From Nymphaea colorata (Eukaryota > Streptophyta > Magnoliopsida > Nymphaeales > Nymphaeaceae), in contig NC_045140.1 of assembly GCF_008831285.2 (NCBI RefSeq), positions 25,996,131 through 26,060,130 on the forward strand: a DNA stretch of 64,000 nt, in the 5' to 3' direction. The translations under genes were made by a program, and so were the position numbers. The notes beneath the pieces are model-generated. The model was not told the origin of the DNA. It saw only the letters and a list, made by a program, of their open reading frames with translations, and searched no databases. Numbering within the stretch: position 1 is the first letter of the stretch; each line of letters starts with the position of its first letter. Below, piece by piece: positions 1-64,000 of the stretch.

Positions 1-3000
1 TTTATGGAGACAGCCAAAGAAATGTGGGATGCTTAAAGAAATCTATGGCTAACAAAGCAACACCACTCGTATCTATGAATTGCAAAATGAAATTACTAGG
101 TTTATGCATCAAGATAAACCTTTTAACGTGTATGTGGGCACTCTTCGAGGAATGTTTGATGAAATGCTTATGTATCGTCCACCCACTATTGATCTCAAGA
201 TCCAACAACAACGTCTTGAAGAAGACAAAATTTTTAAACTTCTTGGTGGACTTAGTCATGATTACGAGCAGCTTCGCAGCCAAGTTCTTCTGACAACCCC
301 GCTTCCGTCATTCAATTCTGTTTGTGCTATGATCCAACGTGAAGAAACTCGCAGAAAGTTGATGATTTCCAACTCTATTATATCCGATGTCCAACCTACT
401 GAACATCCAGACAAGGTGGCATATCTTTCTAAAGGGCAACATCCATCAAGAAACAGATTGTTGTGTGAGTCTACATCTCACGATCCTGGGCCTACATCTC
501 ATGATCGACTTAAAAATCGATCTCGCTTCAAATGCACTTATTGTCAAAAACTTGGCCACACTCGAGACAAATGTTGGGACCTCGTTGGCAAGCCACCTCG
601 TAACAAAGGAGTCTCTCAAAAGTCAAACAAAGATGACACAATAGCTCACTGTCACTAAAGAAGATATGATGAATTTTTTTTCTCAAATGGCAAAAACAAA
701 TTTGGTATCATCTCAACCGATCTCTGATGCAGTCAACACTGACGATCAAGGTACATCTTTTGCTTTCTCTTTACATTCTCCTATCATAACTTGGGTAGTC
801 GACTCTGGCGCCACTGAACACATGACCAACCAGCCGACCATCTCAAAAAATTTTAAAAATTTTAAAAATTTTAAACCTGTTTTTACTGCTGATGGCTCGG
901 CAATGGGGGTTGCTGGCTCAAGTCGCATGAAATTGCTTTGTCATGGTAAGGATTCTGAAGTTCTTCATGTTCCTAATATTTCTACTAGTCTCCTATTTGT
1001 AAGCCAGATTACTCTTACACATAACTGCATTACAATTTTCTCGGCTAAGGATGTTATTTTTCAGGACAAGGAATCGACGAAGGTGATTGGTAGAGGCGTC
1101 CAACGCGATGGCTTATATTTTTTAGATTCTCAAACATTTGCATTATTTAATCATGTTTCTTCTACTGAACAATTTGGTTTGTGGCATTCTAGATTAGGTC
1201 ATGCTTCTCATAAAGTTGTTCGAACATTATTCCCTCAATTATCTGTTTCTACAAAATCTTGTGATGCGTGTGAATTTGCAAAATCTACTCGCTTACCTTT
1301 TAATAATGTTGTCGAACGTAGCTCTATATTATTTGATCTTGTTCATTCTGATGTGTGGGGTCCCGCTCCACTTGATTCTATCTCAGGTTTTCGATACTAT
1401 GTGACATTTATTGATGATAAGTCCAGGGTAACATGGATTTATTTTCTAAAACACAAACATGAGGTTTCTAAAATTTTTATCAATTGATTGTGACTCAATT
1501 TAGTATAAAGATCAAACATATTCGTTCTGACAATGGTGGTGAGTACATTAATGAAGTATTGCAGGATTTTTTATCTCAAAAAGGAATATTGTCTCAAACG
1601 ACCTGTAGAGGCACACCACAACAAAATGGTGTTGCTGAAAGGAAGAATTGTCATCTTCTGAATGTCGCCCGTGCTTTGATGTTCCATATGAACATGCCAG
1701 ATGAATATTGGGCAGATGCCATAGCTACATCATGCTACATAATTAATCGTCTTCCCAGTGAGAGACTTGAAAATATGGCCCCAATGGCAATTTTGACACA
1801 ACGATACGTCTCTGTCAATCATTTGAAAGTGTTCGGGTGCAAGTGTTTTGTTCATCTTCAACAACAATTTCGAAATAAGTTACAAAAACGTGCCATCAAG
1901 TGTGTTTTTGTTGGTTATTCTACTTCCAAGGAAGGTTTTAAGTGTTTTGATCCTACTACTAAGAAATTGTACATCTCAAGGGCCGTCAAATTCTTTGAAG
2001 ATGAGCCGTTCTTTTCTACTTCAATTCATTGTGAGGGGGAGATGCAGAGTCATAGTAATCACAACCACAATGAATCTTGCCAACAGTCTACTCCCAAGAC
2101 CTTCTTTCCTGTTTTTGACGGCTTCAATCCCAGCACCCTTCCACCGGTTTTTCACCCTGAAGTGAGTAGTCCTGAACCTCAAAATCGCGAGTCAACCTCC
2201 TTGAGCCCACAAAGCCAAACTATTGACAATAGCATACCTGAAGGAAGAAGACCTTCTAGAGTGACACGACCACCCTCTAGGTTTAGTGATTTCTATCCGT
2301 TCTGTTCCAATCGCTTACTCTAGTTCCAAACATCCCATTGAAAAACACGTAGACTTTAGTAAATTGTCAACCAAGTACCAACACTATGTCTTCAACTCGT
2401 ACTCTCTCCGCGAACCTTCAACCTTTCAGGAAGCCAGTCTTGATCCTGAATGGCAGAAAGCCATGAATGAAGAGTTGATGGCCTTAGAGAAAAATCAAAC
2501 TTGGACTGTAGTTCCTCTACCAGAAGGAAAGAAACCTGTGGGATGTCGGTGGATATACAAAATAAAATACAACAGTGATGGCAGTGTTGATAGATACAAA
2601 GCTAGATTAGTCGCAAAAGGCTACACTCAACGAGAAGGTATTGACTTCACAGAGACCTTCGCCCCTGTTGCTAAGATGAACTCTATTCGTATCCTTCTAT
2701 CAGTGGTAGCAAATAAGAACTGGAACACTTTTCAACTTGATGTCAAAAACGCTTTTTTGCATGGGAATCTAGAAGAAGAAGTTTATATGCATCCACCGCA
2801 AGGAGTCAAACATCAGCCTGGTTATGCATGCAGACTCAAAAAATCTATCTATGGGCTAAAGCAGTCTCCACGAGCATGGTTCTCAAAACTCAGTAGGGTA
2901 CTCATTGAGATCGGATTTAAGCAAAGCGCTGCAGACTATACTATGTTTGTCACTCGCTCTCAGCAAGGTATTGTTATCTTATTGGTGTATGTCGATGATA

Positions 3001-4240
3001 TTATTGTTACAGGAGACAATGTAGAACAAATGAAGAAAGTCAAAACCATATTGCACGACAAGTTTGAAATTAAGGATTTAGGGAAATTGAGATATTTTTT
3101 GGGTATTGAAGTTGCACACTCAGAAGAAGGCATTTTCTTATGTCAAAGGAAATACACGTTGGATCTTCTCAAAGAAACAGGATTCCTGGGAGCTAAGCCG
3201 AGTTCGACGCCTCTTGACCTCAACTACAAAATCAGAAAAGACGATGGAAAACCAATTCAAGATGTTCAAGGCTTTCAACGACTAATTGGAAAGTTAATTT
3301 ATCTAACCGTAACTCGGCCGGACATCACGTTTGCAGTCAACATGATAAGTCAAGTCATGCAAAGTCCTCGGTCTATACACTTGGAAACTGTTCATCGTAT
3401 TCTCAAGTATTTAAAGGCGAGTCTAGGGAAAGGAATTTTAATGAAACGAAACAACAACCTTGAAGTGATTGGATACACAGATGTAGACTGGGCTGGAGAT
3501 CAAAGTGATAGAAAGTCTACCACCGGATTCTGTACTATGGTGGGAGGTAATCTTTGCACATGGAAAAGCAAAAAACAGAATGTGGTGGCTAGATCTAGTG
3601 CAGAAGCCGAATACAGAGCTATGACTACATGTGCCAGTGAACTTATATGGGTTAAAGCGCTTCTTCTTGATATGGGAATCAAAATTGAAAAACCCATGAG
3701 TCTCATGTGTGACAACATGGCAGCCATTCATATTGGTGCAAATCCAGTGTTCCATGAACGCACTAAGCATATCGAGGTTGATTGTCATTTTATCCGTGAA
3801 AAAATTCAGAACAAAACCATATGCACTCCTCATGTTGGTACCCAATATCAATTGGCAGATATATTTACTAAAGCCCTAGGAAAGGAGCGTCATCAGTGGA
3901 TTACTAGCAAGTTGGGGCAGATCGACATCAGCTCTCCAACTTGAGGGGGAGATTGTTGAAGCAACGGCTAATTGCAGCAAGAGGAAAGTTAATAGACTTT
4001 CCTCTTGTGCGAAACTTTTTCCATTATTGTTTCCTTTCCTTGTTGTTCTCCTCTGTTCCCTCCATTATATGTCTGGAAGGGGAACCACCAAAAGTGTAAC
4101 AAGAAAGAATGAAAAAGAAAAAAAGATGACTGATTTTGTTCGTCCGTGGATGTAGGCAGCAATAGCCGAACCACGTTATCTCTGGTGTTTATGTGTGTTG
4201 TCGTCTTTCTTCAATTCTTGATAAGAAATTCATCGTGTCA
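1..4240 (+). mobile_element. Ty1/copia LTR retrotransposon, 3' part, broken
   Basis: Copia order of parts is seen from left to right: gag with a CCHC zinc knuckle near 530-590, aspartic protease with a DSGA motif near 800, GAG-pre-integrase and integrase core from about 1170 to 1900, reverse transcriptase (YVDD near 2990) from about 2450, and RNase H to about 3850. Integrase before RT marks Ty1/copia rather than Ty3/gypsy. A purine-rich tract at 3941-3953 precedes TGTTGA at 3954, the likely start of the 3' LTR, which I place to about 4240. The 5' LTR and start of gag lie outside the window, so LTR identity and target duplication cannot be read. The element is a fossil with a few breaks in its coding region. 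Much of it is still readable, so it is probably not ancient. Confidence 0.93.
3954..4240 (+). repeat. Probable 3' LTR of the copia element
   Basis: It begins with TG directly after the polypurine tract and would end with CA near 4240. The 3' edge is a guess, because the 5' LTR and the second target-site copy are not in the window. Confidence 0.5.
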
Positions 4241-5128
4241 AAACTGTGGTGTTTTTTATGATGAGCTCCAAAAGAAGTCTCAGTTTAGCGAAAGAAGAAA
4301 AAGGGATTTTTGCGTGCGGGTGGGTGTGGGGGTGTGGTTTTTTTTTTTCCTTGGGGGTGGGGCTTTGGTGGGTGGGGGAAGAGGAGGTATGCTGGGGTGA
4401 TTGTTGAACCACCTGTAGTAAAATATACAAGACGAAAGTATCGGCCTGGGAATTCAAGGTTACTTTCCTAAGAAGCAAACCTTGAAATCAAGAACAAGAG
4501 GAGGAATTAAAATCATACGCCAATATTTCATCTAGTTCAACGTAGTTTTATTGCAGCCAACGATTGCAAATTCGCAATTCCCACTAGCACAGTTGACGGA
4601 AGGCTCCATTGGCTGCCTAAATCGATTTAATGTGTCTAGAACTAATTTGAGCTGTTAGAACCTCAGGTAAATGCTAGTTCACTTCTGTTCGAGTTGGTTG
4701 GTGGTTCGATTGCAGGAGACTGTGAACATGCTTTGAACTCTGGGGCGGAAGAACAATCCCACACACACATGTTGGCATATTCCTTTCAATCTCTTATAGA
4801 TCAACAGTATCCTTCAACATGAACCAAACCAAAAGAAGAGAAAGAGAAACTTCGGCCGCGTTAGAAGTCGCAGATCACTAACGTTTCCCTTAAGAGAAAT
4901 CGCAACAAAATTGTTTAACCCATGTACCATTAGTGTCTGATTCTGCTGATGTACTCCAGGAGAACTCTATTTTGCGGCGGAAAACCTTAATCAGCATTAA
5001 CGCAAACGTGGATGCACGTATAAACTCTCAGATAAAACCAAGAAGAATAACAAGAAGCAGAAAAACTTAAGAAACCAAAAGGGGGCAACAAAGGGAAAAA
5101 AAGGAAGATGACGTAGAAGGGGTTTTAC
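4241..5128. other. Non-coding stretch, probable intron of the small minus-strand gene
   Basis: No convincing coding sequence is seen on either strand. It holds a G/T-rich run near 4320-4390. It lies downstream of a clean splice donor of the minus-strand small gene at 5128, so it is likely intron, with the copia element also inside that intron. This is inference. Confidence 0.4.
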
Positions 5129-5264
5129 CTCGGTTCATGAAAAACCAAGGAACGACGAAAACGACGCCGACGAGGGCAATACCGGCGAGGACGTGCTTCT
5201 TTTCTCCGCTGTAGAGGAAGTGATCCACCCGCGCCCTAAACCCTCCTCCCCCGTTCTCCGCCAT
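5129..5264 (-). CDS. Small one-helix membrane protein, first exon
   Basis: The exon encodes 45 residues starting MAENGGGG, with a basic segment, the conserved-looking block FLYSGEKKHVLAGIALVG and one hydrophobic helix (about residues 25-43) ending MNRG. From memory, short plant proteins of about 60-75 residues share the YSGEKKHV-helix-PW-MNRG layout. They are probably organelle or inner-membrane proteins, but I cannot name the function. The exon ends in phase 1 at a good donor (GTAAAA on the minus strand). The expected second exon, usually a short charged tail, is not seen between 4241 and 5128, so it lies beyond the copia element or has been lost. If the intron is read through, the frame ends after about 27 more residues. 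Confidence 0.6.
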
Positions 5265-5283
5265 CTCTCTCTCTCTCTCTCTC
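5265..5283. repeat. CT microsatellite in the 5' leader of the small gene
   Basis: About nine CT units lie directly upstream of the minus-strand start codon. CT/GA runs are common in plant 5' leaders. Confidence 0.8.
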
Positions 5284-5369
5284 ACATTTTGACGATGAAC
5301 ATAAATATTGAGGCAACGAAAACGCTCTCGTGACCTGTTGTTATATTCCAATGTTAAGCCCATTCTCAC

Positions 5370-6066
5370 CTTCTCACAGCCGTATTAACTCGGTGCTGTA
5401 TCTGTTAAATAACTGCCCTTTCTTTTTTTCTTTTTATTTTCTTATTTAAGAGACCGGTTATTGGCCGTTCGCCTTGATGCGTGGGCGATTACAGTATCTT
5501 TCCAAACGGCTATTTTTTATATCAACAAAATTTGGCATTATATTTAGCCCCATTTTAATTTTATTTTTTACTTTATGTGATTTTTGGAGAACTTTGCTTT
5601 ACCTTGATTTATTGTCATTTAAATATTTATAATATGAGATTCATGCATTTAAGATCCGCTAATTCTAAGTCACACTTCCTATGTCGGTAAAGGAAAATAA
5701 GAATTTTAAGCGCCTTAATTGGGAACATATTATTGCCTATATTATTATTATATGAAACAATTAGTAACATAAAAGAGAAAATTTAAAATGGCATGTGTAG
5801 ACTTAGTTTTTTTTTTTTAAATAAGGAATTTGATTTTGTTGGAAGATATAATTGTAAATAAGGATAAAGACGAGGGTAGGAAGAAATGGGCGCAAAGGAA
5901 TTGTTTCATTTAATATCGGAAAGGCGGGAAAACGCGGGTCGCTCTGCTCTTCGCTCTTCTTGTCGGACAGTGTTTCCTGGTTTCTTTCTCTCGTTGCGTT
6001 GCCCTAAACCTTCCGTCCGGAAAGTCGTCGGGAAATCCTTTTCCGGCAGAGCAAGAGAGAAAGAGG
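5370..6066 (+). promoter_or_regulatory. Shared upstream region of the small gene and the kinesin gene
   Basis: About 800 bp separate the two divergent start codons. GGCGGGAAAA at 5923-5932 is the reverse of an E2F site (TTTTCCCGCC), about 135 bp before the kinesin ATG. Two MSA-type cores AACGGYYA occur: AACGGCTA at 5505-5512 (+) and AACGGCCA at 5462-5469 (-). E2F sites drive S-phase and MSA sites G2/M-phase expression in plants, which suits a mitotic kinesin. The match is by eye, and only the cores fit well. Confidence 0.45.
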
Positions 6067-9000
6067 ATGGAGAGGATCTGCGTTATGGTGCGTATAAGGC
6101 CGCTTGACTCCCTGGAGGAGGCGAAGGCCAGCCTGTGGCGTGTATCCGGCAACACCATCTCCCTCCATAACCAGCCTACCAAGTTCGAATTCGGTGATTT
6201 CCTCTTTCCCAATTTCCTTCTTCTTCTTTCATTTTTATCGAATTTGAGCAAGTAATCATTTCTTCTCGTTACGGGCAGATAGGATTTTCAAGGAGGAAAG
6301 CAAGAACTCCGATATCTACCAAGCTCGGGCAAAGGACATTGTGAGAGCCACAGTTCGTGGTTTCAACGGTATGCGTTTCTCGTTGTCATCTTTATTTGCT
6401 TTATTGGATTGATCGAACTCGGTGAAAAAGTGCTGTAGAAAAGAAAAAAAAAATAACAAAGTTTCATAATGCAGCCTAATATCTTTTCTGATATGAAGAG
6501 AGAAAGAACCCTTGACAGTATATCAGTTGGGTACGAAGTAGGAGATAGCGACTTCTTGCAGTTTAATGAATTATTGCTCCTTATAGGACCGGAGATTTTG
6601 TTGACGATGATACGCTGTGTTTGACAGTATATTATACTCTGGAGATGAGTTCTGATGCGTAGTCCTTTTTTGCCAATTTTGGATGAGTTTCTCGTAATGA
6701 ATTTTAAAACAGATTTTTTTTTTAATGAAAATAATAATGGTTATAGGCTTATAGCATGCAGGGTTTCAGAAAGAGGAATAGGAGCCCGTAGAGGAACGTG
6801 ACCTCTTGAGGTTATGAATGTACTTCGCATATATGGATACATTAGGCTGTTGCTTTATTTGGACAGTTTTGTTGATATCGTTTAAATCGGGTCTAGGCGA
6901 TTTCCTAGCACCGATATGGAATAACTTTTGTTAATACTCGTACAATATCCGCTCTGCTTCGGTAAGTCAGAAGACATAAGTCTTGGTGGCACAATCCGAG
7001 AGAATTTGGACTCATTCTTTCGTTGTAGGTGGGTTTTGTTTTTCTTTTTTTTTTCTGCTTTTTGTTAGATAATCTGTTGATATCCAATTTCAAATCAAAA
7101 GGTGTACTAGAGTTCTGTTGACATTGACGTTCAAGAAAAATAGATAGCACTACAAGCCTACAATCCTCTACCTTTGTTGCGTTTTTTTTCATGAAGTTTG
7201 AATCCTCGTCAATCTCATTCTTTTCTGTCTGATTGTTTAGGACTCAGAATGATTTTGCTCTTCTTCACAGGAACTGTTTTTGCCTATGGACAAACAAATA
7301 GTGGAAAAACACATACTATGCGAGGGAAACCCACTGAACCCGGAGTTATTCCACTCGCTGTCAATGACTTGTTCCACGTAATAAGCGAGGTATATAACAG
7401 CAATTGTTTGCTGATTGAAACACTCAACGGTTCTATATGTTTCAATAACAATTGGTTGCATACTCCCATTCAATAGTGCTATATGTTCAACCTTTTCATA
7501 AATTTGTATAAAAAAAATTACTCGATAAAAAATTTATGACCTGACCTGGACAAGTTGCCAAGTCAACTTGCTCATCCATGACCCATTTGTTAGCCAATTT
7601 GAGTTTAGCTTATGGGTTTTGCGTAACTGTGTCATACATAAGTTTTTTGAGTCAAAACAAAATATGGCCTGTTATATTTCTGAAATTGAAAATCTCAATA
7701 ATTTTTTATACTTTTATATTAAGAATATGTAGATACGGATTGCATGCATATAAACTGGCAAATAAATAAAAATTTTTGCATACATGTGGAGGTATGTTCC
7801 TGGAGGAAAATAATAGACCATAAACAGTTTGGATGACCAAAACATTCTAGAAAAGTTTAAGAGTTACACTTACAGGTTTCTTTGCTTAATGTAAATGAAC
7901 CTAATCATTGCTAATTACTAAAAGCTGTACCTGTTCGACATGATCAATTTGAAATTTATCTTTTGTTTTTAATCAAGGATTATTGCAATGTGAGCTGTCG
8001 ATTTTTGTTGCTCCATAAACACCTAAACAGGAAATATTTCTAACATTGTCTTTTCTAAGTTACAAAAATTCAGATGAAGCTTTTTTCTTTTTCGAAACAT
8101 TCAGGTTGAAGATAGAGAATTTCTTCTTCGCATGTCATACATGGAAATTTATAATGAGGAGATCAATGATTTGTTAGTTCCAGAGCACCGGAAACTTCAG
8201 ATTCATGAGAGTCTTGAGGTATTTATTACATAATTTTGTGAAACATGATATCTGCTGAATGTGCTGTACAATGAGATCGAATGTGTATTTATGGTGCTTT
8301 ATTGTCATCTTACAGCGTGGGATCTTTGTTGCCGGTTTGAGAGAAGAAATAGTAGTTTCACCTGAGCAAGTTCTGGAGTTCATGGAATTTGGCGAGTGTA
8401 TGAACAATCTCTTATTTCTTTTGGAACTGCGCCACATGTGCTTCATTTTTAAATAAGTGACTACATGTTTCTTTACCATGTGCAGCCCATCGTCATATTG
8501 GAGAAACTAATATGAATGTGTACAGTAGCAGGTCCCACACCATATTTCGGATGGTGAGTTCTTGCTTCATGAAATTTGCCCATTAATATGTAAGTTGCAT
8601 ACAACTGATTTATTTCCTTCCATGCAGATAATTGAAAGCCGAGAAAGACATGATACCTGTGATGCAGAGAGCCCTTGTGATGCTGTTCGTGTGTCTGTTC
8701 TTGTGTGTTCACGATTGCCCTTTTCTTTGTTTTAGTTTCTCTTTCTTAAGTGTTCCTCTTTGTCGTTTCACTCTGTCTCCGTTTTTTTTTAATTATTAGA
8801 ATTTGGTGGACTTGGCTGGTTCCGAGCGTGTTGCAAAGACAGGAGCAGAGGGTGTTCGTTTGAAGGAGGGTTCTCATATTAATAGAAGTCTTATGACACT
8901 TGGAACAGTAATTAATAAACTAAGTGAGGGGGCAGAATCAGTGGGGTAGGTTATATTAAGATAGCTTTTGAAGTTTTTTTGGTAATTATATTGGTACTGC

Positions 9001-12000
9001 AGTTAATCCATTCTAACTAACATTTGACTGCAATATAAGAGGACATGTACCTTACCGGGATAGCAAGCTCACCCGCATTTTGCAGCCTGCGCTGGGTGGA
9101 AATTCAAATACTGCTATTATTTGCAATATCACACTTGCTCAGGTATCTAATACTTGAACATTTTCCTTCTTTACGTACTGTTTGCTGGTTTTACCATGCA
9201 TGTCAAAATGTTGAACTATGCATGCCAAGCTCCATGGGTTGTCCTTTTTTTGTTTGTTGTCTTCTACTGAAACCCACCAACTTGTTAGCATTCATTTCAT
9301 GGAGCTGATTGCTTTAGGTCTAAGCATTTCTCTGGAGCATAAGTGGACTGAATTGAGAAACCATGCTGGTAATGTTATCAGATGGCCTAACCGATGTATA
9401 CGTTTACAAATCTCATGACATATCTCTCATTTCTTTTACTCTCTAGAAAAGATTCTCTCTCTGGTTTTTCTCTGTAGAGTGCCTTCTGCTGGCTGCTTCC
9501 AATGGATCAAGGATAGAAGCAGAATCAACATCTTATAATGATTGAGAAAGTTATTCTTTTTCTTAAAAATTGTGTAGGTTTCACCCGTTTTGTGAGAAAA
9601 TGGATGCCTCTGCGTAACCAAGGAAATTTTCATATTTTTATTCATTTTTTAAAGCATCTCCTCGTGAAATCACTTGCATATGAATGGACTCTTTTGAAAT
9701 TTGATTAAATAAAGTGATTCACTATGTGGTTTCCTGTTGTTTATCTTGTGTGTAGACCATTTTTTGCTGTTGTTTATTTAGTATATGGTCCTTCTGTTCT
9801 TGTTCAGTTTAATATAATAGGAAACAACTTTTTTGTAACTGATAGATCAGTTGTTACTCCAGCTTAGTGTTGTTGGTTTGATATATTGTGGGAACAAACC
9901 CTAGTCCTTTTGTTGTCTATTTGACTTTCTTTACATTTTTTTATGTAATGGAAGGTCCATACTGATGAGACAAGGAGCAGTCTTCAATTTGCAACAAGGG
10001 CACTACGTGTGACAAACTGTGCACAAGTGAATGAGGTTTGTTATATCGTTTTTTTATCTTCTTAGCTTTTTGTTGGTTCCCCTTGCTGTTACTTCTAGCT
10101 TGTTCTTCTGGAATTGGAAATGGCCTGTGTTTGCAATTTTTGCTGCCACTTTTCTAATTTCCATCATTTTGATGAATGGATCGTTTATGTCTGTGGGGGG
10201 ACAGATTTTGACAGATGCTGCATTGCTTAAGCGCCAAAAGAAGGAGATTGAGGACCTTCGTGCAAAGCTAATGGTGTCTTATACTGCTCTATGAATGGAC
10301 TATGAATTGGAGATGCCTAGTATGCTTTCTTGATGGTTTTCTAAACTATCTATTATTATTATGGTTTAGGACTCACATTCTGAGCACTTAGAAGAGGAGA
10401 TATTGAGCCTGAGAAATACATTGTTACAGGTGAAGCACTAGATTCAGTTGATTTTGGATTTTACTTTTAACTTCTATTTTGCAACTATCAAAATATTTAC
10501 ATCCACAGAGTGAGCTTGAAAGAGAGAGAATTGCCTTGGAATTGCAAGCAGAAAAGAAAGCTCAAGCAACACGTGAGCAGAGACTACAGGAACAAGCTCG
10601 AAAAATAGCTAATTTGAGCACCATGGTGCTCTATTCTACCAAGGATCCAAGGGAAAAGAATCCAAAGAAGGTCATTTGCAATTGGCACCTTATGTTGGTT
10701 TTATTTCATTTATTTACTCTTATATAATTATCTACTTTCTCCATTTTACAATATAAATGTTATCTTATACTAAGGAATATATGCACACACACACATAATA
10801 CACACACTGTTAAATAAGGCCAAGTTTTGGTATGTGTAGGTACCTTATGAACTTAAATACATAACATATGTTTATATGTGTACTCTTGAATTGGTAATAC
10901 AAGGAAGATATTGTATATACAATTGTTCTCTCTTTAACAAAATATAAAGTTTGTATGATCAGATCAAGTCATGAATTTGACGTGGCAGAATACAGGTCAA
11001 CTTATGTCAGGCCTGATTCTTGGTTGTAAAATGCAAAACTGGTTGACCAATTAATTAAGTGAGATTTAAGTCTGATTCTTTATGCTTTCATACATTTTAT
11101 GAACACGGGAAAGATCTTCTTTCATTATTTTGTTTTGTTTTGTTTTTTTTTTCCTCACAGACATTTGCTCCATCTATCTTGATTTCCAATTGTTCATTTG
11201 GCCAATCTTGCACAGTTGAGCTGCATGCGTTTTTTGTTGATGCCATTTGCATTCATTCTGATATGCAGCATCCAACTCTTCAAATAAACCAATCTCACGG
11301 ATTCTCATACACTGATTGTTACTAAAACTCATCTTTGGATCAGGGTAAGAGGCGAGAGACATGGTGTCCTGGTGGTCCTTATGGGAAGCCATTGGAAGAG
11401 GGCAATGGTATTAACACAGCCAATGTAAGTACAGATACTTATCACTACCAGTAAGATGCCTTGGATGGTGTAGTCACAAATTTCACAGCGTCAATGGTCA
11501 GGGACAGTACATGATATAAAATAAATAACATATTTATCAACAAATAATAGCCTTTGCCAATGATCTTCATGAACCCCAGAAAATAGCAAACCCTTAAATC
11601 TCATTTCAAATATTTCCCCTTTTATTCTTAAGTAAATTAAAGCAGTAAAACACCATTGAATCTTTCATTCCAATTCTGCAGTTTTCTCTTCCTCCTTCTC
11701 TCTCTCTCTCTTTTTATAGTAAGTTTTCTAGTATTTTCTTGCAAAAATACAAATAAACAAGTAAAAGAAGTTTCTGGAAGCATAAGAGAAACAAAAAAGA
11801 AAAATTATATGCTGAAAAATATGAAAAAGGACCTTTCTGGAAAGCCTTAGGAAAGTAGCAGCAGTATGTCAGGAAATATCATGGTTATATCATGGCATTT
11901 TCCTTCTTGGAGATATTTTAAAGACATTGTTACATTTTTTGCACTTTTATTGGTTGGTTTCACAATATTTATAGTATCAGGATATTCTAAAAAACCTCAT

Positions 12001-15000
12001 ATATTTTTACTATGATATGTGTTTATGTATCATATATGCAACTTGCTTCTTTCTTTCCTGTCTGCCATGGGAATGAAGATGACGAGATGAAGAAAAATTA
12101 ATTGTCTGCTATGCTTGAGATAGTAGTCCTTTAAATTACGGTTTTAAATTACACGTGAAAAGCGAAGAGAGAGAGATCTATTCATAGCCACAAATATCGT
12201 TCTCAGGTTTTTATCGGTGAAGTTTTTCTTGGGTATTTATCGCAAAGTAGTTTTTTTTTTTTTTTTGGAAAATCTCAGAGTTTTTTTTTAAAAATAAAAA
12301 GTCAAAATGTTAAGTAAAATTACAAGGAATGAAAAACTAATAAGTATTGTATTGCATTTAGGAGGTTATGTTAAATTCCTAAAACAAGAGGAAATAAAAA
12401 AATGAAACAAAAGTTGAAAAAAATAAAAGCAGAAAATGAAATAAAATAAATAAATGAAAAATCGCGTTAAAATCACAATAAATTCATTTTAATGATTATT
12501 TCACTATATCCCAGTATTTTCCCGTTTTTATCATTTTCCTTATTTTTTTCGTCAATATGTTCGAAAATATCACAATGTTTGTGGCTACTGGCTATGGATC
12601 TATTTACCTATGTTCTCTTACATGCATCTTCCTGAACAGCATAAACCAGTATATTGCAAATACAACCCCCGGAAGAGGTTGAAACCTTTGTTTTGAGGGG
12701 ATTTTTTAAAGTGAAATCTTTATGCAGATCTTCCCTCCAAAACACAAAATCCTGTTGGAATGTTAACATTCAATAATCTCAGTCTCTCTGAAGTCTGAAC
12801 ATAGCCTTAAATGAAAATCTCCATTTTTTTTATATATGACAAGATAATTTCTCCTTATTCTACTAAATGACACCGTTGTTTCCTGTAATATGGTTGAATT
12901 TTGTTTACGGTTTTTTGGTAAATGACCTCTTTGGTTGCGAATTTGAACATGCAGGAACAGTGTGGAGCTGAGCATGATAAGAATTTGTTGTTTCCCTTAG
13001 AAGAACTGACACAAGAACCTGAACAGGATTCTGAAACTTATGTCAATCAGGCCTGCATGGAAGAAACTAATGACAGGAGAGAATCACTCGATGGCTGTGT
13101 TCTGCCTGATGAGCAAGCCATGTTGCGCGTTACACATCGAAGAAAAGTAACTTTTGAGGACATTGGCTCACCTCAGGTCTGTATCAGGGTTCCGTTTATT
13201 AACTGTTTTGCTTTAATTATGACATTAACTTACTAGATTCAGGCAACTCACTTGCATTAGTTACTTGTAGGGAACCAATGATTTATTGGAAATCAAGAGA
13301 AAATATGAAGAGTTACTGGTGGATTTTGAAACTCTGGTGCTTCCTGACCCTAGCCTGGGTAATTTGGGTTATTTCGTTTTTTTTATTGTTTTCTCTTTTT
13401 CATGTGATATCTAAATTTTCCATTTAGAAAGCAACAAAGGATGTGGAGATATCAAGTTTAAAGAACCAGCTAGCAGCCGAATGTGGTCGTGGAGGTCCCA
13501 GATGTGCAAGAGGTACAAATCTAACTGAAAGGGAGTCGGAAGCAATTTTAGTGATCAAGCAGCTGCAAGACCAGGTGAAGTTGATATCTTTGGGAATATG
13601 GGCACCTCTAAACCTTCCCTCTCTTTTTCACCCAAACAATCCTTCTATGTATAACTTATTTTACACTGCTGATGATGTTGCAGATAAGTAAACTGGAGAT
13701 GGAAAAGTTAACAATTCAAAAAAACCTGGATAATTTAGTTGAATTGGCTACAGAACAAAATGTAAATGCAAGTAAGAAATGTGATGAGGTAAGGTTGCCA
13801 GGTGTAGGTTTTACTACGCTTGCTGTTTACCCTTATGATTTCTTTCTGTTTGGCCTATGGTGGCCTTTTCTCCTTTTTTCTGCATCTGAGTATGTATCCT
13901 TGAATGCATATTCTGTTGATATTTCTTATATATCAGCCTGTTTAACACAAGTTGCTTGTGCTCATTCTCATAGAGTACACACTACTAAACTTCTATATGA
14001 AATCTTCTATTGATATCTTTTACATAGAATTTAACAACCGGTACAAGCTTGTCTCAGAATTTTTGTGTGTGGAGATCATGCTCTCTAGTATAAAGCTCCT
14101 GTATTCTGAACATTCTTTTGCCTTTTCCCATGTGCACGATGATGAATTTAAATTTGCACAGTTAATTCTTCAAATTTGACCTTCTGAATGGTACCATGAT
14201 TCTGTCAAAATTTAATTCTCAATTTCATTCTCAAGACATTATTTTCTGAAGGCCTCCTTTGATATCTCATGCTGCGTGAGAACTGGTGATTGCATTTTAC
14301 AACATAAGTGATATATAAACATGTCAGTTCTGCTTTTCCATGTTAATGTATTTATATTTGATGTTTTTTAGCTTTGTAAAGAACTCCTGGATGCACGGGA
14401 AGAGACAAGGGTTGCTCGTGAACAATTAACCTCTGTAACAGTCACAGAGGCAGATGAGGTACTCTTTATCTGATACATGTAATTTGCTTGTTTATACATT
14501 CCTTATGAGCATTCCTATTTTGTGATTTTTTGGAAATGTGTTGATTTGAGAATTTTTCTGTCAAATTTGATGTCCTTTTACCTGGCATTTGTCTTTCTTT
14601 CTTTTTTTATGAGAATTGATTAAATGATATGATGTTTCAGATGGTTAAGATGGGCAATCCAGAAGACTTTCTAGTAGAACTGGATGCCATCAAATCGGAA
14701 CTTGAATGCCTAAGAGACTATGTTGATTCTGTCTTCCTCTTTGCGGGTGATCTCCTTTGTAGCTTTAATGAGCTATTGGGTCTATTGCCGGTAAGTTTAC
14801 TGATAAAATATGAGGTTCATCTGCATCTAATCCATCATTTGTAAGTTTTGGTGTTTAGTGACAGGGGTTTCATAATCATTGTTGTTACTATTAGTATTTG
14901 TATATCTTGTGTGAAAGCCTCCAGGTAGAGAAAACATGGGCTCTAGATTGTAGATGTTATTCCTTTGACTGTGATCATTGGTCAGACTTCTGAGTATCGT

Positions 15001-18000
15001 ATCTGTGATTCACGAGCATATATTTAAAGGGAACTTACTTTAGCAAGGCTGTCTATTTGTGATTGACGAGCACATAGTTTGAGGGAACCTACTTTACCAA
15101 TTGCTATTGAAGAGCCACAGGCTGAATTATATTTTTTTTCTTTGTTTACCCCATATTTCGTTATGTTTCTGTGTTACATTTTCAAATCTACTGCATGCAG
15201 CATTTGATGCTCAAATATTTTTGTTTGACCATATTTTATCTGTACCTTTCTCAATGTAATTAGATGTATTTTTGTTTAATCTATTAGCTATCCTAGTGTT
15301 TGTGATAGTAAACCACAAGAACTTGTGAAAGTTGTGGAGTCACAGTGCAAGGTATACATTGTCTTCAGTTTCTGTTATTGCTTTAACTTAGTCTGTTAGA
15401 AGTTGCTTTCCCATTAAAAATCATTTGCTTATAAATTGCTTACTCTTTACATTGGGATAACAATGTATTTGTTCATTATAGTCATGTGTTTTATCCTTAT
15501 ATTTATCGTCCTCTTTGATGGTAATAATGAAATTACAACCTTCCTATAGAAGCTGGCTTGACTAAAATTGCCATGAAGGAGGAAGCCTTTGCATAAAAAA
15601 CTTTTCTCAGAAGTTAAACTAGATGATTTTTGGTTATTAAAATGCTTCTGTAAGTTAGAATCATTTCTTGTCCCTCTGAGTATTTGGAGTGGTTGGTTCA
15701 TGTTCCTTCTTGGGTATTCTGGGCATCATTAATTCATTCAATGATGTCAATTGTTGGGTAATATGTAACAACCCGACCTACTTCTAGGCTTGGGCCCTTA
15801 GTTCGGCGGATCCCAACCCGCCCCCTAGCAGTTTCGGCTCCAACCCCAAAAAGGCTGGGATCAGGAGTGTTACATAGTGTTTTCTCCTTTAATATTATTT
15901 AGCCTATATACCATTTCTCTTTTTTCTTGCTGTTGAGTTCTAAGACTGAGTTGCACTTATTATTGCTTAAAATACTTTTCCAAACATATTACTGCCAGTG
16001 GCATGGGCTATGTCGTGTAGATCCTATTTTAGATCAGGGTTGGGCTTACAGCCAAATTAACAAGAACTAAAAGCTGTTTGGTCTTTCATTTTTTACTGAA
16101 ACTATGTGATACTATTTGTTGGCACTTAACTCTGTCATTAGTGTGAAAATAATTATGGAATATCTACTAAGTTCTAATCATGGGATGGTTATTCTTCTTC
16201 TGGCCTTCTACTGTGGATGTCAAAGATAATCAGTGTCAAGAATCTAAAATGACAGAGCTTGATCTGCTTGTGTTTCCTTTGCCTTGTTGAGGTTTATTCA
16301 GCTAGATTATGCGTTTGAAATGCTTTTTTATTGGAGAAAGTAGAAACTGTGATTGATAAATTAGTTGGAAAGAGAACAACCTCATTCTTCAGCAGAAAAG
16401 TTAAATATCATGTGACAGTGATTATTTAGTTAATAATTTATAAACTATGCTGTTTCTGAGTATTTCATTTTCTAACTGTGGTTCAATTATGTTGATCACA
16501 TACAAAAGAAATTGTTTTCTACTGCTATTTTGTAGGAATACAAGTCAGAGATGCATAAACATATCATGGATCTGAAGTTAAAGAATGAAAAAGTGTGTAC
16601 TTCACTCACTTCAGCAGTTGAGAAACATGAAAAAGAGAAGGTAGACTTGTTATATTTGGGAACAGTTTAAATTCATCTTTGAGTAGAAAATCCAGGTACT
16701 TTTCTTGGAACAATTTATGGGTCAAAATGTCGAACTTGGGAGCATCCCAACTACAAACATAATCTAGAAAGAGACATGCAAATTGCGAAGACCTTCTATA
16801 ATCATGTCAGCGTATTGTTTGAAATTCTAGTGATTTTGTATGCTAAATGTCTTCCATTGACAAACTTTGCCCGTGTGGGTATTCTTTCAGGAGCGATGCC
16901 ATGAGTATGAAGCACAGAATGCTCTATTGGTATCTCAAGTTTATAGCTTACAGAAAGAAATTTCAGGATTATCAACCTCTTCACTGATCAAGGAAAAGGA
17001 AGTCTTGAGGAAGGATCTTGAAAAGACAAGAGTTAAACTTAAAGATACAGAATCTAAGCTGAAAAACTGTATACAGGACAAAGTGAAACTTGAGGTTCTA
17101 TATCTTCTCCTTTTATATGTAAAATCAATAGTTTAATTAGCATCTAAGTTGACAAAGTATTTACTGAACCACAAAACAATGCAGTCTGAGAGAGCAAACA
17201 ATGAAAAAGAACTAAAACATTTGCTTGGCCAATGTGCACTTCTTGAACGTGACATTTCCAAGAGGGAGTCAATTGCTGGGAGGAGGAATGACAAGGGTTC
17301 TGATGTTAGCAGGGAAAAGAGCCAGATTGGTGTGGTTGAACAGTCGCTACAACTGAAGACTATGGAACTAGAAAAAGCACATTTTGATTTGGAAATTCTC
17401 CTAGTATGTAATGTGATCCTGTACCTCTCTTCTCCATTTTTAGTTTACCTGTTCTTTAATGCATTTTCATATGAGTAGTTGTGTCATATCGATGGCCATT
17501 TGCCTTTTGCTCCTTGTATAGAAATTATATTGCAACTTCTTGAAGATGTCCATATATCCATATCCATGTACTATAGCTTTCAAATAGGTGCCTAAGTTTG
17601 TAATTGTTGAAGCGATCTGTGAAGGCTTGAAATTGCAACAAGAAGGTAACTTTTTGACAAGTTTTCCAAGCTGCCCTTCCCTTGTCCACTGAATTATTTT
17701 TTTTCAATATTATTGTTTGATCTCTACTCTCATGTTCATCCTAGCACTATACTCCAGAGTCTAAATCTCAATCTGCATTGCAGAATATGTTATAATACAT
17801 ATCATAGCTATTGGGAAACTGATACAGTACACTGTGAAACCAGCTTCAGGGGTTCAATGATTGTAAAGTTAGTGTAACTTATGGTACACATTTGTACCTT
17901 AAATTACATTATGATATAAGGCGTATCTTAGATTACACTTTCAAGTTTCAAGACACAAAAGACCATTCTTTTTATTTGTTTTTTAAGTTTAAAAGTCCCT

Positions 18001-21000
18001 TGAAACTGAATGTGTCACAAGAAGTCTTCTTACACAGTTGCAAGTAAAAAAAAAATTCAATGCATGCATTAAAAAGTGAATTTGTATGGTTTTGTTGTAG
18101 GAGCCTAAAAAAAGAGAAGTTATTCAAGGAGCAAGTCATAGATGTATACTTTAATAGGTATATTTATTTTTTATTATTCAAATATTAGCCAAACATTTTT
18201 ATTTAATTAAGATTTAACTTTTTTTTGGAGAAAAGATGTAGGTTAGTTGTCATATGCATTTTTCATTATTGTGCATGGAATTCATCATAATCGGAACATG
18301 AATGTGGTTTTGTTTGTGTAATTAGTATTAGTCACGATGCAATGTGCTTTAACTTTAAAGAATATGCTTAAACAAAATTTATGATTTTTCTATAAGCTAT
18401 GTTATGTTAATGTGTTTTATTTTGGGCCTGAATGATACATTATTTTTCTTCTCTTTCTAGATAATGTGTAAGTTCTCTGTCGTTCTCTGAGGATATTGAG
18501 GATAATTTTGCTTTCGGGGGTTCCTCTATGGTTGACTTCCCAATTGTGATTTATTTGTGGCATGTTATGTATAACCCATTCAACCTGCAAGGAAAGAGAT
18601 TGTCATATGTCATCTTCCATTTTATTGAACACTTTCTCTTGTTCAATAGGAAAAGAATAGAATATTAGAAACCAGTTCGTTTGAAATGGAGGAGAAGGTT
18701 GCTGCTCTTGAAGAGTATTTGACTACTGCAAAGAAAGACTCGGAGGAAGCCATGGCTCAAAGTGAGTTTCTTGCCTCAGAACTGGGAACTGCTTCTAACA
18801 ATTTGGCCATAGCAAACTCCCAGATAAATCTGTTGACAGAAGAGGCTTCTAGCCTGGTATGAGACACTGTTCCAGAATCTGTGTTTGTTGCTGCTGGTGT
18901 TCAACCAATTTCAGTCCTGAATGGTTGTTTTTCTTTCGGAATTTTTCTTTGAACTATTGCTGTTTAATTTGCCTTTTGCGCAGAAATGTAAATTGGCTGA
19001 ATATGAAGCCTTTTGCACAAAAATGGAGAATTCGATTCACTTGCTGTCAACAGAAAAAGAAGAGATTATGTTGGTGTGTTATTTGCTTTTGAGGCTAATA
19101 GATACAATGGATTTTTGCCTGTTACTGAAGATTTCGTATTCTGTGTTAGATGATAGTCATCTTGGTGTGCAGCAATTAACAAATGCCCTTATAGGGCTAG
19201 AAGAAGAAAGGGCTATTTGGCTTGCTAAGGAGAAAGATTTTGCTAAATCCATTACAGAGAAAGGAAACTGTGCTAATGCTGAAATTGCATTACTATCTGA
19301 GAATATTTGCAAGGTAATTAAATTCACAAATAGAGTTACTTAAAGCCCACAGTTTCCTGTTCTTTTATAGAGAGGGTACTAATGCATTTTAACTCAAAAG
19401 CATGTCTGCTTGTATTGCCTACATGTGTTCTCGACGTGGTTGAGAATTTGTAGGTTGGCATTCAAGAACTACAAAGTTGACTAGCTACAAATGATATTAT
19501 CTTCTAAACACGGCAATGTTGTGAAAACAATTGAAATGTGAAATGAGAAGTTGAAGCTATGCATCCGTTCCATGTGTTTGCAAAAATGTCATGTCAATTG
19601 AAGTATTATTTTAGTGATGGAATTCGGTCTTTATATAAAAAAGATAATATGATAAAACTAGCAATTGCTTTGCTAGCCTGATATCTCCAATTCAATATCT
19701 ACCTTGGGATTGAAGCCGTACGAGTAAAACAAGCCAAACAGGTAAGAAGAATCAATGTAATGGGGCAATAAGTTAGCAGAGTTTACCTTGGTTATGTTTG
19801 TGTGGACCTTTGAAACCTCATGACTGAAAACAAACATAATGAGCTATGAACATCATTCAGAGATGCAAGAAACTATTTTAAGTTGTTTTATCATCTCCAT
19901 TGAGTTACATCTTGTTCAACATAAGTGTACTGAATCACTAAAGTCAATATTATTGTGCTTCCTCATATGTAATCTTTACGACCTTGACAGTGCATTGAGG
20001 TTTGAATCGTTTGATACTTTTTTGATATTTTCGAAGGCTAATAGACTACTAAAAATTCACAACAATTTTGAAATATTGGTTGCTTTTCCACATTACTTCA
20101 TCAAAATGCTGACACATTTAAAAATTCTATATTCTACGCAGTTTAGATTTGAGATTTTGTCCAACAATTTTACAGTATAAGTTTCTTTTATGAGACCAAT
20201 TGAAATAATGCGTGTGCTACTCATCATTGGGATTGTTGCTAATTGCCATGGTTCACTATCACAAAAAAGTAAGTTTTTTTTTTCTGTTAGATTCTTTATT
20301 TCTGGCATGTGCATGGGACATGCTTGTTTTTTCAATATAGTTGTTCCCTTAGGATAAGATTCTGGAGTTGATCGATATGATATTGAAACTGAATATAAAT
20401 GTTATACCTATTACTTGGCTTTCTATAAACAGGCGAGGGATGAATGTGGAAGTCTTAGAGAGCAGTGCAATATTTTGGAGGAAAAATTATCATTTACTGA
20501 AGCAAGTTTGGAGCAGGAAAAGAAAAGCAGGTTTGTTGGATTGCATCTAAATATTTCCAATCTTCATGTTATGTGTTGCCCTGTGTACACATCTAGGTAT
20601 GCCATGTTCTTCACATGCATGTGACAGTTAGTTGGGAGGTGCTAGTTTCCTGCTAGACCCAAATCGTGTGTGCACTTATTTTGCCATACTTTATGATGGG
20701 GCTTAACTGAAAGGGGTCAGACTCAACACAGTACTCACACATATGTATGTAGGCTAAGTACGCAGACTATGCTAAGTAAGTATGAGGAGTCAAGGACTAT
20801 GTAACTAATTGTATTTGTAAGACATTCCATCAACTTGCTTGATGATGCACAGGGTTCCCTGTGTAAAGTTATCTTCTTAGAAACGATAGATGACAACTAG
20901 TACTTTGACAAATAACTTGCCACATGACACCTTGTGTGTGTGTGTGTTTGCATATTTGAGTATAGAACGTGCATGTGTATGGTGGAAGTTTTAGTTGAAA

Positions 21001-23486
21001 TTTGGATTTGTTTCCTGTGCAGCACGGAAACATTGTCAGAAATTGATAGACTCAAAGAATTGCTGAAAAGAACAGAAGTTGAAAATGTTGAATACCAAGA
21101 TGTAAGTTTTCTAGCATAACCAGTTGAATAACAATCTCACTAATATGCAACAGAAGCAGTCTGATTGCAGTTTGAGTTCAGGTACTTAAGTCGAGAATTG
21201 ACTTGCTATCATCTGAGAAGAGGCATGTCGTTGAGGAAGTTGAGAAGTTGCAGAAACAGTTGAACCTCATTGCTGAAGAGAAGAACAAATTGGCAGCTAG
21301 GTGCTTACAGGATTCTGAGAGGCACAAGGTTCTCTTCATTCTTAACTCTGTTTCTTAAGCATTCTGAATATATATAATATTCTTAACATAATTAATAAAT
21401 TATGTTTTCCACCCTTCTGCAATGCACGTATCTTAGGCTATTAACGACCTCGTCCCTCTCTGTCCGCCCCTCCATCTCCTGCCCTTGCTTGTCCCTCAGA
21501 AGCTTGCAGGCTCATTGGTTGCTAGAGGGTGCTGGAGGGGAAGAGGTCAGTCTTCTTTCTTTTGAGTCCTTCTTCCACGTCTAGGGATTTCGCTAGATAA
21601 GATGCTCTTATCGCTCTCTATTTTAAAACTAACTCGTTCTTGATGTCTGTCGATTGAATCTTATTGGTCTTCTCTTGATTTTCTTCAATTGTCGTATGAA
21701 TCTTATGTGTCTGTGTCACAAATATGTCACTGATCACCTTCGCTGCCGCTTTCAAGGCCTGAAGCGGTAGCATGCCACAGAAGGTTGGCACCCTCTTTTG
21801 GGGTTGTTGAAACTTTTGCTCGTTGTTTACTGCTGCTGCAGAGTGATTTTGGAAACTCTGGATCGGGTGATTTGAGAAGCGGATATTGATTCGGGCACGT
21901 TAGACCTTCATTTGTTCTAGAGAAACGAGGGATCTTGAATTTAGAAGTTAGTACCCGATGGTCTAGGGTCGGTAATTCAGCAAGTTAATTTGAGGAAATT
22001 GCTCATATATCTTCAACATAAGTTCTTGAAACGAAAACTAAGGAGAAATGAAAATCTACAGACGGAAGCATTTTACAGGGAATAATCAATTGGATTGATT
22101 CCAACATTTGAGTTGGAAATGTACTTGCTAGGAGTTTATTGAATTATCAGGCCTTCATCTTTCTGCGAGGACACAGTCGTCTCATCATCTTCTGAATGTA
22201 CCTTTTCAATTACGGAAGTTTGGTGCGAGTAAAATTAATATCACCTGTTATGCTTTGCTGTCGTTGCTAATTCTGACTACTCTGTCCCAAATTATGTTTT
22301 GTCTTTCTTAAGGTGGGCCGTTTTTCTCTTTTATTTTTTCTCTTCATTCTTAACTCTGTTTCTTAAGCATTCTGAATATATATAATATTCTTGGATATTG
22401 CTTCCTTGTGGTAGGAGGGTTCAGATTGGATCTTGAGTTGAACCAATGACAGGTCAAGCTCAAACTTTGTGATCACCTGCTGTAGATCTGACATGTTCGA
22501 CCATGCTGATGGCTACTGATTTGGACTTTCTTCATCCATTACTTTTCATTTATTTATTACGAGAAACTAGCATAGGGCATCTTATTTTGGGATGTTATTG
22601 GTTTTTCAGAAATTTTCCTTGTTGAAATATTGCTCATCATACGTGGGGAAGTTTAGCATGGTTAAAGTGACAGTAGTAGATTTTCCATCACTGGAAACCT
22701 TGGACCCCTGGCTCCAATTATTTATTTTTAGCTAGATAGTTGTTGCCTCTCTATTGGTTCAAATTTTCCTGCACTTTTGTTAGGTGATAGACCCTACACT
22801 TGCCCTGGTCAGGAAGCTGTTGCCCTGTCACATCCATGTAGCTACAGAAGAATGTAGAGTGACGATAGCGAACAGAACCAATCTGTCGAAACATTTTAGT
22901 TTCGTGTTTCATCATTTCAATTACATTATTATTGTTGTTTATTAGTGGTATAGGGGTATAACAACAGCGATAGTAGTAATAGTAGTAATCCTCATCTCAT
23001 ACTTAAAAGACCATGAAATTTAAATTCAAGTGAAATAAGTGGATGAAATGAAACTGCTGTCATATTGACTGAAAATGACATTTTTGAGGATAACTTTAGC
23101 GGTTTGAATATTGTTGAGACTTGAGAGTTCAACTTTTAGAATGAGGCGGCATTTATTCATGCCTGTGAGACCAACCGACTACTAATGATCATCTTGATCA
23201 ACCATTTTTCTTCTTATTCGGCACTTTATGATGTTCAAGTAACCTCTATCGTTTTCTTTAACAGTTAGCTATGAATTTCAACAAAGACGTAGCAAAGCTC
23301 CGAATCAGACTGCACAACACGCAGGCAATGTTGGATGTATTTCGGTGCAAATATGAGGAGGCAGAGGATGAGAAGGCGCTTATGAAAAAGAGATATGAAG
23401 AAGCATCAAAGAAATTGAAAGATGAATTAGTCTCTTCCAGGCTCGAGCAACTTGATCTGAGAAAACAACTTAGTGAGAAAGAATGA
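6067..23486 (+). CDS. KIN7O: KIN-7 family kinesin, CENP-E-like (KIN7O type)
   Basis: This is a microtubule motor with an N-terminal motor domain and a long coiled coil, matching the Arabidopsis At3g10180 type. Exons read by eye: 6067-6193, 6279-6368, 7271-7389, 8105-8218, 8316-8397, 8486-8553, 8628-8702, 8800-8945, 9040-9142, 9955-10035, 10205-10273, 10370-10429, 10509-10670, 11344-11424, 12955-13176, 13271-13336, 13428-13574, 13684-13788, 14372-14458, 14641-14790, 16536-16640, 16891-17094, 17185-17403, 18650-18856, 18984-19073, 19173-19313, 20433-20530, 21023-21101, 21182-21328, 23265-23486. All phases join, giving about 1221 residues. The P-loop GQTNSGKT is at residues 79-86, switch I SSRSH at 191-195 and switch [10 protein letters not shown] at 227-234. 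Later exons are rich in Glu, Lys and Leu, as in coiled coils. No break is seen. The family acts in cell division; a kinetochore role is inferred from CENP-E and not shown here. One exon near 15.3 kb is uncertain. Confidence 0.9.
12165..12610. mobile_element. MITE-like element with imperfect terminal inverted repeats, in a kinesin intron
   Basis: The left end near 12172-12200 (AGATCTATTCATAGCCACAA) recurs inverted at 12571-12608 with a small insertion. The interior is AT-rich and non-coding. It lies in the 1.5-kb intron between 11424 and 12955. The family is not identified and no clear target duplication is seen. Confidence 0.45.
15297..15351 (+). CDS. KIN7O: Possible extra exon of the kinesin gene
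   Basis: The open stretch reads [18 protein letters not shown] and is followed by a donor GTATAC, and it would join well to EYKSEM in the exon at 16536. The acceptor TAG ends at 15296, leaving 55 nt, which is out of phase with an upstream exon ending at 14790. It becomes in phase if the upstream exon instead runs to 14840, where a second GTAAGT donor follows an open frame. Both models are possible, and the longer one adds 35 residues. Confidence 0.4.
15765..15880. repeat. Short GC-rich repeat-like insert in a kinesin intron
   Basis: A block of about 115 bp starts TGTAACAACCCGACC and ends GTGTTACA, far more GC-rich than the AT-rich intron around it. The ends form a 6-bp inverted repeat (TGTAAC/GTTACA). 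The TGTAAC-ACCCG start is known from ends of some plant repeats. It could be an LTR scrap or a small MITE. Confidence 0.4.
21330..21384 (+). repeat. Left copy of a 55-bp direct repeat
   Basis: Starts TTCTCTTCATTCTTAACTCT, just inside the kinesin intron. It matches 22338-22392 over 55 bp with no mismatch seen. The two copies bracket the inserted block. Confidence 0.9.
21385..22337 (+). other. Inserted copy of the 43.5-44.4 kb block in the last kinesin intron
   Basis: From about 21405 the sequence matches 43495-44431 to the end with only about six small differences in roughly 930 bp. The differences include a CTT indel near 22312 and a one-base indel near 21773. The first 20 bp (21385-21404) do not match the donor and look like filler. 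The block is on the same strand in both places. It has no terminal inverted repeats, no poly(A) tail and no LTRs, so it does not look like an ordinary transposon. It leaves the splice sites untouched, so the gene should still be spliced. Confidence 0.85.
22338..22392 (+). repeat. Right copy of the 55-bp direct repeat
   Basis: It matches 21330-21384. After it the intron continues with unrelated sequence to the last exon at 23265. Confidence 0.9.
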
Positions 23487-24345
23487 CATTCAGTGAAAAC
23501 AACTTAGTGAGAAAGAAATAGCATTCAGTGAATCCTACGGTTTCGATTTCTAACTTTTTGGTGGTGGAGCAATCACAAGCTGTAGACTTGACAAGAGCCT
23601 GCGTTGGAAAAGAAATATGGGCGTGGCATAATATACGTAACAGGATACAGGATGATGCAAAAACCATAGGCTAAGGAATATGGAAGTCAAGCATCTACTT
23701 CTGTACTAATATTTATTTTTTTCTGGAAAGCCATGTACAACTTGTAAAATCATCTCTTTTGTACATGCATGTAGAAATGTGTATCATGGAACTCTAGAAT
23801 CTGTGAATATGTCACGCTATTAGGTTTATATGCTTGCTTAGAACCCGACTTATCCATCAGAATGACCAAGAAATGTCTAGAACCTCCACGCATGCCAACA
23901 TATATAGAGCACAGAAGCTTGAGTAGCAGTACTTTTGGGAGTTTTCATTAGGAACTTGAACAATTATAAAATTTGTTTTTCTCTACTGATTCTATTTTCC
24001 TGTAAATTTAAGTGTTGTTTTCCCTTTTCGTATTGTATCTCCATCACTATATGATATAAAAGGTTGGTCATTGCAGCCACCTTTAGGAGGCAGAATTCAG
24101 CAATTAAAATTGATGAATGCAGATACCTGACGAAGAAATTCTTATGGTAAGATCACCCGAGGTGATACATCGTCTCAATAATCCGGAAATACCTTGTATC
24201 CTATTTACCAAGCTCGAAATTTACCGTCTACGTGGTCCATCATTTGGCATGGAAAATGCAATTTAAAATTTATACGTGATAAATACAGGTAATGGCCATT
24301 CAATAAAAAGGAAAATGAAGACTCCTTGAAAGCCAACTTATTCTG

Positions 24346-24347
<2 letters not shown>

Positions 24348-24377
<30 letters not shown>
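24348..24377. repeat. GA microsatellite
   Basis: About 15 GA units, with no coding context. Confidence 0.85.
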
Positions 24378-24382
<5 letters not shown>

Positions 24383-24481
24383 TGATGCTTCAACTCCTGC
24401 ACCACTGAAAGCCAAACTGCAAGAACACTTGTAAATGAAGGTTTTGATTTTATATGACGTCAAAAATAGACCAAAAAGAAA

Positions 24482-24605
24482 GGTACAGCATCATATAGTA
24501 CATTCTCCGGATTCAGCATTAAAGACCTGTACGATAATGATGTACAGTGAAGTATCATAAAATACATACTCCGGATTCATGTCTAAAAGTCCTGTGCGGT
24601 ATAAG
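24482..24605. repeat. Two-copy tandem repeat, about 62-66 bp per unit
   Basis: The units share GTACAG-ATCATA, CTCCGGATTCA and CCTGT, with about a quarter of positions changed. Non-coding. Confidence 0.5.
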
Positions 24606-25333
24606 GTACACTGAACTTCAGGTATGCACAAAAAGGTATTGCTCAGGGCGACTCGTCACAGAATGTTGTTGATATGGCCGAAACATGCATGGTTATGAAA
24701 GCCACATGAATTTCTTGGACGCAATGACCACCAGGCAGAAATAATGATTGCTGCTTCGATGATAAATAACAGTCTAATTTCTACCAATTGATCTTTAATT
24801 GAAAGATGGACATGTTAATAATGTATTTTCCATCTTTTTCCTGACTTTAGCATGAAATGTACTTGGTAGTTATTTGAGAAAGAAGTGGAGTGACTTTCGC
24901 TCGAAGACAAGCAACTACAGAGTGAAATATTCAGGTTCGAGACATTTTTTTTCGGTTACAGACTTCAATTTAAAACAGATGTTTTTCCAGTACAGGTACC
25001 TAAGAAAAGTAATACACTAAGCTTGCCATACTACAATCACCGGCACCACATTTTCTTGTACGCGGTGGATAAAAAACGGGAGCATAAAATACAACGGAAA
25101 ATTAGGATTTCGTGCGCAGTTGTATGAGTGAAGAAACATCAAACACGAATAGAATCGTCCAGCTATAAAAAGGAATATGTATAGCAGATCTTTGTACACA
25201 TGGGGTTTTGATGAACAATTTAAATTTCTCGTGGAGTTTTTTCTATTCGAAACAAAGTAGCTGCCTGTCGGCTGTCCTGCAACACAAATTTTTTTCATTG
25301 AAATACCAAAAAAGGTGTAATCTACATCAGCCA

Positions 25334-26503
25334 CTAATCTCGCTCTAGCAAATATAAGCAATCCAAGAGATTACTGTAAGTTTTCTCATCGATACAGTCT
25401 TCCTTCTTCCTCAATTCTTCAAGCAACCTAAAGGCTTCCTCCTCCCTCCCTTCTCTTCCCAATCCCTCTAAGACAGTCTTATAAGTAAGAAAATCCGGCG
25501 CCATCGAATTATTTAGCATATGGAACATCACCTCAATCCCATCGTCAAGCCTTCCTTCCAAGGCAAGACTACATATCAAAGCCATGTAAGTGCTGCTACT
25601 AGGAACAAACCCCTTTTCCCTCATCTCCTCATAGAAGCTCACTGCCTGACTGATCCTTCCCTTCTCACACAACCCCTTGGTTATATAGCTATAGGTATAT
25701 GAATTCGGCTCACATTTATAGAGGCTCATCTCACGAAAAATTCGAATGGCTTCATCCATTTGCAAACACCTAGAGTACGCCTTGATGATAAGATTCAAAG
25801 TCAAAATATCGGGAATCACACCAGAGGCATTCATGTGTTTCAGCAATGATCTAACAGTGTGCAGATAAGCATAGCATATGTTCACCCGATAGAATTTCCG
25901 GAGAAGGGTGACCAAGAGAGTGGTGTAAGTTTCTAATGTGGCTCTACAATCAGGGAACTTCTGCATTTTTTTGAAGACATCAATAGCCCTATTCAAATGG
26001 TTTCTTCTGCAGTGACTGCTGATGATGGTATTGAACAAAGAGAATGAACCAGAGCAGGCACCGGCCATTACCTCATCAACGAGAGCATCAAAGCGATCGA
26101 ACCGCTTGCCATTGAAGGAGATTGTAATGATGGTCTCGTAGGTGCGGTGGGTATGCTTGTAATTCCTCTGCTGGGCTGTCCAACGGAAGATGTCGAAGGC
26201 TAAATCGGGATCGATTTGGGAGCGAAGTACCTCGTCAACCTCTTCGGGGCCGAACCCAGGAGTTAGTTTGTGTACCCAACTGTTGAATTCCTTCTCCAAT
26301 GGCGTTTTTGTTCTTGACGAGGGGCGAGGCCCAGATTTGGGCTTGTGGGTGGTGGTCGGTTGTGGGATTGGAGGAGGGTTTAGAGGGTTTTGGGTGTCTT
26401 GTTGGTTGCTGGTAGGAGAAGAAAGACTAGAGAGAGGCAAGACGTTCTTCCTAACGAGAATGGCAGAACAAGCACGAAGCAGACGATTGGGAATCGGTAT
26501 CAT
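25334..26503 (-). CDS. P-class pentatricopeptide repeat protein, likely mitochondrial
   Basis: A single exon of 389 residues. The N-terminus (MIPIPNRLLRACSAILVRKN) is basic, lacks acidic residues and suits an organelle transit peptide. A Pro/Thr-rich linker follows, then about eight PPR motifs. Clear ones carry PDILTLNLIIKAYSRC, PNSYTYSYITKGLCEKG and PDFLTYKTVLEGLGREG. No PLS, E or DYW tail is seen. PPR proteins bind organelle RNA and guide its processing, stability or translation. The overall order resembles Arabidopsis At3g25210 from memory. An in-frame stop lies just upstream of the chosen ATG, which supports the start. It is divergent from the next PPR gene. Confidence 0.88.
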   Translation of the reverse strand: MIPIPNRLLRACSAILVRKNVLPLSSLSSPTSNQQDTQNPLNPPPIPQPTTTHKPKSGPRPSSRTKTPLEKEFNSWVHKLTPGFGPEEVDEVLRSQIDPDLAFDIFRWTAQQRNYKHTHRTYETIITISFNGKRFDRFDALVDEVMAGACSGSFSLFNTIISSHCRRNHLNRAIDVFKKMQKFPDCRATLETYTTLLVTLLRKFYRVNICYAYLHTVRSLLKHMNASGVIPDILTLNLIIKAYSRCLQMDEAIRIFREMSLYKCEPNSYTYSYITKGLCEKGRISQAVSFYEEMREKGFVPSSSTYMALICSLALEGRLDDGIEVMFHMLNNSMAPDFLTYKTVLEGLGREGREEEAFRLLEELRKKEDCIDEKTYSNLLDCLYLLERD

Positions 26504-27733
26504 GGCGGCTCATACAATGTTTGAATGTGCACACAGTCCCCGTTGCCTCACATACAATACCAGAGAGCAGAGGGGGAGAGAAGTGAGACCAAGTTGCGGG
26601 TGATTCGAGGGACAGAGGATCTATTCGCTGTTTTTTCCACGAGCAGGTGAGTCCTGACCGCAAGCCTTACGAGGAGGTGACAAAAGGGCGGGGGCCGGGA
26701 ACTTAGAAACTTCAGCTTCGGGACGATCTCTTGTTACCAGCAGCCGACGAGAACCTGTATTGTTGAATGGCGACCAGGTGAGGTCTTCAAACCCCGAACG
26801 AGACCCAGGAGTGCGTTCTCTGGGTTCAACAGCACACCGACAGGTCCTGCGTGAGCTTAGAACACGGTAAAAAACATAAGCTGTAGTAAAACTCGAATGC
26901 AAATGAAGAAGAGCTTCGGTTGGGGCTAAAGCATATACTGTGTATTGCATTGTTCTGGCTTGGTCACTGGATATTTGGGGGATACCATCTCTTCTCGGTT
27001 GGATTGGTCTTATACCATGTCGGCTTATTGCATCATCCTTTTTGCCTGATGTTGGTACTTCTCAACAATCACAGTGAGCCGTCATTATTGATTAAACTCA
27101 ATCTGATTTTTTACTTTGTACAAACACGCGTACAGAATAAAAATATTGTATTCATAGTTATTTGTAGTTCAACATTATTTCAAACATTCTTGACTTTTTT
27201 TGTCAAATGGAAGAAATGACGTTCAAGTGGAACTAAAGACGGTTTGTAAATGTTTCTTAGATTCTAAAATATGTATAATACCTAAACAAATAATTAGACA
27301 TGTCGATTGTGCTAAAAAAAGTATCCATGAACAACTACTATCATGGCTTTATAAATCATAATTAACTAATTGAATAAGTATTTACCCTTGTAAATTATTG
27401 TTGCATTGTTTTCCCTTGTACTTTCACTTTCTGACCATTTTCTCTCATCTTCATTAAATTTTCACTCTTATAAACATTTTTTTTTCTCTTTTTCTTTTGC
27501 TCATTGTTTTAGTGATTACAACATGTATTTACTAAATTTATTTCTTGAACAATTTACATACTCGCGCCGTCTTGTAGGGGATTAAACTTTAGCAGAGTGT
27601 TCCAAATTTCCGTCAGAAGGAACCGATTCTGAAATCCGAGACACTTTTGACCGATCCGAGAGCCACTCCGTGGCATGAGTCTGCCTGGCCTTATAGACTC
27701 AAAGCCTCCCTCCCCCTTGGTCCCAAAGGGGCG
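26504..27733. other. Spacer between the two divergent PPR genes
   Basis: 1.2 kb with no supported gene. The first 400 bp are GC-richer and the rest is AT-rich. It should hold both promoters. Confidence 0.5.
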
Positions 27734-30215
27734 ATGGCACTCGCTCCTGCTAGGAGAGCGACGCCGGTCCTCATTCAGCGCGTTCTATCCTCAGTGCCAT
27801 CATCGCAGGGTTTCTCCGTATCCAACACGCACAAGCTCATCTTTTCACCGTCTTTTTCTTTCCAATCTTCTCTCTTCTCATGGTTTCTCTCTCCTGCAAT
27901 CTCCAAACACCCACATCACGGTTACTGCCAGTCTCCGTTTCCTAATCAATACACCTATGAAAGCAGTGATTTTGAGGCCGATGAGCGTGATCAGGATGAG
28001 CCCCACATGGAATCCGTTCTCAAGATTCTGTTCGAAGTCAAGGAATTGCCTACTGAAGAGGGAGCGTTGGGTGCTCTTGGCGCGTCTGGTGTGACACCAA
28101 CAGAGAATTTGATATTTGGCCTGTTATTGAGACTAAAGAACGAATGGCGGTTGGCTCTGTTGGTGTTCCAATGGGGCGTTTCTAAATATGGGCACTCTGG
28201 CTTTGGTCCCAAAGTCAGGCATCTCGTGATTTGGATACTGGCCAAACATAACCGGTTTGATCTTGCTTGGAGTTTGATCAGAACTCTGCATCAGCATTCG
28301 ATGGTCACGTCGCAGACGTTGTTAATCATGATAAAGAGGTAATTCTAAAAAATAAGTAGTTCTCAGGAGGTGGTTCAGTACATCCGAACTCTATACAGCT
28401 CTGTAACTTGTCGGTTGAATTGCGAACTTTTTCTTTTTGGCGTTAAAGTTATTGGGTGTTGCTCATCATTATGGAATGCTTTGAAGAATCGATGCTCTCT
28501 TTCGTCCAGTTCTCTTGTTCATCCTCTGTTGTTTGCTTTGGGAAAATGCATGTTTTGGTTTACTTTGTTATATTTGTGTCTTCTGTATTTATTGTGTTAA
28601 ACTTTGCTATGATTTTCTGTATCTTGTATTTCCTATATTTGTTGCGTTTGTGTAAAATTTATAGTCATTCCGGTACTCATGTAGAGAAGCGTACTGATTA
28701 AAGCCATCAAATCCTAAGGAAAGGATCAGCTCATTCAAGGACGCCCTTCTCTTCTTCTGTTAAATCTGCATGTTAAATAATGTGTTTTAGTGAAAAATCT
28801 TCATAGATGCGTTGGTAACCTTTCGGTGCATCGTTATAGATTTTTACCAAGTAATGAAACGATAGCTTATTTTGCCTATTTTACATCAGTACTTTGATCT
28901 TTGTGCGCTTCTTGTACTTATTGGTAGATGTTAATTTTTAGGCTCATTGCATTAGAAATTTATGGTTCAAGTTGTTTTCTCTTACGCATGTTCATTTTAC
29001 TGCTGCTGTCGTTTGCAATTGAACTGTACCTGACGATTCTTTTGAATTCTTATGTGGTGATTGTTTCGTATGATATATTGGAAAAAGATTCCTGACTGAA
29101 GTTCTCTTCGCCAAAGGTACTGTGCAGCAAATGATCCTTATAGAGCCATTAAGACATTTCATGCCATGGACGTGTTCAAAACAAGCACAAGTCAATCTGC
29201 GTTCCATACCTTTCTTCGTGCACTCTGTAATCATCGAAATGTTGAAGAGGCAGAAGAGTTGGTTTTTTCAAATAAAAAGTTTTTCCCACCAGAAACGGAG
29301 ACTTTTAACATCCTACTTGATGGTTGGTGCAATATAATGGTTGATCTTGTGGAAGCAAAGAGAGTGTGGAGGCAAATGTTAGATTGTTGTATTCTCCCTG
29401 ATGCCACAACATATAGCCATATGATTTGCTGTTTCTCTAAGCATGGAAATCTTTTTGACTCATTGAGACTGTATGATGAAATGAGAAAAAGAGGGTTGGT
29501 TCCAGGTATTGCTGTCTACAACTCTTTAATTTATGTTTTATCGAAAGAAAATTGTGTAGAAGAAGCACTGAACATTCTCGATAAAATCGGAGAGGCTAAT
29601 CTGCAGCCTGATGTCACCACTTATAACTCGTTGATATATCCTTTATGCGAGTCTCATAAAATAAAAAAAGCTTATTCAATTCTTGATGACATGATTCACA
29701 AGGGAGTCAAGCCAACTACTGAAACATACCATGCATTTATTCGGGCTGAACATATGAGAGGAAAGTTGGATGTGATGAAGAGAATGAGAAGAGATAGTTG
29801 TGGTCCTACCGCTGAAACCTTTCTCCAAATTTTTGAAAACTTATCTAAAGCAGGGCAACCTTGGTTTTTGCTGGACATGTGGGCCAAAATGAAGAAGTAT
29901 GATATTATTGCAGAACCTGTACATTATAACATTGTGCTGCATGGACTTCTATCCTGTGGCAGATATTTGAAGGCTAGAGAGCTTTATAAGGAAATGAAAT
30001 CAAAGGGATTTTTGGTTGATCCTAAGCTTGACATTATGTTGAAGAAACAGGAAGCAGTGATAAGTAATAAGAATCAGGAAAAGCACAAGGCACAGGTCTC
30101 TGGATTAGGAGGGCACGTGAAAGATCCTTCGGGCTATAAAAGGAGAAGGTACAATAAGAAGCAAGCTTTGCGCCGGTTGAACTTGAAGAAAGTCAAACAT
30201 CAACAGAAAGCTTGA
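27734..30215 (+). CDS. P-class pentatricopeptide repeat protein, likely mitochondrial (At1g80880-like)
   Basis: Two exons, 27734-28338 and 29117-30215, joined within an Arg codon by GT/AG ends, give 567 residues. The start is ATG with MALAPARRATPVLIQRVLSS, which suits a mitochondrial transit peptide. Upstream in-frame sequence has no better ATG. The first exon carries an acidic linker and two or three weak repeats. The second exon has about eight PPR motifs, for example PETETFNILLDGWCN, PDATTYSHMICCFSKHG, PGIAVYNSLIYVLSKEN and PDVTTYNSLIYPLCES. The tail is strongly basic (KRRRYNKKQALRRLNLKK). P-class proteins bind organelle RNA. Order and tail recall Arabidopsis At1g80880, where an intron is also plausible. 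No break is seen. Confidence 0.88.
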
Positions 30216-31337
<1,122 letters not shown>

Positions 31338-32326
31338 TGGGCATGTATAAGGAGTTGCTGAGTTACAACTATGGGTAACAAAAAATTTACTAACTTATAT
31401 TGACAGTCTACTGGTCTGCCATTAGTTCAGGCAAATGGCTGCTAGCAATTCAAATCTAAGAAGATAGAATCTATCAGCATCATAGCTTATCGACGCGGCA
31501 CTCATATACTGACGCTGATGCGGAAGATCTCAACGACAGAAATTGTCCAAGCATGCGTGGAAAGAAACGTGTTTCTTGACGCATTTTTAGCACCAATGAT
31601 GGTTTCGGAACACTAATCCCACGGTTTAGTGCACATAGTATTGCATATCGCCCGACGCACAACGGAAACAAGACTGTTACAAAATTCAGTAATCTGCAGT
31701 CGCAAATTGATCACCTTCCAAATTGCACACCCCATGCTAAATGGGGATGCAGATGGTCTTGCCAACACACATAGGAAGGCAGGTAAATTCAAAGGCAAGC
31801 TAAAAATGACAAAGAACTCACAGCTAGGGACTCCAAACCTAGTCCGAAAATACAGCTAATCTGGTTTCTCACTTGGGAAACGTTGATGCTTGCTCCAGCT
31901 ATAATGACAGTGAGATTATACTGTTTGTATCACGGATCCCACCTTCAAACTGAGGTACAAGAGTAATTCGAATGGACCTGCATCCACATGAGTGAGCAAG
32001 CTTCAGAGTGCCCGCGCAGAGAATGGAAACAAAGATCGCACATCTGCTCTACGAATCTAAACATCAACAAGGCAATTTTTTCTTCCATTGGCATCAAAAT
32101 CTTTAAAACCTTTCTACCATACAAGAATTTCGTGATTTCCCCTCCAAAAGTAGGTCTCTCCCTCCCCCTCTCTCCTTCTATCTAGTCTTCCCGTGAAAGA
32201 TTATCTAAAAAAATTATTACTGGAAATGTACGAAATGTTACTGGCTTCTTGTTACAGTCTTTGGCAAGACATTAATGATTTTGATCGTCAATACAGGAAC
32301 ATGTTCCTTCTCTCCATCTCTTCCCA
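31338..32326. other. Spacer, no supported gene
   Basis: Nothing beyond short open frames. It should hold the 3' end of the L9 transcript on the minus strand. Confidence 0.45.
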
Positions 32327-35300
32327 TCACTTTCTCCGAACTTTTAGCTTGAGGGTCCACTGCACCTTTCCCTCTGGCAAAGGGATGGATCTCGGCAGCC
32401 GAAGAGGTATCTCATACTCCCCCAACGTCGTGATGTCATACGGCATGTGAAGGTTCTCAGGTTGAATGCTCACATACAGCTGCCTTGCCACCTGGTTTTG
32501 TTAGGACTCAGTCTCAGTAATTTGTACACACCATCTGGAAATTTGACTTGGAAAGAAAGATAAAGAATGTGCAAATAGATAATGAATTTGATTTGAGGAA
32601 AGAGAGGTTGTGCGTGTTAGCAATCCAAGCAAGCATCCTCAATAATGAAACGACAAGCAAGATTACAAACAGCATACACATTTTCCAAGTTCAAACTTTT
32701 ATACGAACTATGGTTAGCAAGCTACTTCACGAGTGCTTTGAAGGAGATGCTCTGGCAATGCTATGATCAGTAAAGAACCATTTAAGGAGGAACTAACGGC
32801 GACCATTAGGGTTGTTTGGCAATGAGAATAGTTTGTTACTATTCCATGCATCTGCTTCAAAGAATGGGGTAGATTCATGGAACAATCTATTACAGTGTTC
32901 TATCAATCTTCCCCAATCTTTGGGACATAGTTATGGAATAGCAATAAGCTGTTACTGTTGTCAAACGATCCTTTTAAGGGTCACCATTTAGGTGTACAAA
33001 TCCAAATATGTATAGCAACTACCATAATTTTATTTTAGGGTTTCCTCCTTCCAGATAAAACATGGTTGTGAACATGGACGAGAGCAATTCAAACTCCAAT
33101 TCCTTCTTAACTTCCAATATTGACTATCACTATTTGTTACAAGAAGTCATCTCTGCTGAACATATTCAATCTGTTAGATCATTGTCAAACATGTAATAAC
33201 ACTCAGGAGAAGAAAATGGAGAAATCCAAAAATAACTCTCCACCTACACAGAGTTTTTAACGCACCTATGACATACATGAACAATGTATAATATGCACCA
33301 TTATCTTCTGAAGAATGCTTTTTATTGAGATCTGTTAGGTGGGATTAACTTCTTGTGCTATTCCCTATGAATTATCATCCGTTGACATAGATCAATGTCT
33401 AGTATACTTATTATCTTTTCATTCCCTGAAGCCTGCTTTCAATTTAGATATGTTAGATGCGATTAACCTTTTCCACCATTAAAATAAAATTCCTCTATAT
33501 ATGACATCATCATTCCCATTTCTCTGAAGACTGCTTTCAATTTAGATATGATAGGTGAGAAACCTTTTCTACATTAACATAAAATTCCTCTATAATTTAT
33601 ATCATCGTCATCCCATTATGTGTTTGTGTGTGTCTGTGTAATGTAATGGATCAAAGCTAACAACTTATGAATTATGATACAGAAGATACCAGGAGGTGCA
33701 AGATTCACCACTCAGATGCACTTCTCAACATGAGACACATCACCTGATTAGAATGATTCAATCTTGAAGAAGTACCACATAGAAGGCCTGAAGGCATATC
33801 TAACTGCTAAAGGCAGTACCCTCAAAACCCTGGATTCTGCTGGAATCCCAGAATGCAGGAGGTATCTATTACAAATAAAAAGCATATTCTGGCAAGTCAA
33901 CAATATGTGCAACATACCTCAGACACAATCTCATCTTTAGTTATAGGAGTCCGCAAGTCATTGTCTTTGCTGATAAGTCGTCTTAACCCCTGCATGCAAT
34001 CCATAAAAGGATTAAGAACATTCTAAGCACGAGGAATCTGAAGGTCAATAGCATTCAGGATATGATAGCAGTTGTTTACAATCACAAATGTACAGATTTT
34101 AATGTTAATCTAAGATGGATCTGTTTTTCATTTTCAAGAATTGCAAGCATTGTTTGACTTTGAACCAGAAAAATACAAAACCTCTATAATCTTTTAATTC
34201 TGTGATGAATCTAAGGTTATCACCAGGACAGAGTATTAATAATGAACCATGGAAATTCTCAGTACCTGGTTTCACATTCAGTTGTTTGAATTCATAGACC
34301 AAGTAAATTAACTTGCATAAATTAGCACAAGTCAGGTTAGGTTAAGCTTAAAGCAATAAGCATGCACTTGAACTCACATGTGCAGTCATATGTATTCGAT
34401 ATACTATTTCCTAGTACTTTTATTGCCATCCACCCCCTTGGGGAATGGCTTTCTACCATTGGCCCAGAGTGGGGAAGCCAACGAAATATATTTTGATGTT
34501 CTCTGATATCGTTCATTCTAGACATCTGAAACTCATCTGATGGAGGCATAAAAAATATATTTTATTGTCTTAATCACTGAAGCAAAGTATTTGCTTCCAC
34601 AAGATGGATATGGTAATATTTGATATGAGATTGCTGATATTTTTTAATGTACAAACCTTATTTACATCTGACAGCTTTCTATAATTACAAAGTATAACTG
34701 GGAGCACCAAGTATAACAACAAAATGGACTAGAACCATTCACCAAAGCAGTTTCCAGATGAGAGTTGGTCCTATTGCCTTGCACTCAACGGACATAAAGC
34801 TAGTGAATTCTTCACAAGTTCTTAGGCCTTGCTTGAGTTCTCAACTTGGAATAGTGAGTAAGTGCTATATCTTGGCTTTCTCATGTTTTGTTTATTTTAT
34901 TTAGTGCAAAATTTTGGGGAACATGCCCTTTACTGGCTATTGCCTAAGGATAGCATCGTTATGTATCCCTATCAGTATTGCGGAAGAACTGTTTCATTCA
35001 GCAGAAATGAAATTATATAGTTATTCATCTTCACTTTTCTCCTGATAATGAAATTACAACCACTTTCTCTATTTTCTGAAATCAAATAAAAAATATTGTG
35101 AACCCCAAAAAAAAGTTACAATAAGAAATGAATTGTCTTCACAGAAAAAAGTCCGACAGAAGCATAATCTGCTTCAAAAGCAAGTGTTGGAGATTAATGT
35201 ATAGACAGTCTTTAGACTCTATACACAGAAAGTATCGCAAATATACTAATCAAAGCCATAAAGACGAAATTTGCAATACCATTGCAACCCAATAGAGAGT

Positions 35301-36827
35301 CCAAATAAAGAAGATTGAAACTAATGCAAATATTTTTGGATGGTCTTTATACACAAGAATTTTCATTATGTAAGCCCCTGTTAATTTTGCAAATCAGCCT
35401 ACAGAAGCACATTTAGTAGAAACCCACCAGGCGACCATGGTCTAAACGTTTAGCTGCAGTTTGGTACTCCTTCATTTTATCCTCCTTTGTCTTCGGGACA
35501 ACCATCATAGTCTCTGTTTCTTCTCGTTTATAAAGCTGATTCCAAATGCAGCAGAAAATTCAAATATAACACAAATTTGATGAAGAAAGGTAGATATAGT
35601 AAACAGAGGTGGACATGCAACACAAACTCAAAGTTTTAAGTATGAGACTTTTGTCTTGCCACTGTACTACTTGAAAATGGATGCCTAAGGATAGCCATAG
35701 GGAACTTGTCAACTAAATATTGCCGGTATAAGCATGATGAAGATGTGTGGACAGGTAAAAACAAAAAAGCAATAAATAAAATGGATTATATTGTAGAGAA
35801 CACAAAAAAAGATGCTGAAAGAAGTTCACAAAAAAAACAAGAAGACATAGAAGAAGAAACTGTCTACAACTCAGTTTACCATACAAAACCTTAAGCTAAA
35901 ACTGCAAGGAGAATACCAACATCAATAGAAGCAGAAACCTGAAGAAGAGCAACTCAAAATGGTGCAGCAAAAAGCTCAGTTTTGAAAACAATTATAGAAT
36001 GCAGGTTTACTCATCTTGACAATAATATGTTAGCCGCTGTACATTCGACAACGCATTAGTAACACATGAAAAGAAGGAGCATCATGAACCCGACGCAACC
36101 TATACACTATTGATAAATTTGGCCTTGTCAGTAAATGCTCAGAGTAACCTCGCAAATATTGATCCCCCTGTATGCAATTCTCAATGCTTTCATAAACCAA
36201 CATTTTGATACATGTTGATAAGACAACGTTTTGTAAGTGAAGCAAGTAAAAACAAAACCAAAGACTTGGAGAAGACGCTCAGAGGAACAATAACATAAAA
36301 AAAAATCATTATCAACCATACGAAAGAGAAAAATTTCTGTACACCAAAGGTTGTTGCAAAGCGAACGATAAAATAGAAATGAACACAGCCAAATGGCTAA
36401 ACTGTTATTCGACAAATAATTGATCATCACACGATTGGAGAACTTCGAAAGGAAAGGAAAAAGGAGCATACTTTACGTTGTTCTCGGATCAGATAAGCGT
36501 ACTTTTCGATATTGGGAACGGCAAGCAACTTGGGCATCAAATGATTGCGGAAGTACCCAGGCGCTACCTTCACCATCTCCCCCGCTTTTCCCAACTTGTC
36601 AATCGTCTAAGACCACAAACCAGACACAATAAGGGAGAAAGGGGAGAGAAAGGAAGCGAGAGAGAGAGAGGGAAAAGACCCACCGTTGTGAGGATGACTT
36701 CCAACTTCCTATACCTAACACCATGGCCGATAAAGAAAGAAGGGAGGATACCATGACCCAGATCGTGCAAATCAGGGCGTCTGATAAGGTGGGTCAGAAG
36801 ATTCCTGCCACATTGCATATGACCCAT
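32327..36827 (-). CDS. Bacterial-type ribosomal protein bL9, organellar (likely mitochondrial)
   Basis: Five exons on the minus strand in order of reading: 36827-36684, 36606-36472, 35535-35428, 33989-33918, 32491-32327. All joins are in phase 0 with GT/AG ends and give 207 residues. The bL9 N-domain is clear: RKLEVILTT, DKLGKAGEMVKVAPGYFRNH and LMPKLLAVPN, matching the bacterial lysine-rich GxxGxxVxVxxGYxRNxLxP pattern. A charged linker (about residues 94-130) and a C-domain ending LPRSIPLPEGKVQWTLKLK follow. About 47 N-terminal residues before the domain (MGHMQCGRNLLTHLIRR) can act as a transit peptide. The plant protein At5g53070 has this layout from memory. It is a structural part of the large ribosomal subunit. 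Mitochondrial rather than plastid location is inferred. Introns hold a MITE and a tandem repeat. Confidence 0.9.
32806..32976. mobile_element. hAT-like MITE in an L9 intron
   Basis: The ends form imperfect inverted repeats: left GTTGTTTGGCAATGAGAATAG, right (inverted) ATCGTTTGACAACAGTAACAG. It is about 170 bp and non-coding. The GTTTGGCAA-type end is typical of small non-autonomous DNA elements in plants. The exact target duplication is unclear. Confidence 0.6.
33308..33625. repeat. Tandem repeat of about 105 bp, three diverged units, in an L9 intron
   Basis: Units share GCTTTCAATTTAGATATG, then GATTAACC or GAAACC, then AAAATTCCTCTATA. The second and third units are closest to each other. 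Non-coding. Confidence 0.55.
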
Positions 36828-37345
36828 TCTCGAACTCCTCAGAGGCGGCGCTGCAACTCTACACAGAATCCACAGTCCTCAGTGAGAACTTGATCAAAGT
36901 GAAGCATTTCGAGAGCTGGCGACCAATTGAAGGAAAGCGAGAGTTGGGGAGATCATACCTTGAAGATGGCTTCCGGTAAAGATGGCAGAAGCATTACATC
37001 GGTCTCTTATTGCGACTCATCCACCATTGGAAACGAAGAAGACGACTGCACTTCGAAGCGCAGAGATGGCCCAGATGGGGAGCGAGCTGCAAGAACCGAA
37101 GCTGAAGCCCAGGGGTTTGAGGGTTAAGGAAAAGTCACTGATTTGGATTTGGATCTATCTCAGACTAGCCAAACCTGCGGCAATAAGCCCCCAAAAGTGA
37201 AAAAAACAAAAGGAATTTGGATCCGCTAAACAAATACGTGTTTGGACTAACGAGTTGAACTGAAAGTGCAAAGTTTCCCACCCCAAATCCGGTCCTTTTG
37301 AAATCCGTATCCATTGAATTATCCGATACACGACCCGTTTATAGG

Positions 37346-37392
<47 letters not shown>

Positions 37393-37817
37393 GCACACAC
37401 ACACAGTTGGACTAACTACTACAAGGGTGCATCTTTCTTTGGTTCAAAATTTTAGAGAAAACCAATAAATTTGATAGTACCAACGGAATTTGTATATGCG
37501 TATAACAAGTTATCAGTCTCAAATCTTCGGTCAAGAGCCTACCGGAGTATTGGTGCTCACCGTCCATTTTACACTATCTTAGACTCAGGAACAATGGAAT
37601 CCGTCGAAATATTTAACTGAATTCGACCCTTCTAGTCCGTCGACTCATTGACGCCGACCAATCTCAATCTCTACGTGCAGACTCAGAAAGACACTTGATC
37701 AACACGTGTCTATCTCGAATCATCGGAAGCCAGCGCAAATGCTACGTAGCAAAAGTAAGTTCCGACCGCCATTGAAGGGCTTACCAGGGGCGTGAGGGGG
37801 GAGAAGGACAGAGAGAG
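36828..37817. other. Promoter side of L9 and spacer
   Basis: No gene is recognised. A TC then AC microsatellite lies at about 37348-37405. Confidence 0.5.
37348..37405. repeat. Compound TC/AC microsatellite
   Basis: About 18 TC units followed by ACAC units. Confidence 0.85.
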
Positions 37818-38012
37818 ATGGCAGGGGAGAAAGAAGGCAATGGGTTCAAGAAGACGACAGGAGAGGTGCTGGGACAGAGGAGGTTCTTCCCTTTCAACAA
37901 GATGACCAACGTCCAGCTCGCCGTCGCCGGCGCCGTGCTCGTCGGCGCCGCGGGCTACTACGTGTACTACTGGAAGCCGAAGAGGGAGTCGGCTGCGGGG
38001 CAGCAGAAATAG
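37818..38012 (+). CDS. Small one-helix membrane protein, copy 1 (64 residues)
   Basis: A single exon: MAGEKEGNGFKKTTGEVLGQ, then RRFFPFNKMTNVQLAVAG, a helix (about residues 33-51) and a basic tail. The block GEVL-QRR-FPF-KM--VQL--AG followed by G--GY---Y-K-K is shared with the gene at 40746, so the two are paralogs. I recall unnamed plant proteins of this type, about 70-90 residues long, likely in an organelle membrane. The function is unknown. This copy lacks the longer C-terminal tail (PEATASDVAKAA) of copy 2. Confidence 0.7.
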   Translation: MAGEKEGNGFKKTTGEVLGQRRFFPFNKMTNVQLAVAGAVLVGAAGYYVYYWKPKRESAAGQQK

Positions 38013-38029
38013 CACAGGTCGCTTTTACT

Positions 38030-38560
38030 TTTCCTTTCCTCTTCTCTTCTGCCTTTCTCTTTTGTTGTTTTCTTGGGATGACTGTATAAAATGATATGTC
38101 TCCGACGCGTTGGAGGTCCTGATCAGTAGAAGTTATTGCATCTTGGAGATTTTAGAACATATGTTAGCTAGGGGTGGAAAACTATAGTGTTTTCCTCTTC
38201 TCTTCTGCCTTTCTCTTTTGTTGTTTTCTTGGGATGACTGTGTACAATGATATCTATGTGCTTTATAATGGGGACATGATCATCTTCGTTCTTCTTCTTC
38301 TTCTTCTTCTTCTCTTGAGCTTAATTCTCCTTCACTTTGATGATTGCTCAACTGAACTCAACGTTTTTGCTCGGCCAAAAAATTACTCCAACAACATATA
38401 GGGAAAAACTGAAAAGATCGAGTAGTTTTTGACCAGTAAATAGAATCGGATTCGCAATCAACTGATCGAGCAGCATCCAACGCGTTGGAGGTCCTGATCT
38501 ATTGGATCTTGGAGATTTTTAGAACATATGTTAGCTATTGGTCTTAAACTATAATGTTTG
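38030..38560 (+). repeat. Interleaved direct repeats behind small-protein copy 1
   Basis: CTCTTCTCTTCTGCCTTTCT through CTTGGGATGACTGT is present at 38036-38083 and again near 38195-38240. A second unit with CGCGTTGGAGGTCCTGATC through AACATATGTTAGCTA lies at about 38105-38170 and again at 38477-38540. The copies are nearly identical, so the duplications are recent. They sit in the likely 3' untranslated region. A CTT run lies at 38290-38313. Confidence 0.75.
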
Positions 38561-38599
38561 GTACCACTGAATTGTCCAAGCATAGACTAGCGGACTCCG

Positions 38600-39372
38600 T
38601 AGGAGGGAAGTGGGAGAAATAATAGTCCTGTATCGAGGAAATATTTAGGAGTATTACAATTTTAAAAACGTCGAATGTCAGTCAAGCGACGAGCGGTGAT
38701 GAAGTTAGCGTGACTGTGTGGAGAGAGTTCCTCCACGTTTCTCCGATCTTAGAGACGAAGCTTTACGCTTCTGAGCTCGCCTTTTCCATTCGGCAACTTT
38801 TCCTTTTTCGCCCAATGGTCGGAGGTTTTTTTTTTTTCGTTTTTTACATGAAAAGCTATATTCGATTGTGTCATAATTCATGTTTTGGCTATGGTTAAAA
38901 GGGCAATGGTCAAAGTAGAAACGGATTGATTTTTTTCCACCTGTTCCAATTTATGTTGTGTTTGATAGTTCTGGAAGTGTATCTCGAAAACTGTCAAGTG
39001 TTTGGTGTGCATGTAAAAATTTTCTGGATGGAAATTTAAATCACTCCTCCCAACAAAAGAAACCATTAACTCGCAATAGTAAAAAAAAAAAAGAAAGAAA
39101 ACCTTAGAACATCTCTCTCTCTCTCTCTAGCTTCCAATGAATGGCTCTCTTTTTTACATCGATTAAAAATAAAATTTTAGATGCCATGAAAATTTTCGTT
39201 CTCACCCATGTAAGAATGAAATGCCAACATCATTTTAAAGAACTTCGTCCGAGTAACATGCGAGATTAGTTTTTAAGAAGTCAGAAAAACAATTTTATTG
39301 TAATACTCAAGTTCGTTTCTTCAGCTATATCAGACAATAGCAATGAAGGATGTGGCGAATAACCTTCCTCCT
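38600..39372. other. Spacer, no supported gene
   Basis: AT-rich, with short poly(T), poly(A) and CT runs. Nothing else is seen. Confidence 0.5.
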
Positions 39373-40060
39373 CTACGTGTGTTGGTGTGATTGATCATGC
39401 ACAGTAAACTCATGGACGACGCCGTTGACCTGAATGCAGATACATCTAGCAGTTTTCTCAACCCGCATTTCTTTCATATCCTTCTATTACTTCCCCAAAA
39501 ATATCAACCATTTAGCGATGTGCTGAAAACAAGGTCGTGCCTCAGTTTCTTCTTCTCAACACAGACGTGAACCCAATGCCAGTGTCCAGTGCGCGGTGCA
39601 CCTGTTTGAGAACAAAGAGGTCGCACTAGCCATGGTTACGCTGGACGGACACCAGCAAGTTGCATCTTGTGAAAGAACTCAAACATCTCAGATGCCTACC
39701 TGCTATGAATGTAGCAGGAGATGATGGTGCTCCACGAGAGTCCGGGCAGCCCCAAACTCTAAAACTCCGCGCAGATTTCGAGCAGCCCCAAACTCTAAAA
39801 TCCGCCAAGCATGATATACCATGAGACCACGTTTCGCTCGAGCATTTCATCGAGCAACTTCAGCGCAACCTCCATGTACGAAGCATGCTTGCAACATGAC
39901 GTTCCAAGGGCTAAAAATTTCTTTGAGATTTTTCATCAAAACACTTGCCACGCGGACCCAAATCGCTGCATTTTGTGTATAATTTGACAAGGGCGTTATG
40001 CAAATGCATCGCGGTCTCGCTCATTTCTGAAGATCTTCCCGTGAGTAGTTTTTCACTTTG
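39373..40060 (-). pseudogene. Dead PLS-class PPR gene with E motif
   Basis: Reading the minus strand from about 40060 down, several frames in turn give LHNALVKLYTKCSDLG, then PWNVMLQACFVHGG and LLDEMLERNVVSW, then an ASEMF-F--KMQLAGVRP block. Last comes an E-type end, 39477-39373, with MKEMRVEKTARCICIQVNGV and VHEFTVHDQSH before a stop. These are PLS-class PPR and E-domain motifs of organelle RNA editing factors. At least two frame changes and several stops are present, and most upstream repeats are missing. A 24-bp internal duplication (CAGCCCCAAACTCTAAAA) lies near 39747 and 39782. It is a host gene relic, not a working gene. Confidence 0.75.
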
Positions 40061-40745
40061 CGGCTACCGATGAAGGAGTGTGTCTTAAGCCTGAAGAGGT
40101 AGACACCACAGTTGGCAAACTCGCTGATATAGTCGGTGAACTAGTGTCTTAGTAATAATAAAGTTTCTTTCCATTGTGGGAATCGTATAAGCATATAATA
40201 AATCCCATTCACACGGCAATTTGAACTATTCGACTTCAAGTTAGATCCATTCTTTACCAAACTTGATTCAGACGCTATGTAACTAGATTCAAACGCAGAC
40301 TCCAATTCAGATCTGATTTTTAACACTGCTTTGAGGTTCGACCAGAACCCTCATTTATATGTAATGTAATCACGTTGGTTACTGGATTTGCGCTGGATAT
40401 TGAACTCAGATTCATATTTCACGATGAAATTGCATATCAAATCTAACTTGGTTAGTAACAAGGTCAGATTTTTTATCAGATCCAACTGAAGCATTTTATA
40501 TAAGACCGATAATTGAGAAACAATAGCATCCACGCCGTTCGATCTCTGTAACGTGTAAGAGTCTTGATAACTCTCAACATAGACGTGTCAAGTCTCTTAC
40601 ATGCCACCGTGATTCCGCGAAGTGGGGATGTCGATGCAGCATAGCGGCGATATCTCGACACTGGCAGCGATAGTTGAGAGAAAGCGAGAGAGAACGGGAG
40701 ACGGCAGCAGGAAACGAAGAGTGAAGGAAGAGAGCCGACACGCAT
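40061..40745. other. Spacer upstream of small-protein copy 2
   Basis: No gene is recognised. It should hold the promoter of the gene at 40746. Confidence 0.45.
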
Positions 40746-41021
40746 ATGATGAGACCTGAGGAGGTAGAGAAGGCGAGGGTTCAGGCGCCGAAGCGGCCGC
40801 CGGGGCAACACCCCGGCGAGGTTCTTCACCAGCGGAGGTCCTTCCCCTTCTCCAAGATGGGCACCGTCCAGCTCACTCTCGCCGGCTTGCTGCTGATTGG
40901 CGCCGTCGGCTACTTCACGCTCTACGTGAAGTCGAAGCCCGAAGCGACCGCCAGCGACGTCGCCAAGGCTGCAGCCGGCACGCCGGACTCCGACCGCGTT
41001 CTCCGCGAGCAGAAGCGGTAA
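40746..41021 (+). CDS. Small one-helix membrane protein, copy 2 (91 residues)
   Basis: A single exon. The N-terminus is MMRPEEVEKARVQAPKRPPG, followed by GEVLHQRRSFPFSKMGTVQL, a helix (about 42-60, LTLAGLLLIGAVGYFTLYV) and a soluble tail with KPEATASDVAKAAAG. It is the paralog of the gene at 37818 and the fuller of the two. A start at the second ATG is also possible. The function is unknown. The GC-rich coding part contrasts with the AT-rich flanks, as is common for short plant genes. Confidence 0.75.
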   Translation: MMRPEEVEKARVQAPKRPPGQHPGEVLHQRRSFPFSKMGTVQLTLAGLLLIGAVGYFTLYVKSKPEATASDVAKAAAGTPDSDRVLREQKR

Positions 41022-41797
41022 TCAGTGAAACCAAATTCGTTTTCTTCCCGTCTTCTGGTTCGCGCTTCCGGCCGTCCCCTGATGCCCTGCTTTGTCGGTG
41101 ACATTCTGTTTCGTAGTATATTCATAAAATAATCCTGTATCTAAATTTCAAAGAATAACATGGCCTTGATATTTTGCTTGTCCGTTCTCGAACATCGAAC
41201 CGTGAAGAAACGAGCGTAATTGTGGAGTTGATTTCCTTCCACGTTCGCCTGATTCGGTGGCGTTATTGACGCTTCTGAGTTCGACATTTACCTTTTTGCC
41301 TCTTCTCTATATATAAGACCTTCATAGCGCCTGGTCCCTTCGCATTTCGTCATCGTTTTTGTTCTTCCATTTAGCTTGGTGTGGGCGCCATAAATAACGG
41401 ATCTATTGTATAGAAGAAGTCACTTTGTTAGCGATGTTCCTCACTTAATAGGTCGGGGCGGAAGTAAAATCTAAAGCGACCAACTGTGAATCTAAAATCT
41501 GAGCATAGTTGGTCAGGTAAATGATGTTTATTCCTTTGAAACTGCAAATGTAAGTGGTAGGATCAATTAATTAAGGGTGTACTCTTCAGGTCCCGAATGC
41601 ATATGAAATTGAAAGTAATGACTGGGTTTTTACCTACCCATCAAACCGACCAACAGAAGAAAATCTAAAATCTAATCCCATCTGCCATAGAAAAGGACAT
41701 TTCAAAATTCAAATATGGAAAAGGACATTATGGAAGGGAAGAATAGAAAGGGACATTTCAAAATTCAAATTATGACTGCATTGTCAATGTTTAGGGG

Positions 41798-41936
41798 TCA
41801 TTTGGCACGTCGTTTTGTAAACCTATCTTAGATGCAGATTCAAGAAATGCAAATTCTGGAATTATAAATCCAGTATTGAGTAAATATATCATGAGGTCAG
41901 TATGTAACTTTTCTATGAACCAAATGGCCGCTTACT
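41798..41936. mobile_element. Small MITE with GGTCATTTGG-type ends
   Basis: The left end GGGGTCATTTGGCACG and the inverted right end GCGGCCATTTGGTTCA match. About 140 bp, non-coding, lying downstream of the small-protein gene. Confidence 0.55.
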
Positions 41937-42298
41937 GTGTCACAATTTTTATGTCTGATCCTCAAAGGTAAGGTAAGAAAAAGATATACGAACCAAATGT
42001 TGTTAAACACTTGGCTCAGTGCTTCGTGGTTAAGATTTGCCCTTTAACTGGTGAAGCTTTGTGTAGACCGATGCAGGTCTGTTTGAAAGTATAAGAAACT
42101 AAAACCGTTTGTTCAAGTTTCAAACTTTGCTTTTATGTAGGTAGAAGGGATGAATTGAATTATTCTCTCAGTTGGCTGGATACGTATATATATATATATA
42201 TATATTTACGTTGTAAAAAATGATCACGAAAAGTGCATTAGTGATAACCAGTTACTTGAAATTAAAAAAAAAAAACAGTCATATGACCACAGAGAATA

Positions 42299-42735
42299 AG
42301 ATCGTAGGGGGGTTAAAAAAAAAAAAAAAAAAACTTTTTCTAAAAAAAAGTAAAATGTTTATTGACTAACAACACGGGTAGTTTTGTCCGCCTGGCGGCA
42401 CATGATGACAGCATGGCATCCTCGAGGATCGCGGGACCCACACGTACCGTTGAGTTGGCAGGTCTGCATTAATTAATTGGCCGAACGCGGACGTTGCCTC
42501 CAATAGCAGCATGCCCCCCATACTTACACAATATTACATTTAACCGATCATTTTTTCCCGAATGCCGGTTACGGTCCTACATTTTTTTTTTCTGTGTTTT
42601 CCATAATGAGGGAAGGGAGTCCTGCTTTCATTTGTAGTCGCATATGTAAGAGTATCACAACAGAAATTATAATAATACTAAAAGACAGATTTCTATCCGA
42701 TAGAACAAGGTTGCGACAATCGGGTTGGACCCACC
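42299..42735. repeat. Relic sharing flanks with the phytocyanin duplication
   Basis: From 42398 (GCACATGATGACAGCATGGC) to about 42735 it matches 47787-48215, the 3' flank of phytocyanin gene 1. Just before this, AAGATCGTAGGGGG at 42299 matches 46015 in the 5' flank of the same gene. The phytocyanin gene itself is absent here. Confidence 0.6.
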
Positions 42736-43165
42736 CATTTGAATTGAGTTGCGGGCAAACTAAATTAATTTCATAAGAAAGACAACAATGACAAAAATTG
42801 CGAGAAAGGAAAGAGACAAAGGCCAAAAACTTAACTAATCTGATTTTGTATATTCACATGTGGATCCGAATCCTAATTTTATAGAATTTTACCAATTGTA
42901 AAACGCAAGAGCATTAAATATAAAATATTTCTTTAAAAATAAATCTAATCCGAATCCAAATCTCATCCAATTTCTTAATCAAATATTAATTTTTTTGTAT
43001 GCGACTTTTTCTTCGACCGAAAGTCGAAAAGAATGGCAGCGTCGCCTTTGAGAAATGAAGAATGCTGGCAAGCTTTCAAATTTTGTAGCAGAGTTTCTGA
43101 CATTTAATGGCGAAGGGGAAAGTGGGGAGTGCCACTCCAGGGGCCCTTTAAGGCATCAGCTCCTC
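42736..43165. other. Spacer, no supported gene
   Basis: AT-rich. Nothing is recognised. Confidence 0.45.
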
Positions 43166-44440
43166 CTATTCAAACGCCTGTGGATAAACTAAGACATTAG
43201 GGCGACTCGTGCCCTGTGGAGAAAAGGAACCAGGGAGACGCGTGTGCGCCGTTGAAGAAGAAATTGGAGCACGGTTGGTACGCCATTGAAGAGAAGAATA
43301 GGGCGCTGGCAGAACTCCATTGAAGGGCAAGAGTTTCCCGCTACTTACGACTCTCGACTTCCGCTCGCTCTCGCGCCATCTGCTGCCCTCTGTGGAGTAC
43401 ACCATTCTTTCTCTCTCGCTTCTGCCATTGAATTTCCAGAGCTGCTGGAGAGGTGCAGGTCAATTTTCTCCTCTTCCTCTACTTTCTTCTTCTTTTTTCC
43501 ACCCTTCTGCAATGCACGTATCTTAGGCTATTAACGACCTCGTCCCTCTCTGTCCGCCCCTCCATCTCCTGCCCTTGCTTGTCCCTCAGAAGCTTGCAGG
43601 CTCATTGGTTGCTAGAGGGTGCTGGAGGGGAAGAGGTCGGTCTTCTTTCTTTTGAGTCCTTCTTCCACGTCTAGGGATTTCGCTAGATAAGATGCTCTTA
43701 TCGCTCTCTATTTTAAAACTAACTCGTTCTTGATGTCTGTCGATTGAATCTTATTGGTCTTCTCTTGATTTTCTTCAATTGTCGTATGAATCTTATGTGT
43801 CTGTGTCACAAATATGTCACTGATCACCTTCGCTGCCGCTTTCAAGGCCCGAAGCGGGTAGCATGCCACAGAAGGTTGGCACCCTCTTTTGGGGTTGTTG
43901 AAACTTTTGCTCGTTGTTTACTGCTGCTGCAGAGTGATTTTGGAAACTCTGGATCGGGTGATTTGAGAAGCGGATATTGATTCGGGCACGTTAGACCTTC
44001 ATTTGTTCTAGAGAAACGAGGGATCTTGAATTTAGAAGTTAGTACCCGATGGTCTAGGGTCGGTAATTCAGCAAGTTAATTTGAGGAAATTGCTCATATA
44101 TCGTCAACATAAGTTCTTGAAACGAAAACTAAGGAGAAATGAAAATCTACAGACGGAAGCATTTTACAGGGAATAATCAATTGGATTGATTCCAACATTT
44201 GAGTTGGAAATGTACTTGCTAGGAGTTTATTGAATTATCAGGCCTTCATCTTTCTGCGAGGACACAGTCGTCTCATCATCTTCTGAATGTACCTTTTCAA
44301 GTACGGAAGTTTGGTGCGAGTAAAATTAATATCACCTGTTATGCTTTGCTGTCGTTGCTAATTCTGACTACTCTGTCCCAAATTATGTTTTGTCTTTCTT
44401 CTTAAGGTGGGCTGTTTTTCTCTTTTATTTTTGCTCAGCT
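43166..44440 (+). other. Transcript-like block, donor of the kinesin-intron copy
   Basis: No long open frame or known family. It has GC-richer pieces with possible splice signals (GCAG|GTCAAT at 43458, CTCAG|AAGC near 43590, CTGCAG|AGTG near 43932), as a 5' untranslated region or non-coding RNA gene might have. Positions 43495-44431 recur at 21405-22337. This copy runs on past both edges without a flanking repeat, so it looks like the donor. Confidence 0.4.
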
Positions 44441-45348
44441 CTAGAATTGATTGCATGAAATATCGTTTTAGAAAGAGGAAGAAAAGATTTCATATGTTGT
44501 TCTACATGTTACTCAGATAAAGGATGCTCCTAATTGACATTATATAACTGTTCTATTTTTTCGTTATTTTCTTTTGTTGCCTTTGGGCGACCATCTATTG
44601 TTATGCGATGGAAGAATAGTATACTTGCTGAATATATAGAGAATAGTTAGTTCTTATATAGCATTTTATTTTTTGTAGACCATATGAACCTCCAAAAAGT
44701 GAATCAGGTTGATTGGTAACAAATTTTCTGGATACTGGACAACCATGAACAGTTCAATTCAGGGCTGCTGCAATCATGGTATGACTAAACACCTAGGAAT
44801 GTAGCACCGGTACTCTGTCGCTCAGAACACAACAGGTTCAATGGTCCTTCTAGAAATTCAGCGTACATCATTTATTTTCTTCTTATCAGCAGCAACAACA
44901 AGGATTTCAGAAGAAAAATCCATTATGTACGCTCTTAATGTTGGTTATCTTTTCAAAAACGTATGTAATTGGCCTACTAACTTATTGCATGAAATATTTT
45001 GAATGTATATTCTTTCGGACCTCGAGTCACTCAGGTCCATTATGCTTGTTATCTATGTTGCAATTTGCAGAGTTTCCTGAGACACCGTCCATGACTGCCT
45101 TTTCTGTGTCTGCAACCTAACCTGTTTTATTTGTGATTTTCAGCCTGCTCTCATTTCTTTCCTCAGAGCAACTTTCGCTTAGAATCCTCTGGATATAAAC
45201 ACTGTATCTCTTCTTTCCTTGTGCCTCTTTTTCGAGCATATTGGAGGTTTAATATGTATACATATATATATCTACACATAACACATTGCTTTCAAATTGC
45301 AGATTAGGGTGAACCCTTCCTATGCTTCTTTTACCAGCATATTGGACG

Positions 45349-45349
<1 letters not shown>

Positions 45350-45391
<42 letters not shown>
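45350..45391. repeat. TA microsatellite
   Basis: About 21 TA units. The same place in copy 2 (near 52047) has only a few units. Confidence 0.85.
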
Positions 45392-45394
<3 letters not shown>

Positions 45395-46796
45395 TTGAGC
45401 AACTGAAACTAAGTTATACCACTTGCTTGAGTTCCTTTAATGCGATTAAATAATAGTTAATACAAACAAATTATGTTGATTAATTTGTATTGGCGTCTTT
45501 TTAAAATATCAAATAATATTGTTGTTTCATATTTGATTATATTCAGATTTTTTTTTTTGGTTTATATCAAACTTAAGTAAGCGTTTCCGTTCATGCTAAA
45601 CATTTATGCAGGAAGATTTTAGGTGTAGCAAAATTTTACATTTTTTATAGTTTTAAAGGTAAAAGGTAAATGTTTGACTAATAGTTAACTCGACAGAAAT
45701 AAGCTTACTAACACTTTTATTAACCACGAAACAGTTTGATTTTATTTTTCAGCATTGTAAAAAAGTTTAGTGCGTTTTAAGTTTTTGTCGGTTCTTTAAA
45801 TGTGTTCTTAAAAACTTTTCATGAAAGGGTGGCTTATGGAAATAAAAAAAAAAAATGCCAGTACACTTTGTTGGCACAATGTGATGACTCTAATGCCAAA
45901 CTTTCTCCCCCTTTAAATAATGTAATATTCAAATGTAGTATGATTTCTTTTCATTTCATAAAATTTATTCTTATAGAGAACACTTTTCTGTTGATATGAG
46001 TTAATAGGGAGCATAAGATCGTAGGGGGCCATTTAGGAAGACTAACAACATGTTACAGTTTCATCTATCTGAGATACATGGAACAATTACATACCATTAC
46101 TGTTACCTGTAATTGGCGTCCCCACCTTTGTTCCACCACTCTTCCTCTGCACCATTGGCTTGTGCTTGTCCGTGTTCAGTAAGAATCGGAGATGCAACGC
46201 TGGTGGCTTCCTCCTTGCCATAGTGGAGTTGGCTGGGCATCATTGGTGAAATTTAATGAGCTTTTAGTGTATTATTTCATACCATCATCTCAATTTTCCA
46301 TTTCATCGATGCTCCTTTTTTCTGTCCTTCATTTTTGCAGCCGGAAACGCTCCACTCTCAAGACTTCTCCGATAAACCAACCTAATCTTCTTCTTCCCAA
46401 GGGAAATGAACGATTGCAGAAATGATTTGCAATAATTGAATTGTTAAATATTTAGATATTGAGGTTTGGTAGGATGGAGCATCGATTGCAGTTTTCTGTA
46501 AATTTAGAAAAAGATCTTCATTTATTGGGGGATTGTTGCCTGTCACCACTTGCCGGATCTTGTGTTTCTTTTCTTTGGTTATAACACAAGCTGTCACTTT
46601 GTTTTTCCTTTTTTTTTTTTGTTTTTGGGTACGCGACGATATCTGTTTCTTTATCACCGAAATGCGTGGGGGCAATATTGGAAGCTTACGTTCTCCGAAT
46701 TCCTTATGTATAGGAGATTGGAGATCCTCTCGGTTAGTCAGGTTCCCCCGCAGACGACAGAGAGAAGATCTGAAAAGAAGCTTCTAACAAGCACCC

Positions 46797-47412
46797 ATGG
46801 ATCTACGCCCCATCTGGCCGTTCTTCCTGCTCAGCGTCGCCGCTCTCATCCTTCAGAGTGCAGATTTCGCCGGCGCCACTGACCACATTGTTGGAGCCAA
46901 CCACGGGTGGAACTCCGGCGTCAACTTCACCCAGTGGGCGGCCAACCAGACCTTCTACGTTGGCGATTTCATCTGTAAGTTCTACCACCGAATGAGCCCG
47001 CCCCCCTTGCTTTCTCCCCCCCTCTTCCTAACAATTTCTTCTTCTTCCACAATCCACAGCGTTCCGGTACCCGAAGACGGGGCAGTACAACGTGTTCATG
47101 GTGAACCAGACGGGCTACGACAATTGCACGACGGAGGGGGCGCTCGGAAACTGGAGCAGCGGCAAGGACTTCGTGGAGCTCAAGGAGGCCAAGCGCTACT
47201 ACTTCATCTGCGGCAACGGCATGTGCTTCAACGGCATGAAGGTCAGCATCAAGGTCGAGAAGCTCCCGGCTGCATCGCCGCCCAAGGGGGCTGCCAACTC
47301 CAAATCCGGAGCCAGATCGGTCATTTCCCGGTGGCAGACCGGCGGCTGGGTGTGGCTAGCGGTGGCCGCATCGGCGGCGCTCGCACTTGTCTTGCCCGGC
47401 CTCCTGGTCTGA
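46797..47412 (+). CDS. Early nodulin-like phytocyanin, copy 1
   Basis: Two exons, 46797-46974 and 47060-47412, encode 176 residues. The first 27 residues are a signal peptide. The plastocyanin-like domain runs from about 29 to 126 (HIVGANHGWNSGVNFTQWAA, FYVGDFISFRYP, YYFICGNGMCFNGMKV). The copper-binding His residues are replaced by Tyr69 and Met114; Cys110 is kept and the axial site is Met119, so blue copper binding is unlikely. Cys82 and Cys115 can form the usual disulfide. A Ser/Pro/Lys linker leads to a hydrophobic C-terminus (VWLAVAASAALALVLPGLLV), typical of a GPI anchor. ENODL proteins sit on the outer plasma membrane, with roles in cell wall or signalling inferred from the family. The single intron at this place is usual for phytocyanins. 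Confidence 0.92.
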
Positions 47413-47786
47413 GTAGCTAGGGTTTTGCTTCATTGGGGTGTGAGGGCACGGGTGGAATTTCCGTCTTTTGTTTGGTTATATTTGCTCTGTAGACGTCCTT
47501 TTCCTTTTTCGCTGTGATTTATTTTTCCTTTTTGATTGATGGGTACGTGGATGAGAGGTGTAAGGCTGAAGAGAAGAACCCAACCATAGAAATTGTGCAG
47601 GGATTCTTTCTTCTTACTATGATTGTGTGAAGGCTGTAGATCTCCCCATTGCCGTGAAATGTTGGAGCTCTAACTCGACAACGCGTGAAATTGGGCGCAA
47701 TTGAAGGGGTTAGGTGGTTTACCTTCATACTATCTATCCACTGCGGGTAAAAACTGGCCGTCCCGTTCGTAATCGGCAAAAGCAAA

Positions 47787-48215
47787 CATGGCACATGAAG
47801 ACAGCATGGCATCTCGAGGATTGCGGGACCGACGGGTTTTTCGAGTTGGTGGTAGGCATCCATAAATTAATTGACCAAAGGAGATACGTACCCTTCTCTA
47901 CAATAGCAGCATGGCCCCCATGCTTGCCTAATATTGCATTTAAGACTTTTTTTTTTTTTTTTTTTTGATGTCGGTCACTCTTTTTATTTCCTGTGTTTTA
48001 TATAATCAGGGAAGGTAGTTAAGTTTGCTAGGGCCAGGGGATGGGATGGGATGGGAGGAAGAGTGGGAGCTTAACCTTTGCATTAGATGGTAGAATGAAA
48101 TACAGAAATCTTCTTTTCATTTTCAATCATTAATAATTTTATTAATCATCACGGAGAAAGACGTCTCTTTTTTAGGTGATATCCGTTAGACCAAAGGTTA
48201 CCAAAATCGGGTTGG
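47787..48215. repeat. 3' flank of phytocyanin copy 1, repeated at 42398-42735
   Basis: Shares GACAGCATGGCATC, TAATTAATTG, AATAGCAGCATG and the CGGGTTGG block with 42398-42735. Confidence 0.6.
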
Positions 48216-49519
48216 TAAAGATTTTGAGTAATTTTTGGAACCTTTAACGCCCTGTTTGATGGCAGGGTAAATTTTTCATGAAAAAAAAAATTAGAAAAAT
48301 ATATGAAAGGAAAAAATTTTGATTTATGGCCTCGAAGTTTTTTCCGTTTAAAAATCAACTACCTTTGGGGAGCACAGAAAAAGAAAATCACAGATAATAT
48401 TATTTTACCGTTGTGTTTTCAACAGTGTAACGCCACTTCATAAAAGTAAGAAACGTCAATTAGCCTTCTCCACATTGCTGACTTGGTAGACGCTTGGAAT
48501 CTATGACAGAATATACGGACGCAACATTAGATTATAACTAGTTAATGCAACAAAAGGACACAGAGAATGTCTATTTTATGAAAAAATGGTTTGCATCAAT
48601 TACCTATTTCATCTGGCATGTTCATCTGGCATGTCAAACGGGTGTATACAATATAGACTTCGCTTCTAGATGCTGCACCGAGTGCATTTGTATAATACTG
48701 CATTTGTATAATACTCTTGAATATGTTGCACTTCTTTCTCATCCAGCCATGAGGCAGTGGAATGAGTGTTGAATCCAGCTAAGTCTCATCAAAGTTAATT
48801 TCATCCATAAGAAGTACATCAACAATTACACAGCTAAGTCTCATCAAAGTTAATTTCATCCATAAGAATATGTGAGAGACACATGGAGGTGCTTTGCAAA
48901 TAAAGCAGACTAAAGAAAACAAAAAAATATGACCTTTTCATAATAAGTTATGAGTTTCAAATATGAGATATCATTCAAAAGAAACAGCATTTGAGCACTC
49001 CGTAATAAGAAAAAAACAAACAATCACATTTGCTGCGGCAATAGGGTTGATAACACTACTTTTTCCAACTGGTTCTTGAAGGTTCCATTGTTCAAGGATC
49101 TTGTTGTTTCCCAATCGTATTTTTTTGGTCAATAGAAGTGTTGGTATAGGAGGGCAAAAAACATAATAGCACATTAATGATTAAGCAACTCATTTGTTGT
49201 CTAAGTAATTTCCACTACTCTTTCAACTGTAAAAGAAAAGAGATAGATATTTTACCTACAACTTTCCATAAGTACTTGAGAACACGAACAAAAACAACGT
49301 CGACCGAAACAAATGGCATCAACATTGACAACAAGCAATCGATAGTTAGTTGGGGCTTTACCGTGTCCTAGTGTTTTACCTTTGATGTAACGGCAATCGA
49401 CGATCGTCTAACCGTCCTGCAAGAACATTTCATGCGATGACAAAGGTAAAGAACCCACAAACAAAGGTCGGTTACAGATGTTTAGGGTTTTACCTTGCGA
49501 CGAGAGATATGGGATCTTT
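48216..49519. other. Spacer with short direct duplications
   Basis: CAGCTAAGTCTCATCAAAGT, with the following bases, is present at 48776 and 48831 (38 bp, near identical). Two smaller repeats lie at 48619-48638 and 48686-48715. No gene is seen. Confidence 0.55.
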
Positions 49520-50437
49520 TAGAGGTCGTTTGATAGCAACAGGACACGCGGAACAGGACATGAGTGTCCTGTTTAGTTGATTTTTTCATCAAACGTCGGA
49601 CACAGGACAGGCTAGACAGGACGAACGCCTAGACAAAGGTATAAATAATTTTTTTGTTCCATTCTGTTCCGAGCTAACCCTCGGAACAGACAGGACAGAA
49701 ACTTCCTCTCCCGCCCCCGATGACCTCGACCCCAATCCCGACCCCTCGACGCCATCTCCTTCTCCTCCACCTCCGCCCCCGTCTCCCCTGCCTTTCTCCT
49801 CTTCTCTATAGCAGCACCCTTGGAGCCTCTGCTCCATGTCCTAGAGCTTGGTGCAGCAGGCTTCCTTAGCTCGCCCAATAGAACTCATCGTCATTTGCTC
49901 CAAGTTCATCTTCAGTAGGCTACTAGGCTTGAATGACTCCAGCGGTGCCAAACTTGCTTTAGCAGTTTAGGTGCTCAGCCTGCCGCTCGTCTTCAGCAGT
50001 TTCTAGCTGAACTGCTACTCCTTTTCATGCAACCCACCAACCTTGGACATCCTCTGCTCCAAGGTCTTCTACAACAGGCTTGGACGTCTTCAGCTCCAGG
50101 TCCTTTTTCAGTAGCTCCTTCGCAGCATGAGCTTCTCTTTTGAATGTCTGTAATAGATATTGAACTCAAACTCAGATAGGAAGGCGAGGCTGCCATAGTG
50201 ACCGCAATCAAGAATAAAATGAAAGTTTTTGTATGTTTTGCACTTCTAGATCCTGCAAAAAGCGCAGAAGGTTCTGAGCTGTAAATAAAGTACAGGCTGC
50301 CAATAAGCTGTGGCCTTTTTATTGTTGTTGATTATTACAAGGTTGAAGCCCCTTGAGTCTCACTAAAATCATTTAAGTTAAACGGCAGCCGATCATCTCT
50401 CTTAGTCTAAACTTTTGATTCCTGACATGGTCTGCAG

Positions 50438-50908
50438 ATTAGTGATGGAGGTGGAGCTCCATATGCTATAGATGTAGCGAATGGGCATATGGTTTGTGGT
50501 TGTGGAGATATCAACTACTGCAAGGTACATCTTTCTCAAAAAATTTAGCCTTCTTTAAATCGTCAACTTAAGGGTTTGATTAATTTTACATGGAGTTTAA
50601 TTAGCTATTGATGTTACTGTCAACACATCTGTATTTCTCGATTTAGATCTTCTTATTGTAGATAATAATGGTGGAAGTGGTTAGATTGATGGAATCAGAA
50701 CTCACTCAGAGTGTTAATTTTTCTTCTCATAAATGTGCCTTGGCAGCCAAACATGACTTTCGGTGTCAGTCGTTCTTCGAGAGCTGCAGAAGGACCCTCT
50801 CAAGCCATCAGTGAAGCTTCACCCTCTTTAAGGGGCAGAATGCCCTTGCAATTGTTGTCTCTGTTTCTTAAACTGCAATGTTTGATGTCAGTGATGTACA
50901 TTATGTAA
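50438..50908 (+). CDS. Two 3' exons of an unrecognised small membrane protein gene
   Basis: Exon 50438-50524 reads [20 protein letters not shown] then GCGDINYCK, between a CAG acceptor and a GTAC donor. Exon 50748-50908 continues in frame with [16 protein letters not shown], then [20 protein letters not shown] and MSVMYIM before the stop. The joined frame is open and the end is hydrophobic. The 5' exon with the start was not found upstream, so this is either the end of a longer gene or a captured fragment. I do not recognise the family. Confidence 0.45.
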
Positions 50909-50923
50909 GCAGTATGTTGTTTT

Positions 50924-50926
<3 letters not shown>

Positions 50927-50960
<34 letters not shown>
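50927..50960. repeat. CT microsatellite
   Basis: About 17 CT units, just after the stop of the two-exon fragment. Confidence 0.85.
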
Positions 50961-50962
<2 letters not shown>

Positions 50963-51817
50963 GGCAATTCGTTTATAAGGAAAAGCACTTGTGACCTCTG
51001 GCTGGCTGTCTGAGTGACCAGAGCTAGAAAAGATTTGTGAAGGAAGCATTTTCACATATTTTCATGTCTGGAGGGACACTCATATATACATAATATAGCA
51101 AATTTTTATAAATATTCATATGAAAATAAAAAAAACTTTGAAGAGCGCACACCACACCAACCCATATGAACTTGAAAAATAAGATATCATATAGCAGACA
51201 AAATAAATATAATAGCTAAAATTCATTAGAGAAAATACAAATACTGGATAGAATAGACAGTTTGAGCGAAAACATAAACAAACACTAAACTAGACATATA
51301 GAACTAACCATGACCATGGAAGACACAAACATCGGACAGAAAGGATAGATTAGAGAGAATGGATAGATCGGACAAGACAGAAACAAACGTCAGACAAGAC
51401 GGACATAACAGACAGAACAGACACACACGAAACAAACGCTGGACAAGAAGCACATAGTGTTATGTTCCTAAAATCATCAAACGGTGGACAAGGAACATCA
51501 TTGTCCATAAAGACATGACAGTAGTGTAATGGACAGGACGTTAGGTAGCCTTTATGGATGTACATGCCCACACAGCAAGAAATGAAGGATGATCGGAGGG
51601 GAAGTTACAAAGGTAAAACACAAGCACGGCCTTTTATGATTCTAGATCTCAGGCTACTAAACTCAACCTAAAGGGCTCACCACCTGAAAATCGGTTCGTA
51701 CTGCCTTGTCTTTTTACTCTTAAATTTGAATGTGTGCTTGAGGTTAGAATATTTCAAACAAGTACAAAGTATTTTAAATGTAATATGGGCTGCTTCGTTC
51801 CAGTAGAGCGACATTAC

Positions 51818-53965
51818 TGCACTCATTTTTTTTCCTCAGTGCAACTTTCACTTAGAATCCGCTGGATATAAACACAGAGCATCTCTTCTTTCTTTGTGCC
51901 TCTTTTCCCAGCATATTGGAGATTTATATGTGTACACATATATCTACACAATGCTTTCAACATGCACTTTGTGGGCTAGTTTAGGGTGAACCCTTGCTGG
52001 AGTTTCTTTTTCCAGCATATTGGGCATTTGATACAAACAAACAAATATATATATATATATCTATGATCAAATAAAACTAAGTTATACCACTTGCTTAAAT
52101 TCCTTTAATTTGATAAAATAATAGTTAATACAAGTAAATTATGTTGATTAATGTGCATTGGCGTCTTTAAAAAATATCAAGTAATATTATTGTTTCATGT
52201 TTGATTATATGTAGACTGTTTTTTTCCTTTTTGTTTATATCATACACTTGTATTCTTTTCCATTCATGCTAAACATTTATGCAGGAAGATTTTAGGCATG
52301 TTTGCAAAAGTATACATATTTTTTTTTATATTTTTAAAGGTAAATGGTCACTAATTTAATAGTTAACTTGTCAGAAATAAGCTTACAAACACATTTATTA
52401 GCCATGGAATAGTTTAATTTTGTTTTCAGCAACGCAAAAAATTTTAGCGCGTTTGATGTTTTTGTCGGTTCTTTACATGTGTTCTTAAAAAAATTTCTAG
52501 AAAAGGAGGAGCCTGACTACTTTATAATGAAAATGGTTCAAATGGTGGAGCTGGCTGGACTCCGGACCGGCGTCATTGATGAAATTTAATAAGCTTTTAG
52601 CGTATTATTGCATGCCAACGTATTTATTTCTTCGGCTATTTGAAATCCGTTCTCGTCCGTCCCCATTTTCCGTTTTATCAGTGTTCATTCTTTCTTTCCT
52701 TCATTTTCGCATCCGTAGAAGCTTCCGTCTCAAGACTCCTCCGATCAACCAACGTAGTCTTCTTCATGTAAATGATTTACAGTAATTGAATTGTTAATTG
52801 TTTAGATGCCGAGGTTTGGTAGGGAAAGGGACGATCATCGATTGAAGTTTGGTAGGGAGACGGCTGTCACCATTTGCTTGCAGCATCTTGTGTTTCTTTT
52901 TTCTTTGGTTATAAAACTACAGGCTGTCATTTGTTCTTTCCCCTTTTTTTTGTTACCGATATCGCTTTCTTCACTATCGGAAATAGACGAGGGTGAGATT
53001 GTATAATCAGGTTCTCTGAATTCCTTACTCGCAGAGGAGGTTGGAGATCCTCTTGGTCACTCTCAGGTTCTCCCGCAGACGACAGAGAGAGAAGAAGCAC
53101 CCATGGATCTACGCCCCATCTGGCCGTTCCTCTTGCTCAGCGTCGCCGCTCTCATTCTTCAGAATGCCGATTTCGCCGTCGCCACCGACCACATTGTGGG
53201 AGCCAACCACGGGTGGAACTCCGGCGTCAACTTCACCCAGTGGGCGGCCAACCAGACCTTCTACGTTGGCGATTTCATCTGTAAGTTCTACCACCGAATG
53301 AGCCCGCCCGCCCGCCCCCCTTGCTTTCTCTCAGTTCCCACTCTCCCCCCAACCCCTTCTATCCCTAACCATTTCTTCTTCTTCCACAATCCACAGCGTT
53401 CCGGTACCCGAAGACGGGACAGTACAACGTGTTCATGGTGAACCAGTCGGGCTACGACAATTGCACGACGGAGGGGGCGCTCGGAAACTGGAGCAGCGGC
53501 AAGGACTTCGTGGAGCTCAAGGAGGCCAAGCGCTACTACTTCATCTGCGGCAACGGCATGTGCTTCAACGGCATGAAGGTCAGCGTCAAGGTCGAGAAGC
53601 TCCCGGCTGCATCGCCGCCCAAAGGGGCTGCCAACTCCAAATCCGGAGCCAGATCGGTCATTTCCCGGTGGCAGACGGGCGGCTGGGTGTGGCTAGCCGT
53701 GGCCGCATCGGCGGCGCTCGCACTTGCCATGCCCGGTCTCCTGGTCTGAGTAGCTAGGGTTTTGCTTTCTTTGGAGTCGATCCACACAGGAGACGGAGGT
53801 GTGAGGGCACGGGTGGAATTTCTGTCTTGCTTGGTGTGTCTGTTATTTTTGCTCTTTTGGTGTCCTTTTTTTTGTGGTCTTTTTTTTCCCCCCCTTGTTT
53901 GTTTATCGGAATGTTGATGAGCTGTGAGGCCGAAGAACCCAACCTTAGAAATTGTGCAGGATTCT
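51818..53965 (+). repeat. Duplicated block, copy 2 (phytocyanin gene with flanks)
   Basis: Matches 45148-47600. See copy 1. Confidence 0.85.
53103..53749 (+). CDS. Early nodulin-like phytocyanin, copy 2
   Basis: Two exons, 53103-53280 and 53397-53749, encode 176 residues, like copy 1. Seventeen base differences from copy 1 are seen in 531 coding bases, seven of them changing residues: F10L, S21N, G26V, T77S, I123V, V170A and L171M. The intron is 116 bp against 85 bp in copy 1. The same two His ligands are lost (Tyr69, Met114), so the loss predates the duplication. Signal peptide and GPI-type tail are intact, and both copies look functional. Confidence 0.92.
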
Positions 53966-54375
53966 TTATTCTTACAATCATTTTATGTAGACTGTAAGGA
54001 CTTAATTGCCCTCATGAATTGGTGTCACTGGATCATGAGTAAGTCCATGATAAATTGGTGTTGTTAAATGTTCAAGTAGGATCTTTGATCTCGATTTAAT
54101 GAACAAGGCTGGTAATTTGGATCAAAATTCCGGCCATGAATTCGAGGACAACTTTTGATGTATGTGCTCATCAATAATAACAAAGTATAAGTTGATTGAT
54201 AAGTAGAAACAAAGAGTCGTTTGATTACCCAGGTTTTAGACTCAAGGGTCTGATGTACGGTGGAGCCAATCTCAAAGATAGAGAACTGTAAATTTAATGT
54301 CTTCAATATTATGCCTCAAATCAAAGGGAAGGGGGTCTAACTTGAAACTGATACAAGAAATTGAGCTTCAAGTTG

Positions 54376-54561
54376 AACTTGAAATCCCGGAATATAAAAG
54401 GTTTTTTCCTTCCAGTCAGAAATTTGAAATGTTGGACACTATGAATGCAAACCACCAAAGTACATGCGGTGGGTTTGATAAAAGAGCAGCCTTATTTAGT
54501 GCATGATAATTCATTTCCATACTTATCAAGGATGGAAAAAACCTTTCAATCACTATAAGCA
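54376..54561 (+). repeat. Direct repeat, left copy
   Basis: Pairs with 54998-55166. About 440 bp of unrelated sequence lies between. It could be the ends of a small decayed element or a local duplication. Confidence 0.6.
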
Positions 54562-54997
54562 AATGGCGTTCTTTACTTATTAATCTCAAGTTTAATCTAA
54601 GTCAAAGAAGAGCTAGCAAACCAATGTTGTCCATTGCATATTATTCTTTTAAATGTGATGTATGAAGATCACTATAGCCAAAGAGGAGCTACTAGATGCA
54701 AAAATGGAACATGATTGAAAGTTTTAAGTGTTGCATCACTGGAGGTTAGTGACTCCAGTCATACAACACTCACAAACTGTCTACCATGTTCTTGAACAAG
54801 CATTCCGATTCTATAGTTTATAAAGCAAAGAAGTTTCTTCTCTATCTTCGATACAGGATTATAAATTCTCACTTTTCTTCCATGTTACCATACTATTATT
54901 TAGGCTAGAATTAGGCCCCACAACTAGACAAGGACCAATGTCCTTTAAGACTAACTTTCCATATGCTAAAAGACAACTTGCTCGGATCCTTTAAAGT

Positions 54998-55166
54998 GAA
55001 ATCCCGAAATAAGAGCACAACTGGAAATTTGAAGTGTTGGACACTGTGAATGCAAACCATCAAAGTACAGGCAGTGGGTTTGATAAAAGAGCAGCCTGTA
55101 AAGTGGATGATAATTCATTTCCATGCGTATCAAGGATGAAAAAAAACCTTTCAATCACCATAAGCT
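54998..55166 (+). repeat. Direct repeat, right copy
   Basis: Pairs with 54376-54561. Confidence 0.6.
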
Positions 55167-56508
55167 ACCCCTTCTACAGTTGGAGAAGACGGTGACAGAT
55201 GCTTCAACAGTTGTATGTGAACTTGATGCATAAAACTTTGCCTGAGCAAATGAGAGTACTCCACAAACCATGGAAGATCAGTATTTATGAGTCTCGCTTC
55301 TGCAGCTTTTTCTTTTATATGGGCATTAACGAGCCAAAAATTTCTGGCTATGGGATAGCTAAGTTTAAGTTTCAAACTTTAAGGGGTACTCGTAGGTTAA
55401 AAAAAAAAGGCTGAAAATTAATGAAGTTTTATATGTAAAGGAAGGTTAGTTGATGTGGGAATCCACGCAATTTTTTCATGTCCATTAACGGCATTGCAGC
55501 GTCGGTGAAAAAGGTTTTCTTATCACTTGAAAAGGAAGAAGCGAAAGTTAGAACACTCATAAACGTTGAAGGCGGTTGTACCAGTGAAGCAACATTCTGA
55601 AGATTGTGCTCTTCACGCCCTATACATGTTTAGCCCATTCCCGGAGAGCGAGGGCGGTTGGTTGATCAACCTAAAGGCGATGAACTCTCTTGCCTTGTTG
55701 ACAACATCACACTTGCAGGTCTCACCTCACTTCACATGACTTTGCAACACCAACGAGGAAACAGCAGACGGCTTTCAGTTGACGCAGGAAGCGCACATTG
55801 TGATTGCACAGATCTCCAAAGGAAAGCGATGAAATCTTTTTTCTAGGTGAGGTTTTTCTGGGTAAGAAGTTGACAAGAAGAAAGAGATATATATGTAATG
55901 TGCAGTAGCTTCGACTCACAGGATATAGAGAAAAGGATAAAGGAATGGATGTCTCTGGTGAGTGAAGTGAGGTACATTATAGAATTCGAGGCAAGCGAGA
56001 TCTAGGATTCAAATCTGCTCATTATTTTATCTACCAGTTTTACTCACCAAAAGAGGGAAAGAAAAAAAGAAAATTGCCGAAAATGACGGACGAACTACCA
56101 GCAGATTAGAATAAGCCATGACATGCATATCCAGTTATACACCGTTGCAACTTACCTTAACAACTAGAATTTCAAAATCAATCGGATTCAGAAGTGTGGA
56201 GTTCATAAGCAGCAAAAGTAACAGAAGAAATTTCTCAATGATCAGCCGAGGTTGATTTGCAGTAAATTTGCACGCTCAGATGAGGTACATGAACATGCTT
56301 CTTGCATGGTCAAGCCAGAGTATATTCAGTATTTACATTTGGACTTCATCACTAACAGACACGAGACTCTGCAGACCTATGCTCAATGAAACAACACACG
56401 TTCTTTCCTTTTCAAACTACTAATCAACGTAAGAAACAACTGAATATGTTACAGTCACCAAGAAAGGATACTGCAAAGGCTGCACAATGGAAACACCACA
56501 AAAAGCAT

Positions 56509-58401
56509 TCAGTCTGCATCTACCATTGCTCTTTTCCTCGTCTTGTGGAACGATTTTCCGGGAGGAGACTCGACCGGAAGGGTGGGAAGATCAGCTTCTC
56601 CATTAAGAATCTTAACTACATCCGCACTGTCAGGTCTCAATTCAGGTGCTCTCTGCAAACACAACAATGCAAGATTGATACATCTGCTAGCTTGGTCCTT
56701 GTTATATTCATTCTTCAAGTTTTGATCGACGAGATCCAAGACATTGCCGGTCTGAGCCAGCTGCCTGGCCCAACTTATGAGATTAGCCTTCTGCAACTCC
56801 ATTGGCGACGACGAGATATGCAATGGCCGTCGCCCGGATACGACCACCAGAACGAGAACACCAAAACTGTATATGTCACCCTTCTCCATCAGATACCCAC
56901 ATCCGCCGTACTCCGGCGCGACATAGCAGATTGTTCCCCTCATACTCGTGGTGCTGCTGAGCTCCCTGCTGAATAGATCCCCACTCCACATCTCACTACA
57001 CCTCGACTGGTTCTTCTTCCTCCTCCAACTTCTTCTGAAGCTCATCCCATCAATCACATTGTCGAAGCGACAGCTGGATTCTCCGACCCAATCATGCCTC
57101 TTCCATAGTCTTGCAGAACCCAGTCTCTTCAACTTATCCTCAAACTTTCTCAATCTGTTGCTCTTTTCATTCATCTCTGCAAAATACTCCTCCTTCCACC
57201 ATTCCTTGATCTTCCTCTGCTTTCCCTTCTTCACCTCCTTTACCTCTCCTGCCTCCTCCTCCGGCGGAGCATCCGCTCCACCCAGATTACCGCTCTCCAC
57301 GTCACGATTTTCATGGTCACCTGATCCATAGATCTGGCTACCAATCCATTCCATCACGTAGTCCTTGCTCTGCAACTCCTCACTCTCGTCCTGCTTCCAC
57401 CACCAATCTCTCCCCCATTGCCCGTTGAGATCATTTCTTGCCACTGACGCCGTCAACTCTCTACTGTGCTCAGTTCCGCAATCCTCTTCCGAAGGCGCGA
57501 ATTCCCTATCAGTAGAAACCCCTTTCCCCTTCAAGCTGCATCCCTCATCCATCACTCTAGCGCCCGAATCCACCTTGACGCTCGGCAGAGCAAAGCCGAA
57601 GTCCACTTCCGAATTCAAGGCCGAGCTCTTCTCCAGCTCCTGGCTCTTCCATAGCTCCTGGCTGAAGAACTCAAAGCCCATGTCTCCCTCAACGCGCACC
57701 CTCGAGATCCCGAAATCGGAGAGCTTCGCCGTGAAATCCGCTCCGAGGAGCACGTTGCTGGGTTTGATGTCGCCATGAATCACAGGCGGGTCGCAATCGT
57801 GGTGCAGAAACGCGAGGGCCCTCGCGATATCAAGAACCGCCTTGTAGCGATCAGTCCACGGGATCTTCTTCGGCGAGCCCTCTGCGAAGAGAGCCTCCTG
57901 GAGGCTCCGGTTTGGCATGAACTCGTAGACGAGCGCCCGCCGGTTGGGGTCGGAGCAGTAGCCGAGTAGCGAGACGAGGTGGGGCGAGCGGAGGTTGCCG
58001 AGTATCTGGATCTCGTTCTGGTACTCGCGCTCGGCCTGGAGGGAGGAGGCGTCCAGCTTCTTCACGGCGACGGACTTGCCGTCGCGGAGACGACCCAGAT
58101 AGACGGTACCGGAGCCGCCCCGGCCAAGCTCGTTGCGCGGGTTGAAGGAGTCCGTCATGACACGCAGTTCCCGGTAGGAGAACGGCCGCAGCGGTGCCGG
58201 CTCGACGGCTCCGCCAGCGGGGATAGAGTCGCAAGGGGTGGTCTTGGAGGAGCTCAGCCGGACGAACCATAGGTAGAGGAGAGCGAAGACCAATATGAGG
58301 ACGAGAAGGGTGGAGCCAGAGATCACCAGACACAGTATGAGAACCTTGATCCTGATATTGGAGGCATGGTTACTGGTTGTTGGTATTCCCCTTGATGTCA
58401 T
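56509..58401 (-). CDS. Receptor-like protein kinase without ectodomain, At1g80870 type
   Basis: A single exon of 630 residues. It has a short N-terminus, one membrane helix (about residues 20-48) and a cytosolic kinase. The Gly-rich loop GRGGSG is at 93-98, catalytic Lys at 114, HGD at 209-211 (non-RD), DFG at 229-231 and APE at 495-497. About 250 residues lie between DFG and APE where 25-30 is usual; this insert contains RDWWWKQD, DYVMEWIGSQIYG and KEWWKEEYFAEM. These inserted motifs recall Arabidopsis At1g80870, which has the same insert from memory, so it is a family feature and not an error. There is no extracellular domain, so it probably acts with other receptors. Ligand and substrate are unknown. 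The 5' coding part is GC-rich. Confidence 0.93.
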   Translation of the reverse strand: MTSRGIPTTSNHASNIRIKVLILCLVISGSTLLVLILVFALLYLWFVRLSSSKTTPCDSIPAGGAVEPAPLRPFSYRELRVMTDSFNPRNELGRGGSGTVYLGRLRDGKSVAVKKLDASSLQAEREYQNEIQILGNLRSPHLVSLLGYCSDPNRRALVYEFMPNRSLQEALFAEGSPKKIPWTDRYKAVLDIARALAFLHHDCDPPVIHGDIKPSNVLLGADFTAKLSDFGISRVRVEGDMGFEFFSQELWKSQELEKSSALNSEVDFGFALPSVKVDSGARVMDEGCSLKGKGVSTDREFAPSEEDCGTEHSRELTASVARNDLNGQWGRDWWWKQDESEELQSKDYVMEWIGSQIYGSGDHENRDVESGNLGGADAPPEEEAGEVKEVKKGKQRKIKEWWKEEYFAEMNEKSNRLRKFEDKLKRLGSARLWKRHDWVGESSCRFDNVIDGMSFRRSWRRKKNQSRCSEMWSGDLFSRELSSTTSMRGTICYVAPEYGGCGYLMEKGDIYSFGVLVLVVVSGRRPLHISSSPMELQKANLISWARQLAQTGNVLDLVDQNLKNEYNKDQASRCINLALLCLQRAPELRPDSADVVKILNGEADLPTLPVESPPGKSFHKTRKRAMVDAD

Positions 58402-60180
58402 CTTTTCGGTTCCCTTTCCTTTCCCCTCCCTGTTTCTGTTGTATCACCGTCTTCCTCCTGATGGGTGACTCCTGAAATTGGAAGATGGCTCTTTATCTCT
58501 CTGTCTCTGTTGAATTGGTATGGGTTGATGAAGGTGCGGCTTGTGTTTTGGGAGTTTTCAGAGATGAGTTTGGGGGAGAAAAGAATGGGGGGAACCCAAT
58601 TGCAGAGGTTCCATTTCTGAGAGACGGTGAGATGAGGAGAGTGCCAGTGACACACCTGATTCTGATGGGTGGTTGTTTAAGAACTATACCATCTTTGTTC
58701 TGATATCATGGGCTACCGTCGAAAGTGATGGCAGTGGTTGAAAGGGGCCAAGAAGGAAGAAAGAAAGAAAGAATTCTCACCAACATGGGTGATCTGTTTC
58801 AAAACAAAGGTGTTAAAGATTTCAACCTTTCGAAGGTTTAAGACATTTGCAGATTTAGGGTTTTGGGTGCGCTTGGATTTTGAGTTGCAGCAGCAAGCAA
58901 GGCAACAACAACAGTGGCGTTGGAAATGGGTGTTTCTCTGGTGGGTGGTCTACAGATGGGCTTTCATTTCAAGGAAGAAAGAAATTGTCAAAAAAAAAAA
59001 AAAAAAAGGTGAGCATTTTTAAAAAGAAAAGTTGATTGCAAGAGAATGTGAGTGGCAGGCCTTGAAACTGCTTTCCAATCTTTGTTTATTTTAATTATTC
59101 TTTTGGTTTCTGCTTCCAAAAGCTGTATGAATGGTGATGAGGTTGACACTCATGTACAGAAACAGGTGTTTCTGACTTTTTGCAACTTGCCCTTTACTGA
59201 AAGAAGCAACTAACAACCTGTTTCCCCCTCAAATTTAATAGACCCTAATGCCTGTTGGGGTCCTATCTGTCTGTCTTTGAGGGGAAGAAAGAAAGAAAGA
59301 CAGTCTAGAAGCAACCCTTCAGCCATGAACAGTCTCAGATGATCTTTACAACTGTGTAACGCTATGCCATGGTTGTGGACGATAGCTAGCCCCTTGTGAG
59401 TTTAAGAGAAGGCTAATAAGTGAGACTCACAACAGTGTTTTGAAGGATTGTACTGCCAACTTAAGTAGACCTTTTGAGTGGACTTTCAAACCAGAGGTGG
59501 GGGCCTTGAGTCCATTCAAGACTCCTGTAATTATATGTGAGTTGGCAGAAGTTCACATTCTCCAGTGGTCCCAAATAAATTTTGACATAACATAAATGTA
59601 TATATTAACTGGGTATGAGATGCGGTGGTCCTGACTCTATAATCAATTTAAAAAGCTTGCTTTTGAAGAGGAGACATAACTTAATGCTGAAGTTTATATG
59701 ATTCCTTCATTTGTTTTTAAGAGCTAAATCTTTTGGTTTGAATTGAAAAAAAATGGCGGGTCATTCTTTTGATCTTCTTGTTGTGGGTTTTGCCTTGATA
59801 TGGCAATTCCCCAAGTGATGCAATGAATGGCAATTTGTAACATTATGTAATGAATTCTATGGTGAAACTTAGTTTGGATCATGCTTTCAAGAGCTTACAT
59901 GCTACCAATGTGATGGATTTTGCTTGGAAACTAGTATACCATGCCTTGTGTTTGGTTGGTCGTCTATTTTAAAGTAAGAATTTATGCATGTATGACGTAG
60001 AACACGTCAAATGGAAGAACTTGGTTCACACGAGCCATGCCGAGAACTTGTCTTCTCGTGATCTAATGAAGTCATTGCACTCTTCTGACCAGAGCCACAA
60101 CTGGTCAGCGTCAAAGTTTGACCATCCCGTTTTTTTTTTTTTTTGTTCTTAATTTGATTAAGACTTGGTTGGTCGGGCTG
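58402..60180. other. Upstream region of the kinase and spacer
   Basis: No supported gene. Short A and GAAA runs lie near 58760 and 58990. Confidence 0.5.
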
Positions 60181-62945
60181 CTCTTAATTAATTAATGTTT
60201 CATTTCATCATTGTATAAAAAAACAAAAAAACAAAAAATCATGAAAAGCACTTGAGAATGATCCAAGTTCTCAACAATTCGACTGTCAATTAATACGGGC
60301 CTGCGTGTGTCAGCCGCATCCGTGAATACGAAACTTGGGTTAATCAAGTGTGAGAAGTCGGCAACGAGGTTCGAACTCACGACCATCCTGCAGATGCAAT
60401 GCTTCTGCTTCTGTTCCAAAAGGTTGACATGGGTCTGGTTCGGATGGATGGGTAGCCAAGTTTTACCGCCATTCCCAAAAGGATTTAGGTCAGAATTCCT
60501 TTCAATGACTCGTATTAAATGCATTGTATTTTTAATGGCTGACCCGCTTTGCAAGGCAAAGAATCTTTAGAAACGGTGCAGTCTTAAATGAAGTTGCAGG
60601 GGCATTTCCTTTTTAAAATTCTTCTCCTCCTTGATATCAATATGCACAACTATCCGGTTGCTTTTTTTTGACATAATAATATAGGACATAACTGTATCAA
60701 ATAGAACGAGATTTTGGGGCAAAAGATTTTTTTACATAAGCGTGACATCCGGTCGAGCGATTGGATTCCCCTGGCCGAGCAAGTCAACCGAGCCCGAGCC
60801 AAGCTCCTTCTCGAAAGCTGGAGCAGGGTCCGGAAATCGGGCCCAAGGTTCAAGGCCGCATTACCAGTAAGTTGACTGACTCGATCGCCGTCCTGCCACT
60901 CCGATCGCCAAGGACAAGCATAAAATGACAAGCAAGTCCTCTCCACTGCTCGTCCCTCCTTTCACTGTGTGGTTTTTATGGTAAAATTTGTCTGTGTCAT
61001 AAAATATCGGAAAAACACGGGTGTTTGATGGTGAGAGATAGAAGGGCGAGGCGCATCTCGAGCAGGTCGCAAAAAGTCCACCGCCTGGCACCAACTCTCT
61101 TCCCGCGACGTCACGGTGACACGATCAGGTGGGCACGGGATGCTTTGTCCCGGTGGAAAATGTCCTGTTGGATAAAATCTGGAGAACGTCATCTTCACGC
61201 ATCCCAATTTTTTCTCATGAAAAAAAATCCTCTAAACCTAAACAGTGTGTTTGATTACGTCCATTCATATTACTATATTAGGTTGGTAAGATTGGTTGGT
61301 AACGCCAAATATAACAACCCGTTCATTCCTAACCGGAAAACCAAATTATGAAGCCCAGGCCCCACTTCAAAGCCTCTCTGCTTTTTAAAAAAAATCTTTA
61401 TCAAACAACCTTTTTTTCATTTCTTTTTATATCTATGTATGTCGAATATAATTCGCAATCTTATCTTTTTCTCTTTATACGTTGGTAGGGCAGTTTTTTT
61501 TTTTTTTTTTAAAAAAAAAGATGTTTCACAAACATCTGGATTCGAGTGGGGAGCGAAAGCAATGACACAATATATTCAATGATTTTGGATCTCGGATCGG
61601 TTTTAGAAAGTGTATCGTATCACACCTAATTGGCTTGAAAAAAAAGTGGCTCCATTTGAAGTTGAAGTTGAATACTTGACCCGACCCACTTGGGATCCGG
61701 ACTTATTTTTTGCAGTACAGGATCCAGCAGAGCATTGTTTGTTGTGTTGGACTGGAGGGAAGTTGAAGTTGGTACACCGCATTTCAACAAGTTCATTATT
61801 GGTTCACACACCATTGACGTCCAAACAATACGCCAAAACTCTACCGCCTTGTCATCTACAGTGTCCAGAGTCCTGTCCGCTTCTTCTGCTTCCATTTCAT
61901 GACGGAACCAGGAAGGAGTCTGTCGCTCTTCTTCGCAACAGGACGAACCAGAGGGAGACGCGAGCATGCCCCTTTTCTCTTCTTCTGCATGTGATCCCAT
62001 GGGTACCGCACCTCGTAGGGTGACTTTTCCGGCAACGATTAATTTCAGGCTGCGATTTATTATTATTCCCTTCCCTTGTTGTTTTTCTTTCTCTCGCAGT
62101 ATCTCCAGAGTTCAAAACTCGAAATCCGTTCGTGCCCCACGGAATTTATTTCGCTCGTACAATAACAAAAGTGTTTGAACGCCAATATACGTGTACACAT
62201 ACTGTTCCCATTTTACATCCGACATGAAAAAAGAAAAATCTTCATCTTGGGGAGTTTGTGATGTTCGAATTTTTTGATTAATGCTGCCGGCCCGGCCGGC
62301 ATGTGTGTGCACTGCCGGTGGACCGCGCATTAAAGCTTGATGGTGATGCCACACGCGTGTCTGTTCAACGCTTCAACTTATATGTCATGTTCCTACCTTC
62401 AACGGTTCAAAGAAATAATGCTGATATCTTGAACTTCATTCACTCACCGCCATCCTAAACAATACAAAGTATACTTTTTGGTGACTATTAACTTTGGATT
62501 ATGAATAAAAGTAATGCCCGAAAGGATATGTATGAGATTTTTGGTTGAAAGTTCTTCAACAATAGGTTTAGCTGGAGACGACTGGTGGGGAACACATGTG
62601 GAAATCTTTTTCCTATGGAAAATAAAATATTTGGGTAGCTGGGGCTCATTACACTCGGGATGGGATGGGCCCATAGATGAAAAGGACTTTGGTACCTTTC
62701 CCCTTTCTAATTCTGTTTATTAGTGAGGCGCCACTTCGCTTTTCTAAAAGCAAACCATGGAATCTAATATCCCGAGGGAACCATTTCAATCAATCGTTCG
62801 CTTTGGCTTTGGCTTTGGCTTTGGCTTTGGCATGAAACGAGCGATCCATTTTGGCTCTTGACGGGTCGGGTATCACCTCATCACCACCCCTACTGAATCC
62901 GGCACCTTGGATGGATCCGGTTCGCGGTTTACAAGAACGACCTAG
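60181..62945. other. Spacer with repeat-like pieces
   Basis: GC-rich blocks at about 60730-60960 and 61020-61150 stand out from AT-rich flanks and look like scraps of repeats, but no family motif is readable. GGTTCGAACTC at 60368 looks like a tRNA/SINE B box, though no fitting A box or tRNA fold is seen. A 6-bp tandem repeat (CTTTGG) lies at 62801-62831. Confidence 0.4.
62801..62831. repeat. Hexanucleotide tandem repeat, about five units
   Basis: CTTTGG repeats. On the minus strand in one frame it reads as an SQ/QS run, next to the unrecognised coding-like fragment. Confidence 0.8.
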
Positions 62946-63590
62946 CTATCCGCTAATATGACATCTAAGGGCTTCATCTTTTCTCGCTTCTAATGCGCAC
63001 AGATTCGCCTTTCGCTGATACGACGGTTCATCATCCTCATGCTCTGCTTTTGCTTTTGAAGAAACAAAACATGCGGCCGCTTTTCCGGCTTCCTCTTTTT
63101 TGACCGAATTATGGTCATCAACTGCTAGGGCCAAACCTCTTTCTGAGACAATGATAAAAGGGCAGTGGGTGGAACGTAATAATTGAACAGTCTCATTGGC
63201 TTCCTGCAAATGGCTGTTAGTCTGGCCCAACTTTATTTCAGTGGACTTGCTTTATGAATTTTATGTTGGAAAACTTTTCCGAGTCATCGATTTCTAGCAA
63301 CAACGGGACTGCGGAGTGCCGATCGGTGTTGTGAGATTCCGGTTTCTGAATTGAATCAGTCGGCCAAGTGCCTGCCATATTCACTGATTCAGAGCTTACA
63401 AAGGGAACAACAATAGAAAAATAAGCATCTTCTACTGCCAGTCTAATTGATCCCAAGTTGCAAGAGCCATAATAGTCGATTCATCGTTCAAATAAGAGCC
63501 AAGTAGAACTGTTGTGAGGGCATTTGCAGCTTGGAGAGAACATTGTTTATTATGTGCATTAGTTTGGGATTCTAATGATATCTTAAGGGC
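62946..63590 (-). pseudogene. Fragment of an unrecognised host gene
   Basis: On the minus strand, open pieces read in turn HNKQCSLQAANALTTVLLGS and NDESTIMALATWDQL, then GSIRLAVEDAYFSIVVPFVS, then QTNSHLQEANETVQLLRSTH and VSERGLALAVDDHNSV. The order and residue make-up look like a real helical-repeat protein. The frame changes between pieces near 63445 and 63240 without clear splice signals, so it is more likely a broken copy than a working gene. I cannot name the family. Confidence 0.35.
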
Positions 63591-64000
63591 CACTTACTAC
63601 CTATAACAGACTGTCTAGTGACCTCGCTCCAAAATTTAGGGTAGTTTCATAGATCACTATGTTACACGGTTTCATGAATATGCCTTAATTTTTGAAGTGG
63701 TTTCACTGGGCAATAACAATTTGTTGATGGGATCGTTTGCCGATAGTAATGAACTATTAATGTTCTACAAATCTTTACTTAAAATTGGGACAGATTCATT
63801 AACCATTGTAACATAGTGTTTTATTAATATATATTATATATATATATTTTTAGCAGATTAATAAAACAGCTAGAGTTTATTATTTTTGTCAAACGACCCG
63901 GCACAGTTTTTTCATATTTGTATAAGCTTTCCCTGGATCACATTTACAACTTTGTTGCTGATGAAAGGAGTATAAATATCGTATGCATTTTCTAAATTGC
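63591..64000. other. Non-coding end of the window with MITE-like piece
   Basis: AT-rich, with a TA run near 63824-63848. The word TTGTCAAACGACCCGGC near 63890 resembles the end of the small elements at 32806 and 41798, but a partner end is not clear. Confidence 0.35.

Follow-up and report, generated by a model that had tools for sequence, protein, structure and literature searches.

Gap patching and gene movement in grasses, through ectopic copying into breaks, have reportedly been described by Wicker et al. 2010, the segments there being larger and gene-bearing. In the human lineage, Pace et al. 2009 considered 68 breakpoints, 51 of them without poly(A/T), and three of these 51 combine microhomology, a target duplication and filler; the ranges tabulated in that study are 2-9 nt for microhomology, 4-21 nt for target duplication and 1-68 nt for filler (PMC2671141). 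The closely linked duplications reported there reach 619 bp, and only those with donors at less than 5 kb were classed confidently as made by repair (PMC2671141). In rice, insertions of 10-1000 bp include tandem or partly tandem duplications as well as sequence from ectopic donors, and have been ascribed to the repair of offset nicks (Vaughn and Bennetzen 2014, as related in PMC7407515). Rice insertions are also reported to be mostly tandem duplications ascribed to nick repair, with a share that drops beyond 125 bp (PMC7971508). Tandem duplications have been ascribed to adjacent nicks both in rice (PMC7971508, PMC7407515) and, according to citing papers, in Arabidopsis. For polymerase-theta joining in Arabidopsis, fillers are reported to map to the flanks of the break or to the far end of the captured T-DNA (PMC10923293).

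The locus described here lies in a stretch of plant DNA of 64 kb, the whole of which was analysed and is referred to as the window. An intron of a kinesin-like gene in this window has most likely been doubled in length by break repair with a copy from 22 kb away. At 22.09 kb, the presumed donor is outside the confident proximal class of Pace et al. (<5 kb).

The host intron

The gene was recognized by a match to Pfam Kinesin PF00225 on the exon 7195-7476 (E 2.1e-15), in a Pfam scan of seven proteins, two of which had matches (this exon and a copia-type reverse transcriptase). We infer that this exon and the exons round the intron form one kinesin-like gene. The intron is 1936 bp long, or 928 bp once the 1008 bp added by the insertion are left out, and its acceptor CAG (23262-23264) allows a phase-0 open join to the following exon, which has its stop at 23486 (Table 1). 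The usual 5' splice consensus is GTAAGT, and the 5' splice site found here, AAG/GTTCTC, fits it weakly; because of this weak site, the intron is given as a predicted one. The ancestral state was presumably the intron without the insertion.

Table 1. Positions, in the window, of the host intron, the parts of the insertion and the presumed donor
Feature	Position	Strand	Basis or remark
Kinesin-like exon before the intron	21182-21328	+	Open frame; ends ...ERHK, phase 0
Intron, probably the gene's last	21329-23264	+	Splice sites and phase-0 open join; predicted from sequence
Left copy of the 55-bp direct repeat	21330-21384	+	Starts at intron position +2; exact match, self-BLAST
Filler, 20 nt	21385-21404	+	Hairpin that includes the block's opening two T; partial recurrence at 22289-22300 and 44380-44391
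Copied block, 933 bp	21405-22337	+	Alignment to 43495-44431
Right copy of the 55-bp direct repeat	22338-22392	+	Runs on into the intron; exact match, self-BLAST
Next, probably last, kinesin-like exon	23265-23486	+	Open frame LAMNFNKDV...QLSEKE-stop
TTCTT before the presumed donor block	43490-43494	+	Same 5 nt as at the end of the left repeat copy; may be microhomology used for priming
Presumed donor copy of the block	43495-44431	+	22.09 kb from the intron copy; no flanking repeat

That the repeat starts at intron position +2 had gone unnoticed in the preliminary description of this DNA. By a simple post hoc count, a repeat would start at one of the first 3 of the 928 intron positions with a chance of about 0.3%, and the position may reflect chance, a break linked to transcription or the trace of an RNA template. 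At the other end of the intron's downstream exon, a 34-bp tandem duplication (23461-23532) spans the stop codon of the kinesin-like gene. The copia-type match belongs to apparent retrotransposon remains at 53-3944, which occupy several frames and contain an RVT_2 match in 2265-3941, the sole part of them that was scanned. This reverse transcriptase and the structure of the gene both point to a plant.

Anatomy and age of the insertion

The insertion is bracketed by a 55-bp direct repeat that is perfect and maximal, by exact comparison and by BLAST across the 64-kb window, and whose sequence pairs only with itself in the whole-window self-BLAST (E up to 1e-3). Between its two copies lie a 20-nt filler, present on the left side of the block only, and a block of 933 bp. 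A second copy of this block persists at its own site in the same orientation, with 928 of the 933 aligned bases identical and with differences amounting to 5 substitutions, a 1-bp indel and a 3-bp indel. Both the duplicated stretch and the near-identical second copy are thus directly seen, and neither the repeat nor the block has a third copy in the window (self-BLAST, E up to 1e-3). The preliminary description had reported perfect 55-bp repeats around the insert, a filler of 20 bp on one side and a near-identical copy of the block, all of which stand at the positions given; its estimate of "about six" differences does not, since seven are counted (5 substitutions and 2 indels). As a control for the repeat search, bases were permuted inside 200-bp blocks, a procedure in which dinucleotides are not kept, and 10 such shuffled windows yielded 0 direct repeats, whereas the unshuffled window gave 10 rows (7 loci) under equal criteria.

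The two copies of the block differ by 0.54% in substitutions and the two copies of the repeat by 0 of 55 positions. At a divergence of 0.54%, the probability of observing no change in 55 bp is 0.74. As the repeat value agrees with that of the block, both could derive from one event and have one age. From plant mutation rates we put this age between hundreds of thousands and a few million years. Both indels between the block and the presumed donor sit in short repeats; they may be sequencing errors, in which case the scar would be younger.

Of the two block copies, only the one in the intron is bracketed by the duplicated stretch. The absence of the 55-bp repeat from the other site had been claimed beforehand and is borne out: the two 70-bp flanks at 43.5 kb have no word of at least 6 nt in common, and within the presumed donor plus 300 bp on each side no exact match to the repeat exceeds 11 nt. 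The 43.5-kb copy is best read as the donor and probably not as a sister copy. Its locus gives an impression of splice-like signals. In the neighborhood of the presumed donor, 45145-47638 and 51817-53996 form a duplicated stretch that is 78-79% identical at the DNA level in two long pieces, the donor itself being outside the duplicated unit, and 42397-42620 and 47790-48019 form another repeat pair with 71% identity.

Junctions and filler

With the filler left out of account, the TTCTT that closes the left repeat copy leads into the block just as in the donor, where TTCTT-TTTTCCACCC is read; 5 nt are common to both, and the BLAST alignment of the block extends 5 nt beyond the junction. Among 19,000 positions of the kinesin region, 85 match the donor at least as well as the left join does, and the ends of both repeat copies are among these 85. 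The 5-nt microhomology is indirect, because the 20-nt filler separates the presumed priming TTCTT from the T-run of the donor. At the right join the overlap is 1 nt. These overlaps, as well as the filler and its matches described below, are read directly from the DNA.

Extended by the two T that open the block, the filler reads AACATAATT-AATA-AATTATGTT, a snap-back with a 9-bp stem and a 4-nt loop. A stem of at least 9 bp was obtained in 99 of 20,000 shuffled fillers (~0.5%), and when 2,049 AT-rich 24-mers from the kinesin region were examined, a 9-bp stem occurred in 3, all of them containing the filler itself. In addition, the last 8 nt of the filler followed by TTTT of the block (AAATTATGTTTT, 12 nt) recur within the block and at the corresponding place in the donor (Table 1), and among 5,000 shuffled fillers, 20 (0.4%) gave a 12-nt match to the donor region. 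Stretches of the filler longer than 12 nt do not recur in the window. The stem and the 12-nt match were both tested post hoc and have letters in common, and for these reasons the two tests are suggestive and do not count as independent proof.

Features of mobile elements

The block lacks the transposon hallmarks that were looked for, as the preliminary description had also stated with respect to terminal inverted repeats, LTRs and poly(A). The best inverted-repeat score between the 60-nt ends is 5, a value reached by 339 of 500 shuffles; the direct-orientation score between the same ends, as a gauge of long terminal repeats and taken as it stands with no shuffle control, is a low 7, and self-BLAST gives no internal repeat. 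A LINE or SINE would carry a 3' poly(A) or simple-repeat tail, and a SINE also a pol III box B; the block has no run of A or T of 8 or more and no box B, and on these grounds a SINE was rejected. A Helitron has a CTRR 3' end and inserts between A and T without a duplication. Here CTRR is found at neither end of the block and a 55-bp duplication is present instead, so this candidate was discarded too. A large segmental duplication was dismissed given that the homology ends at the edges of the block in self-BLAST, and so was a tandem duplication followed later by an insertion, which would have had to hit the repeat junction exactly.

The longest open stretch of the block, 93 codons and the only ORF scanned there, has no Pfam match. 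One short exact pattern from the block had 0 matches in viral contigs and 0 in bacterial/archaeal genomes (two scans), one from the 55-bp repeat had 0 matches in viral contigs, and plasmids likewise gave 0 matches to the block in a distant BLAST, all of these being non-plant collections. In the window, a tRNA scan returned 0 hits and an Rfam search at gathering thresholds no match within the block. The single Rfam match, snoRNA snoR114 at 38691-38778, lies elsewhere and scores 45.9 bits, where the gathering threshold is 45.

Proposed origin and alternative explanations

Error-prone double-strand break repair by ectopic copying, with tails of about 55 nt left by offset nicks, is in our judgement the probable explanation of the insertion. 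The target stretch is found on both sides of the insert as a perfect 55-bp repeat, as the patching of offset nicks expects, and the joins carry what repair with templated insertions expects, namely 5 nt of microhomology on the left (filler set aside), 1 nt on the right and the 20-nt filler. A second locus of similar anatomy in the window (38035-38253) also speaks for this origin. Points against it are the size of the 55-nt offset in comparison with published cases, the 22-kb distance of the donor, the indirect nature of the left microhomology and the alternative reading of the second locus (see below). The break, its geometry, the order of the steps and the enzymes can be reconstructed as follows. 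A double-strand break would have occurred in the kinesin-like intron, probably with complementary single-strand tails of about 55 nt produced by two offset nicks, and both tails would have been retained and made double-stranded, leaving 55 bp on each side. Before joining, the left 3' end (...TATTCTT) may have primed on short homologies and copied foreign templates. The first of these would be a small piece close to the donor's far end, which may have been copied in both orientations and would have given the 20-nt hairpin filler; the second would be the donor itself, copied from its T-run (43495) as far as 44431 (~935 bp). The new strand would then have been joined to the right-hand end with an overlap of about 1 nt. 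The likeliest machinery is polymerase theta-type end joining together with synthesis-dependent copying.

The same structure could have formed during replication, if a fork or a broken arm left at 21384, copied the filler and the donor and re-entered 55 bp back, with no staggered break involved. Such template switching, which we take to be FoSTeS/MMBIR-like, expects the same orientation of the copies, a filler drawn from several short templates in series and joins with microhomology, and no sequence feature contradicts it. Its product is identical whatever the length of the repeat. The preliminary description had proposed a staggered break repaired on an ectopic template; the copying is supported by the 5-nt microhomology, the snap-back filler and the lack of the transposon hallmarks looked for, whereas the staggered break is not singled out, given that a template switch yields the identical product. 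For the tandem duplications of rice, the repair of adjacent nicks is reported to be favored over replication slippage, which is a different replication model (PMC7971508). All in all, we regard template switching here as possible, if rather unlikely. A variant in which the patch passed through RNA, with a repair template made up of the excised intron's RNA and a linked piece of donor transcript, was considered because the right repeat copy begins one base after the intron 5' end, and it appears extremely improbable.

Since the 64 kb contain the block twice, once with a duplicated target, an uncharacterized non-autonomous mobile element of ~930 bp with unusually long target duplications of 55 bp could also be considered. 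No plant element is known to us that makes a target duplication of 55 bp. The other copy has no duplication, a filler is present at one end, and the window has only these two copies; in the block, none of the terminal inverted repeat, poly(A), box B and Helitron end was found and the one ORF scanned has no Pfam match. Such an element is very unlikely. The target duplication would also fit target-primed, LINE-type reverse transcription of unspliced donor RNA (a class 1 templated insertion), and human templated insertions with a target duplication are known (PMC5110952). However, no poly(A) was added here: the AAAA that stands before the filler, at the 3' end of the minus strand, is part of a run of six already present in the donor. 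Neither edge of the duplication (ACAAGG/TTCTCT and ATTCTT/GGATAT) equals TTTT/A on either strand, and this origin is left with a minimal probability. An assembly artefact or a mis-join of haplotypes, finally, would be hard put to yield a 55-bp duplication along with a new filler, none of whose stretches above 12 nt recurs in the window, and seven differences separate the copy from the donor; we hold such an error to be highly improbable. Even when taken jointly, the mobile element, the LINE-type insertion and the artefact amount to a distinctly unlikely set of explanations.

Other repeats in the window and implications

Among the 7 repeat loci, a 63-bp direct repeat at 38035-38097 and 38191-38253 (97% identity) brackets 93 bp that resemble 38476-38559, about 290 bp downstream. 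This locus may be an older, short-range scar of similar anatomy; alternatively, it may have arisen by tandem duplication with a later deletion. A perfect 38-bp direct repeat (48776-48813 and 48831-48868) is separated by a 17-nt filler, for which no match above 8 nt was found within 2 kb. The four remaining loci (23461, 33426, 41687 and 54419) appear to be unremarkable duplications that are short or diverged, the last being a direct repeat of ~143 bp (54419-54560 and 55024-55165; 89.5% identical) with its copies 463 bp apart. The occurrence of the 38035-38253 locus and of the 38-bp repeat with its filler in the same 64 kb suggests that such scars may be frequent enough for genome-wide counting.

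Repair of the proposed kind would make possible the growth of plant introns and intergenic DNA without transposons. As the scar is young (0.54% divergence), its target, template, filler and junctions are all legible, and a single event shows how one repair may double the length of an intron and which templates may be touched en route.

Comparison with known systems

The repair-mediated duplications of Pace et al. are alike in having a copied chromosomal insert, a donor that stays in place and no poly(A) (PMC2671141). They differ in size (at most 619 bp versus 933 bp), in distance to the donor (<5 kb versus 22 kb), in target duplication (4-21 nt versus 55 bp) and in the lineage concerned, human versus plant (PMC2671141). 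The proposed offset of 55 nt is also far above the values reported in both the human lineage, 4-21 nt (PMC2671141), and Daphnia introns, 4-12 bp (PMC4202315). In Daphnia, direct repeats from staggered breaks have been proposed to lengthen young introns, which resembles the present case, but those repeats are common to the adjoining exon and occur at newly gained introns (PMC4202315).

Breaks made by paired nicks (Schiml et al. 2016, as cited; PMC5730883, PMC8355091) are similar in that the DNA between the nicks becomes duplicated when the complementary tails are filled in. Mouse cells join them mainly by classical end joining, and the available parts of these sources describe no ectopic patch of 0.9 kb (PMC5730883, PMC8355091). 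The patch-mediated tandem duplications of rice share the proposed origin in nicks, whereas the portions of the rice papers at hand mention no long insert of ectopic origin lying between the repeats (PMC7407515, PMC7971508). In wheat, a rearrangement in VRT-A2 intron-1 has been ascribed to alternative end joining with templated insertion, as we propose here in part, but its sequence is of local origin with no donor 22 kb off, and no 55-bp bracket is described in the available text (PMC8364232).

In the literature searched, where central studies on rice and Arabidopsis were represented through citing papers, no plant case was found in which repeat and insert are both this long. The kind of scar, which combines microhomology, target duplication and filler, is already in print for the human lineage (PMC2671141), and the present case is an unusually large one.
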